Made by a program: the position numbers and the translations under genes. The notes under the pieces are model-generated. The model saw only the letters and a list, made by a program, of their open reading frames with translations, was not told where the DNA came from and ran no database searches. Below are positions 1-64,000 of a stretch of DNA of 64,000 nt, one piece after another. The stretch is from the NCBI GenBank assembly GCA_036488875.1, contig DASXGW010000014.1:1-64000 (forward strand). Reading direction: 5' to 3'. This stretch comes from Candidatus Baltobacteraceae bacterium. Its GTDB lineage: Bacteria > Vulcanimicrobiota > Vulcanimicrobiia > Vulcanimicrobiales > Vulcanimicrobiaceae. Position 1 is the first letter of the stretch. Every line of letters starts with the position of its first letter.

Positions 1-2
1 AG

Positions 3-119
3 CAGTATCCGACGTATCTTGAATGGTTTCAGTGGATCGCGGAACAGTACGAAAAACGTGACCGTCTACATCAGAGACCTGCGCACGAACGTCATCGTGC
101 GTGGAGCCCGCCCAGATAG
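3..119 (+). CDS. 3' end of an unknown gene (partial)
   Basis: Frame 3 is open from the window edge and ends with TAG at 117-119, giving 38 residues that begin QYPTYLEWFQWIAEQYEKRD. The aromatic-rich start and charged Arg/His-rich tail look like a real C-terminus. The other frames either stop early or run into the att-like repeat at 123. The family is not recognised. It ends only 3 bases before the displaced tRNA 3'-end repeat, so it belongs either to the original chromosome or to another island unit further left. Confidence 0.4.
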   Translation, partial: QYPTYLEWFQWIAEQYEKRDRLHQRPAHERHRAWSPPR

Positions 120-122
120 TTC

Positions 123-145
123 TTTGGGATGGCCGGGACTCGAAC
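123..145 (-). repeat. Displaced tRNA-Leu 3'-end repeat (old attL)
   Basis: These 23 bases match the acceptor and T-arm 3' portion of the tRNA-Leu gene at 9354-9656, in the same orientation. Nothing tRNA-like follows to the right, so this is not a tRNA but a copied attachment core. About 150 bases to its right (to about 280) are homologous to the bases right of the second copy at 1021-1056, including a conserved tgtgaca-type motif. Confidence 0.75.
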
Positions 146-264
146 TTTGAACCGGGGATTCCAGCCGATCCCAACCGTTACCGAATAGTGTTACGCCGTA
201 AGGCTTTTCCGTCGCACTGGTTCCCGAGCCATTCCATCCGTTCCCGACCATTTCCGACCCGTCC

Positions 265-280
265 TTGACAAAATGTGACA
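265..280. repeat. Arm-type tgtgaca motif, copy 1
   Basis: Two close copies of a (t)tgaca/tgtgaca word about 9-10 bases apart, repeated at 1173-1189 and 9274-9291. All three lie inside the att-like repeats, near the ends of the proposed integrated units, which suggests arm-type integrase binding sites. The binding role is inferred. Confidence 0.4.
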
Positions 281-416
281 AGCTGCCGGGGCAATCTGTC
301 GCTGATCTTATGTCACGCGCCGGGAAAGTTGTGCGCTGAGCGAGTATGGTTCGTTTTGCTGCTTTGTGCCTATGCTACCCGCTGGGGGCGGCTTTGGTGA
401 ATAAGGTCTATAAAAG

Positions 417-971
417 ATGAGATTTATATTCTCGAGTGCCGTGAAAGCCGCAGCGATAATCCTCCTTACGACCTTTTCCGCAGTAGCGCAAGAAAGCGCG
501 GGTAGCTTGTATCCTGGCGTCATAAGCTCTTTGGTTGCCCCCGCTGGTAACATATCAGTCGGCGCAGCCGCTCACGGGTTCGCCGCCTCTCTCAGTGCCT
601 CGCCTTCGACCGTACGCGCTGGCCAGCCAATCGTGCTTTCGCTGGAAGTCCGCAACGTTTCAAAGCACACACAATGGTTGTATAGACCCGAATGCCCCGA
701 GAATTATACCTTTGTCGTTACGAATCTACGCTCGGGGCAAGCGGCAACCGTGGATGCATCCGATTGTGGCGACTTATTTGGCAGTCCAATTGCCGGCTTG
801 GACCCAGGAGAATCGGAATTTCTCAGGTTTAAGTTCTCTGACCAAGTCATCGCAAGGCCAGCACGTTACCGAATAAGTCTGGCATCTGTCACCTGGTATC
901 CCAACTCAGATGCGGCACCCCAGAAGTTGAAGCTCGGTTCGACTGCAGTGAATGTTACTGTCAGCCCGTAA
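417..971 (+). CDS. Secreted Ig-like protein of unknown function
   Basis: The 184-residue protein starts with a clear signal peptide (MRFIFSSAVKAAAIILLTTF, cleavage near AVAQ, about residue 24). The mature part contains a beta-rich stretch with phrases typical of Ig-like/BsuPI-type domains (ASPSTVRAGQPIVLSLEVRN, LDPGESEFLRF). Export is likely. It is the only gene in the short att-flanked unit. The BsuPI-like fold is a guess from pattern; no catalytic motif is visible. Confidence 0.7.
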   Translation: MRFIFSSAVKAAAIILLTTFSAVAQESAGSLYPGVISSLVAPAGNISVGAAAHGFAASLSASPSTVRAGQPIVLSLEVRNVSKHTQWLYRPECPENYTFVVTNLRSGQAATVDASDCGDLFGSPIAGLDPGESEFLRFKFSDQVIARPARYRISLASVTWYPNSDAAPQKLKLGSTAVNVTVSP

Positions 972-1020
972 GAACGTATAACCGTGAAAGGGCCCCGCGC
1001 TCCAACGGGCAACAACTTTC

Positions 1021-1056
1021 GGGCAATACTATTTGGGATGGCCGGGACTCGAACCC
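1021..1056 (-). repeat. attL: 36-base copy of tRNA-Leu 3' end plus flank
   Basis: The 36 bases are identical to 9341-9376. The block covers the T-arm/acceptor 3' portion of tRNA-Leu plus 13 bases beyond the tRNA 3' end. An exact direct repeat that stops inside the tRNA T-arm is the normal signature of tyrosine-recombinase integration into a tRNA gene. Bases 972-1274 hold this site and its arm but no supported gene. Confidence 0.85.
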
Positions 1057-1172
1057 AAGCTCGGGGATTCCAGCCGATACCGTCCGTTACCGAATAGTGT
1101 TATCTTGTAAGGCTTTTCCGTCGCACTACTTCCCAGGCCGTTCCATCCGTTTCCATCCTTTTCCGATCCGTC

Positions 1173-1189
1173 TGTGACAAAATGTGACA
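1173..1189. repeat. Arm-type tgtgaca motif, copy 2
   Basis: Two tgtgaca words 10 bases apart (start to start), nearly identical to 9274-9291 at the other end of the island and to 265-280. It lies about 120 bases inside the left att repeat. A role as an integrase arm site is inferred. Confidence 0.4.
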
Positions 1190-1274
1190 CGAAAGGGTCC
1201 GAAATAGGGGTGGCCGTGCGTGATTCCCGGCCAGGGCAGGAGCACGCTACCCGTGCGGCGCCGAATACCTTTCC

Positions 1275-2012
1275 ATGAGCGATCCGGTCTTAGCCGTTGT
1301 CTCTGCCGATTGGACGGCCGTAGCCGTCGCAGAGGCGACGATAGCGCTTGCAGTCCTAACTGGCCTACTTGTCGTTGCAACATTCGCCGCCGTGATTGTC
1401 GGCGGTCGTGCAGCCTTGTCCGCCTCAAATACCTTTGCGCTCGAATCCGAGCCCGTCATAACGATTCGCTTGATAGAGACGGCAGACGAAGAACGCGTCC
1501 TTGGTAACAAGATAGCCGCAGATTATTTGATCGTCGGAAAGCCTGCGCTAGGAGACGGGATTGAGATACGTCCACTTGCGCCGGGCGAGCCGAGAACTGG
1601 GCGCGCCGGTATGATCCGCCCAAGCATCCTCTTGGAAGTGCAAAACGTGGGACGGTCTCCAGCGCTTGAACTCGCGATACCGTTTCGAGCGAGCGCTGCC
1701 GATATGTCGAAGGAACGCATGGTACGCGCTATGGCCGGTGCGCGTGACACTAAAGCAGAGTTCGTCGCCGAAGGCGAGATAAAACTTCTCGGCATAGCGG
1801 CGCAGTCCGTCGCCTACGTTCGCTTCTTCCATGATTTCGGCATAATCGTGACTCTATCAGCAGTTGGAACCGCGACCATTAGACCGATCCGTGGTAGCGG
1901 TGCGGAACGCGTGAATGTAACCCTCGTGTCGGAGGGGCCGTTCGTCATAAAAGACCCAACGTGGTACGAACACGCTAAGAAACAGGCACCGCAGCCAGAC
2001 GGACCGAGCTAA
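1275..2012 (+). CDS. Membrane-anchored protein of unknown function
   Basis: The 245-residue protein has one strongly hydrophobic helix at about residues 13-42 (VAVAEATIALAVLTGLLVVA...), then a soluble region with beta-strand-like segments (EPVITIRLIE, RPSILLEVQNVGRSPALELA). Single-helix proteins of this layout are common in phages and islands. The stop at 2012 lies 8 bases from the convergent stop of the TIR gene. The family is not recognised; a link to the TIR gene is possible but unproven. Confidence 0.65.
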   Translation: MSDPVLAVVSADWTAVAVAEATIALAVLTGLLVVATFAAVIVGGRAALSASNTFALESEPVITIRLIETADEERVLGNKIAADYLIVGKPALGDGIEIRPLAPGEPRTGRAGMIRPSILLEVQNVGRSPALELAIPFRASAADMSKERMVRAMAGARDTKAEFVAEGEIKLLGIAAQSVAYVRFFHDFGIIVTLSAVGTATIRPIRGSGAERVNVTLVSEGPFVIKDPTWYEHAKKQAPQPDGPS

Positions 2013-2020
2013 CTAACCAG

Positions 2021-3385
2021 TTACCGCTTGCGCCCCGTCAAGAACTTTTCGAAAATCCCTAACTCAATGATCCGATCCCCGATGGCCGTAGGCGAGTCTT
2101 CGAGGCGAATGTCCGTTAGGTATCCCTTTACTAGTTCAATCCATTCCTGACGCAGGGGCGCGGTCCACTTAAACGCATCATTAGGCCACGGACGTGCTTT
2201 GACGAGCCGGTCCATTAGAGGGCCCTGCTTTTTATATAGAACGGTGCTCACGACTCCACCCGTAGCAAAACCGCTTATGAGAAACTCGCGAACGACCTTC
2301 GGAACCCAATCGCTTGCTTTCGAAAGAAGCCAAACAAGCAAGTGCATATCCTCGAAGTTATAGGACGGCGCCCAAGAATCGCCTCGCGTAACGAAGCTGG
2401 AAACACACTCAGCGTTATAGTTACCGAACGTCGCGTGACGAAGGGCAATGTGTTCTTCGCAGAGAGGCCGGTCCCCATCAACCGTCAACGCCGCACCTCC
2501 GCCGATGCCGCCCTCCAGGCTGCGCTTTGCTGTAGCAACAGAAACATCTAGCATCTCGTCGAACGTATCTGAAAACTCTCCACTAAACTCGCGAAGCGTT
2601 AGGAAGGGCGAATAGTTTGCCAAAATGTGCGGAAAATCCAAGCACGTTTCTCGCAACCCGGGCATGCCTTTAATGAATGCGTGGACTTTTTCGGGGTGCG
2701 TCATTTGGCAAATGAGGTGCTCCTCCGCATACTCGGTCCACCTGAGTTGCATTGCTGCCCAGGCGAGTCGCACGCCGCGAAGCTCTCCGACTGTTCTTTC
2801 GTGGGGAAGCGGGAAACTCCACGAGCCCCAAGTGCTTTGTATCGGAACACGGACGCCGTGAAACGGCACCCTATTAGACGCTTCGACAACGTCGAGCCAC
2901 CATTCGTCAGAAATAACAGGCGGTTGGAATCCCCAACTCAGGAGTTCGTCGCGTGCGACTATCAGTGGGCTTCCGTCCGGGTGAATCTTTCGGAGCAACT
3001 GATTACAGACAGCCTCTAATCCCTGGTCGGAACGCACGGCTACAATATCAGCAAGCGGCGGGGATATGGCGACGATCTCACTCCTCGTGATATTGTGCCA
3101 AACCGGCAACACAAGACGCGCATCCTCGTTCACCTCGCGTGCGACTAACCCGTCTAACTCTCGTTGCGGCCAGTTCTTGGCAAAGAACGCTGGACTAAGA
3201 ATGACAATACCAAACCGCGAGTTCGCAAGCCCCTTGTCTATTGCGCGCCGCAAGCCGTCGCCAACACCGAGCGAAAACTCGTCATACCACACCTCTACGC
3301 GGTTGTCGCGTAGCATTTTCGCTAGCGGGCGAACGAGACTATCCTTATCCTCGCTCGCGTGGCAAATGAAGGCATCGTAGAGCAC
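2021..3385 (-). CDS. TIR-domain protein with large unknown C-terminal domain
   Basis: Residues 1-135 form a TIR domain: strand A motif MLYDAFICHASEDKD, box-2-like region EVWYDEFSLGVGDGLRRAID, strand D IVILSPAFF, and W72-x3-E76-L (NWPQREL), which places the catalytic glutamate of NAD-cleaving TIR enzymes. Residues 150-454 match nothing I recognise and could be a sensor or effector-binding region. Bacterial TIR proteins often work in anti-phage defence by depleting NAD+ or making signal nucleotides; that role here is inferred from family and island location. The next gene upstream on this strand, at 3451, is 65 bases away. Confidence 0.85.
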   Translation of the reverse strand: MLYDAFICHASEDKDSLVRPLAKMLRDNRVEVWYDEFSLGVGDGLRRAIDKGLANSRFGIVILSPAFFAKNWPQRELDGLVAREVNEDARLVLPVWHNITRSEIVAISPPLADIVAVRSDQGLEAVCNQLLRKIHPDGSPLIVARDELLSWGFQPPVISDEWWLDVVEASNRVPFHGVRVPIQSTWGSWSFPLPHERTVGELRGVRLAWAAMQLRWTEYAEEHLICQMTHPEKVHAFIKGMPGLRETCLDFPHILANYSPFLTLREFSGEFSDTFDEMLDVSVATAKRSLEGGIGGGAALTVDGDRPLCEEHIALRHATFGNYNAECVSSFVTRGDSWAPSYNFEDMHLLVWLLSKASDWVPKVVREFLISGFATGGVVSTVLYKKQGPLMDRLVKARPWPNDAFKWTAPLRQEWIELVKGYLTDIRLEDSPTAIGDRIIELGIFEKFLTGRKR

Positions 3386-3450
3386 GCTCTTTAGATTCGA
3401 GACGTACGGAGCAATCCCCTAAGATATCCCTGCCGGGGAATGGCGCCGCT

Positions 3451-4215
3451 TCACACCTCTTCCAGACGGCCCTCGCAGATATCGCAGGTGCAGGGCGGTT
3501 CGCGCACCTGTTCAGCTTTTTCGCGAAGGTAGTTCGCTAGTTTTTCGGTGCGCGTGTCTCCAGGCATTTGTTCGATCCGCTCCCTGTTCTCGCGATATTC
3601 TTCATTGAGCCGGATGAAGAGTTTCGGCTTTTTGCCAAGAGTGAAGTCGAAGTAATCCCGCAAACTGTCGAAAGTACCGCCTTTGGCCTCTAGCGCCGCG
3701 TACTCCCATTCGAGGTGGTTCGCGAAACTCAATGCCGACTCATAGCGCGTTGCCTCAAGATATTCCGCGAGACGCTGCTCTATCCGTGAAGCAAGTTTCC
3801 CCGTTGCAGCGATAACGTCGGCGTCGATAAGGGCCTGCGTTAAGGCAAAGGCAACGTCGGAAGGGTTGAAAGTGCAAATGGCTTGCGGAGGCACCGGCTT
3901 GCGCGATGACCGCTTCCGGTATTCAGCCTTCAAGTCGGAGTCGGTCCAAATAAAGCCAAAGCGGTCCCATATCAGGTAGAACTCGCTGCGCCGCTTGCAA
4001 AGGGGTGCGATCTTGTTAAGCAGAGCGTAGGAAAGTTTCCGTGCCCGCGGACCCGAGAGAGCTTCTCCAAGGTTTAGGGCTCGTTCGATCTCGCGGTAAC
4101 TGCCCTTGAGCGTTATGTCACGAGCCTGAAGTTTGTAGTGTTGCAGCAGCGCACGGACGAGGCGAACCCACCTCCTGTGATCCTTATCCGATAGCGCCGA
4201 ACGCGGCCGAGCCAC
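3451..4215 (-). CDS. Unknown protein with C-terminal Cys cluster
   Basis: The 254 residues are mostly charged and helical, rich in Arg, Lys and Glu, and end with PPCTCDICEGRLEEV. That is a C-x-C-x2-C cluster that could bind a metal. The N-terminus (RPRSALSDKDHRRWVRLVRA) is basic. There is no signal peptide or membrane segment, so it is probably cytoplasmic. It lies just upstream of the TIR gene on the same strand and could be co-transcribed with it (65-base gap). Function unknown. Confidence 0.65.
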   Translation of the reverse strand: MARPRSALSDKDHRRWVRLVRALLQHYKLQARDITLKGSYREIERALNLGEALSGPRARKLSYALLNKIAPLCKRRSEFYLIWDRFGFIWTDSDLKAEYRKRSSRKPVPPQAICTFNPSDVAFALTQALIDADVIAATGKLASRIEQRLAEYLEATRYESALSFANHLEWEYAALEAKGGTFDSLRDYFDFTLGKKPKLFIRLNEEYRENRERIEQMPGDTRTEKLANYLREKAEQVREPPCTCDICEGRLEEV

Positions 4216-4451
4216 TGCCCATAAACTCCCTGAAAGACGTGGGTTTTTCGGCGGGGATTCACAGGCGCCGTCGTCCGATTCCTTTCCGTAATGACGGGCC
4301 TCGCTCTAATCCTGAAACTGCGCTCAAGACGGAACCGGAAATTGCGTCTCCAAGCCACGCCTTGTAACAAAAGCGAAGTCGACCACCAAGTCAAACCACC
4401 ACAACCCCCCGGCAGAAGCAATAAACCAGCGATCCGTCGAACCGCCTCAAC

Positions 4452-5276
4452 ATGACCGCGCCGGTGGGTATGAAATGGCTGGCTCCGCTTTTTATTGCGG
4501 CGCTCTTTGCCAGCGCCACGACGGCTTCCAACGCGCAAACCGACCCATACTTGGGGCCGTTTGCACCGAAAGCGGATTGCACCGTTAGCGGGTCGGTGAA
4601 GAACAGTGCGGGGTTCCCAATCAAAGGCGCGCTCTTGACTCTCACAACACCGTCGGAGTCACCGCTACAAGGTAAGACCGATGAAAATGGAGCCTTTGCG
4701 TTACGCACGACAGGTGGCGGACACGCTCTAACGGCCGAAGCGGCGGGTCATTTGCAGCAGAGGACGCCTTTTGCATTCGAATATCCAAGGCAGGGCGATC
4801 CCTGTGCTTACACGTTGAACTTTACGCTCGCGCAAACGCCGCGCCCAACCCCGACACCAAAACCTGATGCTATTACCGCAGCATATGACAACGCCATCAA
4901 CGCGTATTGCAAGAAGAAGGGCCAGGGAGCGGCGTGTACGTTCTACATGGAGCATGCCGGAGCGTGCCTTACCGAAGCCATCATGGCCGAGCAGATTTAC
5001 ACGAGAGTTCTGATGCTCAAAAAGCAAGGTCTTAGTTCTGAGCAGGCCATTGAGTCGACGACGGAAGGTGCAGCTAATCAGATTCCACCAAGGCGGCCCG
5101 AACTCGCTATGCCTCAACTGTCCTTGAGCGACACAGCTACTATCGCCCAAGGAGCCGCGAGCGTCATCGACTGGTTGAATAAACAGAGGCAAGGTGCGGC
5201 CGACAATCCCAAGGCCCCCGAGGTGTTTTCAAGTACGCTCGTTCTCCCGACCTGTTTAAAGGGCATCGCTCAATAA
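4452..5276 (+). CDS. Secreted protein with carboxypeptidase-regulatory-like domain
   Basis: A 274-residue protein with an N-terminal signal sequence (MKWLAPLFIAALFASATTAS from Met7; cleavage near SNAQ). Met7 at 4470 gives the cleaner signal peptide and is a likely alternative start. Residues about 37-100 (CTVSGSVKNSAGFPIKGALL, DENGAFALRTTGGG) resemble a carboxypeptidase-regulatory-like beta sandwich. A Pro/Thr linker (QTPRPTPTPKP) then leads to a helical C-terminal part with four Cys. The enzymatic role is unknown. It sits divergently from the 3451 gene, with a 236-base intergenic region in which I see nothing definite. Confidence 0.7.
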   Translation: MTAPVGMKWLAPLFIAALFASATTASNAQTDPYLGPFAPKADCTVSGSVKNSAGFPIKGALLTLTTPSESPLQGKTDENGAFALRTTGGGHALTAEAAGHLQQRTPFAFEYPRQGDPCAYTLNFTLAQTPRPTPTPKPDAITAAYDNAINAYCKKKGQGAACTFYMEHAGACLTEAIMAEQIYTRVLMLKKQGLSSEQAIESTTEGAANQIPPRRPELAMPQLSLSDTATIAQGAASVIDWLNKQRQGAADNPKAPEVFSSTLVLPTCLKGIAQ

Positions 5277-5290
5277 GAGCACCGAGGGAG

Positions 5291-5400
5291 ACCACCGCCT
5301 GACCACCGCCTGATCACCGCCTGACCACCGAGCTACCACCGCAGGACCACCAGTGGTCTGCATACCACCGCAGGACCACCAGTGGTCTGCATACCACCGC
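5291..5400. repeat. Iteron-like tandem repeats
   Basis: Three 11-base tandem units (accaccgcctg type; the third has one change) at 5291-5323 lead into two exact 29-base units at 5335-5363 and 5364-5392, then a partial third. Each 29-base unit carries the dyad gaccac-ca-gtggtc. Such clustered short repeats occur at replication origins of plasmid-like elements or at recombinase and repressor binding sites. No initiator gene is seen next to it, so the role stays open. Confidence 0.7.
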
Positions 5401-5537
5401 CGGCAAACTTTGTTTGTTATTGAGCGTGAACGGGCGGAGAATAGAATGCAAAGGCGACGCCAATCATACCGCACTCTCGGGCTCCTAGCATGACCGTAAA
5501 AGACGGCCACGAAGCAAAGGATTGAAAGGGGAAAGGA

Positions 5538-5648
5538 ATGCTCTACACTTGCCACATGGCCGCAGAGCTCGGCATACAGCCTAGCTTCACCGGCTCCGGG
5601 AAAGCCTTCACAATCTTTCCCGATGGCACGGCGGAGAACGCGAAATGA
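5538..5648 (+). CDS. Small protein (36 aa), translationally coupled
   Basis: ATG at 5538 is preceded by a purine-rich ribosome site (aaaggggaaagga), and the frame runs to TGA at 5646-5648, where ATGA overlaps the start of the next gene at 5645. The protein begins MLYTCHMAAELGIQPSFTGS. The strong site and the 4-base overlap make it a credible small gene and possibly a leader for its neighbour. No family recognised. Confidence 0.5.
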   Translation: MLYTCHMAAELGIQPSFTGSGKAFTIFPDGTAENAK

Positions 5649-5971
5649 CCGGGCCGTTTGACGAAGACCGCCGTCGCCGCTGGATCGAGTGGGAGGCGAC
5701 GTTTTGGTCGACGGTGCAGACCTCGCTCGGTGATAGTGGCTCCGGAGGCGCGGCGCGCTTATTCGAGAGCGTTTGGGTGATGTTAAACCCGATTGAAGTT
5801 GGCGTTGTAAACATCGGAATATGTCGCTCCCCGCAGCATGGCGAAGGTCGGTTCCTCGGGTACAGCTTCAACGCCCTTTGGGAGACCGACCCGCCCGAAG
5901 GCGTCGCGGATTGGGCGATTCGATACGCAAAGCGCGTCTTAGAGGATTCGCTATTCTTTAGACCTTCTTGA
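5645..5971 (+). CDS. Hypothetical protein (108 aa)
   Basis: A Trp-rich soluble protein (MTGPFDEDRRRRWIEWEATF; later FNALWETDPP and VADWAIRYAK) with no signal peptide or helix long enough to span a membrane. It overlaps the preceding 36-aa gene by ATGA and has no other ribosome site, so translation is probably coupled. The family is not recognised. Being in the island suggests accessory cargo. Confidence 0.5.
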   Translation: MTGPFDEDRRRRWIEWEATFWSTVQTSLGDSGSGGAARLFESVWVMLNPIEVGVVNIGICRSPQHGEGRFLGYSFNALWETDPPEGVADWAIRYAKRVLEDSLFFRPS

Positions 5972-6059
5972 TACCCCGGACCGTGCTCAGCGAAGATTAG
6001 CTGCAAAAGGCGAGCGCCCCGCGTAAGTGCGAGGCGCCCTTGGGTGGTGCTTGCCAAAG

Positions 6060-6314
6060 TTAAGCGGCTTTGCCGAACCCCAGCGCGTCGGCTGCGAGTT
6101 CGCCGAGTCGTTCGCGATCCGCGTCGGTTAAAAGGTCATTTTGCGCGAACCATTCCGGCGCAACGCGGGCTAAGAACGCCTCTGCGCGTACGTCGAGGTA
6201 CTGCGGGTTTTCAATCAAAAACTTTCGCTCGTCGACTCCGAGACCATCGAGCACTTCTTCCACAACGACGGCGCGATTACGAGTGCTTTCAAAAAGCAAA
6301 CCAGAAGACTTCAT
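6060..6314 (-). CDS. Hypothetical protein (84 aa)
   Basis: A small acidic, helical protein (MKSSGLLFESTRNRAVVVEE; LTDADRERLGELAADALGFG). On the minus strand the start is preceded by a purine-rich AAGGAGGGG-like site about 8 bases upstream (6323-6331), a strong Shine-Dalgarno that supports this start. No family recognised. It lies between the Trp-rich small protein and the recombinase, in an intergenic region with no other signal. Confidence 0.6.
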   Translation of the reverse strand: MKSSGLLFESTRNRAVVVEEVLDGLGVDERKFLIENPQYLDVRAEAFLARVAPEWFAQNDLLTDADRERLGELAADALGFGKAA

Positions 6315-6466
6315 ACAGTAAGCCCCTCCTTGCTTTCAAGTATAGCAAGGGTACGTCTGTCAAGGGAAGCGGCTTAGACATTACGCACGTAACGCGGCAT
6401 TTGCGTGCGACTTGTTATAGCTTTTGACAGGTGCAGAAACTTTCACAGAAGCGGCTAGACAAACGA

Positions 6467-6493
6467 AAACGCCCCGCAGTTTGCGAAGCGTTT
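6467..6493 (-). terminator. Hairpin terminator after the serine recombinase
   Basis: On the minus strand a 12-pair stem (two G-T pairs) with a 3-base loop is followed by a short T-containing stretch. It lies 20 bases past the stop of the recombinase gene, as expected for an intrinsic terminator, though the T-run is weak. Confidence 0.55.
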
Positions 6494-6512
6494 GCGCGAG
6501 GCGAACGGGCGA

Positions 6513-7181
6513 CTAGGCAGCGTACCTGAGCACGCGTGCGACCTGCATGGGATTCCACGACCGACCGTTGCGAGTGAAGATACCGCGGGCGTCGAGTTCG
6601 GCGCCTATTGCCTGCAAACTGAGACCCTTGGCGCGTAGCTCTTGAACGAGCGGCAGCACGTCGACGTACGAGTCACGGGCGAGCTTCGCTGTGCGTGCGG
6701 CGCCGCGTTGGCCTGCGTCGACGTTGAGGTTACGGCAGGCAGGGTTCGCGGCACCAAGGCGTACACCACGCGCCTTCGCGGCCTGCAATGCTGCGCGGGT
6801 GCGGTCGCTGATAGCGCGAGCTTCTTGCTCGGCGACGGCGGCCATGACGTGCAAGATGAACTTGGAAGCCTCGGGCAGGTCGCAGGCTCGGAACTCGACA
6901 CCGGCCTCCATGAGGTTGGCGATAAACGCGACGTTGCGTGCGAGGCGATCCAGCTTGGCGATCAACAGCACCGCCTTTTTCGCCTTGGCGTAGGCTAGTG
7001 CTTGACGCAGGATAGGCCGGTCGCTCTTGCGGCCGGATTCGACCTCCTGGAACTCGCTGAGTAGTTGGTAACCGTGCTGTGTACAGAACTGTTCGACGGC
7101 GGCCCGCTGCGCTTCCAGACCGAGGCCGGAGGTGCCCTGACGCTGCGTCGAGACGCGGATATACGACACTACTTGCTTCAT
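6513..7181 (-). CDS. Serine recombinase (resolvase/invertase family)
   Basis: The 222-residue protein has the N-terminal catalytic domain of small serine recombinases: SYIRVST with nucleophile Ser11 and Arg9, the DRLARN motif at about residue 80, and a C-terminal helix-turn-helix-like region (GLSLQAIGAELDARGIFTRN...) followed by WNPMQVARVL. It cuts and rejoins DNA at short dyad sites. Length is normal for resolvases/invertases, not the large integrase type. It may resolve or invert a segment of the island; candidate sites include the palindrome at 7231-7244. Confidence 0.9.
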   Translation of the reverse strand: MKQVVSYIRVSTQRQGTSGLGLEAQRAAVEQFCTQHGYQLLSEFQEVESGRKSDRPILRQALAYAKAKKAVLLIAKLDRLARNVAFIANLMEAGVEFRACDLPEASKFILHVMAAVAEQEARAISDRTRAALQAAKARGVRLGAANPACRNLNVDAGQRGAARTAKLARDSYVDVLPLVQELRAKGLSLQAIGAELDARGIFTRNGRSWNPMQVARVLRYAA

Positions 7182-7230
7182 GCTCTAAGCATAGCACGGC
7201 CTCAACGCCCGTTCAAGCCTAGATACATAT

Positions 7231-7244
7231 GTTTCCTAGGAAAC
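7231..7244. promoter_or_regulatory. Perfect 14-base palindrome upstream of recombinase
   Basis: gtttcctaggaaac is a perfect palindrome about 50 bases upstream of the recombinase start, overlapped on its left by acatatgt, another palindrome (7225-7232), and followed by ttccggaa (7250-7257). It touches the stop codon of the 7244-7438 gene. It could be an operator or a recombinase crossover/accessory site; only the symmetry is seen. Confidence 0.4.
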
Positions 7245-7438
7245 TAGGGTTCCGGAAAGCACCGGCGATAGGCTCGCGCAACGGCGTCGACCTTGGCTTC
7301 GCGAACGAGCGCTTCGAGGATGCAGGTCTCGGTCGCAGCGATCCCGCGGCGCCGTAGTTCGGCCTTCAGCGAGGCGAGCTTGAACTTAACCTCGGTGTCG
7401 AAGTCGTAGGCGACCTTGACGGTCTTCTTGGCAGTCAT
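7244..7438 (-). CDS. Small basic protein, possible RHH-type regulator
   Basis: 64 residues (MTAKKTVKVAYDFDTEVKFK...) with a short strand-like N-terminus and two predicted helices (KLASLKAELRRRGI, ETCILEALVREAKVDAVARA). The layout resembles ribbon-helix-helix DNA-binding proteins or antitoxins, but no exact match is claimed. It is 62 bases upstream of the recombinase on the same strand and could regulate it. Confidence 0.5.
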   Translation of the reverse strand: MTAKKTVKVAYDFDTEVKFKLASLKAELRRRGIAATETCILEALVREAKVDAVARAYRRCFPEP

Positions 7439-7757
7439 GGCGCCAGTATAGGCCGCTAGGGTCCTGGGAGTCTAGGGTCGACCGATTCCGGGCTGTGTAG
7501 CGCTTCCATCATTCCGAGGGTCCTGAGTATCGACCGCGGCACGTTCCATCGAACCTGCGCCACGTATAGGCCACGGGAGGGGTGCTAACAGAGGCAGCGA
7601 TCTAGGACGGGGGATATATTCCAGACAGGTTCCGGAAAGGTTCGCTTCGGTCGCCGCTACCATCTATCCGCATCGCTCTCCAAAAATCGAATCCCCGAAA
7701 GCGGTTGTAGAAGTGCGATGGTTGTACGAATCCGGCGCACTCCGGTATCATTGGCAT
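7439..7757. other. Non-coding stretch between small regulator and TIR gene
   Basis: No convincing gene is present on either strand. It contains repeated agggtcct-type words (around 7458-7475 and 7519-7530) and a second copy of the word ggttccggaaag (7629-7640; first copy 7249-7260). It probably holds the divergent promoters of the flanking genes. Confidence 0.4.
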
Positions 7758-8492
7758 ATGTCTAGATGCACTGCACCCGTATACGGTCATCGCACGTCGA
7801 GCGGGAGAGCGAACTGCCCTGAGTGCGGTAGTCGCTACGGCGGCTATGGCGGCGGCTACCGTTCGTATTCGCCCCCGACCTATTACTCGGGGGGAAGTAG
7901 CGGGGGCGGTCGGAGTGGTGGCGGCTCAAGCAGCAGCGGTATGGACGCAAGGCCAAGATGGTCGCCAGCCGGTTCGACCGTGGTGTACACGCCTGCAGAG
8001 GTGTCAGCGCTCACACCGATCCGGGAGAGCTTGGAGAGGCGACTGCCTCAGCCCGACCGTCGCGACTTCTTTCTCTGCCACGCGTGGGACGACCGAAGGG
8101 GGCCAGCCAAGGAACTGAACGATCTGCTCGTGTCACTTGAAGTCTCGGTGTGGTTCAGCGAGAACGATATCGGCCTCGGCGCACCGTTCCTTCGCGAAAT
8201 AGACAAGGGTCTGGCGAAGTCACGAGGTGGAATCGTGTTGGTGACTCCTGCGCTAATCGAGCGCCTTCGAGCAGAAGTATCGAGCATCGCGGACAAAGAG
8301 CTATCTGCATTACTAGAGCGCGAGCAGCTGGTCCCCGTTGTACACAACACCACCTATGACGCTCTGCGCGATGTTAGCCCTCTGCTCGCTTCGCGACACG
8401 GCCTGAGCACTGCAGAAAATACAATGGCTGAGGTCGCTGCAAAGCTCGCGGAGTTGGCCGCCATCGCGCCGGACGGGCAGCGTTTATATTAG
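7758..8492 (+). CDS. TIR-domain protein with N-terminal zinc knuckle and Gly/Ser linker
   Basis: I chose the ATG at 7758 (Met16 of the longer frame from 7713) because the protein then opens with MSRCTAPVYGHRTSSG and Cys4, His11, Cys20 and Cys23, a plausible zinc knuckle. Residues 28-62 are Gly/Ser/Tyr-rich and look like a flexible linker. Residues 100-244 form a TIR domain: DFFLCHAWDD, VWFSENDIGLG, IVLVTPALI and Glu181 in ADKELSAL at the catalytic position. It is the second TIR gene of the island. NAD hydrolase/defence function is inferred from the family. Confidence 0.8.
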   Translation: MSRCTAPVYGHRTSSGRANCPECGSRYGGYGGGYRSYSPPTYYSGGSSGGGRSGGGSSSSGMDARPRWSPAGSTVVYTPAEVSALTPIRESLERRLPQPDRRDFFLCHAWDDRRGPAKELNDLLVSLEVSVWFSENDIGLGAPFLREIDKGLAKSRGGIVLVTPALIERLRAEVSSIADKELSALLEREQLVPVVHNTTYDALRDVSPLLASRHGLSTAENTMAEVAAKLAELAAIAPDGQRLY

Positions 8493-8784
8493 ACGGCGCT
8501 AGCGAAGTGATTGTGTAGCGCTAACTGGCCAGCGATTATGCTCCGCGCTGCAACCTTTTTCATGGTTTTCGTGTTATGTGTTGTAGGGCTCGCGCTTTAG
8601 AGCGCGGGCTCGTCATTTCATTTTCCGGCCTACGAATGCAAGGGTCGGGAAACTCGTGCCAAGAGACTCTGGCGCGAGGTAGGTTCTCGGTTTTGCAGCG
8701 CCGTGGCGGTGCTCCTGAGGATCAATCACGGTAGCTGCCGTCTACGCAGCGCCTGGGGTAGAGACATTCCCCCGTTCCGACTAG
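8493..8784. other. Non-coding stretch before the integrase remnant
   Basis: No supported gene. A stem at 8591-8596/8601-8606 (cgcgct/agcgcg, 4-base loop) lies 100 bases past the TIR stop and may be a weak terminator. The upstream part of the integrase gene, which should lie here, is not recognisable in any frame. Confidence 0.45.
8591..8606 (+). terminator. Short GC-rich hairpin after TIR gene
   Basis: A 6-pair stem with loop ttag, followed by a mixed sequence that contains short T-runs (tcatttcatttt). It may end transcription of the TIR gene, but the distance (about 100 bases) and the poor T-tract make this tentative. Confidence 0.35.
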
Positions 8785-8844
8785 GCGGCAGCACCTATCG
8801 ATGGGATATATTACTCAGGTAACGGGATAACAAAATCGTTATCG

Positions 8845-9258
8845 ATGGGATTCAAAGAACCCAAGAACGGCAAACCTCGAACGGTTACCATGCCTGCGAC
8901 GCTTGCCGCAATCTTGAAGCAACACCGAGAGCAACAGGACGGAGAGCGCGACCTACTCGGCAAAGCATACAAAGACGACAACCTCGTCTTTGCCAAGCCG
9001 AACGGGTCGATAGTAAACCCGCGGGCGTTCGGAGACCGGGTGATTGAACTCGCCCAAAGGGCCAACGTCAAACCGATAACGGCGCACTGCCTACGCGACA
9101 CGCACGCGAGCCTACTGGCAAGCAAAGGCGTACCGCTCGAAGTGGTTTCCAAGCGCCTCGGTCATGCGGATATCCGCACCACGGCGGAGCGCTATCTACA
9201 CGTCTACCGAGAGCGGGACGAGGAGGCGGCGAGGAAGTTCGACACCCTCACTGCCTAA
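8845..9258 (+). pseudogene. Tyrosine integrase, C-terminal catalytic remnant
   Basis: The 137 residues hold the second half of a phage-type integrase catalytic domain: the HxxR box in ITAHCLRDTHASLL, the GH of KRLGHADIRTT, and the nucleophile Tyr in AERYLHVY. The N-terminal arm-binding and core-binding domains and the first catalytic Arg are missing, and the frame is closed by TAG at 8782. It ends 95 bases from the tRNA-Leu 3' end, the classic integrase/attachment layout. It is probably inactive; another integrase would be needed to move the island. Confidence 0.8.
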
Positions 9259-9273
9259 CCTCACCTTCTTCTC

Positions 9274-9291
9274 TGTGACAAATATGTGACA
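9274..9291. repeat. Arm-type tgtgaca motif, copy 3
   Basis: Two tgtgaca words 11 bases apart (start to start), just past the integrase stop and about 50 bases from the right att repeat. It nearly matches 1173-1189 at the other end of the island. Confidence 0.4.
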
Positions 9292-9340
9292 AACGGGGAG
9301 ATAAAAAGCCGCTAGTGCGGCGGAAAGCCTTGCAGAATAA

Positions 9341-9376
9341 GGGCAATACTATTTGGGATGGCCGGGACTCGAACCC
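9341..9376 (-). repeat. attR: 36-base repeat forming the tRNA-Leu 3' end
   Basis: Identical to 1021-1056. Bases 9354-9376 are the 3' end of the working tRNA-Leu gene, so integration rebuilt the tRNA. The 13 bases left of the tRNA belong to the island side of the core. Confidence 0.85.
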
Positions 9377-9656
9377 GGACGCCCTTTCGGGCTGCAGATT
9401 TTCGCACCACTATAGCTTTCGCTACCGGCAGAACCGTTTGTGGTCCGGACTGTGCCTTGACCGTATGAGATTACAATCTCACTTAGGCCGCGCCCGTCCA
9501 GTCTCTACACCTTTCCTCGCTTGAGGACTTGGCTCGGCGTCGTCACGTCGTGCGACAGAGAGTTCGCCGAATTTGAGCGCATCCCGTAGGTGATTTCTCC
9601 GCCTACGGCTCAACGTGGGTCAAGTCTGCTGTGTCTGCCTATTCCACCACCATCCC
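9354..9656 (-). tRNA. tRNA-Leu(UAA), split by a group I intron
   Basis: Exon 1 (9656-9622) begins GGGATGG and carries the D-arm, the anticodon stem GCAGA and loop CTT. Exon 2 (9402-9354) begins AAAA, then TCTGC, a long variable arm (GCCC-GAAA-GGGC), T-arm CCGGG-TTCGAGT-CCCGG and acceptor CCATCCC plus discriminator A. Joining the exons gives a 7-base anticodon loop CTTAAAA with anticodon TAA, and all stems pair. The long variable arm and discriminator A fit leucine. CCA is not encoded. Between the exons lie 219 bases with group I intron structure. Confidence 0.93.
9403..9621 (-). ncRNA. Group I intron (IC3-like) in tRNA-Leu(UAA)
   Basis: The intron interrupts the anticodon loop after U34 and ends in G. 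Visible elements are a guide GAG that can pair with exon-end CUU through a terminal G-U (P1), a 7-pair P2 (9602-9608/9584-9590), a 7-pair P4 (9571-9565/9539-9533), P6-type hairpin TCCTC-AAGC-GAGGA (9527-9514), R-like GTGTAGAGACTGGAC (about 9509-9495), P8 hairpin (9481-9466), and S-like CAAGGCACAGTCCGGACC (about 9458-9441). No ORF or homing endonuclease is inside. Insertion site and core match cyanobacterial/plastid tRNA-Leu introns. Confidence 0.9.
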
Positions 9657-9667
9657 ATGCGCCTGCC

Positions 9668-9720
9668 CTTCGTCCTTCGACTTCGCTCGCCTCCGGCTCG
9701 CTACGCTCAGGATGACAAAG
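9668..9720 (-). repeat. Dispersed intergenic repeat, copy 1
   Basis: About 50 bases that on the minus strand begin CTTTGTCATCCTGAGCGTAG and end near GAAGTCGAAGGACG. A diverged copy lies at 37145-37193. It fills the gap between the tRNA-Leu 5' end and the stop of the DUF2630 gene. Similar short elements are scattered in many uncultured genomes; function unknown. Confidence 0.75.
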
Positions 9721-9725
9721 AAAAG

Positions 9726-9971
9726 CTATTGCCGGTAGTGTTCCACGGTGTTTTCGGAGCGCAGGTGCGAGACGTTGGGATCTTGGCCGGCGTCGCGGCG
9801 CGCGCGGCGTTGACGTAACAAATCCCAGTACTGATCGAGTTGCACTTCAATCGTTTTCAGGCGCTGGGCGTCCTGGCCCGTCAGTTTGCCCGCATCGCCG
9901 TGTTCGAGCAGGCGGTGCTCTTCGGCGACGAGATCTTCGATGTGGCCGCGAATCTGCTGGTCGTTCATCAA
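9726..9971 (-). CDS. DUF2630 family protein
   Basis: 81 residues (MMNDQQIRGHIEDLVAEEHR...) with the EDLVAEEHRLLE helix, KTIEVQLDQYWDLLRQRRAR and the short tail typical of DUF2630, a small helical cytoplasmic family of unknown function. The start overlaps the stop of the phosphatase gene by ATGA (9968-9971), so it is the last gene of the long operon. Met1 and Met2 are both possible starts. Confidence 0.85.
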   Translation of the reverse strand: MMNDQQIRGHIEDLVAEEHRLLEHGDAGKLTGQDAQRLKTIEVQLDQYWDLLRQRRARRDAGQDPNVSHLRSENTVEHYRQ

Positions 9972-10945
9972 TGCCCCCTCCGGGTTTCGGAGCCTGCGTG
10001 CACCGGCTGCCGTTGTCCTGCCCCGATCGTGCCGTCATCGCGCTGCTGCAACAGGAAGCCGAGCAACAGGTCGGCGGCCGTCGCCACCACGATGTCGCGT
10101 TTGACGATATCGAGCACGGTATCGAGTACGATGATGCCGCCGGGTAAGATGTCGGCGCGCTGCGGCTTCATCCCGGGCACTTCCTTGCGTTCCTTGAGCG
10201 TCATGCCGCACAGCCGCACGAGCACTTTCTGCAAACTCGCGCGCGTGAGCGTAAACGACGCTACTTTCCCTTTACGGCCGCGTATGATCGAAGCGGTCGT
10301 CGTCGCCGTGCCGCCGACGATCGCCAAACGTTCGATCGGCGGATAATCCCGAATCGACTCAAGCGCTTGGCGCGCGATCGCGCGCGCGCGCTCGATCGTG
10401 CTCAATGCCACCACGCCGTCGCGACCGGCCAGCTCGGGAACCGACTCCGTTAGACGCACCGCGCCGATCTCGCACGAAACGTGGCGTTCGGGTTGCGGAG
10501 CGCTGCCGACTGCGTATTCCGTACTACCGCCGCCCATGTCGACCACGCCCACGCGCTCGCCGTGAAGCGCTCCAAACGCAGTGATCGCGCCGCGATACGA
10601 CGCGGCGGCTTCTTCATCTCCGGTGAGCACGGTTAGATCGACGCCTAACACTTCGCGCACGCGCGCGGCAAACTCGTCGCCGTTATCCGCGCGCCGTACC
10701 GCGCTGGTGGCGAGCGCAAACAGTTTTAAGTAGTGTCCGCGCACCATGCGGTTGAGCTGCGCGATGCCATCGATGGTTCGCTGCATCGGCTCCTCGCCCA
10801 AGTGGCCGCGTTGTCCGAGGCCTTCGCCGATGCGCGTGCCGATCGATTGCGCTAAATCGACGTGCGGAAACTCCGGCGCCATGTCCGCTAACAGGACTCG
10901 AGTCGAATTCGTGCCGACCGAGATGACGGCGTAGTGTTTGCTCAA
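9968..10945 (-). CDS. Ppx/GppA family phosphatase
   Basis: 325 residues with the ASKHA-fold phosphate motifs of the exopolyphosphatase/pppGpp phosphatase family: SVGTNSTRVLLADM at the N-terminus, LTGDEEAAASYRGA, VVDMGGGSTEYAVG (about 140-153) and VGGTATTTASI. It hydrolyses terminal phosphate from polyphosphate and/or pppGpp in the cytoplasm. Length fits the short, two-domain form without the C-terminal HD extension. Gap to the upstream gene is 15 bases. Confidence 0.9.
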   Translation of the reverse strand: MSKHYAVISVGTNSTRVLLADMAPEFPHVDLAQSIGTRIGEGLGQRGHLGEEPMQRTIDGIAQLNRMVRGHYLKLFALATSAVRRADNGDEFAARVREVLGVDLTVLTGDEEAAASYRGAITAFGALHGERVGVVDMGGGSTEYAVGSAPQPERHVSCEIGAVRLTESVPELAGRDGVVALSTIERARAIARQALESIRDYPPIERLAIVGGTATTTASIIRGRKGKVASFTLTRASLQKVLVRLCGMTLKERKEVPGMKPQRADILPGGIIVLDTVLDIVKRDIVVATAADLLLGFLLQQRDDGTIGAGQRQPVHAGSETRRGH

Positions 10946-10960
10946 AAAACGAAGCGCGCC

Positions 10961-11317
10961 TTACGAAGTATGTTTGGATTCAAAGAGCGCGGCGCGCCGC
11001 TTCTTACGTAAGAAGTGCCGCTCCGCTACGGGAACGCCGTCGGGCGATTCCCACTCTTCGGTGCTCTTCAAATACGACGCGATCTGTGTTTCGAACTCCT
11101 CGTCGCGAAGTTGGGGCGCCAGCAAAACCGTGGGCCGCCGGCGTCCGTCCCGGCGCAAGTCGAACGAGAGCCGCTTGCGGCGCACGAGGGAGCGCTGGTA
11201 ATCGGTGCGGTGCGCCTCGACGTCGACGGCCGGCGCGGTCGCGAGCTCGCCGTTTTCCAGCCGCACGGTTGCGCCGTAGGCGTTGAGATTGATGACGATG
11301 CCGCCGACGAGTTCCAA
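10961..11317 (-). CDS. Hypothetical protein with S1-like N-terminus
   Basis: 118 residues. The start (MELVGGIVINLNAYGATVRL, then ENGELATAPAVDV) looks like an S1/OB-type RNA-binding strand pattern (G-x-V...GA-x-V-x-L...G). A basic, Arg-rich region follows. It starts 3 bases after the stop of the FtsB-like gene, so it is part of the operon. The S1 assignment rests on pattern only. Confidence 0.7.
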   Translation of the reverse strand: MELVGGIVINLNAYGATVRLENGELATAPAVDVEAHRTDYQRSLVRRKRLSFDLRRDGRRRPTVLLAPQLRDEEFETQIASYLKSTEEWESPDGVPVAERHFLRKKRRAALFESKHTS

Positions 11318-11320
11318 CGG

Positions 11321-11644
11321 TTACGGGCTTGCGTCCGGCGCCGGACTGACGAAGATGATCGTTTCGTTCGGCCGAACGAGGCGCAGACGATCGTGAATCT
11401 CGGGGACCGCGCCTTCGGGATCTTGCAGGCGCACCAGTTCCCGGCGCTGGCGGTCGCGCCTGAGCTTGAGTGCATCGATATCGGAGTGCACGGACGAAAG
11501 TTCGCGCGCCATGGCGACGTTCTGATCGATGGCTCGAGCGAACTGAACGCCGACGAGTAAGATGATGAGGACGCCTACCGAGACTGCGGCGAAGCGGCCG
11601 GCGAAGCGAAGGAGAAATCCAGCAGACAAGCTTCGCGGCTTCAT
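11321..11644 (-). CDS. FtsB/DivIC-like septum formation initiator
   Basis: I start at the ATG at 11644, which overlaps the accA stop as ATGA and fits the coupled style of this operon; a longer frame from 11683 would run 43 bases into accA. The 107 residues have a single membrane helix (AVSVGVLIILLVGVQFARAI) and then a coiled coil (ELSSVHSDIDALKLRRDRQR), the layout of FtsB/DivIC. Such proteins bridge FtsL and FtsQ at the division site. Confidence 0.75.
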   Translation of the reverse strand: MKPRSLSAGFLLRFAGRFAAVSVGVLIILLVGVQFARAIDQNVAMARELSSVHSDIDALKLRRDRQRRELVRLQDPEGAVPEIHDRLRLVRPNETIIFVSPAPDASP

Positions 11645-12627
11645 CTGCCCTCGACGATCGGCTCCATTCGTTGCGCCTGCCACGCTCCTACCCGCCGGTA
11701 CTTTCGATAGCGTTCCTCCAAGAGTGTTTCCGCCGGCAGTGCCGCCAAACTCGTGACGGCCTTTTCAACGGCCGAAAGCGTTCTCGCGACGGTACCGGCT
11801 ACATCGCGATGCGCTCCACCCAGCGGCTCCGGCACGACTTCGTCGATGATTCCGAAAGCACGCAGATCGGCCGCGGTTAACTTCAACCGCGCCGCGGCCT
11901 CTTCCGCTTTTGTCGCATCGGACCAAAGAATCGCCGCGCACGCTTCCGGCGACGCAACCGAATAGGTGCTGTGCTCGAGCATGAGCACCCGGTCGGCAAT
12001 CGCAAGGGCGAGCGCGCCGCCCGAACCGCCTTCGCCGATCACCGTCGCGACGATCGGCACGCGCGCCATCGTGAACTCGTAGAGGCACATCGCGATCGCT
12101 TCGGACTGCGCATGTTCTTCCGACGAAATGCCCGGATCGGCACCTTTGGTATCGACGAACGTGACGATCGGCAGGCCCAAACGCGAGGCTACGTGGGCTA
12201 GGCGCTTCACTTTGCGATACCCTTCGGGCGCCGGCATCCCGAAGTTGCGCCGGAGATTTTCCTTCGTATCGCGGCCGCGCTGCTCGCCGATGACCACCAT
12301 CGAGCGGCCCCCGAGCTGCGCGAATCCGCCGACGATCGAGGGGTCGTCGCGGTAATGCCGGTCGCCGTGCAGCTCGTCGAAACGGTCGAGTCCCGAGATG
12401 TAGTCGAGCGAGGTCGGCCGGCTCGGATGGCGCGCCATGTGAATCTTTTGCCACGGCGTCAGCGACCCGAAGACCTGTTGGAGGATCTCTTGATACTTTT
12501 GCTCGAGCGCGGCGATCTCCGACGACATGTCGGCCGGCAGCGTGGCGTTGGCCGCGCGCAGCTCTTCGATCCGCCGCTCGAGAACGAGCAGCTCCTTCTC
12601 GCGCTCGACGATGAGATTACCGCTCAC
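11641..12627 (-). CDS. accA: Acetyl-CoA carboxylase carboxyltransferase alpha subunit
   Basis: From GTG at 12627 the protein has 328 residues (MSGNLIVEREKELLVLERRI...), normal for AccA. Family phrases include WQKIHMARHPSRPTSLDYI, DRHYRDDPSIVGG, IVTFVDTKGADPG and IGEGGSGGALALAI (oxyanion region). With AccD it transfers carboxyl from biotin to acetyl-CoA, giving malonyl-CoA for fatty acid synthesis. The GTG overlaps the accD stop (GTGA, 12624-12627), so the two subunits are translationally coupled. Confidence 0.95.
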   Translation of the reverse strand: MSGNLIVEREKELLVLERRIEELRAANATLPADMSSEIAALEQKYQEILQQVFGSLTPWQKIHMARHPSRPTSLDYISGLDRFDELHGDRHYRDDPSIVGGFAQLGGRSMVVIGEQRGRDTKENLRRNFGMPAPEGYRKVKRLAHVASRLGLPIVTFVDTKGADPGISSEEHAQSEAIAMCLYEFTMARVPIVATVIGEGGSGGALALAIADRVLMLEHSTYSVASPEACAAILWSDATKAEEAAARLKLTAADLRAFGIIDEVVPEPLGGAHRDVAGTVARTLSAVEKAVTSLAALPAETLLEERYRKYRRVGAWQAQRMEPIVEGR

Positions 12628-13475
12628 CCTTGGAGCGTGCCCCCGCGAGCGTATTCGAGCAGGCGAACGAGCGTATCCTTGAGCGCATGCCGCTCGACGA
12701 CCATATCGACCTGCCCGTGTTCGAGGAGAAACTCCGCGGTCTGAAACTGATCCGGAAGCTTCTGGCGAATCGTTTGCTCGATGACGCGGCGCCCGGAGAA
12801 ACCGATGTTCGCCCGCGCTTCGGCGACGATGACGTCGGATTGAAACGCAAACGACGCGGAAACGCCGCCCGTCGTCGGATCGGTCAGGACCGTGCAGAAA
12901 AAGTTGCCGTCTTCCATGAAGCGCGCGACCGCCGCGGTCGTCTTGGCCATCTGCATCAGTGCGAGCATGCCTTCTTCCATGCGCGCGCCGCCCGACGCGG
13001 TGAAGATGATGCACGGCACCTTGCGTTTGCGTGCCTCTTCGAGCAGCAGCGTGATCCGCTCGCCGACGACCGTGCCCATCGTACCGCCGCGGAAATGGAA
13101 GTCCATCACGCCCAACGCCACGTCAAAGCCGCCGATTTGACCGAAGCCGCAGACGACCGCTTCGCTCAATCCACTCTTCTCGCGATCGCCGCGCAGCTTC
13201 ACCGGATACGTCTTCTTGTCGGACCACTGCAGCGGATCTCCGGCACCGATCTCGGCGCCGATTTCGGCGAAGGCGCCGTCGATAATGGTGCTGATCCGAT
13301 CGTAGGCGCCCATGCGAAAGTGATGGCTGCATCGCGGACACACGAACGCGTTTGCCGCGAGGTCGCGCCGATACAGGACTTCACCGCATTTCGGACACTT
13401 CGTCCATAACGCGGCATCGCGCGTTTCCGCATCGCCGCCGCGCCGTGCGCGCAGCCACTCGGGCATTTGCATCAT
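12624..13475 (-). CDS. accD: Acetyl-CoA carboxylase carboxyltransferase beta subunit
   Basis: 283 residues. A four-Cys zinc ribbon near the N-terminus (CPKCGEVLYRR...CPRCSHHF), then the crotonase-type fold with CIIFTASGGARMEEGMLAL and FAFQSDVIVAEARANIGFSG. Partner of AccA in the carboxyltransferase heterotetramer. The start ATG overlaps the stop of the glycosyltransferase gene (ATGA, 13472-13475). accB/accC are not in the window. Confidence 0.96.
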   Translation of the reverse strand: MMQMPEWLRARRGGDAETRDAALWTKCPKCGEVLYRRDLAANAFVCPRCSHHFRMGAYDRISTIIDGAFAEIGAEIGAGDPLQWSDKKTYPVKLRGDREKSGLSEAVVCGFGQIGGFDVALGVMDFHFRGGTMGTVVGERITLLLEEARKRKVPCIIFTASGGARMEEGMLALMQMAKTTAAVARFMEDGNFFCTVLTDPTTGGVSASFAFQSDVIVAEARANIGFSGRRVIEQTIRQKLPDQFQTAEFLLEHGQVDMVVERHALKDTLVRLLEYARGGTLQG

Positions 13476-14179
13476 CGCAGTTTGGCCGTGTACAGCTTAC
13501 GCAGCTGCTTCAAATAGTTGATGATTTCTTTCTGGTTGAGCTTCGACTCGCCGACGGTTCGATCTTTGAAGACGTACGGAATCTCGACCGCTTTTCCGTA
13601 ATGTCCCTTGGCGATCACTTCTAAACCGATCTTGAAGCCGATGGGATCGAGCTCGACGCCGTCGAGCGCTTCCCGCTTGACCAGAAAGTAGCCGCTCGTG
13701 ACGTCCTTGACGTTAGTGAGCGGACGCGCCAGCATGCACGCAACGCGCGACGTCACGATCCGCCGCGTCGGCCAGTTCGCAATGCCGCCGCCCGGTACGT
13801 AGCGGCTACCGACGGCCAAACCGTACTTCCCCGACTCCAGCGCTTCGACCATCGCCGGGAACACGTTGATGTCGTGGCTGAAATCGGCATCCATGGCTCC
13901 GAGCGCTTGCGACTCGGGACGCGCCGTCTTCCAACCGTCGATGACGCCGCTCGACAACCCCATTTTGCCGGGGCGGTGCAAACACCGGACCGGAAGCTCG
14001 GCGGCGAGCCGATCGACGATCGCACCGGTTCCGTCGGGCGAATTATCGTCGACGACGATGATCTCACCGTCGAGGCCGTTGGCCTTGAACACGCCGTCGA
14101 GCGCGCGCAGCAGCTGTTCGATGCCGCCGGCTTCGTTGTAGGTCGGGATGACGATAGAAAAAGGAAGCGCCATAGTCAA
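13472..14179 (-). CDS. Family 2 glycosyltransferase, polyprenol-phosphate mannose synthase-like
   Basis: 235 residues of GT-A fold: FSIVIPTYNEAGGIEQLLRA, nucleotide-binding VVDDNSPDGT, HRPGKMGLSSGVIDGW and the metal-binding MDADFSHD. The C-terminal half (DVTSGYFLVKREAL, KDRTVGESKLNQKEI) matches DPM1-like enzymes that load a hexose from GDP/UDP-sugar onto polyprenyl phosphate. There is no C-terminal membrane domain, so it acts at the inner face of the membrane. The exact sugar cannot be told from sequence. Confidence 0.88.
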   Translation of the reverse strand: MTMALPFSIVIPTYNEAGGIEQLLRALDGVFKANGLDGEIIVVDDNSPDGTGAIVDRLAAELPVRCLHRPGKMGLSSGVIDGWKTARPESQALGAMDADFSHDINVFPAMVEALESGKYGLAVGSRYVPGGGIANWPTRRIVTSRVACMLARPLTNVKDVTSGYFLVKREALDGVELDPIGFKIGLEVIAKGHYGKAVEIPYVFKDRTVGESKLNQKEIINYLKQLRKLYTAKLR

Positions 14180-14212
14180 TTCGCGGTAGTACGTCGGCCT
14201 ACGGACGGCGTC

Positions 14213-16507
14213 CTATGCTTCCTCGCGCCGCAAGTGTTTATCGCGATACATCGCGGCGTCGGCAACCTGCAGCAGTCGCTGCAGGTCCTCGCCGTGTTCG
14301 GGAAAGAGGGCGATCCCGATGCTGGCGCCCACGGTGACGTTCGCGCCGGTCGACAGTACGATCGGCTTATCGAGGAACCGGTACATCCGCTCGGTGAGCG
14401 CTTCCACGTCGCCAACGTCGGCTATCGCGGTCTGCAGAATGACGAACTCGTCCCCGCCGACACGCGCGACCACGTCGTGTCCTCGTACCGCAATCTCGAG
14501 ACGGCGGGCGACTTCCTTGAGGACCTCGTCGCCGGCCGCGTGGCCGTGCACGTCGTTGACGGGTTTGAAGCCGTCGAGGTCGGCATAGTGCAGGGCGATG
14601 ATTTCACCGCCGCGACGCGCGCGCGCCGTCGCGCGCGTGAAGAGCTCTTCGAGGGCTGCTCGATTGGCAAGGCCGGTGAGTTTGTCTTGCGTCGCACGCT
14701 CGTGCAGCCGTCTTCCGCGCAGCTCCCGGGAGACGGCGTTGGTTACCATCGAGCTTAGTACGTCGATGAAGTCGATGTCGGATTGCTTGAACTCAGATTC
14801 GCGCTTGGCCTTATCGAGAAAGAGGATGGCACCGTACTGCTCGCCGTCGACGGTGAGACGCGCTCCAATATAGCTCCCCCACGGAAGGCCGCGCTCTTTC
14901 AGTTCGCTCGCATACGGCCCGACGGTGAGATCGTCGATCGCGACGGCCCGTTCGCTCGAGGCAAGGCGGCCTCCGATCGATTGCGTTACCGGCATTCGAT
15001 GTCCGACCGGAAGTAAATCGTCGGAACCGTACCGGTGCTGAACGATCAGTTCGCCGTCGCGCATTTCGACGACGTAGCCGTGCGTCATCTGCAGCGCGTT
15101 CGATCCAAGGAACAACGCTTCGTCGACTTGAGCTCCGCCGCTCCACGACGATCCGGCCACCTGCAGCAGCGTCGCCAGCCGTTCGTCGAACTCATCGACT
15201 TGCCGGCGCAGCGCGCGCTCGCCGCTCATGTCGCGCGACGTGTAGAAGATACCCTCGACGCGACCGGCGACGCGAATCGGCGTAGCGTCAACGTGAACCG
15301 GCACCTCGTGGGCATCTTTCGTATATGCTGTCGCGTCGTAGCTGCGGGCCGGTCCGGAAAGAAGCTCCTCGAAGCGCGCTTGCGAACCTTCGCGCTGTCC
15401 GGGAGGAACGACGACGGTGAAGTTCTTACCGACGATGTCGGCGGCCGCGTGTCCGGTAAGATGCTCGAACGTTACGTTTGCATCGGTGATAACGCCCTCG
15501 GCGTCGACGGCCAGAATCGAGTTCGGGCTCGACGCAAAGAGCGACCGGAACCGTTCGTTGCTGCGCACGAGCTCGGCTTCGAATCGACGCTCGACGGTGA
15601 CGTCCCGCACGGATCCGACCACTCCCTCGACGGTGCCGTTGACGACGATCGGCGCCAGGCTGCCAACGACGGGAACCTCACGACCCTGCGCGTCGAGAAA
15701 CGTCGTCGCAAACTCGATCGATCGGCCCGACGCGGCGGTCGCATAGTCGACCGCCGCCGAACCGCGGCAATCCGGAGCGATGTGAATGTCGAACTTCTGA
15801 CCGACCGCCTCGACGCCGAATCCCAGGCGCACCATCGCGGCGCGGTTCGCGCGCACGATCGTGCCGTCGGCGCGATAGATGCACATCAGATCCGAACTGT
15901 TGTCGAACATCGCCGCAAACCGCTGCCGCCGCTGCTCGAGCGCTCGCAACGCAGACTCGATCGACGCTTCGCGCCGCCGAATGACGAACGCATACAACGC
16001 GGCGACGACGACGAGAATCACGCCGCCGGCCACGAGCACGATGTTGCGCGACGTCGTGCGCTGAGCGCTTCCGCGCACCGTGGTGACCGTCGTCGCGCGG
16101 CCGAACGTGTCGTCCATCTGCAGCCCAAGCGTGCGGAGTTGCTCTTGCAGCGCGGCGTTACGCGGGCCGGCGGCTACCCGGCGCGAAACGGCTTCGAATC
16201 GCTGGTACAAGTCGCGGTCCGCGCCGCTGAGGTCGCCCAGGTCGTCGTTCTCGACGTCGAGTTTCGTGATGGCGGTCTCGAGATCGGCGACGGCGGAGGG
16301 TGTCGAAGCGGCGCGCGCGGCCTGATACAGAATCGCCATCGCTTGCGCGCGGCGCAAACTGCTCCGGTTGACGATGTCCGTTTGCACCGGCGCCGTTGCG
16401 AATCGGTATTCGATCACAGCGGCCTGAATGACGACCATAAGCGCAATCGTCGCGACCGCCAGAACGCCTCCCGTGCGCAGGCGCCGTACTGCCTCCGCTT
16501 GATCCAT
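14213..16507 (-). CDS. Membrane-bound PAS-PAS-GAF diguanylate cyclase
   Basis: Start at ATG 16507 (MDQAEAVRRLRTGG), just after the rsmE stop; the open frame continues upstream into rsmE and is not used. The 764 residues hold a membrane helix at 12-35, an extracytoplasmic four-helix-like sensor, a second helix at about 170-190, two PAS domains, a GAF domain (SSWSGGAQVDEALFLG...) and a C-terminal GGDEF domain (YADLDGFKPVND, VARVGGDEFVIL). The GGDEF signature is intact, so it should make c-di-GMP; no EAL domain. Confidence 0.92.
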   Translation of the reverse strand: MDQAEAVRRLRTGGVLAVATIALMVVIQAAVIEYRFATAPVQTDIVNRSSLRRAQAMAILYQAARAASTPSAVADLETAITKLDVENDDLGDLSGADRDLYQRFEAVSRRVAAGPRNAALQEQLRTLGLQMDDTFGRATTVTTVRGSAQRTTSRNIVLVAGGVILVVVAALYAFVIRRREASIESALRALEQRRQRFAAMFDNSSDLMCIYRADGTIVRANRAAMVRLGFGVEAVGQKFDIHIAPDCRGSAAVDYATAASGRSIEFATTFLDAQGREVPVVGSLAPIVVNGTVEGVVGSVRDVTVERRFEAELVRSNERFRSLFASSPNSILAVDAEGVITDANVTFEHLTGHAAADIVGKNFTVVVPPGQREGSQARFEELLSGPARSYDATAYTKDAHEVPVHVDATPIRVAGRVEGIFYTSRDMSGERALRRQVDEFDERLATLLQVAGSSWSGGAQVDEALFLGSNALQMTHGYVVEMRDGELIVQHRYGSDDLLPVGHRMPVTQSIGGRLASSERAVAIDDLTVGPYASELKERGLPWGSYIGARLTVDGEQYGAILFLDKAKRESEFKQSDIDFIDVLSSMVTNAVSRELRGRRLHERATQDKLTGLANRAALEELFTRATARARRGGEIIALHYADLDGFKPVNDVHGHAAGDEVLKEVARRLEIAVRGHDVVARVGGDEFVILQTAIADVGDVEALTERMYRFLDKPIVLSTGANVTVGASIGIALFPEHGEDLQRLLQVADAAMYRDKHLRREEA

Positions 16508-16512
16508 TTGGA

Positions 16513-17235
16513 CTATAGGTATTCGAGGATTGCAAGCAAGACCATGGCAGCCGTCTCGGTCCGCAGGATCCGCGGGCCCAGCCATAAGAGGTGGGCGCCG
16601 CGGTCCGCGGCCATGTCGGCCTCGGCGTGCGAAAAGCCGCCCTCGGGCCCGATGACGACCAGCACGCGGGACGCGCCCGCGAGCAGCGGCGGGAGGGTTT
16701 CGCGCAGCGGCTGCGCCGGCGCCACCTCCCACGGAAACAGCACCGCGTCGTACTCCGCAAACCGGGCTAGGAGCTCGTCGTAGGAGCCGACCCCGGCGAT
16801 CTCGGGGACGAAGCTGCGGCCGCACTGCTGCGCCGCCGTGCGCGCCAGCCGGCGCCAGCGATCGATCTTTGCCGTTCCAGAGGCGTGCGCCACGCTGCGC
16901 TCGCTGGTAAACGGCAAGATCGCGCGCGCGCCGAGCTCGGTGGCCTTCTCGACGACGAAATCCATCTTCTGCCCCTTGGGAATCGCTTGCGCGACGTCGA
17001 TCGAGCGCGAGGCCGGAGTCTCGTTTGCGTGCGCGGCGAGCAGCGACGCGAAAACCGCGTTGCCGTCGACGTGCACGCGCGCGTCGAACCGCGTTCCCGC
17101 TGAGTCGACGAGCTCGATCGCGTCGCCGTCGCTCAGGCGCAAAACGGCGACGATCTTGCGGGCGTCGGCACCCTCGATGGCCACGCGCTCGCCGATCGCG
17201 CGAACCCCTTCAACGAAGAATCGGCGGGCCGGCAT
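16513..17235 (-). CDS. rsmE: 16S rRNA m3U1498 methyltransferase
   Basis: 240 residues. N-terminal PUA-like part (MPARRFFVEG...) and a SPOUT methyltransferase domain with the knot motifs VLVVIGPEGGFSHAEAD and LGPRILRTETAAM. It methylates U1498 of 16S rRNA using SAM. It lies 10 bases after dnaJ, a pairing seen in many bacteria. Confidence 0.95.
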   Translation of the reverse strand: MPARRFFVEGVRAIGERVAIEGADARKIVAVLRLSDGDAIELVDSAGTRFDARVHVDGNAVFASLLAAHANETPASRSIDVAQAIPKGQKMDFVVEKATELGARAILPFTSERSVAHASGTAKIDRWRRLARTAAQQCGRSFVPEIAGVGSYDELLARFAEYDAVLFPWEVAPAQPLRETLPPLLAGASRVLVVIGPEGGFSHAEADMAADRGAHLLWLGPRILRTETAAMVLLAILEYL

Positions 17236-17245
17236 CGTGTCGAGA

Positions 17246-18367
17246 CTACTCCGGGCGAAACGCGTCTTTTACACGCTCGAAGAAGCTGCGTTCGTCGATC
17301 GCGTCGCCGCCGGCGCTCGCGTACTCTTCCAGCAGCTCGCGCTGGCGTTTATTGAGTTTGGTCGGAACGAGCACGTGCACCGTTACGTGATGATCGCCGC
17401 GCTGCGTTCCGCGAACGCTGGGCATGCCGCGACCTCGCAGACGCATCGTCGTTCCGCTTTGCGTGCCGGGTGCAAGCGTCACGGCGACCTCGCCTTCGAG
17501 CGACGGCACCGACAACGCCGCCCCGAGTGCCGCCTGCGTGAAACTGACCGGAACGTCGACGAACGTATCGAGACCCTCGCGGCGGAACATGGCGTGCGGC
17601 TTCACCGTCAGGTAGACGTAGAGATCGCCGGGCGGACCGTTGCGGATGCCCGCTTCGCCGTTCCCGGCGATGCGAATGCGCGAGCCGTCGTCGACGCCGG
17701 CCGGTACCTTTACGGTGAGGCGGCGCTCGATCTCGCGCCGGCCGCGGCCAGCGCACGTTTGACACGGCTGTTCGATGACGTGTCCTTCGCCCGCGCACTT
17801 CGTGCAGGGCGCTTGCGTGACGATCTGACCCAACGGCGTCTGGCGCGCCGTGCGCATGACGCCGCTGCCGCCGCAGCGGTCGCATGGCGTCGCGAGCGTT
17901 CCCGGTTGCGCGCCGCTGCCGCGGCACGAATCGCACTGGGCGAGGTGATTGAACGAAATCTCTTTGGTGATTCCGGAAAACGCCTCTTCGATCGTGATCT
18001 CGAGATCGTATCGCAGGTCCGATCCGCGCTGCGGTCCGGCGGTGCGAGCCGGACCCGCGGTGCGCACGTTCCCGAAAAACATGTCGAAGATGTCGCCGAA
18101 CGAACCCGGACCGAATCCCCCAAAGTCTGCGGGGCCGGCACCCGCGCCATTGACGGTGCCAAACCGATCGTACTGCGCGCGCTTATTGGGATCCGACAAC
18201 ACTTCGTATGCTTCGTTGATTTCTTTGAAGCGATGTTCGGCCTCCGACTTGTCGTGCGACACGTCGGGATGGTGCTTGCGTGCGAGCGCGCGATACGCTC
18301 GTTTGATCTCGTCCGCTGACGCGTCTCGTGCGACGCCGAGGACGTCGTAGTAATCTTTGGTGGGCAT
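17246..18367 (-). CDS. dnaJ: Chaperone DnaJ
   Basis: 373 residues with all parts of a type I DnaJ: J domain with HPD (KHHPDVSHD), Gly/Phe-rich segment ([16 protein letters not shown]), four zinc-binding CxxCxG repeats ([32 protein letters not shown]) and the C-terminal substrate-binding domains. It delivers clients to DnaK. It follows hrcA by 14 bases and is presumably under HrcA/CIRCE control. dnaK and grpE are not next to it. Confidence 0.97.
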
Positions 18368-18381
18368 GCTGGGTTAGCTTG

Positions 18382-19428
18382 TCAGGTCGATTCGACGTCG
18401 GAAAGGCGTTGGCTGAGCGTTTCGGCCGTCCCCGAAGCCAGCGCCAGCAGGCGAGCGTAGGGCATGCGGCGCGGCCCTAGGATGGAAAGCATTCCCATCG
18501 CATTGGCACCGAAACGGTACGGAACGGTCACGACCGACAAGTCGGAAAGCTCGTCGCTGCCGAGCTCGTGTCCGATCTTCACGCTGGCCGCATCCGAGCT
18601 CATCGCATCGGCGACGATATCGTAGAGCGTTTTCTGCTCTTCGATGATGCGCAAGATCGAGCGCAGCTTGCGCAGATCCTGGAACTCCGGCTGATCGAGT
18701 AAATTCTGCGCGCCCGCGGCGGCAACCGTTGGAAGCTCGTTCGAGCGCGCGGATTGCATCGATGCGCCGACGGCGTTGCGCAGGTCGTCGGAAAGATTCA
18801 TTTCGCGCGCAACCGTCGCGATCTCGGCGTCGGAGACGTCGCGCAGCAGACGATTGCTGAAGCGCGCGTTGAGTGCGTTGGAAAACCGGGTCAGTTCGTC
18901 GGGAACGATCTCGGAGCCGACTTCGAAGAGGCTTTGCGCCGCCACGCCGAGCGACGTCACCACGATGGCAACGCCGGTGCGCGGTGACAGCCAGATGAGC
19001 TGAACGTGTTTGAACGTCTGCGACTCTTGCTGCGGCCGCGTCACGAATGCCAGATTGTTCGACAGCCGCCCGAGCAAACGCGTCGTGTGATCGATGATCT
19101 CGTCGAGCTCGTGGCTCGCGTCGCGCAGATCCTCGCGGATGCGCCGGCGCTCTTCGGTGCCGAGCTCCTCGGGCTGCATCAGCCGGTCGACGTAGGTACG
19201 GTAGCCGGCATCCGAGGGAATCCGGCCTGCGGACGTGTGCGGCTGAACCAAGTAGCCGCCCGCCTCCAGCTCGGCCATCTCGTTGCGCACCGTCGCCGAA
19301 CTGACGCCGAGGTTATACTTCTGCGTCAGGGTCTGGGAGCCAACCGGTTCGGCCGTCGCGACGTACTCGTAGACGACCGTCGCGAGGATGTAGGCCTTGC
19401 GCTTGTCGAGGCTTCCCGGCTCTTTCAC
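18382..19428 (-). CDS. hrcA: Heat-inducible transcription repressor HrcA
   Basis: 348 residues from a GTG start. The N-terminal winged helix (LTQKYNLGVSSATVRNEMAE, LEAGGYLVQPHTSAGRIPSD) is highly typical, and the GAF-like middle and C-terminal part (VTVPYRFGANAMGMLSILGP) match the family. It represses heat-shock genes by binding CIRCE; such an operator lies 11 bases upstream of the start, so autoregulation is expected. The ribosome site is poor. Confidence 0.96.
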   Translation of the reverse strand: MKEPGSLDKRKAYILATVVYEYVATAEPVGSQTLTQKYNLGVSSATVRNEMAELEAGGYLVQPHTSAGRIPSDAGYRTYVDRLMQPEELGTEERRRIREDLRDASHELDEIIDHTTRLLGRLSNNLAFVTRPQQESQTFKHVQLIWLSPRTGVAIVVTSLGVAAQSLFEVGSEIVPDELTRFSNALNARFSNRLLRDVSDAEIATVAREMNLSDDLRNAVGASMQSARSNELPTVAAAGAQNLLDQPEFQDLRKLRSILRIIEEQKTLYDIVADAMSSDAASVKIGHELGSDELSDLSVVTVPYRFGANAMGMLSILGPRRMPYARLLALASGTAETLSQRLSDVEST

Positions 19429-19438
19429 GAGGATTAAT

Positions 19439-19465
19439 GTAGCACTCTTGGCGTCTGAGTGCTAG
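19439..19465. promoter_or_regulatory. CIRCE operator
   Basis: A 9-9-9 inverted repeat, GTAGCACTC, nine spacer bases, then GAGTGCTAG, one mismatch per arm from the consensus. It lies directly upstream of hrcA. Its right arm covers the stop codon of the tlpA-like gene (19462-19464), so the hrcA promoter must overlap the end of that gene. Confidence 0.93.
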
Positions 19466-19956
19466 AAGGAGGCCCCGTCCGAGGCCGCGGCCCGATCGAT
19501 CGCCTGCTTGAGCTCGTCCCAGCTCAGACCACCGACCGAGACGTAGGTGACTCGGCCTTCGGGATCGAGCACGAGCGTATCGGGGATCTTCCCGATCGAG
19601 TAAAGCCGGTCGACCGCCCCACTGGTGTCCTCGACCAGCGGCAGGGTGATGTTCCACGTCCGAAAGTAGCTTGCGGCGACGTCGGGGAGCTCGTTGGAGA
19701 TCGTGACGACGGCCAGCTTATCGCCGTACGTCTGCTTGGCACGCACGAAATACTTCATCTCTTCGGTGCAGACGTCGCACCACGTCGCCCAAAAGTCGAT
19801 CACGACCACGCGTCCGCGCAGGTCCGAAAGGTAGCGCGTTCCCTGTTTGGTCGGAATCGCGAAGTTCGGCGTCGGCGCATCGAACGAGATGCCGGCGAGG
19901 CCGGTTCCCGACGAGGCCGTGAGTGCGGCCAAGACGATCGCGGCGAAGAGCTGCAC
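19462..19956 (-). CDS. TlpA-like thiol-disulfide oxidoreductase
   Basis: From GTG at 19956 the protein has 164 residues with an export signal (MQLFAAIVLAALTASSG); a longer frame would overlap acs and is rejected. The thioredoxin fold shows PNFAIPTKQGTRYLSDLRG, FWATWCDVCTEEM (active-site CDVC) and cis-Pro region KIPDTLVLDPEG. It acts outside the cytoplasm, perhaps in cytochrome or protein thiol reduction. It is divergent from acs with only 50 bases between. Confidence 0.85.
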   Translation of the reverse strand: MQLFAAIVLAALTASSGTGLAGISFDAPTPNFAIPTKQGTRYLSDLRGRVVVIDFWATWCDVCTEEMKYFVRAKQTYGDKLAVVTISNELPDVAASYFRTWNITLPLVEDTSGAVDRLYSIGKIPDTLVLDPEGRVTYVSVGGLSWDELKQAIDRAAASDGASF

Positions 19957-20006
19957 GAATAAATTTTCGGCAGGCGACGACGCGTCGCCTAGAGGAACTG
20001 CAGCCC

Positions 20007-21958
<1,952 letters not shown>

Positions 21959-21962
<4 letters not shown>

Positions 21963-22192
21963 GGCTTCGACGACGGGCTGGGCTTCGGCGACGCGTGCAT
22001 CATCATGTTCGCGTGCATGGCCGACGGACTGTGCGACGGTTTTGGCGACGCCTTCATCATGCTGTGACCCGACATCATCATGTGCGACGAGGGTTTGGGC
22101 GACGGTGACGGCGTGCCCATGGAGTCGGCGAGGGCGACGGTTCCCGTCGTAAGGACGAGCGCTGCCGCGAGCGCAAGCGTACGTGCGTTCAA
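21959..22192 (-). CDS. Small secreted Met/His-rich protein
   Basis: A 77-residue protein from a TTG start with a good ribosome site (GGAGG six bases upstream). A signal peptide (MNARTLALAAALVLTTGTVA, cleavage ALA-DS) is followed by about 55 residues with ten Met and five His (SSHMMMSGHSMMK, MHANMMMHA) between three Pro/Ser/Lys repeats (SPKPS). Such Met/His clusters bind Cu(I)/Ag(I) in periplasmic proteins; a copper-buffering role is inferred. It is convergent with acs, the stops overlapping by 4 bases. Confidence 0.75.
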
Positions 22193-22248
22193 GAATAACC
22201 TCCAAAAAGAACGTGTTTATGCTAGTACGCCGGCGAGTCGAGATCGGA

Positions 22249-22695
22249 TTACGGAACTTGAGGCAAGCCTGAGGCGATGGTCGCCTGCACCTCGTAACTA
22301 AATCCGAGACCGAACATCAGCGTGCACGCCGCCACGACGGGAAGAGCCGAAAAGATGCGCATCGTCGCGCCGGCGGACGCGCGACTCGCGACGCCGAGGA
22401 TGAGCGCGACGAGAATCAGCCCCAAAACGTAGCCGCCGTCGAGAAAGCCGGCAACCCACAGCGTCGCGGCATTCCAGGCGAAGGTCGTCCATGCGACCTC
22501 GGGCGGCAACAGCGCCTGGTGAATCAACGTGCATTGCGGTCCTGCGGCCGCAAACGGATCGTACCAGGCGCAGTGATACGAAAATGCGCCGAAGCCGGCG
22601 CCCTCGCACAGAGCGAACGTCAACGCGATCGCCGTCCCCCACACGCGCAGCGACGAGAAGACCCGCGATCCGAGCTCGTATCCGACGGAAACCAC
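22249..22695 (-). CDS. Integral membrane protein of unknown function
   Basis: 148 residues from GTG 22695 with three clear membrane helices (VWGTAIALTFALCEGAGFGA; TTFAWNAATLWVAGFLDGGYVLGLILVALIL; ALPVVAACTLMFGLGFSYEV). The loop between the first two has Cys residues (YHCAWYDPFAAAGPQCTLIH) that could pair outside. No family recognised. It follows the nuclease gene by 29 bases on the same strand. Confidence 0.7.
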   Translation of the reverse strand: MVSVGYELGSRVFSSLRVWGTAIALTFALCEGAGFGAFSYHCAWYDPFAAAGPQCTLIHQALLPPEVAWTTFAWNAATLWVAGFLDGGYVLGLILVALILGVASRASAGATMRIFSALPVVAACTLMFGLGFSYEVQATIASGLPQVP

Positions 22696-22724
22696 CCATC
22701 GAGGTTTCCCCGATTTGCGCTTGG

Positions 22725-23717
22725 CTAGTCGCGGGAGAAGTCGGCGGGCGTGGGGTGGATCTTTCCGGAGAGAATGTCGGTCACGGGCATTTCCGGATAG
22801 CCGACGGATTCGTGCACGCTGTCGTCCCAGGCTAGGACGATGAAGTCGCGGAGCTCGCGGGCGCCGTCGGCGACCCGTGCGGTGGCAAACGCCACGGCTT
22901 CGGGCGTCGCGCGTTTGAACCCGCCGGTGCGACGCGCAATCGCATAGAGCTGCGGCTCTTCATCGTTGCCGGCGCGTAAGTAGAGGCCGATCTCTTGCAA
23001 CAGCTCGCGCTCGTCGATCGTTTTCACCGGCGGACGGGGACCGCCCACCGGAACGAGCTTGGCCACGGCGGCCGCGGTAACGTGGGCGCGGACGAACGCG
23101 CCTTCGAACGGTGCATGGATGCCTCGGTCGTTGTAGTGCACGCTCACGTGCAACGGCTGGCTTCCGTCGCCCACGAAGTGCGACCACATGCCGAGCTGAT
23201 AGATGAGAACCTGCTCGCGCAAGACGCGTTCGCTCGTAAACGCGGCGCGATCGCGCGCCGATGCGCTGCGCGCCAAAAAATCGAAGGCGCGCCAATAGGC
23301 GAAATCCTTACGCAGCACTTGCCATCCGTCGGCAATCGCGTACGGTAAATATCCCGCCTTGAAGGGATCGCTGCCGCCCTCGCGCAGCGCCGCGGCGTAG
23401 GCCTCCATATCGCTCGGCAGCGCGCTGAGCGCAACGGTCCCCGCGATTCGCCGGTCGTCGCCCACGTTGACGTAATGCGCCGGGTCTTCATCGCGATCGA
23501 ACGAGTAGCCGGCGCCTTTGAGGCGATCCATCTCCGTCCCAAGCTGCGCGATCGTCGCGACCGCGCCCGGTGCCGTGAGAAACGCTGGAATGTCGTCGGG
23601 CAGCGATTGCATCGCCACCTCGCCGATGATGCGGTGTCCGCTCGTTCCCCACGCGCGCGCCGCCGGCGGAGCGGAGCTCAGTGCGAACGCGAGCGCGAAG
23701 GCCAGTGCACGTTTCAC
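22725..23717 (-). CDS. Secreted S1/P1-type nuclease
   Basis: 330 residues from GTG 23717, overlapping the helicase stop (GTGA). A signal peptide ends ARA, so the mature protein starts with WGTSGHRIIGEVA; the N-terminal Trp and the His are zinc ligands in this family. Further ligand regions are DPAHYVNVGDD, MWSHFVGDGSQPLHVSVHYN and GIHAPFEG. These three-zinc enzymes cut single-stranded nucleic acids outside the cell and release 5'-nucleotides, suiting phosphate or nucleoside scavenging alongside the deaminase of this operon. Confidence 0.88.
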   Translation of the reverse strand: MKRALAFALAFALSSAPPAARAWGTSGHRIIGEVAMQSLPDDIPAFLTAPGAVATIAQLGTEMDRLKGAGYSFDRDEDPAHYVNVGDDRRIAGTVALSALPSDMEAYAAALREGGSDPFKAGYLPYAIADGWQVLRKDFAYWRAFDFLARSASARDRAAFTSERVLREQVLIYQLGMWSHFVGDGSQPLHVSVHYNDRGIHAPFEGAFVRAHVTAAAVAKLVPVGGPRPPVKTIDERELLQEIGLYLRAGNDEEPQLYAIARRTGGFKRATPEAVAFATARVADGARELRDFIVLAWDDSVHESVGYPEMPVTDILSGKIHPTPADFSRD

Positions 23718-25612
23718 GACAGGAATCCGCCGAGCTCTTCGAGCGATTCGATGCGCGTTGCGGGCGGCAGCGCCTGCAAGATCGTCTCGCCGTATCGCGT
23801 TGAGGCCGCGCGGCCGTCGAGCAGCGCAACGACGCCACGATCGCTGCCGCTGCGAATGAGCCGGCCGAACCCCTGTTTCAATCGCACGGTCGCCGCCGGA
23901 ATCATGTAATGCTCGAAACCGTCGAGGCCGCGCGCTTCGAGCGCGCGGATGCGCGCCATCACGAGCGGATCGGTCGGCGTCGGGAACGGCAGACGATCGA
24001 TGATCACGCACGACAACGCTTCGCCGGAAACGTCGATGCCTTCCCAAAACGTACCGGTCGCAAAGAGCACGGCGTTGGGCGTTCGGCGGAACCAGTCGAG
24101 CAGGTGCGCGCGTGGCAGCTCGCCTTGCAGCCGCACGGGAAAAGCGATCCGCTCGCGCACGAGCGCGTAAACTTCGCGCAGGCGTGCGTAGGAGGTGAAG
24201 AGCACGAACGCGCGCCCGCGCGTGCGATCCAGGCACTCTTCCACCAGCGGCGCCGCGCGGCGCGCAAAGTCGGCGGCTTTGGGATTGAGCCGCGCCGGTG
24301 CGATAAAGAGCCGCGCTTGGCTCGCGTAGTCGAACGGCGACGGCGCCACCAGCTCCTGTGCGGCATCGAGCCCGAGGCAACGGCGCACGTACGTGAAGTC
24401 TCCGCCGATCGAGAGCGTTGCGCTCGTGAGGACGACGCTCTGCGTATGCGCGAAAAGCGTCGCGCGCAAAAACTCGGCCACATCGTGCGGCGCGCAGTTG
24501 ACGGCGTACGGCCCGCTGCCGTCGCTGCGTTCCACCCACGCAATCGCGTCCTCCGAAGGCGACTGTGCTCGATCGATCGCCGCCGAATGCGCGATGACGT
24601 TGCGCATCGCCAACTCGCGCCGGCGCTCGGCTTCGGCGTCGTTTTCCGGCTTGCGCTTGAGCGCGCGGTGCCAGTTCGCGAACAGCCAGTTCTCGAGGTG
24701 ATACAGATGGTCGCGCAGCGCTTCGAGCGCCGGCCCCGCCTCTTCGTTGGCCGCCAGCGGATAGCGATCGCCCGGGACGCGCGCCAGCGACGATTCGAGC
24801 GCGCGCACGCCTTCGTCGAACCGCACGTCGAACGAGGACGGAAGATCGTAGACGCGATGCAGTTTGCGCAGCATGCGCCCGATCGTCGCGCGCGAGACGG
24901 TTGCCGTCAGTGCGTCGGTTGCCCAACGTTCGCACTGGTGGGCTTCGTCGAGCACCGCGACGTCGTACGGCGGCAGCAGCCCGCCGCCGACGGCCAGATC
25001 CAAAAAGAACAGCGCGTGGTTCACGACGATCAAGTCGGCATATTTGGCTTCGTCGCGCTTTTTGAAAAAGAAGCAGTCGCGAAAATGCTCGCAAAACTCG
25101 CCGACGCAATCGTCGGCATCGGCATCGAGCTGCTCCCATTCGTCGGTCTTGGGAACGTACGGCAGCTCGGCGCGATCGCCCGTTTGCGTGCGCGTTCCCC
25201 ATTCCCACAACTCTTGCATACCGCGCGACGGGGCAACCAAACGATCGGCGCGGATCCGCTCGAGCTTCTGCTTGCAGAGGTAATGGCTGCGGCCTTTGAG
25301 CAACGTCACCCGAATCGGTTCGCCAAGCGCCTGTTGCACGAGCGGGATGTCTTTGTGCACGAGCTGCTCTTGCAGCGCAATCGTGCCGGTCGAGAGCACG
25401 ACCTTCTTGCCGCTGCGCACGGCCGGAATCACGTAGGCCAGCGACTTCCCAACCCCGGTTCCGGCTTCGACGACCGTGTGCACGCCCTCGAGAATGCCGC
25501 GCTCCACGAGCTGCGCCATCTGCACTTGTCCCGGCCGCGGTTCGAATCCGGGAAGCGCGCGCGCAATCGGTCCGCCCGCGGCGAAGACGTCGTCGATCGT
25601 CGAGTTGGTCAC
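23714..25612 (-). CDS. DinG/XPD-like ATP-dependent DNA helicase
   Basis: 632 residues from GTG 25612, which overlaps the rhomboid stop. Superfamily 2 motifs: FEPRPGQVQMAQLV (Q), VVEAGTGVGKSLAYVIP (Walker A), iron-sulfur region with Cys near LLKGRSHYLCKQKL and ADDCVGEFCEHFRDCFFFKK, VLDEAHQCE (DEAH), VLTSATL, and KQGFGRLIRSGSDRGVV (motif VI). The Cys spacing suggests an XPD-type 4Fe-4S cluster. It unwinds DNA 5' to 3', probably in repair. Confidence 0.9.
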   Translation of the reverse strand: MTNSTIDDVFAAGGPIARALPGFEPRPGQVQMAQLVERGILEGVHTVVEAGTGVGKSLAYVIPAVRSGKKVVLSTGTIALQEQLVHKDIPLVQQALGEPIRVTLLKGRSHYLCKQKLERIRADRLVAPSRGMQELWEWGTRTQTGDRAELPYVPKTDEWEQLDADADDCVGEFCEHFRDCFFFKKRDEAKYADLIVVNHALFFLDLAVGGGLLPPYDVAVLDEAHQCERWATDALTATVSRATIGRMLRKLHRVYDLPSSFDVRFDEGVRALESSLARVPGDRYPLAANEEAGPALEALRDHLYHLENWLFANWHRALKRKPENDAEAERRRELAMRNVIAHSAAIDRAQSPSEDAIAWVERSDGSGPYAVNCAPHDVAEFLRATLFAHTQSVVLTSATLSIGGDFTYVRRCLGLDAAQELVAPSPFDYASQARLFIAPARLNPKAADFARRAAPLVEECLDRTRGRAFVLFTSYARLREVYALVRERIAFPVRLQGELPRAHLLDWFRRTPNAVLFATGTFWEGIDVSGEALSCVIIDRLPFPTPTDPLVMARIRALEARGLDGFEHYMIPAATVRLKQGFGRLIRSGSDRGVVALLDGRAASTRYGETILQALPPATRIESLEELGGFLS

Positions 25613-26292
25613 GGCGTCGGGCGGTCGTGCGGCGTCTGATACTCGGTTTCCAGCTCGGCTCCCGTCGCAGCATCGGTAACCACCGGCTGCACGCGCCGGG
25701 GCGGATAATAGATCAGCGTGGTGAGAATGAAGCCGCCGAGTAAACCGCAGACGTGGGCCTGCCACGAAATCGCGGGCACCGTGAACGTAATGATGAGGTT
25801 GAGGATCAAGATACCGATGTTAGCTTGGACGAGTTCCATGCCGGGCTTCCCGAGCTTCAGTCCAATCGCAAACAACGCGCCGAACAATCCGAAGATCGCT
25901 CCGCTCGCGCCCAGCGTGGGAACGCAGGGTGCGCTCAAGTACACGATGCCCAAACCGGAAAAGACGATCGATGCGAGGTAGACCAGCAGCATTCGCCACG
26001 ATCCCATCGCGTACTCGATAAACCGTCCGAGCGAGTACAGCGAAATCATGTTCACGCCGATGTGAATGAGCCCGGCGTGCAGGAACGCACCGGTGAAGAT
26101 GCGCCACCACTCTCCGCCTTGAATGAACACCCCGCTGCATTGCGCGCCGCGGACGGCCGCGGGAATGAGCGATCCATCGACCAGGACGCGCTCCATGTTT
26201 CCGCCGCCCAGGCTGAACGCACCGGGTCCAGCGACGGAGACTTCCCACAGATAGCCTATGACGTTGAGGATGATGAGCAGGCGGGTGATCAT
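25609..26292 (-). CDS. Rhomboid family intramembrane serine protease
   Basis: 227 residues with six membrane helices. The catalytic Ser lies in LGASGAIFGLFGA (GxSG) and the His in SWQAHVCGLLGGF. An insertion rich in Gly and Val follows the first helix, with a conserved-type WWRIFTGAFLHAGLIHIGVNM loop and GRFIEYAMGSWR. It cleaves membrane proteins within the bilayer; substrates unknown. It overlaps both neighbours by 4 bases. Confidence 0.93.
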   Translation of the reverse strand: MITRLLIILNVIGYLWEVSVAGPGAFSLGGGNMERVLVDGSLIPAAVRGAQCSGVFIQGGEWWRIFTGAFLHAGLIHIGVNMISLYSLGRFIEYAMGSWRMLLVYLASIVFSGLGIVYLSAPCVPTLGASGAIFGLFGALFAIGLKLGKPGMELVQANIGILILNLIITFTVPAISWQAHVCGLLGGFILTTLIYYPPRRVQPVVTDAATGAELETEYQTPHDRPTP

Positions 26293-26960
26293 GCGCGATC
26301 GGCGACCATGACCATTCGTGCGAGTTCGAGCGAGACCGCGTAGCGCTTGCCGTCCACTTCGACGGTGATCGGACCGCCCAGCGGCGCTTTCTCGACGACG
26401 TGCAAATCCGTTCCCGGCCGCAAGCCCACTTCACCGAGGTAGCGCAACATCTCGGGGATCTCTTCGGTGACGCCGCTGACGGTTGCGCGACTGCCTTCGT
26501 CGACTTGCGCCAGCGGAACGCCGATGCGTACCGGGTCGCTCAAATCGCGCGGCGGAATGGGCTGGCCGTGCGGGCACGTTTGCGGATCGCCCAGCAGCGC
26601 GATCAAGCGATCTTCGACGCGTTGCGAAATCGCGTGCTCGAGCATGCACGCTTCCGAATGTACTTCGTCCCACGGCATGCCGAGCACGTCGGTGAGCAGA
26701 CGTTCGGCCAAACGATGACGGCGCAGCACGTTGACGGCGACTTGCAATCCTTTGCGCGTGAGCTTGACCTCGCCACGCGCGACGTACTCCACGTAGCCGT
26801 CTTTGTCGAGCTTCTTGAGCATTCCGGATACCGACGCCGGAGCGACGCCCAAGGATGACGCGAGTCCCGACGTCGTGACGCCCGGCCCCTCGCGCTCGAG
26901 ACGATAGACCGCTTCGAGATACTCCTCGATCGATTCCGCGAAGTGGCTATGACCCGACAT
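26289..26960 (-). CDS. DtxR/MntR-family metal-dependent repressor
   Basis: 223 residues: winged helix (EEYLEAVYRLEREGPGVTTS, LGVAPASVSGMLKKLDKDGY), dimer/metal-binding domain (RRHRLAERLLTDVLGMPWDEVHSEACMLEHAIS, with the usual Glu, Cys and His ligands) and a C-terminal FeoA/SH3-like domain. It senses Fe(II) or Mn(II) and represses metal-uptake genes. None of these are adjacent; its operon partners are the deaminase and rhomboid. Confidence 0.92.
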   Translation of the reverse strand: MSGHSHFAESIEEYLEAVYRLEREGPGVTTSGLASSLGVAPASVSGMLKKLDKDGYVEYVARGEVKLTRKGLQVAVNVLRRHRLAERLLTDVLGMPWDEVHSEACMLEHAISQRVEDRLIALLGDPQTCPHGQPIPPRDLSDPVRIGVPLAQVDEGSRATVSGVTEEIPEMLRYLGEVGLRPGTDLHVVEKAPLGGPITVEVDGKRYAVSLELARMVMVADRA

Positions 26961-27993
26961 TTCGCTTCTCGATTCGGCGCGTTACCGCGGCATGCATTGT
27001 CGCTTTCTCGTGCGGCTCGGCAAAGCTGGCGTCGATGGCGTTGCGAACGAAACGCTCGAGCGTGCCGGGGCCCGCGATCGACTCCACCAGCGCGTACTCC
27101 GACGCGATCGAGGTTCGGAACATTGCCGGATCGTCGGCATCGATGGTCACGACGCAGCCGGCCCGATCGAACTCGACGAACGCGTCGCGATCGGGCAGCG
27201 CCGCCCCCGTCAACACGTTTGACGTCGGGCAGATCTCCAGCGCAATGCGCTCGTCGGCCAGCCGCTGCACCAGACGCTCGTCGTGCAGCGCGGCGACGCC
27301 GTGCCCGATACGTTCCGCGCGCAGCATGTCGATTGCGTCGCGCACGCTCTCGGCGCCGGCCGCTTCACCCGCGTGCGCGACGCAATGTAAGCCATGGGCA
27401 CGCGCGTAAGCGAACGGTGCTTCGTAGAGTTCGGGCGGAAAGCGCTTCTCGTCGCCCCCAAGTCCCACGCCGATGACGTCGAGATCGGTGAGCTGTGCGG
27501 CCATCGTCGCAATCTGCATCGCACGCTCCACGCCGAAGTTCCGCGTGAGGTCGACAATGAGTTTGAAGGTGGCCTGCGGACGCGCGGCCCGCAGCTCGCC
27601 GGCGATCGCTTCCACGCACGCGCGTACGTCGAGCGTCTTGTGAAAGAACGTCCACACCGACGGCGAGATAAACAGCTCGCCGTAAATCACGCCTTGGGCG
27701 AGTGCCGTCTCGACGAACTCGCGCGCAAGGCGCGCGTAATCTTCGGGTGCCGCGAGCGAACGGCTCGCGGCGGCAAAGGCGAGTAAGAACTCGCCGAAGT
27801 CTTTAAAGAGGTAGGGGTCGTGCGGATCGACGCGCTCGGAGGGCTCGTCGACAAACGGACCGTCGGCGCTGCCGGGCCGGTAGCGGAGCGGCACCCCGTA
27901 GCGCGCCGCCAACTCGACAAAGGTCGCCGCCCGCAGCGTGCCCTCAAGGTGACAGTGCAGGTGGACCTTCGGAATGGTGTCCGCCAGGGGCAT
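26947..27993 (-). CDS. add: Adenosine deaminase
   Basis: 348 residues. Zinc and catalytic motifs of the amidohydrolase family: PKVHLHCHLEGTLRA, CVAHAGEAAGAESV, ERIGHGVAAL, LEICPTSN and VTIDADDPAMF. It converts adenosine to inosine and ammonia in purine salvage. Its 3' end overlaps the DtxR-family gene by 14 bases. It heads the minus-strand operon that ends with the secreted nuclease. Confidence 0.94.
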   Translation of the reverse strand: MPLADTIPKVHLHCHLEGTLRAATFVELAARYGVPLRYRPGSADGPFVDEPSERVDPHDPYLFKDFGEFLLAFAAASRSLAAPEDYARLAREFVETALAQGVIYGELFISPSVWTFFHKTLDVRACVEAIAGELRAARPQATFKLIVDLTRNFGVERAMQIATMAAQLTDLDVIGVGLGGDEKRFPPELYEAPFAYARAHGLHCVAHAGEAAGAESVRDAIDMLRAERIGHGVAALHDERLVQRLADERIALEICPTSNVLTGAALPDRDAFVEFDRAGCVVTIDADDPAMFRTSIASEYALVESIAGPGTLERFVRNAIDASFAEPHEKATMHAAVTRRIEKRNVGS

Positions 27994-28072
27994 AGGCCCG
28001 CTCTTCGCGCCCCCTAAGAGCTGGGGCCTTGCAGGGGCGTAACCCAGATCGTAGTATTAGGGTTCTTCCTAT

Positions 28073-28146
<74 letters not shown>

Positions 28147-28154
28147 CCTGTACA

Positions 28155-28191
28155 GGGCCGTTTACTGAAAAGTAAACGGTCCTTGTTTTTT
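28155..28191 (+). terminator. Strong intrinsic terminator after tRNA-fMet
   Basis: A 12-pair stem (gggccgtttact/agtaaacggtcc, one G-T pair) with a gaaa loop, followed by ttgtttttt. It starts 9 bases after the tRNA. The remaining stretch up to 28354 shows no gene. Confidence 0.93.
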
Positions 28192-28354
28192 AGTTGCCGG
28201 TCCGCGGCTAGCGTCATCCGCGTCGCCAGATGAAAGCGCTCAACGTGACTTGCGGTGGAAAGACCGGATAGTGTACGAGGGGACGGATACGCCGAATGAA
28301 GAGCGTGCGCGCGCGGGAGGTAACCGTTTCGCCTCGACGATATAGGACAACGGC

Positions 28355-29230
28355 ATGAAGCTCTTACCAGCTTTCGCCGTTCTGGCGTTTGCTGTATCGA
28401 CCGGGACGGCCGCCGCGCAGTACGCAGACGACCGCTATACGGTTTTGCACGTGTCACCGTCCGGTACCGATTCGAGAATCGCGAGCGGTGAGCCCGAGCA
28501 CATCGTGATCTACGACCGCTCGGCCAAGCCCGGCAACGTGCTGCTATTCATGCCGGGCACCGGCGGAGAGCCGCAGCTGACTCGTTTTCTTGCCGACGCC
28601 GTCGACCACGGGTACCGCGTCGTCAACCTGTCTTACGTCGACACGCCGGCGGTCGCGCAAATCTGCTACGGCCAAGCGCTGCGCGGCGATCCGGACTGCG
28701 CGCAACAGTTTCGGGAGCGCCGAGCGTACGGCGACGGGAGCGCGCCAATTCAGGATCAGCCGCAGGACGCGATCGTGAATCGTTTCACCAAGCTGCTGCA
28801 GTATCTCGTAACGAACGATCCGCAAGGCAACTGGGGGCAGTATCTGCAAAACGGCGAGGTAGTTTGGAGCCGCGTCGCTGTTGCCGGGCAATCGCAAGGC
28901 GGCGGCATGGCCGAGTTCATCGCCCAGCGTCAAGCGGTCGCGCGCGTGATCGTTTTTTCGGGCGGCTGGGACCGCTCGTCACCGCGAGAGATCGCGCATT
29001 GGTACTCCGGGAAGAGCCTCACGCCCGCCGACCGTTGGTTTGGCACCTTCAACGTCGCCGAGCCGATGGCCCATGTCATCGAAGCGTCGTACGCAGCGCT
29101 GGGAATCCCGGCAGCACAGCAGTTCGCACTCGATAAACCGACGCTCGGCGGTGTGCCAGCACACGCGGACGGCATCAGCAATCCGGCATATCGCGACGTT
29201 TGGGATCGGATGCTGGGCAGCGGAAACTAA
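28355..29230 (+). CDS. Secreted alpha/beta-hydrolase-like protein
   Basis: 291 residues with a signal peptide (MKLLPAFAVLAFAVSTGTAA, cleavage AAA-QY). The fold shows LLFMPGTGGEPQLTRFLAD (oxyanion strand), the nucleophile elbow VAGQSQGGGMAEF with Ser in G-x-S-x-G, and a late His in GVPAHADGIS. It is probably an extracellular or periplasmic esterase/lipase; the substrate is unknown. It is convergent with the following gene, overlapping it by 56 bases. Confidence 0.8.
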   Translation: MKLLPAFAVLAFAVSTGTAAAQYADDRYTVLHVSPSGTDSRIASGEPEHIVIYDRSAKPGNVLLFMPGTGGEPQLTRFLADAVDHGYRVVNLSYVDTPAVAQICYGQALRGDPDCAQQFRERRAYGDGSAPIQDQPQDAIVNRFTKLLQYLVTNDPQGNWGQYLQNGEVVWSRVAVAGQSQGGGMAEFIAQRQAVARVIVFSGGWDRSSPREIAHWYSGKSLTPADRWFGTFNVAEPMAHVIEASYAALGIPAAQQFALDKPTLGGVPAHADGISNPAYRDVWDRMLGSGN

Positions 29231-29819
29231 CCGGCCTACCTTCCCGTTCCAAGATGCTGAGCAGTTCGCTGGGCCGATCAGATCCAACGAAAACGCTGCT
29301 AACGCACCGTTCCCCAAAAAATGGGTACGTGCGCAGTTCTACCGGCTCCGCAAAGTCAACCCGGACGGCAACGGTTCCGGGAGAAAGCAGCATCGCAGTT
29401 TCGCGACTTGCAGCGCGTAGCGCACGGCGCCGCGCCCCGGGCTGAGGCGTTACGCTTGAAACGTTTCGCACGTCGGTTTCGATGGCGCCGAATAATCCGA
29501 GGTTAAAGCGAACCTTGCCATCCTCGATCACGTGCGGCATTTTCGACATAGAACCAAAGGCCCCGCAGAGCCATACGGCGCCGGCGATTTCTGCTATATC
29601 GATCGTAACGTTCCAAACCGCATACTGGTGTGGAACCAACAAATGACGCACAACGAAGTCTGGGGGTATCCCGACGATCAGCAATAGCACCAAAATTGGC
29701 AGAACGCTTTCGCTCGTATAGGTGAGGCCGCCGGGCGCCGGAGGGGCAACGATCGCCCGCAAACCATCCTTGGCGCAACGCATGATCGCGACGTCGGCCG
29801 AAAATGATGCGATACGCAA
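29175..29819 (-). CDS. Membrane protein, PH-like domain possible
   Basis: 214 residues. Two membrane helices (SVLPILVLLLIVGIPPDFVV; NVTIDIAEIAGAVWLCGAFG) are followed by a strand-rich soluble part (KVRFNLGLFGAIETDVRNVS... VAVRVDFAEPVELRTYPFFG) as in small bacterial PH-domain membrane proteins. The family call is tentative. The last 18 codons overlap the opposite hydrolase gene, so the true start/stop arrangement deserves care. Confidence 0.6.
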   Translation of the reverse strand: MRIASFSADVAIMRCAKDGLRAIVAPPAPGGLTYTSESVLPILVLLLIVGIPPDFVVRHLLVPHQYAVWNVTIDIAEIAGAVWLCGAFGSMSKMPHVIEDGKVRFNLGLFGAIETDVRNVSSVTPQPGARRRALRAASRETAMLLSPGTVAVRVDFAEPVELRTYPFFGERCVSSVFVGSDRPSELLSILEREGRPVSFRCPASDPKRRDMPDC

Positions 29820-29900
29820 GGGTGAGCATCCTCCGCACGTATTGTCTCATGAAGAGCCGTCGGCTCTTACCACGGAGGTCGCAACTCGTAGTCGCCTCGG

Positions 29901-31052
29901 TTACCCGGATGGGACCGCGCGATACTTTTTCAGGATTGCGATAACTCGATCGATCGGGATCGCCTCGATGACGTGGCCGCGTGACCGCGTCGTCGTTGCC
30001 GCAAACAGCGAGTTGTAGACTGCTTCTTCCGTTGCTTCGAGCGCGGCTTCGAAGAGCGGCGACACTGCATCTGTGGTAACCGTTTCATAGTGCGCCGTTC
30101 CCATGGCACCGTAGGCAACGCGAGCCGACGCGGCCGCCGAGAACGCGATCGCGAAGTCGCCGCTGCCGTTTTCATAGTCGGAGCCCGTGCGGCCGAGTCC
30201 GTAGACAGCGCGCGCGGCGAGTCGCCGGCATTCGTTGGGCGAAAGCGGCGCGTCGGTCGCGACGACCATCATGCACGACCCTTTGCCGGCGTCCGGAGCG
30301 TAGGCGTATTTCCCCAGCTCCTTGCCGACCGGCGCGCCGCCCATCGTCAACACGCCGCCGAAGTTCGTCTGTACGAGCACGCCGACGGTATGGCCGCCAA
30401 ACCGTTGCGGGATCGCGCGTGAAGACGTTCCGATTCCGCCCTTCCAGCCAAAACAGATCGTGCCGGTACCGGCGCCGACGGCGCCCTCCATAACTTTTCC
30501 CTCGCGTGCGTTTTCAATCGCCGAAATCACATGCTCACGCGTCACGTGCATGCCCCGAATATCGTTCAGCCACGAATCGTTGGTCTCGCCGACGACGGCG
30601 TTCACCGACATGACGTTCTCGTTCCCAGGCTGCGCGAGCGTCCACGAAATTGCCCCGAGCATCCCGGTTCCGACGTTGAGCGTGTTCGTTAACACAATGG
30701 GCGTTTCGATCGTGCCCAGTTCTTGGACTTGGGTCGAACCCGCAAGTTTGCCGAACGCGTTGCCGATAAAAACGCCGCCCGGAACCTTCTCCTGAAATAC
30801 GTTTCCGCCGTGGGGAAGAATCGCCGTCACGCCGGTGCACACGTTCGGCGCGTCAACTAACGTCACGTGACCCACGCGAACGCCGGCGACGTCGGTGATC
30901 GCGTTGAGCGCTCCGGTTGGGAAAACGCCGGGCGCTAATCCGATATCGCGGGCGCGTGGGCGCCCCTGCTGCGAACTCGCAGCCTGAGCGATGTTCGAAG
31001 TAGCTGCCGTTGCCAGCGAGGCAAGGATGATCTCGCGTCTGCTCAAGTTCAT
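29901..31052 (-). CDS. P1-family (S58, DmpA-like) aminopeptidase, exported
   Basis: From ATG 31052 (MNLSRREIILASLATAATSN) the protein has 383 residues with a Tat/Sec-like signal; the longer upstream frame is rejected as it lacks family similarity. Family phrases: ARDIGLAPGVFPTGALNAIT, DVAGVRVGHVTL, VGAGTGTICFGWKGGIGTSS, GGVLTMGGAPVG, and DAGKGSCMMVVATDAPL. In the last, the Gly-Ser bond is the autoproteolysis site and Ser becomes the N-terminal nucleophile. These enzymes release N-terminal or beta-linked amino acids from small peptides. Confidence 0.9.
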   Translation of the reverse strand: MNLSRREIILASLATAATSNIAQAASSQQGRPRARDIGLAPGVFPTGALNAITDVAGVRVGHVTLVDAPNVCTGVTAILPHGGNVFQEKVPGGVFIGNAFGKLAGSTQVQELGTIETPIVLTNTLNVGTGMLGAISWTLAQPGNENVMSVNAVVGETNDSWLNDIRGMHVTREHVISAIENAREGKVMEGAVGAGTGTICFGWKGGIGTSSRAIPQRFGGHTVGVLVQTNFGGVLTMGGAPVGKELGKYAYAPDAGKGSCMMVVATDAPLSPNECRRLAARAVYGLGRTGSDYENGSGDFAIAFSAAASARVAYGAMGTAHYETVTTDAVSPLFEAALEATEEAVYNSLFAATTTRSRGHVIEAIPIDRVIAILKKYRAVPSG

Positions 31053-31106
31053 GAGCCGAGCTTCTTCGCCCAGGTAAGCTCTTCCGTCGGAGCGATTAAT
31101 GAGGAC

Positions 31107-31631
31107 ATGGACAAAAGGTTGGTCGCAGCGGCGCTCATCATCGGGGGACTCGCACTTCTGGGCGTGACCACCGCACGCGATGCGCGGCACGATTTCGACT
31201 TCGAAGTTGGAACGTGGAGCATGTCGCCGAGCGGCGATACGCACGTCGTAGAACGCCTGTGGGAGGGCGCGACCATCGCCCGCCTCATCGTTCCCAAGCC
31301 AATGCCGCACGTCCGCGGAAGTTTGTTGACCGTCTATCATCCCGATTCGCAGCAATGGTCTATCTACTGGGTCGACTCAACGGACGGCAGCGTTTCGCCT
31401 CCGCTGGTAGGGCGCTTCTCCCATGGCATCGGTACGTTTGTCGGACCCGACAAAGAGAACGGCCGTCCGGTGCTGGTTCGGCTCGTGTTTTCGAACGTTA
31501 CCGCCAACGCTTTCAAGACCGTGCAGTCCGTTTCGCGCGACGGCGGGAAGACGTGGAAGCTGGGCGTCCCAACGCTTTACGCGCGCCGGTCGAAGATCTC
31601 TTCGTCACATGCATCACGTGCCGTTTGGTGA
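31107..31631 (+). CDS. Exported DUF1579-like protein
   Basis: 174 residues with an N-terminal hydrophobic export helix (MDKRLVAAALIIGGLALLGV). The opening HDFDFEVGTWSM and the later GIGTFVGPDKENGRPVLVRL resemble the DUF1579 beta-barrel family, though the C-terminal part is short. Function unknown. It is divergent from the aminopeptidase gene, with 54 bases between starts that must hold both promoters. Confidence 0.7.
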   Translation: MDKRLVAAALIIGGLALLGVTTARDARHDFDFEVGTWSMSPSGDTHVVERLWEGATIARLIVPKPMPHVRGSLLTVYHPDSQQWSIYWVDSTDGSVSPPLVGRFSHGIGTFVGPDKENGRPVLVRLVFSNVTANAFKTVQSVSRDGGKTWKLGVPTLYARRSKISSSHASRAVW

Positions 31632-31759
31632 GACCTCTTCCCCGCTGCAAGCCGCCGGCTCGTCCAAGAGGCCGTCCTCAGGACGTAAACGGCGGTCTTA
31701 ACCAAAACCTGTGGTAGCGTCGCGGGACGGCCGCCCGCTTCATATCGTATACAAGGGGT

Positions 31760-33871
31760 ATGAGCTCGCGGCGTTTCCCATCACGCCTGTTCCTGGCCAT
31801 TGCGGCGGCAGCCGTATTGGGCGCGTGCGCGGCGCACAGCGGACTGCCGGCGTTTACCCCCGCCGGGGGAGCATCGGACGCCGTCGTCGTGCTGCGCCTC
31901 AATCACGAAGCCGAGCTCGAGCGGCTCGTCGGCGACATCAGCAATCCGCACTCGCCGCGATTTCGGCACTTCCTGACGCTATCGCAGTTCGAGGCGCGCT
32001 ACGCCCCGACGCGGCAGCAGCACGATCGCGTCCTGCGATCGTTGCGCGCCGCCGGCTTTACGATCGTTAGCACGTATCCCGACCGTGCGATCGTCGACGT
32101 CCGCGCGCCGCACGATCCGCGGCTGCCCGCCTCACTAGCTCCGCTCGTGAAGCATCTCCTGATTGCGTCGCCGCCGCGCGCACGCGTCCTCGTTTACGCG
32201 CGCCGTAGTGCGGCCTACCCCCCCGACGCGCTTCCGACGGTTGAGGCGATCAAAAACGGCAGCTTCGAGCAGCGGCTGCATTTCTGGAAGGCCTGCGATG
32301 AGGTTGCGCTGTCGAAGCACGCGTTCGCCGGAAAGTACAGCGCGCTGGTGGGATCGACGTCGCCCGACGCCGGCAACGTTCACGGCATCGAGATCCTCTG
32401 CCAGAAAGTGGTCATTCCCCACGACGCCGTTTTGCGCGCGCACACGTACAGCGTCACCAACGTACGCGACATTCGTAAAGGCGGCTACCAAGAAATCGGC
32501 TTCACGGCCAAACCCGGAAAATCGGGAATCGTGCTCTTCAAGGGATTGACGAACAAGAAGCATTGGGAGCCGCACACGTGGTCGCTCGCCTCGCTCGAAG
32601 GACGCATCCTCTATCTGTATTTCGCCGTTGCGGGCAAGGGACAACCGACGCAGTACGATTCGATGTACGTCGACGCCGTGAAGCTGACCGGCACCGTACC
32701 GACCGCAACGCCGAGCGCGCCGCCGACTCCCGTCGGACCGGGCCCGGGCACGCCGCTGACGGGACCGACGTTCGGACCAAACGGTCAGTGGGCGCCGCGC
32801 GCCGTCGCCGACGCCTTCGATTTTCCGGTTCAACACGGCTACGACGGACGCACGACCACCGTCGCCTTCATCGCGCAATCCGCGCTGACGGCAAGCGATC
32901 TCACGGCGTTCTTTAACGCCAACGGCATCACGCGCGGCGGCACGTTTCAGGAAGTTCACGTCGACGGCGGTCCGGCAAGCGGCGACCGGACCTTAGCGAT
33001 GCTCAATGCCGAAACGATCGGTGCGCTCGCGCCGAGCGCCACGGTCATCGCGTACGAAATACCGTCATTCGACAGCACCTACGTGATCGACGCGTATCAA
33101 GCGGCGATCGACGCGAATAAAGCCAACGTCGTGCTCAACGCCGATCCGTTCGCTCCGTGCGAAACCGACGATACCGCCTTCAACGACGCGATCGAATCGG
33201 AGGCGATCAGCGCGGCCGCGATCGGCATGACCTTCGTTTCGGCCAGCGGCGACGAAGGCGCGGCGTGCTACAGCCAAAGGACGACGACGAACCAAACCGG
33301 CATAACGGCGATCGCCGGTCTTCCGTACGCCCTTTCCGTGGGCGGCAACGCCTCGAAAACCCCGGGTCCGATGAGTGCGCCTGCGGTGTGGAGCGGCGAC
33401 AACGGCTTCGAAGTCGGCGCGAGCGGCGGCGGCGTCTCCTCCACATGGCCGATTCCCAGTTACCAGCAGGGGGTCGCGGGTGCGGCTTCCACGGTTCGTC
33501 GCAACGTTCCCGATATCGCCTTCCCGGCTATCGGCGACGACCTGCATATTAGCGGCACCGACGTAACGTCCGGCGGAACGGCATGGGCGAGTTCGATCGC
33601 GGCCGCGCTGCTTGCCGAAAGCGTTGAGATCTGCGGACCGCTCGGATTCGTCAATCCCGCCGCGTACGCGCTGCTCGCCAAAGGCGGGGAAGGCACGTCG
33701 CTCATCGACGTCACCACCGGCAACAACGCCTTCGCCGCGTTTACGCCCTACGCCGCGACGGCCGGATACGATAATGCAACCGGCATCGGCATGCCCAACG
33801 GCATCAAGTTCGCCGCAGCGGTCTGCGGAAGATCGACGCCGCTAGCGAGGTTCCGATTTCGTCGGATCTAG
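31760..33871 (+). CDS. S53 (sedolisin) homologue, probably inactive, lipoprotein
   Basis: 703 residues. Lipobox VLGAC (Cys23) marks a lipoprotein. Residues 38-125 form a pro-kumamolisin activation domain (NPHSPRFRHFLTLSQFEARY). Residues about 155-310 form an inserted beta-rich region (NGSFEQRLHFWKACDEVALS...) like a carbohydrate-binding module, then a Pro-rich linker. Residues 340-690 are the S53 fold. The E-x3-D pair reads L-x3-N (LAMLN, about residue 411) and the GTS nucleophile motif reads GGTAWA (about 606); the oxyanion Asp (SASGDEG) stays. Loss of activity is inferred. Confidence 0.85.
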   Translation: MSSRRFPSRLFLAIAAAAVLGACAAHSGLPAFTPAGGASDAVVVLRLNHEAELERLVGDISNPHSPRFRHFLTLSQFEARYAPTRQQHDRVLRSLRAAGFTIVSTYPDRAIVDVRAPHDPRLPASLAPLVKHLLIASPPRARVLVYARRSAAYPPDALPTVEAIKNGSFEQRLHFWKACDEVALSKHAFAGKYSALVGSTSPDAGNVHGIEILCQKVVIPHDAVLRAHTYSVTNVRDIRKGGYQEIGFTAKPGKSGIVLFKGLTNKKHWEPHTWSLASLEGRILYLYFAVAGKGQPTQYDSMYVDAVKLTGTVPTATPSAPPTPVGPGPGTPLTGPTFGPNGQWAPRAVADAFDFPVQHGYDGRTTTVAFIAQSALTASDLTAFFNANGITRGGTFQEVHVDGGPASGDRTLAMLNAETIGALAPSATVIAYEIPSFDSTYVIDAYQAAIDANKANVVLNADPFAPCETDDTAFNDAIESEAISAAAIGMTFVSASGDEGAACYSQRTTTNQTGITAIAGLPYALSVGGNASKTPGPMSAPAVWSGDNGFEVGASGGGVSSTWPIPSYQQGVAGAASTVRRNVPDIAFPAIGDDLHISGTDVTSGGTAWASSIAAALLAESVEICGPLGFVNPAAYALLAKGGEGTSLIDVTTGNNAFAAFTPYAATAGYDNATGIGMPNGIKFAAAVCGRSTPLARFRFRRI

Positions 33872-33943
33872 GAGACGAGGTCCGAAGTTTACTGGGGTAA
33901 ACGAGGTCCGAGTCGACAACGAGCCGGCGGAATCGGGGCCTCG

Positions 33944-35647
33944 CTAGTACGCTTTCACTAGGGGATAGGCGATAAAGCTGCCCCATCCGGTAGCGAGATC
34001 GAAGCCGGGACCCGCATTGTATCCACTGAACGACCCGTAGAGATCGCTGATACCGTTGTTTCCGCGGGTGACGTCGTGGAAGAGCCGATGATAGGCGCCC
34101 GACGAAGCGAGCTGGTAGAGACGCGCGTGCGGATCGGCGATCGCTCCGCCGCCTTTGCGCTGTTCGATAATGGCAAAGAGACCGGCCCACTGCGGTGCCG
34201 CTTCACTGGTGCCGCCCCAGCCGGGCTGCAGTGCGCCCCCCTGCACCATCCAGAGGCCGTCGTTCTGGGGATCGGAGAGCAGCGCGATATCGGGAACGTC
34301 GCGAACGCCGTCGTTGGGCGTCACAGCGCGCTGATACGACGGCTTCGCGTAAAGAATACTGCGTCCGCCGCCCGAGGCGCCGTCGGAGTTCGAGTCCTGC
34401 CACACCGTTTCGGCGCGCCACGCCTGCACGTTGCCGTGCGCGATGCGAGCGCGCACGTTAGTACCGCCGACGCTGATGACGTATCGCGAGGATCCGGGAT
34501 AGTCGACCGAAACCGTATGGATTCTTGAGCTTTCGCAATCGTCGGTTCCCTCGTCGCCGGACGCCGAAAACCAATGCTGGCCTTCGGCAATCGCCTGCGC
34601 GAAGAGTTTTTCGTCGATCGACAGACTCGCCGTTCCCTTAATCAGTTGTTCGCAGACGCCCCAACTCGTCGTGACGACGTGCACCGAGCCGCCAAGATTG
34701 TTGACGATATAGCTGTACACCAAATCGAAGTCGTGATTCGAGGGACCGTGCGCGACGACTTGATGGAACGTCGCCTCCCGCGCGATCGCCGTCGCCCAAT
34801 CGGCGTCGAGCGACGACTCGCCGTTACCGTACCCGCCTCCGCAACTCGACGTCAGCGCCTTACTTCGCGGCTCTGCGGTCGAGACGAGTTCCGCGAGCGG
34901 CAGCGAGAACGTGTTCTGGAAGAGCGCTAAGTCGCTGTTCTCGGCGGCGCCGCACGTCGCGTTGGCGATAGTGATGCCTTTCCCGTCGAGGCCCTGGTCG
35001 TAGAGCGGCTGGATGTCGTAGGCCGTCGCAACGTCGTCGGGACCCCAGCTGAACGTGTGATCGACGATAGCGTTTGGATTCCGGCGCAGCATCGGGTGGT
35101 GAAAGCCGTAGTCGTCCAAGCCGGAAACCGCCGCGATCTTCAACTCGCGAGGAAACACCGGCTCGTAACGGTTCGTAAAGTACGTCCGCCCCCGCTCGAC
35201 GCGCTGGTCGAGCGGCGTTTGAAAGAACGCCTCGACCACGGGCGCCGCGGCGTGCGCGACGATATCGGTGCGGTTCTCCGGCAGCTCGTCGATGACGAAT
35301 CCGCGCCGGCGCAGCGTTTCGATTGCGCGATTATACGCGATCGGATCCGCCCCGAAGTAACCGCCGAACTGCGCGGGCGTCAGATAACGGCCAAAGTACG
35401 GCGACCCCGGCGTCATGATCGCCATCGCGTACGCGTCGAGCTCGGCATCGTGCCGGCCCGCGATGCGGATATAGAGATCCACCTGCGTCTGGCGAGGCAC
35501 TTGCCCGGCAAACGCGCCTTGGAGCGACGGCAATGCAAGCGTGCGGGCAGCAGCTGGCGGCAGCCGGCGATACGAAGCGTTCGCCGGAGCGGCGGTCAGG
35601 GCCGCGGCCGCAACGGCGGCCAAAGCCAAAGACACCGGAAGTTTCAT
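33944..35647 (-). CDS. S53 family (sedolisin) serine-carboxyl peptidase
   Basis: From Met6 of the open frame (ATG 35647, with aaggg 9 bases upstream) the protein has 567 residues: a signal peptide (MKLPVSLALAAVAAAALTAA), a pro-kumamolisin domain (DLYIRIAGRHDAELDAYAM, GSPYFGRYLTPAQFGGYFG) and a full catalytic domain. Visible are the catalytic Glu/Asp in GNGESSLDADW, the oxyanion Asp in WFSASGDEGT, the Ser in GWGGTSEAAPQW, and a C-terminal calcium-site region (PGFDLATGWGS). A secreted acid-active endopeptidase. It faces the inactive homologue tail to tail. Confidence 0.93.
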   Translation of the reverse strand: MKLPVSLALAAVAAAALTAAPANASYRRLPPAAARTLALPSLQGAFAGQVPRQTQVDLYIRIAGRHDAELDAYAMAIMTPGSPYFGRYLTPAQFGGYFGADPIAYNRAIETLRRRGFVIDELPENRTDIVAHAAAPVVEAFFQTPLDQRVERGRTYFTNRYEPVFPRELKIAAVSGLDDYGFHHPMLRRNPNAIVDHTFSWGPDDVATAYDIQPLYDQGLDGKGITIANATCGAAENSDLALFQNTFSLPLAELVSTAEPRSKALTSSCGGGYGNGESSLDADWATAIAREATFHQVVAHGPSNHDFDLVYSYIVNNLGGSVHVVTTSWGVCEQLIKGTASLSIDEKLFAQAIAEGQHWFSASGDEGTDDCESSRIHTVSVDYPGSSRYVISVGGTNVRARIAHGNVQAWRAETVWQDSNSDGASGGGRSILYAKPSYQRAVTPNDGVRDVPDIALLSDPQNDGLWMVQGGALQPGWGGTSEAAPQWAGLFAIIEQRKGGGAIADPHARLYQLASSGAYHRLFHDVTRGNNGISDLYGSFSGYNAGPGFDLATGWGSFIAYPLVKAY

Positions 35648-35785
35648 ATGTAAACCCTTCATCGGAGCAGCGAACCGCCCCCTTTAGGAACGTAGCGGGT
35701 ACCCGAAATGACCCATCGACCCGGAACAAATGCTCATACGCAAACGTAACGATTACGGGCATATCTTAGACGGGAGAGGAGCGCG

Positions 35786-35944
35786 ATGGCCGGAATTATG
35801 GTGTTCGATACGTTAGCCGAGGCGGTGCGCCGAGGATTTCACATTTACGACCGGATGCCCGACGGTTACATCGTCCAGCGGCGCACGGAAAGCGGCCTCG
35901 CGCTCGCACTCGTCGTCGAGCGCAAGCCCTCGGTTACCGCGTAG
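35786..35944 (+). CDS. Small protein (52 aa)
   Basis: ATG 35786 follows a good ribosome site (gagagga, 5 bases away) and opens MAGIMVFDTLAEAVRRGFHI, ending SVTA. The protein is compact and soluble, and phrases like DTLAEAVRRGFHIYDRMPDG suggest a small folded domain. It stops 2 bases before the convergent kbl stop. Family unknown; too short for the supplied open-frame cut-off, but convincing by start signal and composition. Confidence 0.65.
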   Translation: MAGIMVFDTLAEAVRRGFHIYDRMPDGYIVQRRTESGLALALVVERKPSVTA

Positions 35945-35946
35945 CC

Positions 35947-37140
35947 TCATTTCAATAAGCCCAATTCGCGCCCAACGGCTTCAAAAGCGGCCAGTGCGCG
36001 GTCCAATTCATCTTTATTAAGCGCGGCGCTGATCTGCACGCGAATGCGCGCCGTCCCTTCGGGAACGACCGGATAGCCGAAGCCCGTCACGAACACGCCG
36101 CGGCGCAGGAGTGCGTCGCTCATCGAGATCGCAAACGCCGTTTCGCCGACGATGATCGGCACGATCGCGCTCTCGCCCTCCAGCGGCTTGTAGCCGATCT
36201 TCTTCAATCCCGCACGGAAGTACGCCGTGTTGTCGCGCTGCGTTGCGACCAGCTCGGGGTGCGCGTCGAGATACTCGATCGCTTCGAGCGAGCTGCACGC
36301 GACCGTCGCCGGGAGGGCGTTGGAGAACAGCTGCGGACGCGAGCGTTGAATGAGCGTGTCGATCAGCGCTTCGGAGCCGGCCACGAAGCCGCCCGCGGCA
36401 CCGCCCAGCGCTTTTCCGAGCGTACCGGTGATGACGTCGATCTTTCCGGTTAGACCGTAATGCTCGATCGTTCCGCGCCCGGTCTTGCCCATCACGCCCG
36501 TACCGTGCGAGTCGTCGACGACCGTGATCGCGCCGTAACGTCCGGCCAGCTCGGCGATCTCGGGCAGCTTCGCTAAATCGCCCTCCATCGAGAACACGCC
36601 GTCGGTCACAATGACGATCGGAAAACACCCTTGAACGGCTTGCAGCTTCGCTTCGAGCTCGCGCATGTCGCTGTGCTTGTAGCGTTCGCGACGCGCTTTG
36701 CTCGCCAGACGAACGCCGTCGATGATCGACGCGTGATTGAGCTCGTCCGACACGATCGCCGATCCTTGGTCGCAGATCGTCGGAAAGAGACCCGTGTTGG
36801 CGTTCCAGCACGACACGTACGTCAGCGAGGCCTGCGTCCCGAGGAACTGCGCGATGCGCTCTTCGAGCTTGCGGTGCACGTCGAAGGTTCCGCAGATAAA
36901 TCGCACCGACGCCGTGCCGGCGCCGTAGACGTCGAGCCCGCGTTTGCCGGCTTCGACGACCTCGGCCTGGTCGGCCAGTCCGAGATAGTTGTTGCTCGAG
37001 AGCACGATGACGTCGCCGGCCTCTTCCATGTGCACTTCGGGCGCCATCGGCGTCGTCAAGTGCCGCAGCCGCTTGTACGTGCCGGCCTTCTTGAGCGCCT
37101 CGAGGTCGGACTGGAGCTTCTCTTCAAACGTAGTGTTCAT
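35947..37140 (-). CDS. kbl: Glycine C-acetyltransferase (2-amino-3-ketobutyrate CoA ligase)
   Basis: 397 residues of the PLP-dependent alpha-oxoamine synthase family: VLSSNNYLGLADQAEV, GAGTASVRFICGT, VSDELNHASIIDG, VDDSHGTGVMGKTGRG and the PLP lysine in ITGTLGKALGGAAGG. With tdh, upstream on the same strand, it turns threonine into glycine and acetyl-CoA. The gene pair defines the function, since sequence alone does not separate kbl from KAS-type relatives. Confidence 0.93.
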   Translation of the reverse strand: MNTTFEEKLQSDLEALKKAGTYKRLRHLTTPMAPEVHMEEAGDVIVLSSNNYLGLADQAEVVEAGKRGLDVYGAGTASVRFICGTFDVHRKLEERIAQFLGTQASLTYVSCWNANTGLFPTICDQGSAIVSDELNHASIIDGVRLASKARRERYKHSDMRELEAKLQAVQGCFPIVIVTDGVFSMEGDLAKLPEIAELAGRYGAITVVDDSHGTGVMGKTGRGTIEHYGLTGKIDVITGTLGKALGGAAGGFVAGSEALIDTLIQRSRPQLFSNALPATVACSSLEAIEYLDAHPELVATQRDNTAYFRAGLKKIGYKPLEGESAIVPIIVGETAFAISMSDALLRRGVFVTGFGYPVVPEGTARIRVQISAALNKDELDRALAAFEAVGRELGLLK

Positions 37141-37144
37141 TCCA

Positions 37145-37193
37145 CTTTGTCATCCTGCAGCGTAGCGAGCGCTAGCGAGCGGAGTCGAAGGAT
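37145..37193 (-). repeat. Dispersed intergenic repeat, copy 2, fused to tdh end
   Basis: A diverged copy of the 9668-9720 repeat lies between kbl and tdh. The tdh stop codon (37172-37174) and its last codons (LSFDSAR) lie inside the repeat, so the element has supplied the C-terminus of the enzyme. Confidence 0.75.
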
Positions 37194-38224
37194 AAAACGA
37201 TTTTGGCGGCCTCGCCCGATTTCATCAGCTCGAACGCCTTGTCGAACTGCTGGTACGGCAGCACGTGCGTGATGATCGGACGCAGATCGACGCGGCCGCT
37301 CTTGACCAGTGCCTGCGTTTGATACCACGTTTCGAACATGCGCCGGCCGTTGATGCCCAGTACGGTCAAGCCTTTGAAAATGATCCGCTCGGCGAGGTTG
37401 ATGTTGATGTTGTCGCTGGGAATTCCCAGAAGCGCAGCGGTGCCGCCGTTGCGCACCATTTGCAATCCTTGATCGATCGCAACCCCGCTGCCGGACATTT
37501 CGAGCAGCACATCGACGCCGTCACCGTTAGTGAGCTCCTTGATCTCGTCGACCAAGCCGGCTTGGGTGGATAAGAAGGTCGCATCGGCGCCCAAGCGTTT
37601 GGCCAGCTCGAGCTTGGCGGGATTGAGGTCGATCGCATAGACCGACGACGCGCCGGCGGCGCGCGCGACCGGAATGGCCATCAGCCCGATCGATCCCACA
37701 CCGGTGATCACGACGCTCTTGATGCTCACTCCCGCGGCCATGACCGTGTGCACGGCGTTACCGAGCGGATCGAAGATCGCCGCGTACTCGTCGGGAATCG
37801 CCGGATCGAGCTTCCACACGTTGTATTCGGGCATCGCGATGAACTCGGCGAACGACCCGTCGCGGTCGACGCCGATTATCTCGACGCGCTCGCAGATGTG
37901 CGCATTTCCGGTTCGGCACAGCACGCAGGTGAGATCGGCGATGTGACCTTCGGCCGAAACGCGATCGCCCGGGCGAACCGAACGCACCGCATCGCCGACC
38001 GCTTCGACGGTTCCCATGAACTCGTGTCCGATCACCAGCGGCGGCTTGACGCGGTTTTGCGCCCACTTATCCCAGCCGTAGATGTGCGCGTCGGTTCCGC
38101 ACACGCCGGCCTTTCCGACGCGAATCAGCACGTCGGTCGGTCCGATTGCGGGAACCGGAACGTCGGTCAGTACGAAGCCCGGTCCGGGACGCGGTTTGAC
38201 GAGCGCTTTCATCCTTAGGGGCAT
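37172..38224 (-). CDS. tdh: L-threonine 3-dehydrogenase
   Basis: 350 residues, zinc-dependent medium-chain dehydrogenase: GKAGVCGTDAHIYGWDKWAQ (catalytic Cys), VIGHEFMGTVEAVGD, GHIADLTCVLCRTGNAHICE (structural zinc Cys), GVGSIGLMAIPVARAAGA (NAD fold) and LLGIPSDNININLAERII. It oxidises threonine to 2-amino-3-ketobutyrate, the kbl substrate. Met5 is an alternative start. The C-terminal residues come from the dispersed repeat. Confidence 0.94.
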   Translation of the reverse strand: MPLRMKALVKPRPGPGFVLTDVPVPAIGPTDVLIRVGKAGVCGTDAHIYGWDKWAQNRVKPPLVIGHEFMGTVEAVGDAVRSVRPGDRVSAEGHIADLTCVLCRTGNAHICERVEIIGVDRDGSFAEFIAMPEYNVWKLDPAIPDEYAAIFDPLGNAVHTVMAAGVSIKSVVITGVGSIGLMAIPVARAAGASSVYAIDLNPAKLELAKRLGADATFLSTQAGLVDEIKELTNGDGVDVLLEMSGSGVAIDQGLQMVRNGGTAALLGIPSDNININLAERIIFKGLTVLGINGRRMFETWYQTQALVKSGRVDLRPIITHVLPYQQFDKAFELMKSGEAAKIVLSFDSAR

Positions 38225-38243
38225 TGCCAGGCCCCGTATTAGC

Positions 38244-39029
38244 TTAGATGAGGCGCGTTCCTACGAATAGGAGGGTCACGGCGACCGCCGGGCGCAGCCA
38301 GCGCTGGCTCATCCGGCCGCAGAGTTTGCTGCCGACAAAGACGCCCGGCAACGAGCCGACCAGCAGCGTGACGGCGAGTGGAGCGTTGACGTCACCCATC
38401 GTCCAGCGGCCTATCGCAGCGGCCGGAATTAAGAACGCTGCAAAGGCGATGTCCGAGCCGATGAGCTCCGGAAGACCGACCAGCGGCAGCGTGAGCGAGA
38501 GCAACGGAAGAGTCACCGCACCGCTGCCGATCGACGTGAGCGTAACGACCAGACCCACGACGGCGCCGAGAACGATGATGCGTGATCGCTGGCCGCGCGT
38601 CCACGAAAACGGCGCCGCGGATTCCGGCAGCTCGCGCCGTTTAAAGAACGGCCGCGCGATGATCATCGCGGCGGCTAAGAAGAGCGCGAGTCCGATCGCA
38701 TGCTTCGTCCAGCCTTCGATCAACTTGATATCGAACGCGTGACGCAACCAATAGAGCACTGCAAGTCCGACTATCGAAGCCGGAATGCCGCCCCACAATA
38801 ACGCTTTGACGATTTCCGCATTGACCGTTCCTTGTTTGCGGTGCAGCCAAGCGCCATACAGCCGCGTCGGAACGCTGTAGAGCAGGTCCGTACCGACGGC
38901 AACCAACGGGTTGACGCCCACGACCTGAACGAGCAGCGGCGTCATGATGCTGCCTCCGCCAACCCCGGTGAGGCCCACGAGAATGCCGACGGCAAAGCCG
39001 ACGAGGACGAGTTCGATGGTTGAGAACAC
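38244..39029 (-). CDS. TauE/SafE family permease (copy 2)
   Basis: 261 residues from GTG 39029; the open frame reaches 39152 but that extension overlaps the upstream paralogue and lacks membrane character. Seven to eight membrane helices, with LTGVGGGSIMTPLLVQVVGV and VAVGTDLLYSVPTRLYGAWL typical of TauE/SafE exporters. It is closely similar to the next gene upstream (tandem duplicates). Family members export sulfite, sulfoacetate or related organosulfur anions. Confidence 0.88.
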   Translation of the reverse strand: MFSTIELVLVGFAVGILVGLTGVGGGSIMTPLLVQVVGVNPLVAVGTDLLYSVPTRLYGAWLHRKQGTVNAEIVKALLWGGIPASIVGLAVLYWLRHAFDIKLIEGWTKHAIGLALFLAAAMIIARPFFKRRELPESAAPFSWTRGQRSRIIVLGAVVGLVVTLTSIGSGAVTLPLLSLTLPLVGLPELIGSDIAFAAFLIPAAAIGRWTMGDVNAPLAVTLLVGSLPGVFVGSKLCGRMSQRWLRPAVAVTLLFVGTRLI

Positions 39030-39073
39030 GAGAGGGTGCCGTTTTTTCGGTTCGGTCCGCACCGCGCCCTGTT

Positions 39074-39850
39074 TTAAATCAAGCGCGTCCCTACGAACAC
39101 GAGCGTCACCGCGACGGCGGGGCGCAGCCATTTCGTCTGCATCTTGCCGCACAGCTTGCTGCCGACGTAAATGCCCGGCAGCGAGCCGATCAGGAGGTTG
39201 ACGACGAGCGTCAGGTTGACGTCGCCCATCGTCCAGCGGCCCGCGGCCGCGGTCGGTATCAAGAACGCAGCGTAAGCGATATCAGAGCCGACCAACTCCG
39301 AAAGTCCAACCGTGGGAAGCAATAACGCAAGCAGCGGCAACGTCACCGAGCCGCTGCCGATGGAAGTGATCGTGACGATCAGTCCGACGACGGCCCCGAT
39401 CGCAATGACGTACGCACGCTGCGCCCCGTGCCACGCGAACTCGTCCCGGGAAACCACCGGCACGGTCTTGAGGAACGGCCTGATGAGCATCACCGCCGCC
39501 GCGACGAACAGCGCCACTCCGATGGCGTGACGAGTCCACGCCGTCATGAGCTTGATATCGTAATGACCGCGCAGCCAGTAGAGCAAGGCGACGCCGGCGG
39601 CGGCGGCAGGAACGCCGCCGAGAAGCAATGCGCCGGTAATCTTCCAGTTGACCGTTCCCTGACGGTTGTGAAGGTAGGCACCGTAGAGTTTGGTGGGGAC
39701 GCTGTAAAGCAGGTCGCTGCCGACTGCGACGAGTGGATTGACTTTGAGTGCAAGAACGAGCAGCGGAGTCATTATTGACGCGCCGCCGACGCCGGTCAAT
39801 CCGACGATCGTTCCGACAACCAGGCCGATAGCGATAAGTTCCAGGCTCAT
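39074..39850 (-). CDS. TauE/SafE family permease (copy 1)
   Basis: 258 residues, multi-helix membrane protein with LTGVGGASIMTPLLVLALKV, VAVGSDLLYSVPTKLYGAYL and ITSIGSGSVTLPLLALLLPT. Aligns end to end with the 38244 gene. It lies 30 bases past the FAD oxidoreductase and is likely part of the sulfur operon; exporting sulfite formed from cysteine oxidation is a reasonable but unproven role. Confidence 0.9.
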   Translation of the reverse strand: MSLELIAIGLVVGTIVGLTGVGGASIMTPLLVLALKVNPLVAVGSDLLYSVPTKLYGAYLHNRQGTVNWKITGALLLGGVPAAAAGVALLYWLRGHYDIKLMTAWTRHAIGVALFVAAAVMLIRPFLKTVPVVSRDEFAWHGAQRAYVIAIGAVVGLIVTITSIGSGSVTLPLLALLLPTVGLSELVGSDIAYAAFLIPTAAAGRWTMGDVNLTLVVNLLIGSLPGIYVGSKLCGKMQTKWLRPAVAVTLVFVGTRLI

Positions 39851-39880
39851 GAGTTGGCTAGGTACCTTTGCGCGCGGGGC

Positions 39881-41173
39881 TCAAACGACCTGGGTTAACT
39901 CCTCTTCGAAGCTCTTGACGATTCCGCGCGCGACGGCTTGCGCCATAAGGCGCAGCTCCGGGACGGCCGTCGCTTCAAAGCGCACGGCGCGCAGCGGCGG
40001 CCCAACAAACCAAAGTCCTGGAAGCGCGCGGCCCTGGTCGTCCACCGCATGAAGATCCGCGTGAACTCGCAGATCCAATCCCAACGGCGGCGGCGCGATG
40101 GTTCTGCTCGGCGCGGGACCGGTACAGTTGACGATCCAGTCGGGACGTAGCGTCACCTCTGCGCCATCGCGCAACGCAACGGTAACCTCCCCTGCGGCAT
40201 ATTCGGTAATGCGCCCCGAATACGGGAAAAGGCGTCCCTTATCGGCGTATCGTTGACGCACCGCGTCAACGGCTCCTGGAGCTCGGTGACGGTGCCTTTC
40301 CCAACGTCGCCGTAAATGCCGATCGAAACGAAGCCTCTCTTCGGTGGACAATCGGCGCCACAACGATTCCGATTCGGGACGAAGCGCATCGACGACGGCG
40401 CGCCAATCGTATCCTCGCGCGGCGGCTTCGCGCAAATGTGATCGTAGACTTCGCAACAGCGTACGCGCATTACTGGCGTCGAGTGCCGGAACGACCCCAT
40501 ACGCCTCCGTAATCTCCGCATGCGTTTGGGGAAACTGTGCGTGACGCGAGACGACGTACACGGCGCCGCTATGGCCGCTAGACTCCAAAGCGCCGAGCAC
40601 GTCCAACGCAGTCAACCCGGACCCAACGATCAGCACGTCGCCCGCGACGCTGCGGTAATCGAAGCGCCATGGATCGGCGATGTAGCGGGGATGTGCCGGC
40701 ACACCTCGCGGAAGGGCGGCGTCACCCGGAAGTGCGTTTCCAGTTGCAATGACCGCCGTGCGAGACTCGTACTTCTTTCCGTCTTCAGTTTCGAGAACGA
40801 AACCGCCGGCGGAGCGATGCATCGAAACGACTTTAGCCGCAACGACGTCGAAGCCGTCGCGGTCGAAAGCCAAGCGCGCCACGTCGGCCACGTAGTCGCC
40901 GTACGACTGCCGTGAAACAAAGTCGCTAGGGGCGGCGCGGCCGCCAAGCCATCGAACGAAGTGGTCCCGGTCGTCGGCAAAGATACTCATCGCGGCGGCC
41001 CGAGTATTGAGCAGATGCTCGCGGTGGCGCGTACCATAGGCGGCCCCGCGGCCCAGCGGCCCCGGCTCGAAGAGCACGAGCGAGAACGGTCCGGTAATGC
41101 GCGCGAGCTGCGCCGCCACGGCACATCCTGAGAAGCCGCCGCCCACAATGGCGGTATCGCAGCGAATCATCAA
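39881..41173 (-). CDS. FAD/NAD(P)-binding oxidoreductase
   Basis: 430 residues. An N-terminal dinucleotide-binding fold (CDTAIVGGGFSGCAVAAQLA), GRGAAYGTRHREHLLNTRAA typical of the FAD-NAD(P)-binding (HI0933-neighbour, PF13454-type) family, a second nucleotide site (GDVLIVGSGLTALDVLGALE) and PDWIVNCTGPAPSRTIAPPP. It starts within the stop of the cysteine dioxygenase gene (ATGA), so the two are coupled; its substrate is unknown, possibly a cysteine-derived sulfur compound. Confidence 0.85.
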   Translation of the reverse strand: MMIRCDTAIVGGGFSGCAVAAQLARITGPFSLVLFEPGPLGRGAAYGTRHREHLLNTRAAAMSIFADDRDHFVRWLGGRAAPSDFVSRQSYGDYVADVARLAFDRDGFDVVAAKVVSMHRSAGGFVLETEDGKKYESRTAVIATGNALPGDAALPRGVPAHPRYIADPWRFDYRSVAGDVLIVGSGLTALDVLGALESSGHSGAVYVVSRHAQFPQTHAEITEAYGVVPALDASNARTLLRSLRSHLREAAARGYDWRAVVDALRPESESLWRRLSTEERLRFDRHLRRRWERHRHRAPGAVDAVRQRYADKGRLFPYSGRITEYAAGEVTVALRDGAEVTLRPDWIVNCTGPAPSRTIAPPPLGLDLRVHADLHAVDDQGRALPGLWFVGPPLRAVRFEATAVPELRLMAQAVARGIVKSFEEELTQVV

Positions 41174-41715
41174 ATCGCCACTCTCTGGGGACGAATTTCA
41201 TCGTATCCCCCATGCGCGGGTTCGCAACGCTGTCCGAACTCGTCATAAACCAGAAAGCTGCGAAGCGGACCGGCGTAAACGTGCAAGGAAATCGCTCCGC
41301 CGCGGCCGGCCGCGACGCGATGAATGTCAAAGGGACCCGATCGTACGTCCAGATCGCCCGGACCAAGCGTCGCGCAATCTCGTGGGACGACCAAGGCGCG
41401 GCCCGGCGTTTCTTCGTTGTCCAGCCGTTCGTAGTTCTCGATCTGAAGCTGCCCACTGAGAACCGTGAGCCAGCAATGCTGACCGCCGTGATCGTGGATT
41501 GCAGAAGCAACATTCTGCGCCCAGTTGAGGAGCAAGATTTCGAAGCGGTCGTCGTAGTACGCGCAGGTGCGGGTGTAGCAGTTTGGGCGGTAGATGAGGG
41601 GTCGCTCGAACTGCGAAAACGCGGCCGCCGCCTCCGACAGAAGAACGCCCATGGCGCGTTCTCCGCGAGACTGCGGCGGCACGGTACGGAGCTCCTCGAT
41701 GAGTGTAGCGAGCAT
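41170..41715 (-). CDS. Cysteine dioxygenase (cupin)
   Basis: The ATG at 41715 follows a very strong ribosome site (AAGGAGG, 5 bases away) and gives 181 residues. Cupin core: RFEILLLNWAQNVASAIHDH with the iron ligands H-x-H in AIHDHGGQHCWLTVLSG, and the third His in FDIHRVAAG. It oxidises cysteine to cysteine sulfinate with O2. It is placed between cysA and the FAD oxidoreductase, 17 bases after the cysA stop, tying cysteine catabolism to sulfate import. Confidence 0.88.
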   Translation of the reverse strand: MLATLIEELRTVPPQSRGERAMGVLLSEAAAAFSQFERPLIYRPNCYTRTCAYYDDRFEILLLNWAQNVASAIHDHGGQHCWLTVLSGQLQIENYERLDNEETPGRALVVPRDCATLGPGDLDVRSGPFDIHRVAAGRGGAISLHVYAGPLRSFLVYDEFGQRCEPAHGGYDEIRPQRVAI

Positions 41716-41732
41716 GGTACCTCCTTCAAGTG

Positions 41733-42779
41733 TCAACATCGATCGTCGAGCTCGTTCGGCTCGGTGAATACGGCGATCTGACGCGGGATAATGAAGACTT
41801 CTTCGCCTTTGAGAAGTGCGAGATCGCGAAAGCGCTCGTGCGAGATCTCTACGTGGACCGGCGCGCCCCACTCGGTGACGCCCTCTACTTTGACGATGGG
41901 GCCGGCAGCGTTGAAGTGTTTGACCGTCGCGCGAAAGTGCCGGACGCTGGGAACTTCCCGAGACATTTCCAACGAATGCGGTCGAACGAAAACGAGGTGG
42001 TCCGTAGCGCCCTCTTGTATGTACGGTGCCCCGTCATCGACTCGCCCGTGAAACAAATTCACGTTTCCCAAGAAGTTGTACACGAACGAGGTCGCGGGGC
42101 GGTTGTAGACTTCGTCCGGCGTACCGATTTGCTCGATGCGGCCTTCGTTCATCACGGCAACGCGGTCGGCGACTTCGAGCGCCTCTTCCTGATCGTGCGT
42201 AACGAACACGCTCGTCACGTGGATTTCGTCGTGCAGGCGGCGAAGCCACCGCCGCAGCTCCAAGCGCACTTTGGCGTCCAGGGCGCCGAACGGCTCGTCG
42301 AGGAGGAGGACCTGCGGCTCTACGGCTAAGGCGCGCGCGAGCGCGACCCGTTGGCGTTGCCCGCCGGAAAGTTGCGAAGGAAAACGCGTCGCCTGATTCT
42401 CGAGTTGTATCAGCGCCAGCAGTTCGTCGACCTTCGCACGGATGGCGTGGCCGGCGGGACGCGAACTCCGCGGGCGCACGCGCAAGCCGAACGCGATATT
42501 CTCGAAGACCGTCATATGCCTAAAAAGCGCGTAATGTTGAAATACGAATCCGACGCGTCGATCGCGCGCGCTCCGATCGCTCATGTCTTGCCCTTCGAAC
42601 GCAATCGTACCGGAATCTGCGAACTCGAGTCCGGCAATGATCCGCAAAAGCGTGGTTTTTCCCGATCCCGACGGCCCAAGAAGCGCCACCAACTCTCCGG
42701 AACCAATGCGCATGTCGACGCTCTGCAGCGCCACAAAGTCTCCAAACGACTTGACGACGTTTCGCACCGTAATGCTCAC
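41733..42779 (-). CDS. cysA: Sulfate ABC transporter ATP-binding protein
   Basis: 348 residues from GTG 42779, which overlaps the cysW stop (GTGA). Walker [17 protein letters not shown], signature [20 protein letters not shown], Walker [16 protein letters not shown], His switch [14 protein letters not shown], then a C-terminal TOBE-like regulatory domain ([20 protein letters not shown]). It powers CysTW-mediated sulfate/thiosulfate import. Confidence 0.94.
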
Positions 42780-43627
42780 GACGGTTCCTGGCCCCTTTTC
42801 CATTCCACGATGCTCTTGACGAGCAACGTTACGAGCGCGAGCATGGCCAGGAGCGATGCGACGGCAAAAGCCGGAACGAACTGATAGTCGTCGTACAGAA
42901 TCGCAATGTGCAGCGGCATGGTGTTCGTGAGCCCGCGGACGTGACCCGACACGACCGAGACGGCCCCGAACTCTCCCATCGCACGCGCGTTGCAGAGAAT
43001 GACGCCGTAAATCAACGCCCAACGCACGTTGGGAAGAGTTACGCGGAAGAACGTTTGCCAGCCGTTCGCCCCCAGCGTGATCGCCGCTTCTTCTTCCTCA
43101 GTTCCCTGCGCTTGCATCGTCGGCAAGACTTCGCGCGCGACAAATGGGAAGGTCACGAATATCGTTGCCAGCACTATCCCGGGCACCGCGAAGATAATCT
43201 GAATGTGATGCGCCGCTAGCCAAGGTCCCAGAAACCCTTGCGCACCGAACAGCAGCACGTAAATGAGGCCGGCGACGACCGGTGAGACGGAAAACGGCAA
43301 ATCGATGAGGGTTACGAGCAGACTCTTGCCCGCAAATTGAAACTTGCCGATCGCCCACGCGGCGGCTAGACCGAAAATGACGTTGAGCGGTACCGCAATC
43401 GCCGCCGCCAGGAGCGTCAGGCGAATTGCCGATATCGTGTCCGGGTCGGCGAAAGTGCGAAAGTACGCGGCAAATCCCTCGGCCAACGCGGTCGCGAACA
43501 CCACTACGAGCGGCAAGAAGAGAAAGAGGAGGAGAAACGCCAGCGCGATTCCGATCAAAAGAGAACGGACGGCGCTGGACTCAGTCGTCGCCCGGGATAT
43601 GGGAAGCCGCCCTGCAGTCGCGATCAC
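42776..43627 (-). CDS. cysW: Sulfate ABC transporter permease CysW
   Basis: 283 residues from GTG 43627 overlapping the cysT stop. Six membrane helices; the EAA loop [20 protein letters not shown] and [20 protein letters not shown] are typical of CysW, as is [20 protein letters not shown]. Works with CysT as the membrane channel. Confidence 0.93.
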
Positions 43628-44454
43628 GCTGCCTCGGCGCCGGCTCTCAGCGCGCTCCAACGCTGCAACAGATTGATGGCCAGCAAAAGCAGAAATGAGG
43701 CGACGAGCATCGCGACTGCGATCGCCGTAGCGCCGGCGTAATCGTACTGCTCGAGTTTCGTTACGATGAGCAGCGGAGTAATTTCGGTTCTCATCGGCAT
43801 GTTTCCAGCGATGAAAATCACGGAGCCGTATTCGCCGATCCCGCGCGCAAAAGCAAGCGCGAAGCCGGTAAGCGCCGCGGGTAACATCGCGGGCAGCAAA
43901 ACGCGGGAGAACACTTTCCAGCGGTCCGCTCCAAGGCTAGCCGCCGCCTCTTCGAGTTCGGGATCGAGATCCTCGAGCACCGGTTGAACGGTCCGCACCA
44001 CGAACGGCAATCCGATGAACGTTAGCGCGATCACGATTCCGAGCGGCGTAAAGGCCGCATGGATTCCCATGGCCGCCAGCGGCTTTCCGAGCCAGCCGTT
44101 AGGAGCGTAGAGCGTCGTGAGCGCGATGCCTGCGATCGCGGTGGGCAGCGCAAACGGCAAATCCACCATAGAATCAAAAAGACGCTTGAGAGGAAACGAG
44201 TAGCGAACGAGCACCCAGGCGACGAGAACCCCGAAGGCGAGATTAATTACCGCTGCGACCATCGACGCGCCAAACGTGATCTCATACGATGCCAACGCGC
44301 GCCGAGCCGTAACGACGTGCCAAAACTGATGCCATCCCAGCGTCGACGATTTGACGAACGTTGCCGAAAGAGGGATGAGGACGATCAGCGAAAGGTAGAG
44401 TACGGTAAAGCCGAGCGCCAGACCGAAGCCCGGCACCACGCTACGCTGTTTCAC
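43624..44454 (-). CDS. cysT: Sulfate ABC transporter permease CysT
   Basis: 276 residues, six membrane helices; [20 protein letters not shown]-type region ([20 protein letters not shown]), EAA loop [20 protein letters not shown] and [20 protein letters not shown] are those of CysT/CysU. Its start overlaps the sulfate-binding protein stop by ATGA. Together with cysW and cysA it forms a chain of 4-base overlaps. Confidence 0.94.
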
Positions 44455-45467
44455 TGGCCCGGTTGGTAAATTTGGTCGAAGATCGCGCCGTCGGCGAAGA
44501 AGGCCTTCTGAGCTTTCTGCCAGCCGCCGAAGACCTTGTCGATCGTTACGAGCTTGATGTGAGGGAAGACGTTTGCATACTTCTTTGCAACCGCCGCAAG
44601 CCGGGGGCGATAATAGTGCTTGGCGATGATCTCCTGCCCTTGGGGCGAGTACAGGTATTGCAGGTAGGCTTGCGCGACCGAGCGCGTCCCTTTGGAATCG
44701 ACGATTTTGTCGACGAGCGCGACCGGCGGCTCTGCCAAGATGCTCTGCGACGGCGCCACGATTTCGAACTTGCCTTTGCCGAGTTGGTTTACGGCCAAAA
44801 ACGCATCGCTCTCCCAGGCGATTTCCACGTCGCCGAGACCCCGTTCCACAAAGGTCGTTGTGGAACCACGGGCGCCAGAATCTAAAACGGGAACGTTCTT
44901 ATACAGTTTCGCGACGAAATCGCGCGCCGACGTTTGGCTGCCGCCCGGTCGACTCAGCGCGTACGCCCAAGCCGCCAAGAAGTTCCAGCGAGCCCCTCCT
45001 GAGGTTTTCGGATTCGGCGTAATCACCGAAACGCCGGGACGTACGAGATCGTCCCAATCTTTGACGTGCTTGGGGTTACCCTGCCGAACGAGAAAGACGA
45101 TCGTTGACGTATACGGCGTGCTGTTGTCGGGCAGGCGCGACTGCCAGTTGGCCGGCAGCAGCCCCGCCTTTTGCGAGATTGCATCGATGTCGTACGCCAG
45201 CGCTAAGGTCACGATGTCGGCTTGCAATCCGTCGATGACGGCACGGGCTTGTTTGCCGGAGCCGCCGTTGGATTGCTGGACCGTGACGGTCTGGCCGGTC
45301 TTCTTCTTCCAGTAGGCCGCGAACGCGGCGTTGTACTCCTCGTAGAGTTCGCGCGTCGGATCGTACGACACGTTGAGAATGGTTGCGCCGGCCGCGCGCA
45401 CCGGCTGCAAGGAGCCGAGGCTCGCTGCCAGCAGCGCCGCAGCCGTGAGAAAAGCGAATCTCTTCAT
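44451..45467 (-). CDS. Sulfate/thiosulfate-binding periplasmic protein
   Basis: The ATG at 45467 ([20 protein letters not shown]) lies 1 base after the stop of the barrel gene and gives 338 residues with a signal peptide. The ligand-site phrases [48 protein letters not shown] and [10 protein letters not shown] are those of Sbp/CysP. It delivers sulfate or thiosulfate to CysTWA. Confidence 0.94.
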
Positions 45468-45468
45468 C

Positions 45469-47079
45469 TTAAAAATCGTACTCCAGCATGGCGCGGTTGT
45501 ATTTGAAGAGCGGCTGGCCGCCAAGGAACGTCGCTCCCGAAGTCAAGCCGGTGGGACAATACGAACCCGCCGCACCGCAATACGTATTGCTGTACGAACG
45601 CTGCGCGTATCGATAACGGAACTGCAGGCCGTGATAGGGTCCCGTCTTCGATACGGGCATGAAGCGATAGGTGCCGTCGAGGTTCCACTCGTTGGTGGTT
45701 TGACCGACGAGGGTGTTTCCGTAATTGTACCAGGCGTCGCCGGCGATGAAGATGCCGCGGCCGTTCTGCGACGTATACGTTGCAGCGATCCTATACGACT
45801 GTACGCCTGCACGCCGGTCGGGTTCGCCTTGCGAGATCGACGTCGTGAAGACTGGGTTAGTCGCGTAGTTGTCGGTGTAGGGACTCGCCCAGCCGCCGTA
45901 CGCGACGGTCGTTAGGCCGTTGGGATTGGTGAAGCACTGACCGGAGTTGAGGGGCAAGAAGTAGCCGAGGGTGTTGCCCGGCTGAGGCGGAGACTGCTGC
46001 GTCGGCGTTTTGATTTGGAACGTCGAGTTGCTGCACGAGAAGCCTTTGGGAAGAACGACGTTATCGTACTTCCATGGAACGCCGTCGTAGCTCGCGGCGA
46101 TCACGACCGTCTTGGTGACGTTGAAGCCGAGCTGCGCGCCGAACATCGAACTGGCGATCTTTCCAACGTACGAAGCGCCGGTGTTGCTCTCCCAGCCGCC
46201 CTGCAGGGCGACGTATGGTTTCCAGCGATTCTCTTGCAGCGTGTACTTGGCATCTCCCCAATAGATGTTGACGATATCGTTGACGCTCCATAGGTAACCG
46301 TTGGCGGAGTAATCGCCGCCCTTCGGGGCGTAGCCTATCCGGCCGTAGTAGAACCCGTCCGTGTTGATTCCGCCGCCGCCGGGATTAGCGATGTTGCTTG
46401 CGAGGCCCGTGCCGCCGGCCGGATAACCCGTGATGAGGGTTTGGCTGACGAACGTCGAGCTGTTCCGCGGCTCGAACTGCAGCATACGAGCAAACTCGTA
46501 GGTCCACGGCCCGGGCGTGTATGCGAAATCGCCGCCTTGAAATGCCGCCGGTTTGAGACGCGTGTCGACCGGCGAGGCCCACGGCGAGTTGAAGAGTTGG
46601 TCGCCGACTTTTGCGTAGACGTTGTGGGCGCTGTAGCCGAGATAGCCCTCGTAGAACGTGTTGAGAATGAAGCCCGGAACCGTGTCGTCGGGATTCGTGT
46701 TCGGCGGTTTTTCAGTGACGCACGTACGCCCCTTGGCGTGAAGGAGCGCCGTCGAGCACGTGTCGTCGAACGGATTGGCGTACAAGTACGTGCCGCCGAT
46801 GAAAAAGCCGCCGCCGGCAAAATGGTAGTCGGCGTGCAGATCGATCGCGTTATTGAACGTCGCCTGATTGACCGCGTTCGAGTTGTATTTGGCTCCCGGC
46901 GAATAGTTGAACTGAACGCCCGGGTTGTTCGAGGCGTTCTGCCGGGTGAAGTAATACGCGCGGTAAAAGCCGCTGATCGTCAAGGGATTGGGTGTGGGAG
47001 TGGCAGACGCGGCCGCCTGAGCGATCGCGGCAGGCCCCGGCGTGGCGAGCGCCAATAAAATGCTAGCAAAAGTCAACAT
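45469..47079 (-). CDS. Outer-membrane beta-barrel protein, sulfur operon
   Basis: From ATG 47079 (the further upstream TTG lies in a terminator tail) the protein has 536 residues: signal peptide ([20 protein letters not shown]), Pro/Thr spacer ([12 protein letters not shown]), then alternating strands rich in Tyr, Trp and Gly, ending LEYDF. C-terminal Phe is the BAM recognition residue of barrels. It is paralogous to the gene at 47167. Its stop is 1 base from the sulfate-binding protein start, so it is likely a porin for sulfate or an organosulfur compound; family not recognised. Confidence 0.85.
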
Positions 47080-47090
47080 TCCAAAAATGT

Positions 47091-47102
47091 TAACTAAAGT
47101 TA
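47091..47102. promoter_or_regulatory. AT-rich dyad before the sulfur operon
   Basis: taactaaagtta is a near-perfect dyad (TAACT-TT-AGTTA on the minus strand) in an unusually AT-rich 35-base stretch just upstream of the barrel start and directly after the terminator of the upstream gene. It is a candidate operator/promoter for the sulfur operon. Confidence 0.35.
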
Positions 47103-47115
47103 TTAAATAAAGCAA

Positions 47116-47139
47116 GAGCCCCTCTACGAAGAGGGGCTC
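47116..47139 (-). terminator. Terminator between the two barrel genes
   Basis: A perfect 9-pair GC-rich stem (gagcccctc/gaggggctc) with a 6-base loop, followed on the minus strand by TTGCTTTATTT. It lies 28 bases past the stop of the 47167-48858 gene and separates it from the sulfur operon. Confidence 0.9.
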
Positions 47140-47166
47140 CTTCTTTTGGTTGCGGCTTCTAGAAGG

Positions 47167-48858
47167 CTAGAAGTCGTATTCCAACTGGGCGCGGTTGTAC
47201 TTGAAGAGCGGCAGGCCACCGAGGTAACCGCTGCCGATCGTGGCTCCCACGGGACAGCTGGTGCCCTGGTCGCCGCAGATCGTGTTGGTCTGCGAGCGCT
47301 GAGCGTACCGGTAGCGCAGCATCAGGCCGTGGTAGAGGCCCTTACCTACCGGGTTGAGCTTGTAACTGCCGTCGAGGTTCCACTCGTTGGTGTTTTGGCC
47401 AACCAGCGCGTTGCCGTAGTTGTACCACGCGTCGCTGGCGATGAAGACGGCCCGCTTGTTCGTCGTGGTGAACGTCGCGGCGACTTTCCACGAGGTACCC
47501 GGGGCGCGGCGGTCCGCCATGCCTTGCGAGATCTGCGTCGTGAAGATCGGATCCGTCGCGTAGCTATCGGTGTACGGGCTCGCCCATCCGCCGTAGTACA
47601 CGCTGGTCGTGCCGTTTGTGTTGGTGAAGCACTGGCCGGCGTTGCTCGGCAAGAAGTACGGCAGCGTGTGAACGACGATGCCGGTGTGCGTGTTGGACTT
47701 GAACTGGAAGTTCGAGTTGCTGCACTCCCAGTTGATCGACGAGAGATAGGCCGTCGAAACCGTGTCGGTCTGCCACGGAACGTAGTCGAATCCGCCGGTG
47801 ATGAGCAGGTTCTTCGTCGGGTTCACACCGGCTTGGATGCCCATGAGCTGGCTGTTGATCTTACCGATCACCGACTGTCCGGCGTTGTTTTCCCAGCCGC
47901 CTTGAAGCGCGATGTACGGCTTGAGCTCGTTTTGGTTCAACGTGTAGCGGCCGTCCCCCCAGAACATGCTGACGATGTCGTGCACGCCCCAGAAGTAGCC
48001 GTTGACGCTGTAGTTCGATTCCTTTGGCGCGAGCCCGGCGTGGAAGAACGTGAAGCCCGAGGTGCCGATGCCGTTACACGCGGCGCCTTTGCAGTTGCCG
48101 AGGAAGATATTCGAAGCTAAACCCGGCGAACCGGCCGGAAAGCTGGTGAGCAACGTTTGGTTCGTGAAGTTGTTGCTCGTGCGATTTTGGAAACCGAAGA
48201 AGTTGCCGGTTTCAATCGTCAAACCGTTGTCGAAGTGATGCGCGATGTTCAAGCCTTGGTAGTAGGCGGCTTTCACGCGCGAGTCCGAGGTCGGCGTCCA
48301 CGGCTGATTGAACGAAATATCGCCGCCGATGGCATCCCAACCCTTATCCTTGTAGCCGACGTACGTCTCCGGGAACGTATCGAGGCCGAAGCCCGGCAAC
48401 GTGTCGTCGGGATTGGTGTTCGGCGGGGACTGCGATACGCAGGGCTTGCCTTTTGCATGCGAAGCCGCGGTATTGCACGGGCCGGCAAACGGCTGCGCGA
48501 CGAGGTACGAGCCGCCGACGTACCAACCGGTAAAGGGCAGCTGATAGTCGGCGTGCAGAAGAACGGCGTTGTTCAGGCTGGCCTGGTTGACGCCGTTGCT
48601 GACGTACTTGGCACCGGGCGAGAAGTTGAACTGCGTGCCCGGATTGTTCGTCGCGTTTTGCCGCGTGAAGTAGTACGAGCGGAAGTATCCGCGTACCGAT
48701 AGCGGATTCGGCGTCGGCGTGGGGGTGGGCTCGGTGTCGGTCTGAGCGACCACGGTCTTCGCGGCTGGTGTTGCCTTTGTTTCCGCCAGCGCGAACGACG
48801 TGCTCGTCAGAACGATCGCCACAGCTACCCATGCGCCGCGAACGAAAGTCGATAACAC
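47167..48858 (-). CDS. Outer-membrane beta-barrel protein (paralogue)
   Basis: 563 residues from GTG 48858 with AAAGGAGA 11 bases upstream. Signal peptide (MLSTFVRGAWVAVAIVLTST), a Pro/Thr linker (TEPTPTPTPNPLSVRG), then a barrel with the same landmarks as the 45469 protein: [50 protein letters not shown] and terminal LEYDF. Four Cys lie in long loops. Likely a porin-type channel; substrate unknown. It is monocistronic, with its own terminator. Confidence 0.85.
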   Translation of the reverse strand: MLSTFVRGAWVAVAIVLTSTSFALAETKATPAAKTVVAQTDTEPTPTPTPNPLSVRGYFRSYYFTRQNATNNPGTQFNFSPGAKYVSNGVNQASLNNAVLLHADYQLPFTGWYVGGSYLVAQPFAGPCNTAASHAKGKPCVSQSPPNTNPDDTLPGFGLDTFPETYVGYKDKGWDAIGGDISFNQPWTPTSDSRVKAAYYQGLNIAHHFDNGLTIETGNFFGFQNRTSNNFTNQTLLTSFPAGSPGLASNIFLGNCKGAACNGIGTSGFTFFHAGLAPKESNYSVNGYFWGVHDIVSMFWGDGRYTLNQNELKPYIALQGGWENNAGQSVIGKINSQLMGIQAGVNPTKNLLITGGFDYVPWQTDTVSTAYLSSINWECSNSNFQFKSNTHTGIVVHTLPYFLPSNAGQCFTNTNGTTSVYYGGWASPYTDSYATDPIFTTQISQGMADRRAPGTSWKVAATFTTTNKRAVFIASDAWYNYGNALVGQNTNEWNLDGSYKLNPVGKGLYHGLMLRYRYAQRSQTNTICGDQGTSCPVGATIGSGYLGGLPLFKYNRAQLEYDF

Positions 48859-48881
48859 GATAAAAAAGTCTCCTTTAAACG

Positions 48882-48911
48882 AAACTGGTTCGAGTTTCCT
48901 CGAACCAGTTT
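48882..48911. terminator. Perfect 13-pair inverted repeat
   Basis: Arms 48882-48894 and 48899-48911 (aaactggttcgag/ctcgaaccagttt) with loop tttc. It lies about 70 bases past the stop of the lipoprotein gene and 25 bases upstream of the paralogous barrel start, so it most likely terminates the lipoprotein transcript on the minus strand. There is no strong T-run; an operator role for the barrel gene is possible. Confidence 0.6.
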
Positions 48912-48978
48912 AGCCTTTGGCGATTAAGCTCGGTTTAACGAGGGCTTAAACGACCTAACGGGTCCCTCCCGGCTTACG

Positions 48979-49503
48979 CTAGTGGTTTGACCGCGGCTTG
49001 CCGACCACGACGCCGCTGGTCGTGAAGGTCAACGTCACCTTGAGCGTCGCCTTATTAGCGCCCGTGAACGTGACCAGGCAGGCGCCGGCGGCCCCCTTGG
49101 AGGTGGCCTTCACGGTGTACTTGCCCTTCTTGGCCGCTTTGCCGGAGGCCGGCGACAGCGCGTACGTCGCGCTGGCGGTCTTGGGGCAGTTGTTCGTGAA
49201 CCCCGAGACGGCCTTAAACGCGTACTTGAAATTCGTAAAGCCCTTCTGCGTCACCGTAAAGGTCGCACTGTAGCCGGCGGTCGCCGGCGCAGTGCTATAG
49301 AGGTCGATCTCGGGCTTGCCCCCGACCTTATTGCCCTTATAGGCGATCGGGGCGGCGGCGTTGGGAGCCAGGGAAACGCCCGGCATCGCGGGGCCTCCCG
49401 GGTTCACCGACGGCGTCATTTGGCTCGAGCCGGAACATCCTGAAAGAACGAGTACCGAGGCCACTGATAAAGCAACGGCGCCACCAATGAACTTCTTCAA
49501 CAC
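48979..49503 (-). CDS. Lipoprotein of unknown function
   Basis: 174 residues from GTG 49503 with GGAGG 10 bases upstream. Lipobox LSGC (about residue 22) follows a typical signal (MLKKFIGGAVALSVASVLVL). The mature part starts with a Pro/Gly/Ser linker and becomes a small beta-rich domain (EIDLYSTAPATAGYSATFTV, KYTVKATSKGAAGACLVTFT) with two Cys that may pair. No family recognised. Confidence 0.75.
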   Translation of the reverse strand: MLKKFIGGAVALSVASVLVLSGCSGSSQMTPSVNPGGPAMPGVSLAPNAAAPIAYKGNKVGGKPEIDLYSTAPATAGYSATFTVTQKGFTNFKYAFKAVSGFTNNCPKTASATYALSPASGKAAKKGKYTVKATSKGAAGACLVTFTGANKATLKVTLTFTTSGVVVGKPRSNH

Positions 49504-49623
49504 TTATAAGCCCTCCGAGTGGGTGACAGTCTTTCCCTTGCTTGCAGCATAACTCCTGGGCGTCCAAGAACCGTCCACCCCAGTACAAGCAAGCGGGAAA
49601 GCGTGCAAGCGAGACTTCGAACG

Positions 49624-50418
49624 CTAGCCGAAGCGGCCGGTGATGTAGTCTTCGGTTCGTTTGTCGCGGGGTTTAGTAAAGATCGACGCCGTCGTGTCGC
49701 TTTCGACCAAATCTCCCAGTAAGAAGAACGCGGTGTAATCGCTCATGCGCGCCGCCTGCTGCATCGAGTGCGTCACGATGACGACCGTAAACTCTTTCTT
49801 GAGCGTTTCGATGAGGTCTTCGATTTTGCTGGTGGCGATCGGATCGAGCGCCGAAGCCGGCTCGTCCATCAGAATCACTTCCGGATCGACGGCAAGACAG
49901 CGCGCGATGCACAAACGCTGCTGTTGTCCGCCGGAGAGATCGAGCGCCGAACGTTCGAGACGATCCTTGACTTCGTCCCACAACGCGGCGCGGCGCAGAC
50001 TGCGTTCGCAGATCTCCATCAAGCGTTTCTGATCGCGCTCGCCGTGAATGCGCGGACCGTACACGACGTTTTCGAAAATCGGTTTGGGAAACGGGTTGGG
50101 CCGTTGAAACACCATGCCGATCCGGTGACGAACGGTAACCGGGTCGACGTCGGGTGCGTAGATGTCTTGACCGTCGAGCTTCACGCTGCCGGTAACGCGA
50201 GCTCCCGGCGTGAGATCGTGCATGCGATTGAGCGCGCGAATGAACGTCGACTTACCGCATCCGGACGGGCCGATCAACGCCGTCACGCGGTTTTCGCGCA
50301 TGCGCAACGACGCGTTTTTGATCGCGTGAAAGCTTCCGTAATGAATGTCGAGCGAGTCGACGTTGAGCTTAGCCTCCATCGAAACGTTCGGAAGCTCCTG
50401 AGCGGAGGTCATGCGCAC
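49624..50418 (-). CDS. pstB: Phosphate ABC transporter ATP-binding protein
   Basis: 264 residues: [20 protein letters not shown], Walker [41 protein letters not shown] (highly PstB-specific), signature [20 protein letters not shown], Walker [20 protein letters not shown]. It energises phosphate uptake by PstSCA. Those genes are absent from the window; instead a PhoR/PhoB-like pair lies upstream on the same strand. Confidence 0.95.
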
Positions 50419-50467
50419 GAGTATTCTTCCACGCCCCTAAGGGGGCCCGCGACGTATTAACGATATA

Positions 50468-50626
50468 TTAAGACTCGGCGCACGCGACGTCAGGGCGCGC
50501 CGCGTCGACGAACCATTCCCGTGCATCCCGCAAGGTCATACCGCGGCAATACTCTTCCAAGAAGGCCAAAATCTGCGCTCGCATCAGCGCTTCGGCCTCG
50601 GCATGATCCCGGAAGGGCGCCATCAT
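50468..50626 (-). CDS. Small protein (52 aa)
   Basis: ATG at 50626 opens MMAPFRDHAEAEALMRAQIL, ending VACAES at TAA 50468-50470. Helical and acidic, with one or two Cys. It lies between the sensor kinase and pstB on the same strand; the ribosome site is weak. The protein-like composition (FLEEYCRGMTLRDAREWFVD) suggests a real small gene, but no family is recognised. Confidence 0.5.
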   Translation of the reverse strand: MMAPFRDHAEAEALMRAQILAFLEEYCRGMTLRDAREWFVDAARPDVACAES

Positions 50627-50681
50627 GTCGCCAGCCTAACACCATCACGTTAGGTTGCGCTTATGGATTGCCAAACGGCTC

Positions 50682-51872
50682 TTAAGCTTCGCGCTTGATC
50701 CGCATGATCGGCAAGCGAATCGTAAACGCGGTTCCGCGTCCGAGCATCGATTCGGCCGAAATCGCACCGCCGTGCGCGTCGACGATGCCTTTGACGATCG
50801 CCAGACCGAGCCCGGCTCCGCCGCTTTCACGCGTGCGGGATCGATCGACCACGTAAAACCGCTCGAAGATGTGCGGGAGATCGCGGTACGGAATGCCTTC
50901 GCCGGTATCGCGGACGCGAACGAAGGCATCGCTTCCGTGCGCGTCGAGCTCGATTTTTACGCGGCCGCCCGCGTTGGTGTGGCGCAGCGCGTTGTCGACG
51001 AGATTCACGAACACTTGCGACAGCCGGGCGGGATCGGCTTCGACGCGAACCGGCCGCAAGGTCACGAGCTCGAGCGAGATGCCTTTGTTTGCAGCTTGCG
51101 GTTCGAACGACGAAAGGATCGGGCTTACGACCTCTTCGAGATCGATTTCGCGCAGCTCGAGCTTGAGCTGGCCCGACTCCGCGCGCGCTTGTTCGAGCAG
51201 TTGACCCACGAGCGCCGTGAGCCGGTCGACTTGCCCGAGCGCTTGCGGTAAAAACAGGTCGCGCGCCTCTTCGTCGGGCGCCTCCAGTACCGTCTCGAGC
51301 ATGAGCTTGATCGACGACAACGGCGTACGCAGCTCGTGCGAAACGTTGGAGAGAAACTCTTTACGAGCCCGATCGAGCCGCACGAGCGCGGTTTGATCGT
51401 CGGCGAAGACGACGACGCGCTGCGGCGTGGGCGTTTGCTCCTCGCCGACGACCGGATACACCGATACGCGAAAGACGCGCTGTCCTTGCGTACCGGTGAG
51501 CATCAGCGGCGCGACCGAACCTTCGCCCGCGAGCGCGTCGGCGATGCGGCTTTCCAGCTCGACGTTTTGAATCGCTTCGATGACGTGCGCGCCGACCGCG
51601 CGGTTGACGTCGAAGCCGAAGATCGTTGCCGCTGCCGGATTGGCGAAATCGACGTGACGGCGCCGGTCGACGATAATGACGCCGATCGGCAGCGCGCGCA
51701 CCAAGCGGACGAAAGGCGTATCCGAGGGCATCGGCGCGTGCACCGGCGGTGCCGGCAGCTCTGCCGCGGGGCGTGAAGCCGCGGGCGGCATCAACGCGCG
51801 TCCGAGTAGAACGCCCGCAACGATACCGAGCGCTGCGGTCACTGCCGGCAACGCCCAGGCATACTCGGTCAT
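50682..51872 (-). CDS. phoR: PhoR-like sensor histidine kinase
   Basis: 396 residues: an N-terminal membrane helix (WALPAVTAALGIVAGVLLGR), a PAS domain (LPIGVIIVDRRRHVDFANPA), HisKA with the phospho-His in FLSNVSHELRTPLSSI, and HATPase (FVNLVDNALRHTN, VRDTGEGIPYRDLPHIFERF, GGAGLGLAIVKGIVDAHGG). Order and length match PhoR. It presumably phosphorylates the adjacent response regulator; the phosphate link rests on pstB nearby. Confidence 0.87.
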   Translation of the reverse strand: MTEYAWALPAVTAALGIVAGVLLGRALMPPAASRPAAELPAPPVHAPMPSDTPFVRLVRALPIGVIIVDRRRHVDFANPAAATIFGFDVNRAVGAHVIEAIQNVELESRIADALAGEGSVAPLMLTGTQGQRVFRVSVYPVVGEEQTPTPQRVVVFADDQTALVRLDRARKEFLSNVSHELRTPLSSIKLMLETVLEAPDEEARDLFLPQALGQVDRLTALVGQLLEQARAESGQLKLELREIDLEEVVSPILSSFEPQAANKGISLELVTLRPVRVEADPARLSQVFVNLVDNALRHTNAGGRVKIELDAHGSDAFVRVRDTGEGIPYRDLPHIFERFYVVDRSRTRESGGAGLGLAIVKGIVDAHGGAISAESMLGRGTAFTIRLPIMRIKREA

Positions 51873-51885
51873 CTCGGCAAGCGGC

Positions 51886-52626
51886 CTACGCTTTGAACAT
51901 ATACCCGCGGCTGCGCACGGTCAGAATGTGCCGCGGTGTCCGCGAGTCTTCTTCTATTTTTTCGCGCAGCCAGCGAATGTGCACGCTGACCGTTTGCTGC
52001 TCGCCCTCAAAGTCGTAGCCCCAAACCTTATCGAGCAACGTTTGGCGCGTCACGACGCGCCCGTTATTCTCCATCAGCACTCGCAAGAGCGCGAACTCCT
52101 TGGGCGCCAAGGACACTTCCTTACCGCGAACGGTCAGTTGCTGACGCGAAGGATCGAGCGTGATCTCCCCGAGCGCTATCGCTTCGTCGTGTCCGGATTG
52201 AATCGGCGCGGGCCGGCGCAAACGCGCTTTCACGCGCGCCAGGAACTCGTGCAGCGCGAACGGCTTGGTGACGTAATCGTCGGCCCCGAGCTCGAGCGCG
52301 AGAACCTTGTCGATCTCCTGATCTTTCGCGGTAAGCATGATGATCGGCACGGAGCTGAACTTGCGAATTTCTTTGCACGCTTCGATGCCGTCGAGCACCG
52401 GAAGCATGATGTCGAGCACCACCAAGTCGGGCTGCTCGCGCTGCGCCATAGCGATCGCGCTGCGGCCGTCACTTGCCGTCACGACGGCGTATCCGCTGCG
52501 CTCGAGATTGAATCGCAGGGTCTGCAGAATGGCCGACTCGTCGTCGACGACCAGGATTTTCTTATTGAAATCCGGGCTTTTGACGAACGCGCCCCGCGTC
52601 GACTTCATCTCCAACTGTCCGTTCAT
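51886..52626 (-). CDS. phoB: PhoB-like OmpR-family response regulator
   Basis: 246 residues: receiver domain (KKILVVDDESAILQTLRFNL, phospho-Asp in DLVVLDIMLPVLDGIE, Lys in IMLTAKDQEIDKVLALELGA) and a C-terminal winged helix (LTVRGKEVSLAPKEFALLRV, RWLREKIEEDSRTPRHILTV). Starts 13 bases upstream of the kinase. Its start region overlaps the end of the dehydrogenase gene by 65 bases; Met7 (52608) is an alternative start but still overlaps. Confidence 0.88.
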   Translation of the reverse strand: MNGQLEMKSTRGAFVKSPDFNKKILVVDDESAILQTLRFNLERSGYAVVTASDGRSAIAMAQREQPDLVVLDIMLPVLDGIEACKEIRKFSSVPIIMLTAKDQEIDKVLALELGADDYVTKPFALHEFLARVKARLRRPAPIQSGHDEAIALGEITLDPSRQQLTVRGKEVSLAPKEFALLRVLMENNGRVVTRQTLLDKVWGYDFEGEQQTVSVHIRWLREKIEEDSRTPRHILTVRSRGYMFKA

Positions 52627-53485
52627 ACGATTTTGCTATAGCGCTGTAATCCAGCGCTCCGTCTCCCTCTGAGGAGCGAAGAGTGTAAAGTTGGTACGCC
52701 AGCGCGGTTGCGGGCATTGGGTAGCTCGTAGCCTTTGCCGTATCGAGCGCCGCCGCGATGTCTTTGCGCAGCAGATCGAGCGCAAAGCCGCCGTCGAAGG
52801 TGCCGGCCAGCCAGGTCTTCGGCAGCCACCGCTCCAGCACATAGTTGGAAGCGGTTGCCGACGCAAGAACTTTGCACACGGCGTCCAAATCGGCGCCCGC
52901 CCGCTGCGCGAAGACCAGACCTTCGACATTCGCGATCATCGTATTGGCGATAATGATCTGGTTAACGAGCTTGACTGTTTCTCCCATTCCAACGGGTCCG
53001 AGGTGGTGCGGCGTCCCCATCGCCTTGAGGATCGGTTCGACGTGCGCGAAGTCGCCGGGTGATGCGCCGACCATGATGGCGAGCGTTCCGTCGGCGGCGC
53101 GCACCGGTCCGCCGCTCACCGGCGCGTCGACGAACCGCAGGCCGCGCTCGGCGAGCCGGCTCGAAAACGTACGCGACGCAACCGGGGAAATGGTCGACAT
53201 GTCGATCGCCGTGGCGCCCGGCTGCGCGCCGGCCGCAAACCCCCGCTCGCCGAAAAGTACCTCTTCGACCTGCGGCGCGTCGGGTACGCAGATGACGACC
53301 GTATCGCTCGCCGATGCAACCGCGGCCGGATCGGCCGCTTCGATGACGCCGTCGCCGCGGAGGCGGTCGAGGGCTTCGCGACGGCGATGAGCCGACGCGG
53401 TGACCGCAAAGCCGGCCCGTCGCAAGGTTCGCGCCATGGGTTCGCCCATGGCGCCTAATCCGACAAACCCGACACGTCGATCCAC
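52562..53485 (-). CDS. Beta-hydroxyacid dehydrogenase (3-hydroxyisobutyrate type)
   Basis: 307 residues: Rossmann motif VGFVGLGAMGEPMARTLRRA, DAPVSGGPVRAADGTLAIMV (substrate loop), catalytic-Lys region GMGETVKLVNQIIIANTMIA and LLRKDIAAALDTAKATSYPM. NAD(P)-dependent oxidation of a small 3-hydroxyacid or reduction of a semialdehyde; the exact substrate is not clear. The last 20 codons overlap the response regulator start in another frame. Confidence 0.88.
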   Translation of the reverse strand: MDRRVGFVGLGAMGEPMARTLRRAGFAVTASAHRRREALDRLRGDGVIEAADPAAVASASDTVVICVPDAPQVEEVLFGERGFAAGAQPGATAIDMSTISPVASRTFSSRLAERGLRFVDAPVSGGPVRAADGTLAIMVGASPGDFAHVEPILKAMGTPHHLGPVGMGETVKLVNQIIIANTMIANVEGLVFAQRAGADLDAVCKVLASATASNYVLERWLPKTWLAGTFDGGFALDLLRKDIAAALDTAKATSYPMPATALAYQLYTLRSSEGDGALDYSAIAKSYERTVGDEVDAGRVRQKPGFQ

Positions 53486-53541
53486 CTGCCGCCCAATTGG
53501 CGAGAGGCGGTGTGGAACCTCCGCCGAAGGCGTTTCGAGCT

Positions 53542-54462
53542 ATGAGTACCGCTACGACCGTCCCCGTTATGCGCCCGTCGTTCGACGACATGAATCTGTC
53601 CACCGGGAAGCGCACCCGCCTGCACCGCTTGATGTACGAGCACGGCCCCGCCAACGGCACGCTGATGATGCTGCCGATCGATCAGGGCCTCGAACACGGC
53701 CCGATCGACTTCTTCGATAATCCCGATTCGATCGACCCCGATTGGATCTACCGGCTGGCGGTCGAGGGCAACTTCTCGGGCATCGCGCTGCATATCGGAT
53801 TAGCGGAGAAGTACCAGAGGCGGTACGCCGGCAAAGTGCCGCTGCTGCTCAAGATCAACGGAAAAACCAATATTCCGTCCGACGACGACGCGTTTAGTCC
53901 GCTGACGTCGTCGGTCGAGGACGCCGTGCGCCTGGGCGCCGATGCCGTCGGCTATACGCTCTACGTCGGAAGCCCGGCGCAAGAGCTCGACATCGCGCAA
54001 TGCAACGAAGTGCGCCAGCAGTGCGACCGTTTCGGCATGCCGCTGGTGATTTGGGCCTATCCGCGCGGCGCGGCGGTCAAAGCCAAGGGTGGAATCGACT
54101 CGCTGTACGCCGTGGATTACTCCGCGCGCGTCGCCTGCGAGATCGGCGCCGACATCGTCAAACTCAACGAGCCCGTGTGGAAGGCCGACGACGCCGCGAA
54201 GCTGCCCAAACCGTACAACACGCTGGAGTTCAGCGACGTCGACGGCTTACGCAAAGTCGTCAAGTCCGCGGGCCGCACGCTCGTGCTCGTGTCGGGCGGA
54301 AGCAAGATGGGCGACGATGCGACGATTCACAAGGCGCGCATCGCAATGGAAGCCGGATGCGTCGGACTCATCTTCGGACGCAACATGTGGCAGCGCAAAT
54401 GGGACGACGCGGTCTCGATGGCGTCGCGCATGCACGATTTGATGAAGGGATACGGCCAATAA
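53542..54462 (+). CDS. Class I fructose-bisphosphate aldolase (DeoC/FbaB-like)
   Basis: From ATG 53542 the protein has 306 residues. The archaeal-type class I aldolase signatures are present: TLMMLPIDQGLEHGPIDFFD, LLLKINGKTNIPSDDDAFSP, WAYPRGAAVKAKGGID, the Schiff-base Lys in GADIVKLNEPVW, and LVLVSGGSKMGDDATI. It cleaves fructose 1,6-bisphosphate in glycolysis or condenses trioses in gluconeogenesis. Divergent from the dehydrogenase gene. Confidence 0.9.
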   Translation: MSTATTVPVMRPSFDDMNLSTGKRTRLHRLMYEHGPANGTLMMLPIDQGLEHGPIDFFDNPDSIDPDWIYRLAVEGNFSGIALHIGLAEKYQRRYAGKVPLLLKINGKTNIPSDDDAFSPLTSSVEDAVRLGADAVGYTLYVGSPAQELDIAQCNEVRQQCDRFGMPLVIWAYPRGAAVKAKGGIDSLYAVDYSARVACEIGADIVKLNEPVWKADDAAKLPKPYNTLEFSDVDGLRKVVKSAGRTLVLVSGGSKMGDDATIHKARIAMEAGCVGLIFGRNMWQRKWDDAVSMASRMHDLMKGYGQ

Positions 54463-54686
54463 CGCACATCGAGGAGCGCGTAAACGCAGCGCTCGATAAG
54501 GTCCGTCCCGGCATTGCGGCCGACGGCGGTGAAGTCTGGCTCATTAAAGTCGAAGGGGGAGTCGCCTACGTGCAGATGCTCGGCGCGTGCGGTGGCTGCC
54601 CGGCCTCCACGATGACGCTCAAAGGCGCGATCGAAACGATCGTACGAGCCGACGTTCCTGAGATTACCGAAGTACTCGAGATCTAA
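54459..54686 (+). CDS. Nfu-type iron-sulfur scaffold (NifU C-terminal domain)
   Basis: About 75 residues with the NifU C-terminal signature RPGIAADGGEVWLIKVEGG and the Fe-S ligand motif LGACGGCPASTMTLKGAIE (C-x2-C). It assembles or carries Fe-S clusters. The frame has no ATG, GTG or TTG near the expected start. ATA at 54459 would overlap the aldolase stop (ATAA) with gaaggg 10 bases upstream; the nearest ATG (54399) lies deep in the aldolase gene. I therefore give the ATA as a provisional start. Confidence 0.8.
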   Translation: MTHIEERVNAALDKVRPGIAADGGEVWLIKVEGGVAYVQMLGACGGCPASTMTLKGAIETIVRADVPEITEVLEI

Positions 54687-54692
54687 AGTGAG

Positions 54693-54932
54693 TCAGTGAC
54701 TCCCTGCGCACTTCGCGCAGTACCAGCTAACGGCGCCTTCGTGCGTGTGGGGAACCATATGATCGCGGGTGCCGCGGCGTCCGCACGAGGCGCAGGCGTA
54801 CGTCTGTCCGATCGGGACGCCGGTCTCGGTCGCTTCGTGGCGTTTGGCAAGGTAGAAAATGAGGTAGATCGCGACACCTATGGCGATTGGCGCATACGCG
54901 AAGAACTGATCGAACGCGCTCCCTGAAATCAT
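54693..54932 (-). CDS. Small membrane protein with zinc ribbon
   Basis: 79 residues from ATG 54932 (MISGSAFDQFFAYAPIAIGV). One membrane helix at about 8-28 is followed by a zinc-ribbon-like tail: CASCGRRG ... WYCAKCAGSH (two C-x2-C pairs). The N-terminus up to the longer frame at 55100 is a shadow of pcm. Function unknown; it starts 18 bases from the divergent pcm start. Confidence 0.6.
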   Translation of the reverse strand: MISGSAFDQFFAYAPIAIGVAIYLIFYLAKRHEATETGVPIGQTYACASCGRRGTRDHMVPHTHEGAVSWYCAKCAGSH

Positions 54933-54950
54933 GCTGGTTCTTTCGAGGGT

Positions 54951-55784
54951 ATGAACGACGCAACCCTGCGCGAGGCGCTCGTCTCGCAGCTTCGGCGAAA
55001 CGGCGCGGTGCGTACCGAGCCGGTCGCCGCCGCCATCCGCTCGGTGCCGCGACACCGCTTCGTGCCGGGCATGTCGATGAGCCAAGCCTATGCCGACCAC
55101 GCGGTTGCCATCAAAACGCTCGACGACGAAGTGGTCTCCTCAATCTCGCAGCCCGGCATGATCGCGCAGATGCTCGAGCTGCTCGTGCCGCGCCGCGGCG
55201 ACGCCGTCTTGGAAGTCGGCACGGGCAGCGGCTACAACGCCGCGCTGTTGGCCGAGCTCGTCGGCCGAAGCGGCAGCATCACGACGCTCGAGCTTGATGC
55301 CGACCTAGCCGAACGCGCCGGCGCGATACTCGACGAGCTGGGCTACGGCAACGTTACCGTCGTTGCCGCCGACGCATCGTCGTATCCGCTCCAGCCCCAG
55401 CATTACGACGGCGTCGCGATCACGGCACGCAGCGACGACATTGCGGCGGCGTGGTGGCGGACGCTGCGCGACGGAGGGCGCATGGTGATACCCCTGCGTT
55501 TGGAGAGCGCTGGGGAGTATGCGGTAGGATTCGAACGGCGCGGCGACGCGCTGCACAGCATCGGCGCGCATCCATGCGCCTTCATCGCCATTCGCGGAGA
55601 GGCCGGCACCGCTGCCGAGGGCGACGTTTTCTATCGCGATCCCGAACGCGACGCTAAGGTTTGCGTGCGCCGCGTCAGCGAAGTGCTGGCCGTTCGGCGC
55701 GAAGATGCGACGCCGGAATTGCTCGACCGAGCCGACGTCGTCATCGCACGGCCGGTTTCGATCTTCGCTGTGACGTTTGCCTAG
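54951..55784 (+). CDS. pcm: Protein-L-isoaspartate O-methyltransferase
   Basis: 277 residues: RSVPRHRFVPGMSMSQAYAD, VVSSISQPGMIAQMLELLVP, SAM site VLEVGTGSGYNAALLAELVG and LDADLAERAGAILDELGYGN, all typical. It methylates isoaspartyl residues in damaged proteins for repair. The C-terminal region beyond about 215 is an extension of the basic fold, seen in some family members. Confidence 0.92.
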   Translation: MNDATLREALVSQLRRNGAVRTEPVAAAIRSVPRHRFVPGMSMSQAYADHAVAIKTLDDEVVSSISQPGMIAQMLELLVPRRGDAVLEVGTGSGYNAALLAELVGRSGSITTLELDADLAERAGAILDELGYGNVTVVAADASSYPLQPQHYDGVAITARSDDIAAAWWRTLRDGGRMVIPLRLESAGEYAVGFERRGDALHSIGAHPCAFIAIRGEAGTAAEGDVFYRDPERDAKVCVRRVSEVLAVRREDATPELLDRADVVIARPVSIFAVTFA

Positions 55785-55798
55785 GAGACCCGGTTACT

Positions 55799-55867
55799 AA
55801 AAAGTTCTGATTTTCGTCAATCCGAGGCGCCGAGGCAACGAAGGAGTGGCGGAAATCAGGACTTTTT
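55799..55867. repeat. Wide inverted repeat between pcm and ferredoxin
   Basis: Left arm 55799-55814 (aaaaagttctgatttt) pairs with right arm 55852-55867 (two mismatches) across a 37-base GC-rich loop. The right arm covers the ferredoxin stop codon. It could act as a bidirectional terminator for these convergent genes. Confidence 0.45.
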
Positions 55868-56101
55868 GAAGTAGTCTGCGTTGATTGCCGTGTACTTGTT
55901 GTACTGCTCGGGCAAGTCCGAGTCGGCGTAAATCGCCTCGACGGGACAGGCGGAGACACAGGCTCCGCAGTCGATGCAGACTTCCGGATCGATGTAGAGC
56001 ATATCGTCTTCATCTTTGCCGTGAATGCAGTCGACGGGACACACGTCCACGCACGACTTATCCTTGGTTCCAATACACGGTTCGGTGATGACATAAGCCA
56101 T
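55856..56101 (-). CDS. fdxA: 7Fe-type ferredoxin (3Fe-4S/4Fe-4S)
   Basis: 81 residues from Met3 of the frame (MAYVITEPCIGTKDKSCVDV), the usual start of FdxA proteins, with GAGG 9 bases upstream. Cluster ligands: EPCIGTKDKSCVDVCPVDC and EVCIDCGACVSACPVEAIY. Cytoplasmic electron carrier. Confidence 0.94.
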   Translation of the reverse strand: MAYVITEPCIGTKDKSCVDVCPVDCIHGKDEDDMLYIDPEVCIDCGACVSACPVEAIYADSDLPEQYNKYTAINADYFKKS

Positions 56102-56167
56102 GGGCAACCTCTACAACGAGCTACGGAGTGACGCCTGCACGTCTCCGCGCCGCCCCCCGAGTGCGTT

Positions 56168-56428
56168 TTAGACGGCGGGCCGGCCGCGGATCGCGCGTAT
56201 GAGCCAGAGTAGCACGACCGCACCGATGAGCGCGCAGACCATACTCGCTATATTGAATCCCGTCACGCCCACGTGCCCGAACAGACTATAGAGGAAGCCG
56301 CCGACGAACGCACCGATGATGCCCACGATAATGTCCCCGATGATGCCCCCCGGGCCCTCGCCCGGCACGATCCACCGGGCTACCAAGCCCACGATGAGTC
56401 CGAAGACGATCCACGCAAGAATACCCAT
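56168..56428 (-). CDS. GlsB/YeaQ/YmgE family membrane protein
   Basis: 86 residues, three helices with the family pattern ILAWIVFGLIVGLVARWIVPGE, GPGGIIGDIIVGIIGAFVGG. Small inner-membrane stress-related family of unknown mechanism (formerly transglycosylase-associated). Start separated by 32 bases from the divergent SIMPL gene. Confidence 0.9.
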   Translation of the reverse strand: MGILAWIVFGLIVGLVARWIVPGEGPGGIIGDIIVGIIGAFVGGFLYSLFGHVGVTGFNIASMVCALIGAVVLLWLIRAIRGRPAV

Positions 56429-56460
56429 GTCATCCTCCTATCCAAAGGGAGATACCCACA

Positions 56461-57165
56461 ATGAAACGTTTGGCAGCCGCAATGGCCCTGCTCGTCCTCC
56501 TGGGCGCCCTGCCCGCACCTGCGGCGGCGCCCGCGGAAATCACGGTCAGCGGAAACGGAACCGTTACGCTTCCGCCCGACCTGGCGACCGTGGACGCGAC
56601 CGTTGAAACCAATGCCGAGAGCATCAACGACGCCATCTCCGAAAACAACGCGCGGTACGAGCGCGTGGTTGCGGCACTAGGCCGCGCGGGAATCGCGCGT
56701 ACCGACGTTACGCTCTCGAACTACAACGTCAACTACAATCCCAAACCCAAGTTCGTGCGGCCCAACGACGAACAGCGTTACGGCTACACGGTCAATCGCT
56801 CGTTTAGCGTGAAAGTGCACCGCATCGCAATGGCCGGACAAGCCATCGACGCTTGCACGTCAAACGGCGCGACCGCCGTTAACGACGTCGGCTTCACCAT
56901 CGCCAATCCGGTGCCGGCACGCGATCGCGCCATTTCCCTGGCCGTTGCCAACGCCCGCGAGGTAGCCCTGAAAATCGCCGGCGCGGCGGGACTGCGTATC
57001 GCCGGCATTAAGAGCATGGATTACGGCGGCGGACCGATCGAGCCGCAAACGATCGTGATGGCGCGAGCCATGCCGGCGCCCGCCCCAACCCCGCCGACCG
57101 AGCTCGATCAGTCGAACGTCAGCGTGACCGTCAACGTCAACGTCGTCTTCCTGGCCGTGCCGTAG
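56461..57165 (+). CDS. Exported SIMPL domain (DUF541) protein
   Basis: 234 residues: signal peptide (MKRLAAAMALLVLLGALPAP), then ITVSGNGTVTLPPDLATVDA, ALGRAGIARTDVTLSNYNVN and LAVANAREVALKIAGAAGLR, the SIMPL/DUF541 pattern. Ribosome site agggaga 9 bases upstream. Periplasmic, function poorly known; relatives occur in envelope stress responses. Confidence 0.9.
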   Translation: MKRLAAAMALLVLLGALPAPAAAPAEITVSGNGTVTLPPDLATVDATVETNAESINDAISENNARYERVVAALGRAGIARTDVTLSNYNVNYNPKPKFVRPNDEQRYGYTVNRSFSVKVHRIAMAGQAIDACTSNGATAVNDVGFTIANPVPARDRAISLAVANAREVALKIAGAAGLRIAGIKSMDYGGGPIEPQTIVMARAMPAPAPTPPTELDQSNVSVTVNVNVVFLAVP

Positions 57166-57217
57166 GACGCGCGTTCCGAAACTTCCAAGCCGCCCCCGGG
57201 GTAGAGTTGGTACGACT

Positions 57218-59155
57218 ATGAGCGCAAAGACTTGTGAAAGCTGCGGGCAACGGCCCGCTACGACGTTTGAGGGCGCGCGCGGAATCTGTGCCGGCTGCGC
57301 GCAACGCCACGCGCTGACGAGCGCACTTCCGTTTTTCGGGGCGGCAATCGCCGCCGCCGGTCTCATCGCCGGCAGCGCGCTGCTGGCCGAACGCATGCAG
57401 CGTCAAAACGAGGGCGGAAACACGCCGCTCGACGAGCTGAGCAAGCGTTTGCGCGGCGGTACGCCGACCTTGGCGAACTATTCGCGCGATCTCACCGAAC
57501 TGGCGCGCAACGGAAAACTCGATCCCGTCATCGGGCGCGATGAAGAAATCGATCGCGTCGTCTCCATTCTCGCGCGCCGCAGCAAGAACAATCCGGTTCT
57601 CGTCGGCGAACCGGGCGTCGGCAAGACGGCCGTGGTCGAAGGACTCGCGCAGCGAATCGTGGCCGGGAAGTGTCCGGTCGCCTTGCGCAACAAGCGGGTG
57701 CTGGCGCTCTCGCTCGGCCCGCTGGTCGCCGGCACGAAGTATCGCGGTGAGTTCGAAGGCCGTGTCAAACGCATCGTCGACGAAGTCAAACGTGCGACGC
57801 GCGACGTGATTCTGTTTATCGACGAGCTGCACACGCTCGTCGGCGCCGGAGCCGCCGAAGGCGCGCTCGATTTGAGCTCGATGATCAAGCCGGAACTCGC
57901 GCGCGGCGATCTGCAGTGTATCGGGGCCACGACGTTCGACGAGTACCGCAAGTACGTCGAGTCCGATGCCGCGCTCGAACGGCGCTTCCAACCCGTAATG
58001 GTCGAGGAGCCCACCATCGAACAAACGATGGAAATTTTGCGGGGATTGCGCGATGGTTACGCGCGCCATCACCGTGTCACGATTACCGAGGAGGCGATCG
58101 AGGCCGCCGCCCAGTTGTCGGCGCGCTACATCGCGGACCGGTTCTTGCCCGACAAGGCGATCGACCTCATGGACGAAGCCGCTGCATCGGTTGCGCTGCA
58201 AAACAAAGGCGCCGTCGAGTTCCCCGCGGTCACCGCCGATCACGTGGCGGGGGTCGTCACGCGCTGGACAGGAATCCCGCAGGCTTCGTTGAGCGAATCG
58301 CAGGCCAACGCACTGCTCGATTTGGAACGCGTGCTTGCCAAGCGCGTCGTCGGACAGGAACGCGCCATCGCGTCGGTCAGCGACGCGATTCGCCGCGCTC
58401 GCGCGGGGTTGCACGACCCGCGCAAGCCCTTGGGAAGCTTTCTGTTCAAGGGTCCCAGCGGCGTCGGAAAAACGGAACTGGCCAAAGCGCTCGCCGAGGC
58501 GCTGTTTGGCAGCGAGGCGGCCCTCGTTCGGGTCGACCTATCGGAGTTCACCGAAGCCCATTCCGCTTCGCGTTTGCTCGGCGCGCCCCCGGGATACGCC
58601 GGCCACGACGAGCCCGGACAGCTGACCGAACCGGTGCGCCGCCGTCCGTATTGCGTCGTGCTGTTCGACGAGCTGGAGAAAGCGCACCCCGACGTTGCGG
58701 CCATCCTTCTGCAGATCCTCGACGACGGACGAGTAACCGACGCGAAGGGACGCACCATCGATTTTCGCCACACGCTCATCATTCTCACCACGAATCTCGA
58801 GGACGACGAGGTCTCGTTCTCGCTGCGTCCGGAGCTGCTCAACCGCATCGACGACGTGGTGTCGTTCGCCGAGCTGCGCTTGCCGCAGATCGAAGCGATC
58901 GTTACGATTCACGTCGACGCCCTCGCGAGCCGGCTCGGCGCGCGTAACGTGACGTTACGATTGAGCGACGAAGCGAAAAGCTACTTAGCTCGCGTTTCGA
59001 TGGCAGCCGGAAGCGGTGCGCGCTACGTCGCGCGTACCGTCTCGCACTACGTCTCGACGCCGCTCTCCACGTCGATATTGCGAGGCGAGCTGCGCGAAGG
59101 CGGCTGCGCCGACGTCACGCTCGACGGCGACGAACTCCGAGTAAAGGCGGCCTGA
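57218..59155 (+). CDS. Clp-type AAA+ ATPase with zinc ribbon and membrane segment
   Basis: 645 residues, short for ClpA/B/C. C6, C9, C24 and C27 form a zinc ribbon; residues 36-56 ([20 protein letters not shown]) look membrane-spanning. There are no Clp_N repeats. The first AAA module has Walker A GEPGVGKT (130-137), [14 protein letters not shown], and [15 protein letters not shown]. The M-domain is absent or minimal. The second has [20 protein letters not shown] (about 412-430), [14 protein letters not shown] and a C-terminal D2 small domain. ClpE-like zinc ribbon plus membrane anchor is inferred; no ClpP-binding loop is clear. Confidence 0.85.
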
Positions 59156-59179
59156 ACCGCGCGTCAGAACGTCTAGGGG

Positions 59180-60529
59180 ATGCCCCGGACCTTCCATCTG
59201 CTGAGCGCGTGCTCGCTCATCGCGCTGAGTGCGTGCAACGCTGCGTCGACCTTTTCACCGCCCAACGCGCGGTCCGCCGCATTTTCCTACGGGCCGGCGG
59301 CGGCGACCGCTTCGAGCCGTCTCAAGCACGTCGTCATCATCATTCAGGAAAATCGCAGCTTCGATAATCTCTTCCACGGATTCAAAGGCGCCACGTACGC
59401 GACATTCGGTAAAACCAGCACCGCCGGCAAGGTGCCGCTGCACGCGATCTCGCTAAGCGGTGTCGACGTCGCGCACCATTGGAACGACGCCATGACGTCG
59501 TGGGATCATGGGGCGATGGACGGCTTCGATAAGTTGCTGCTGGCCAACGGCCAAAAGGCGAGCGCCTATCCGTACGCGTACGTCGCGCCGAAATACATCG
59601 CGCCGTACTGGACCATGGCATCGCGATACGTCCTTGCGGACCACATGTTCCCGACGATGTTCGGTCCCAGTTTTACGGGACACCTCGATCTGATCGCCGG
59701 TACGACCAACCTCAATCCCTCGAGCGCGGAAGTCGACAACCCCAGCGCGTCACCGTGGGGCTGCGACGCTCCGTCGGGAACGTTTACCTACGTGCTCAAC
59801 GTTGCGCGGGTCATATCGCGCGGGCCGTTTCCATGTTTCACGCAGTTTCACACATTAGCCGACGTGCTGGACGACGCGCACGTTTCGTGGCGCTATTACG
59901 CGCCGCCCGTGAGCTCGCCCAACGGCGGCATTTGGTCGGAGTTTGACGCCATCCACAACGTGCGCTACGGAAGCGATTGGAAGAACGTCATCTCACCGCA
60001 AACCCGGGTCATCACCGACGCGCAGAGCGGAAATCTACCCTCGGTGGCGTGGGTCGTTCCCGACGCGGTCGATTCCGACCACGAGAGCCAAAACGACAAT
60101 GGCGGACCGTCTTGGGTGGCGGCCGTCGTGAACGCGATCGGTCGAAGCCGCGACTGGAAGTCGACCGCAATCGTCGTCGTTTGGGACGACTGGGGCGGAT
60201 GGTACGACAGCGTGCCGCCGCCGCAGCGCGACTTTCGCGGACTCGGCATACGCGTGCCCTGCATCGTCATTTCGCCGTACGCAAAGGCGCATTACGTGTC
60301 GCACACGGTGTACGAGTTTGGAAGCATCGTCCGGCTCGTAAAAGAAGTCTTCGGTTTGTCGCCGTTGGGAACGCGCGGCGCAGGCTACACCGATACGCGC
60401 GCCGCCAGCATGTTGGACAGCTTCAACTTCAACCGAAAACCGCGCCCGTTCCACGTGATTCCCGCAACGCAGCCGGCGTCGTTCTTCCTCCGTCAGGCGC
60501 CGTCATATCAACTGCCTGACGAAGAGTAA
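59180..60529 (+). CDS. Phosphoesterase family lipoprotein (phospholipase C/acid phosphatase-like)
   Basis: 449 residues with lipobox LSAC (Cys19). The family opening LKHVVIIIQENRSFDNLFHG (metal-binding and catalytic Asn/Ser region), DHMFPTMFGPSFTGHLDLIA, IVVVWDDWGGWYDSVPPPQR and RVPCIVISPYAKAHYVSHTV match phospholipase C/acid phosphatase PF04185. It likely releases phosphate from lipids or esters outside the cell. Confidence 0.88.
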   Translation: MPRTFHLLSACSLIALSACNAASTFSPPNARSAAFSYGPAAATASSRLKHVVIIIQENRSFDNLFHGFKGATYATFGKTSTAGKVPLHAISLSGVDVAHHWNDAMTSWDHGAMDGFDKLLLANGQKASAYPYAYVAPKYIAPYWTMASRYVLADHMFPTMFGPSFTGHLDLIAGTTNLNPSSAEVDNPSASPWGCDAPSGTFTYVLNVARVISRGPFPCFTQFHTLADVLDDAHVSWRYYAPPVSSPNGGIWSEFDAIHNVRYGSDWKNVISPQTRVITDAQSGNLPSVAWVVPDAVDSDHESQNDNGGPSWVAAVVNAIGRSRDWKSTAIVVVWDDWGGWYDSVPPPQRDFRGLGIRVPCIVISPYAKAHYVSHTVYEFGSIVRLVKEVFGLSPLGTRGAGYTDTRAASMLDSFNFNRKPRPFHVIPATQPASFFLRQAPSYQLPDEE

Positions 60530-60532
60530 CCG

Positions 60533-62350
60533 TCAGAGGCTCGTAGCCGGTGAAAGCGCCAGCGCCTGCGGGTTGACGATGCCGTTGTTGATCGTCAGCC
60601 ACGAAACGCCACCGTACGGCGGCGCGTACATCGTTACCGAGTTGTTGCCGTAATTGGCGACGAATAAGTTGCCGGTCGCATCGATCGCAAGCGCGATCGG
60701 CTGGCTTTGACCGCCTTTGATCGTCGTCGGAGCCCCGCCGTAGGGCGCGGCATACTCCGTTACCGAGTTGGCGCCTTGGTTTGGAACGAACAAATTCGCG
60801 ACGGCGTTGACCGCGATCGCGCCTTGCTCGCTGACGCCGTTGGTGATCCACGCCGCGGGCACGCTGCTTTGCGCCAACGGCGCAGTGTATTCGAGCACCG
60901 CGTTGGGCGTGCTGTTGAGATTCGAGACGAAGAGGTTGCCGTGCTGGTCGAGCGCGACCGAGTTGGGGCCGTTGAGCCCGTTGGAAACCGTCGTTGGGGC
61001 GGTCACGTACGGCGGCCCGTACACGGTAACGGTATTGGCGGCGGAGTTTGCGACGTAGAGAGCGCCATTGGCGTCGATGGCCAGGCTCACCGGATCGTCG
61101 ATGCCGGTCGAGATGGTCGCCGACGGACCGCCCGTGTACGGCGCGACGTACTCGGTTACCGTGTTGCTGCCGTTGCCGTTTGCGACGAAGAGATCGTTAC
61201 GCGCGTCGACTTCCAACGCTTGCGGATGATTGACGCCGACGGCGATGGTCGTCGGTAAGCCGGTGTAGGGCGGTGCGTACTCGACGACGCTGCTGGGTTC
61301 GCTTGCGATGAAGAGATCGCCGTTGGCGTCGAAGACGAGGCCTTGCGGATTAACTAAACCGTTGGTCAGCACGAGAATCGGCGCGTTCTGCGTTCCCGCA
61401 TAGAGCGTCACGGTGTTCGCGCTGGAGTTCGCGACGGCTAGCAGCTGCTTGACGTCGGCGGTCACGGAATCGGTGCAAACGGCGCCGGCTTGCGCGCAGG
61501 GGTTCGGTCCGGGTCCCGCCTGCGTCACCGCCAAATGGAACGCCGCGGTTGCCGTGGGGTTGGCCCCACCGGAATACGCAATCGTAAAAAGGTTTGGTTG
61601 CGAGGGCAGCGGCGGCGTTACCGTAAACGCGAGTTGTCCCCCGGCCGGCGCAACGTTATAGTTCATCGGCGGCCCACCGACGATGGCGTTTTGATTGGCG
61701 TCGAGCATCTCGAAGACGAACTGATGTTTTCCAGCGCCGTAGACGTCGATATTGCCCGACGCGTTCTGCACGGCCATGGCCGACGCCGGAACGAGCGCGA
61801 GGTCCGTGGGCGTCGTTCCGACCGCCAGATTGACGGCATTATTCGCTCCAGGCACGACCGTGAACGCGACCGTTTGCGCGGGTCCGATCGCGCTGAGCGG
61901 CGATGCATTCGCATTGTTGTAGAGCGTTATGCTCGCGGTGTACGTTCCCGCACCAAGTCCCAGCGCGGCTTGGCAGACCGAACCGGTCGCAGCCGCGACG
62001 CACGACGTAGAACTCGCCGACAGATTGATCGTCGCATTGGCCGGCGTCGGGCCGCTCACGTTGAAGCTCAACGCTTGAACCGGCGTGGAACTCGAGAGCG
62101 GTGCGGCGCTCAACGGCATCGGTATAGGCGTCGAGATGGCGGACGCGACCGGAGGCAGGACGCCGTTTCGCGCGGGCGACGGCGCGTTCGGAAGCGTCCA
62201 GGGTAAGTGCACCTTCACGACCGTGGCACCGCCGGGAACGCCGGGTACCGTCATCGCGCCGTTCCCCGGAAGCGAAGAGAACATCTGGCCCGCGCCTCCA
62301 CAGCCCGCGAGCAGCGTGGCGGTGAGTACGAGCGCTAAGCGTTTGTTCAA
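60533..62350 (-). CDS. NHL-repeat beta-propeller lipoprotein
   Basis: 605 residues with lipobox LAGC (Cys17). After a Pro-rich region and an Ig-like domain (about 90-270), the C-terminal 300 residues hold six or more repeats of the form VALDQHGNLFVSNLNSTPNA, with EYAAPYGGAPTTI inserts, as in NHL/SMP-30-type propellers. Surface protein, probably binding; no catalytic residues assigned. It overlaps the start of the thioredoxin-like gene stop by 4 bases. Confidence 0.8.
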   Translation of the reverse strand: MNKRLALVLTATLLAGCGGAGQMFSSLPGNGAMTVPGVPGGATVVKVHLPWTLPNAPSPARNGVLPPVASAISTPIPMPLSAAPLSSSTPVQALSFNVSGPTPANATINLSASSTSCVAAATGSVCQAALGLGAGTYTASITLYNNANASPLSAIGPAQTVAFTVVPGANNAVNLAVGTTPTDLALVPASAMAVQNASGNIDVYGAGKHQFVFEMLDANQNAIVGGPPMNYNVAPAGGQLAFTVTPPLPSQPNLFTIAYSGGANPTATAAFHLAVTQAGPGPNPCAQAGAVCTDSVTADVKQLLAVANSSANTVTLYAGTQNAPILVLTNGLVNPQGLVFDANGDLFIASEPSSVVEYAPPYTGLPTTIAVGVNHPQALEVDARNDLFVANGNGSNTVTEYVAPYTGGPSATISTGIDDPVSLAIDANGALYVANSAANTVTVYGPPYVTAPTTVSNGLNGPNSVALDQHGNLFVSNLNSTPNAVLEYTAPLAQSSVPAAWITNGVSEQGAIAVNAVANLFVPNQGANSVTEYAAPYGGAPTTIKGGQSQPIALAIDATGNLFVANYGNNSVTMYAPPYGGVSWLTINNGIVNPQALALSPATSL

Positions 62351-62868
62351 CGGAGCAGTTTCAAGACGTGGTCGCGCATGTCGGTCGCCGAGAGCTCGCC
62401 GACGACGACGTCGCGCACGACGCCGCTGCGGTCGATGAAGACGTGCACGGGCAAACCGTTGACGTCGTATTGATTGCGCAACGTTCCGTCGTCGACGACG
62501 GCCGGGTACGCAAGCTTGTGATCCGAGCGAAACTGCTCGGCCTTACGAGCGTTTTCCAAAACGTCGACGCCGACGACTTGCAAGCCGCGGGGCCCATATT
62601 GTTTCTGTAATGCATTGAGCGTGGGCGCCTCTTCGTTGCACGGCGGGCACCAGCTTGCAAAGAAGTTTAAATAGACCGCTTTCCCGTGGAGCGAGGCAAG
62701 CGACAGGGTTCCCGAAGGCACGGCCGGTTCGCTCCAGGCGGGGGCGGGCCGCCCCACGTGCGCGACGCTCGGGGGCGCGGATTGGCTCGAAGCGCCGTGC
62801 GCCGTCGAGGCGCACCCCGTCAAGAGGGCCGCCGCTGCCAATGTCGTGAGGCCGGCTCGTAACATCAC
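62347..62868 (-). CDS. TlpA/ResA-like thiol-disulfide lipoprotein
   Basis: 173 residues with lipobox LTGC (Cys19). Thioredoxin fold: YLNFFASWCPPCNEEAPTLN (active CPPC), VVGVDVLENARKAEQFRSDH and cis-Pro LPVHVFIDRSGVVRDVVVGE. It faces the periplasm. The start ATG or the next codon (MM) are both possible. Confidence 0.88.
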   Translation of the reverse strand: MMLRAGLTTLAAAALLTGCASTAHGASSQSAPPSVAHVGRPAPAWSEPAVPSGTLSLASLHGKAVYLNFFASWCPPCNEEAPTLNALQKQYGPRGLQVVGVDVLENARKAEQFRSDHKLAYPAVVDDGTLRNQYDVNGLPVHVFIDRSGVVRDVVVGELSATDMRDHVLKLLR

Positions 62869-62878
62869 ACGTCCTTGT

Positions 62879-63796
62879 TTAGCCGTAACTGGGGAAGGCC
62901 ACTGCCTGAAGATCCCTTCGCATCTGCTCCATCAATTCGTCAACGCTGCCGAAGCGCGCTTGGTCGCGCACGAAACGCAGTTCCCGCAACGCGACCTCGC
63001 GCCCGTAGATGGTTCCGTGAAAATCGCGCAGCCACGCTTCGACCGTCCGCTGCTTTCCGTCGAACTGCGGGTTGGTTCCGATCGAGACGAGCGCCGCGTA
63101 ATCGCGTCCGTCGTAGCGCGCCACCGCCGAATACACGCCGTCCTTGGGCAACAACTTCGCCGGCGGACGAAGGTTTGCAGTAGGGAACCCCAGCGCGTGC
63201 CCGCGTCCCGCTCCGATTTCAACCGTACCTCGGATGCCGTACCCGGTGCCCTCCAGGAGGCGATCGGCGATGCCGAGTTCGCCCGCGGCGACGAGCCCGC
63301 GAATTCGCGTGCTCGAGATGCGCCCGTCGTCGTCGACTACGTTGGGCACCGAAACGAAGCCCACGTTGCGACGGCGAAAGTATTCTTCCATCAGGAGCGT
63401 GTCGCCGGCGCGCTTGTGACCGAAACGGAATGTCGAGCCCACCGCTACCGCGCGCGCGCCCAACTCGTCGACGAGCACGTCGAGAAAGGCCTGCGGCGAA
63501 AGGTGCGAGACGCGCTCGTCGAAGCGAATCCAAAAACATTCTTCAAAACCCGCCTCGCCGAACAACGCGATGCGTTCTTCGGGCGTGCATAAGAGCGGCG
63601 GCTCGTTTCCCGGACGCAACACCGACGACGGATGATTTGCAAACGTCAGGACGCCGCTGCGCCATCCCGGCTTGCGCGTGCGCAGCGTCTGTCGCGCGAT
63701 CTCGCGGTGTCCCCGATGAAACCCGTCGAAGAAACCGATTGCCAGCGCGAGCGGCCGCTCTCCGCTGCGCGAAAGCTGATGGAGCACTTCCATCAC
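62879..63796 (-). CDS. ribF: Bifunctional riboflavin kinase/FAD synthetase
   Basis: 305 residues: adenylyltransferase part (ALAIGFFDGFHRGHREIARQ, VLTFANHPSSVLRPG, AVAVGSTFRFGHKRAGDTLL, ISSTRIRGLVAAGELGIADR) and riboflavin kinase part (GRGHALGFPTANLRPPAKLL, GVYSAVARYDGRDYAALVSI). It makes FMN and FAD. It overlaps the truB stop by ATGA. Confidence 0.95.
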   Translation of the reverse strand: MMEVLHQLSRSGERPLALAIGFFDGFHRGHREIARQTLRTRKPGWRSGVLTFANHPSSVLRPGNEPPLLCTPEERIALFGEAGFEECFWIRFDERVSHLSPQAFLDVLVDELGARAVAVGSTFRFGHKRAGDTLLMEEYFRRRNVGFVSVPNVVDDDGRISSTRIRGLVAAGELGIADRLLEGTGYGIRGTVEIGAGRGHALGFPTANLRPPAKLLPKDGVYSAVARYDGRDYAALVSIGTNPQFDGKQRTVEAWLRDFHGTIYGREVALRELRFVRDQARFGSVDELMEQMRRDLQAVAFPSYG

Positions 63797-64000
63797 ACGA
63801 ATACCTTGCGCGGAGCCAGCAGCGCCCCGTGCGCTTCGCCCACGCCGACGAGCGTTCGCGACTCGTCGCGAACGAAGACGTGGCGAGCCGCCGCACCGTC
63901 CGGGAGCGGGACGACGCGTCCGGCGCGAAAATCGGCGGAGCCCCGCAGATCGAGAACGATCGTCGGAAACGGAATGATGTGTTCGGGCGCGATCAAGGCG
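63793..64000 (-). CDS. truB: tRNA pseudouridine synthase B, C-terminal part
   Basis: The frame is open to the window edge; the visible 68 residues (...ALIAPEHIIPFPTIVLDLRG... RTLVGVGEAHGALLAPRKVF) resemble the C-terminal PUA-like domain of TruB, which makes U55 pseudouridine in tRNA. The truB-ribF order is a common bacterial arrangement. The catalytic domain lies beyond the window, so the call rests on the tail and the context. Confidence 0.7.
   Translation of the reverse strand, partial: ALIAPEHIIPFPTIVLDLRGSADFRAGRVVPLPDGAAARHVFVRDESRTLVGVGEAHGALLAPRKVFV

Follow-up and report, generated by a model that had tools for sequence, protein, structure and literature searches.

A tRNA-Leu(UAA) group I intron in Eremiobacterota and its relatives in phage tRNA genes

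The split tRNA-Leu(UAA) gene and its surroundings

The stretch of DNA analysed here – 64,000 nucleotides, referred to as the window – contains a tRNA-Leu(taa) gene on the minus strand at positions 9656-9354, which ARAGORN recognizes in intron mode as interrupted by an intron of 219 nt. The 5′ exon (9622-9656) has the 3′ end ..GCAGACTT, its last base being U34; the intron (9403-9621) follows directly and ends in G; and the 3′ exon (9354-9402) runs from A35 and A36 to the discriminator A. When joined, the exons form a perfect and regular cloverleaf of 84 nt with a long variable arm. The original prediction for this DNA had described exons joining into a perfect tRNA-Leu with anticodon TAA, split after U34 by an intron with a terminal G, and its coordinates are exact; only the strand was missing from it. 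Endonuclease genes are absent from the intron, which has no space for one because the longest open stretch in the frames that were read is 46 codons.

The tRNA gene lies at one end of an 8.3-kb island flanked by exact direct repeats of 36 bp, identified by a repeat search at positions 1021-1056 and 9341-9376. The second copy covers the tRNA 3′ end and lies outside the intron. A tyrosine recombinase gene (8845-9258; PF00589) within the island adjoins the tRNA-Leu gene and, together with the flanking repeats, marks the split gene as the attachment site. A degenerate third copy of the repeat (112-147) and a 128-bp repeat (153-280 and 1062-1189) suggest that there is a second, adjacent island. Two TIR-domain proteins are encoded in the 8.3-kb island (2021-3385, minus strand; 7713-8492, plus strand), and because the second is matched along its length by the model for ThsB of Thoeris (E 3.3e-107), the island probably carries an anti-phage defence.

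The host has another group I intron in its 23S rRNA gene (L002 1501-1791, genome position G000:C2:353253-353543; 28.5 bits, E 3.7e-5). It is apparently inserted after ..UUUGGCACCU, a site that we take to be near E. coli position 2500.

Structure, covariation and the need for splicing

The Rfam model RF00028 aligns with the window intron over 253 of 253 positions with a score of 34.3 bits (E 6.8e-7 genome-wide, 4.7e-7 for the window alone), and our own model, R1, scores 151.6 bits. The Infernal search with Rfam models that the original prediction had proposed thus returns a significant match, yet one under the RF00028 gathering score of 50 bits, which is a curated threshold and not a biological criterion. 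Because of this shortfall the intron is overlooked by default annotation: ARAGORN with default settings and Rfam at the gathering threshold make no call at the window tRNA-Leu locus. The Leu introns of two relatives (G005 and G012) are similarly low-scoring, with 34.9 and 30.4 bits.

We assigned helices P1, P2, P3-P8 and P9 by hand, including the P1, P2, P4, P6- and P8-type pairings that had been predicted. P1 is formed by exon CUU and intron GAG, with U34 opposite G as a U.G pair at the 5′ splice site. P2 is CCGTAGG/CCTACGG, P3 is GCGCTC/GGGCGC, P4 is TCGGC/GCCGA and P7 is GACTG/CAGTC; P5 is short, P6 has a variable stem, P8 can be assigned, and P9 includes ACCAC/GTGGT, with the intron ending ..GGTGCG. 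In the window copy, J4/5 and J5/4 are separated by only about 20 nt and the P5abc extension is absent; introns of the IC3 group are described as having no P5a-d (PMC11835236).

The catalytic core, P3-P8 (9442-9585), is matched by R1 and is the part covered – and supported – by the covariation test. In an alignment (A1) of 19 relatives that includes phage copies and copies from other tRNAs, the named core structure with its P3/P7 pseudoknot is paired in 94.3% of cells, compared with 35-42% when partners are slid by one to three columns, a control that is somewhat biased in favour of the structure because this was taken from the window copy. Compensatory cells number 78 against 25.8 in shuffles, the base helices P3, P4, P6, P7 and P8 are paired in 98.7-100% of cells, and the last pair of P7 is found in all four Watson-Crick forms (G-C, A-U, C-G and U-A). 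The fold energy has a z value of -3.06. At the level of sequence and predicted structure, the element is confirmed to be a true tRNA-Leu(UAA) group I intron.

Neither an uninterrupted GACTTAAAATC anticodon loop nor a second full match to tRNA-Leu(UAA) was found in the host assembly (3.7 Mb, 97.6% complete). With no intact tRNA-Leu(UAA) gene having a canonical loop in the assembly, splicing is presumably needed, although at this completeness a second tRNA gene may have been overlooked. TTA codons are rare but in use, in rpoB, accD, hrcA and other genes, and this use, together with the status of the split gene as the sole one, implies rather than proves that it is expressed and spliced. In the proposed pathway, the CUU of the 5′ exon would pair with the intron GAG in the pre-tRNA, forming P1 with its U.G at the splice site; an external guanosine held in P7 would attack after U34; and the freed U34 would then attack after the terminal G, joining the exons to give the mature tRNA. 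With no other recognisable tRNA-Leu(UAA) gene present, the host would tolerate the intron solely through the intron's own removal.

Distribution and inheritance in the Eremiobacterota

A search with a 22-base core word – a specific pattern, which contains a T and gave no contig titled cyanobacterial – matched 33 named contigs, many of them the same contigs as relatives of the window genome. A 16S rRNA gene of the host was not found. Titles of 30 of the 33 name Eremiobacterota or Vulcanimicrobiota, placing the host in the Eremiobacterota and bearing out the prediction that it is not cyanobacterial. Among these 33 contigs, and with so specific a pattern, there was no tRNA-Leu intron from another phylum. 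Two contigs with other titles (L106, 'Proteobacteria', and L093, 'unidentified') were considered as other phyla and rejected; they match class members G046 and G042 and so do not widen the host range.

Within the host's family, about 44 of 99 genomes have an intron-bearing tRNA-Leu(UAA) gene split at the same site, and many others have contiguous exons. The intron is also present at this site in seven of 14 genomes of another order of the class (f3), and neither intron nor exon matches were found in another family belonging to the order of the host (f2), which is represented by four genomes. In the genomes examined from other classes of the phylum there was no match to the tRNA-Leu intron, and group I introns occur there in different tRNAs, those for Tyr and Asn among them.

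In close relatives, exons at empty sites are nearly identical to those bearing introns, and in several pairs the flanks also align (e.g. G018/G107, and G108/G104 of one genus), so these genomes differ by exactly the intron at a single locus. Of the 49 genomes in an RpoB tree, 14 are empty; they are dispersed over the tree, mostly as isolated tips and mostly surrounded by intron-bearing forms, and there are 13 changes. All 35 eremiobacterial Leu introns fall in one clade (99/95) in the core tree, in which subclades recur by genus (for example g25 and g9). Intron and RpoB distances are correlated inside the family (rho 0.30, p 0.0005) and weakly so with both orders together (rho 0.13, p 0.07), perhaps reflecting saturated variable stems or some transfer. 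This weak correlation, together with intron neighbours that cross genera (G011 with G104, G012 with G107, and G017 with the g9 set), makes some transfer within the class possible. No endonuclease gene was found in the eremiobacterial Leu copies. We conclude from these sequence comparisons that the intron is probably old in the class, mainly vertically inherited and repeatedly lost.

A dispersed repeat resembling CCTGAGC..GTCGAAGGG is present in the variable loops of four introns (L039, L043, L064 and L067) and beside the window tRNA, at about 9665-9717. Such repeats seem to insert into peripheral intron loops; the repeats in P6b of Nostoc trnL offer a parallel.

Phage relatives and the origin of the intron

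A blastn search of a phage collection identified one record, the 595-kb phage LR756511, in which an intron interrupts tRNA-Leu(UAA) at the same position and has an HNH open reading frame of 154 residues in its P6 region (PF01844 and PHROG HNH families). IMG/VR was then scanned for the core, for relatives of the HNH protein and for the 3′ junction. There are 39 phage records – LR756511 and a few near-duplicates included – in which tRNA-Leu(UAA) is split after U34, with anticodon-stem pairing checked. A relative of the HNH protein is encoded inside the intron in nine of the 39 and directly downstream in 14, a share that is inflated because part of the set was found through this protein. An independent scan for the 3′ junction identified at least 55 contigs with a T-arm, core and matching 5′ exon among the 120 matches listed. 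Phage hallmark genes lie near the phage introns, including rIIA, rIIB, and genes for a UvsX-like recombinase and a virion protein; plasmids gave no match. That the same intron type occupies the same site in dozens of phage contigs is unexpected, and overturns the assumption in the original prediction that introns at this position belong to the cyanobacterial and plastid group. A 2014 review places every phage intron known at that time in a protein-coding gene (PMC3984707), and among the open papers searched we found no later report of group I introns in phage tRNA genes.

A few related copies lie after U34 of tRNA-Lys(UUU), as would be expected if the insertion site is determined by the pairing of P1 with CUU. 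One of these (L104, 538-861) is on a contig that is Gemmatimonadetes by title only; its RpoB is far from the eremiobacterial set. Related introns (L115, L116, L117 and L120) also interrupt tRNA-Leu, Gln-like and Ala-like tRNA genes on a phage contig of 315 kb and, apparently, protein genes on two small viral contigs. Copies in tRNA-Arg(CCU) on two viral contigs (L163 and L256) form a clade of their own.

By site and core, the window intron appears to belong with the trnL(UAA) introns, and it would function as they do. It shares with the cyanobacterial and plastid trnL introns (IC3) the same tRNA, the insertion after U34, the CUU:GAG pairing of P1, a short P5 and the same core words. It differs from them in host phylum, in grouping with phage introns in the trees, and in its core identity of about 58-61% to a provisional Anabaena sequence, as well as in having P3 as GCGC/GCGC where the cyanobacterial intron has GCUC/GAGC. 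According to Paquin et al. (1997), cited in PMC4476775, cyanobacteria gained the trnL intron once and lost it on several occasions. LR756511 and the IMG/VR phage introns share the tRNA, site and core of the window intron, and differ in that many have an HNH gene inside or adjoining them whereas the window copy has none.

Other tRNA introns are more distant. The tRNA-Arg(CCU) and tRNA-Ile(CAU) introns of Proteobacteria are small group I introns of the anticodon loop with no open reading frame; the window intron resembles them in these respects, and they interrupt other tRNAs. The tRNA-fMet intron with a PD-(D/E)XK endonuclease (the I-Ssp6803I type of Synechocystis) is likewise a group I intron of the anticodon loop, but it occupies a different tRNA and site and falls in a separate clade from the Leu introns. 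Genes of tRNA-fMet type with group I introns, forming their own clade, are present in other Eremiobacterota (L014, L016, L017, L018 and L026), and several of the eremiobacterial tRNA-fMet introns contain a Synechocystis-like PD-(D/E)XK open reading frame (PDDEXK_5, PF11645, E 1.3e-46).

The core tree is based on 137 columns, its deep branches are uncertain, and the model to which its alignment was fitted derives mostly from eremiobacterial introns; in this tree LR756511 is the sister of the eremiobacterial clade, which is placed among the phage introns. A tree of Leu introns alone also groups the eremiobacterial clade with LR756511 (support 96/89). Over the core, the eremiobacterial introns are on average 76% identical to that of LR756511, 66% to those of other phages and 61% to Anabaena, the only cyanobacterial sequence compared, which is a provisional copy of 249 nt that agrees with the published intron in length. 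The tree with cyanobacterial introns proposed in the original prediction was therefore realized in part, with this one provisional sequence; the best tree groups the eremiobacterial introns with phages, and a constrained clade of eremiobacterial introns and Anabaena is not rejected (p-AU 0.33). The position of the eremiobacterial lineage among phage tRNA introns indicates an early transfer from phages, and with a single provisional Anabaena sequence and its clade at this p-AU a phage source is the best reading rather than a proven one. The choice offered originally, between an ancient intron and a transfer, is best answered by both: an intron old and mainly vertical in one class, with indications of an early phage transfer.

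Our overall reading, which we hold at a probability of about 80%, is that the tRNA-Leu(UAA) gene of the window is interrupted by a self-splicing group I intron, most likely derived from phages, inherited mostly vertically and repeatedly lost. The lineage would have entered the ancestor of the eremiobacterial class most likely from phages, where HNH endonucleases encoded in or near the same intron in tRNA genes could drive homing; the window intron, with no endonuclease gene, would now persist mostly by vertical inheritance accompanied by repeated precise loss. The sequence comparisons are best read as pointing to a tRNA intron that was carried by phages, was formerly mobile and became domesticated in the ancestor of the class.

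Several alternatives bear on parts of this account. An ordinary cyanobacterial intron on a contaminating contig would account for the resemblance in site and core to the cyanobacterial trnL intron, but we reject it as having a negligible chance of being correct: the contig is 133 kb long, the genome groups with 99 family members of which many have the same tRNA exons, the named relatives are Eremiobacterota, and core identity of the window intron to the Anabaena sequence is only about 58%. Scarcely more credible is a pseudo-tRNA or a degenerate intron that has lost splicing. The RF00028 score under the gathering threshold could be taken as a sign of decay, but low scores are common to the Leu introns of relatives, the spliced cloverleaf is perfect, the helices show compensatory changes, and TTA codons are used in a genome in which no other intact tRNA-Leu(UAA) gene was found.

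The history of the intron leaves more room for disagreement. If the patchy presence and the 13 changes on the RpoB tree reflected gain rather than loss, separate genera would have acquired the intron recently or repeatedly, from phages or from each other, and both the neighbours that cross genera and the mobile appearance of the phage relatives would fit. We think this unlikely, given that all 35 eremiobacterial copies form one clade with recurring genus-level subclades, that most empty tips are surrounded by intron-bearing forms, and that no endonuclease gene was found in these copies. Somewhat more doubtful still is an intron present in the common ancestor of Eremiobacterota and Cyanobacteria, lost elsewhere, and taken by phages from their hosts. 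The shared tRNA and site, core words recognisably the same as in the Anabaena intron, the age of the intron in the class and the p-AU of the constrained clade are all compatible with it. Against it stand the higher core identities to LR756511 and to other phages than to Anabaena, other classes of the phylum having introns in other tRNAs and no match to that of tRNA-Leu, and the lack of any other phylum with a tRNA-Leu intron among the 33 named contigs recovered with the specific core word. Returning to a phage origin, one may go further and suggest, tentatively, that the trnL(UAA) intron originated as a phage element, with an HNH-bearing pool that seeded chromosomes more than once and gave rise to the eremiobacterial and perhaps the cyanobacterial and plastid lineage, in which the endonucleases then disappeared and the intron settled into stable inheritance. 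Introns of such a pool would move among phage tRNA genes sharing the CUU(34) loop, those of Leu-UAA, Lys-UUU and others.

The trnL(UAA) intron is a classic case for an ancient intron passed from cyanobacteria to plastids, and a barcode in wide use is based on it. An old copy with repeated losses in a second class of bacteria would provide an independent lineage in which to measure loss. In genomes such as this one, the sole tRNA-Leu(UAA) gene is overlooked by default tRNA and Rfam annotation. Phage introns occur beyond protein genes, and those in phage tRNAs, with their HNH endonucleases, may represent the mobile source that was previously missing.
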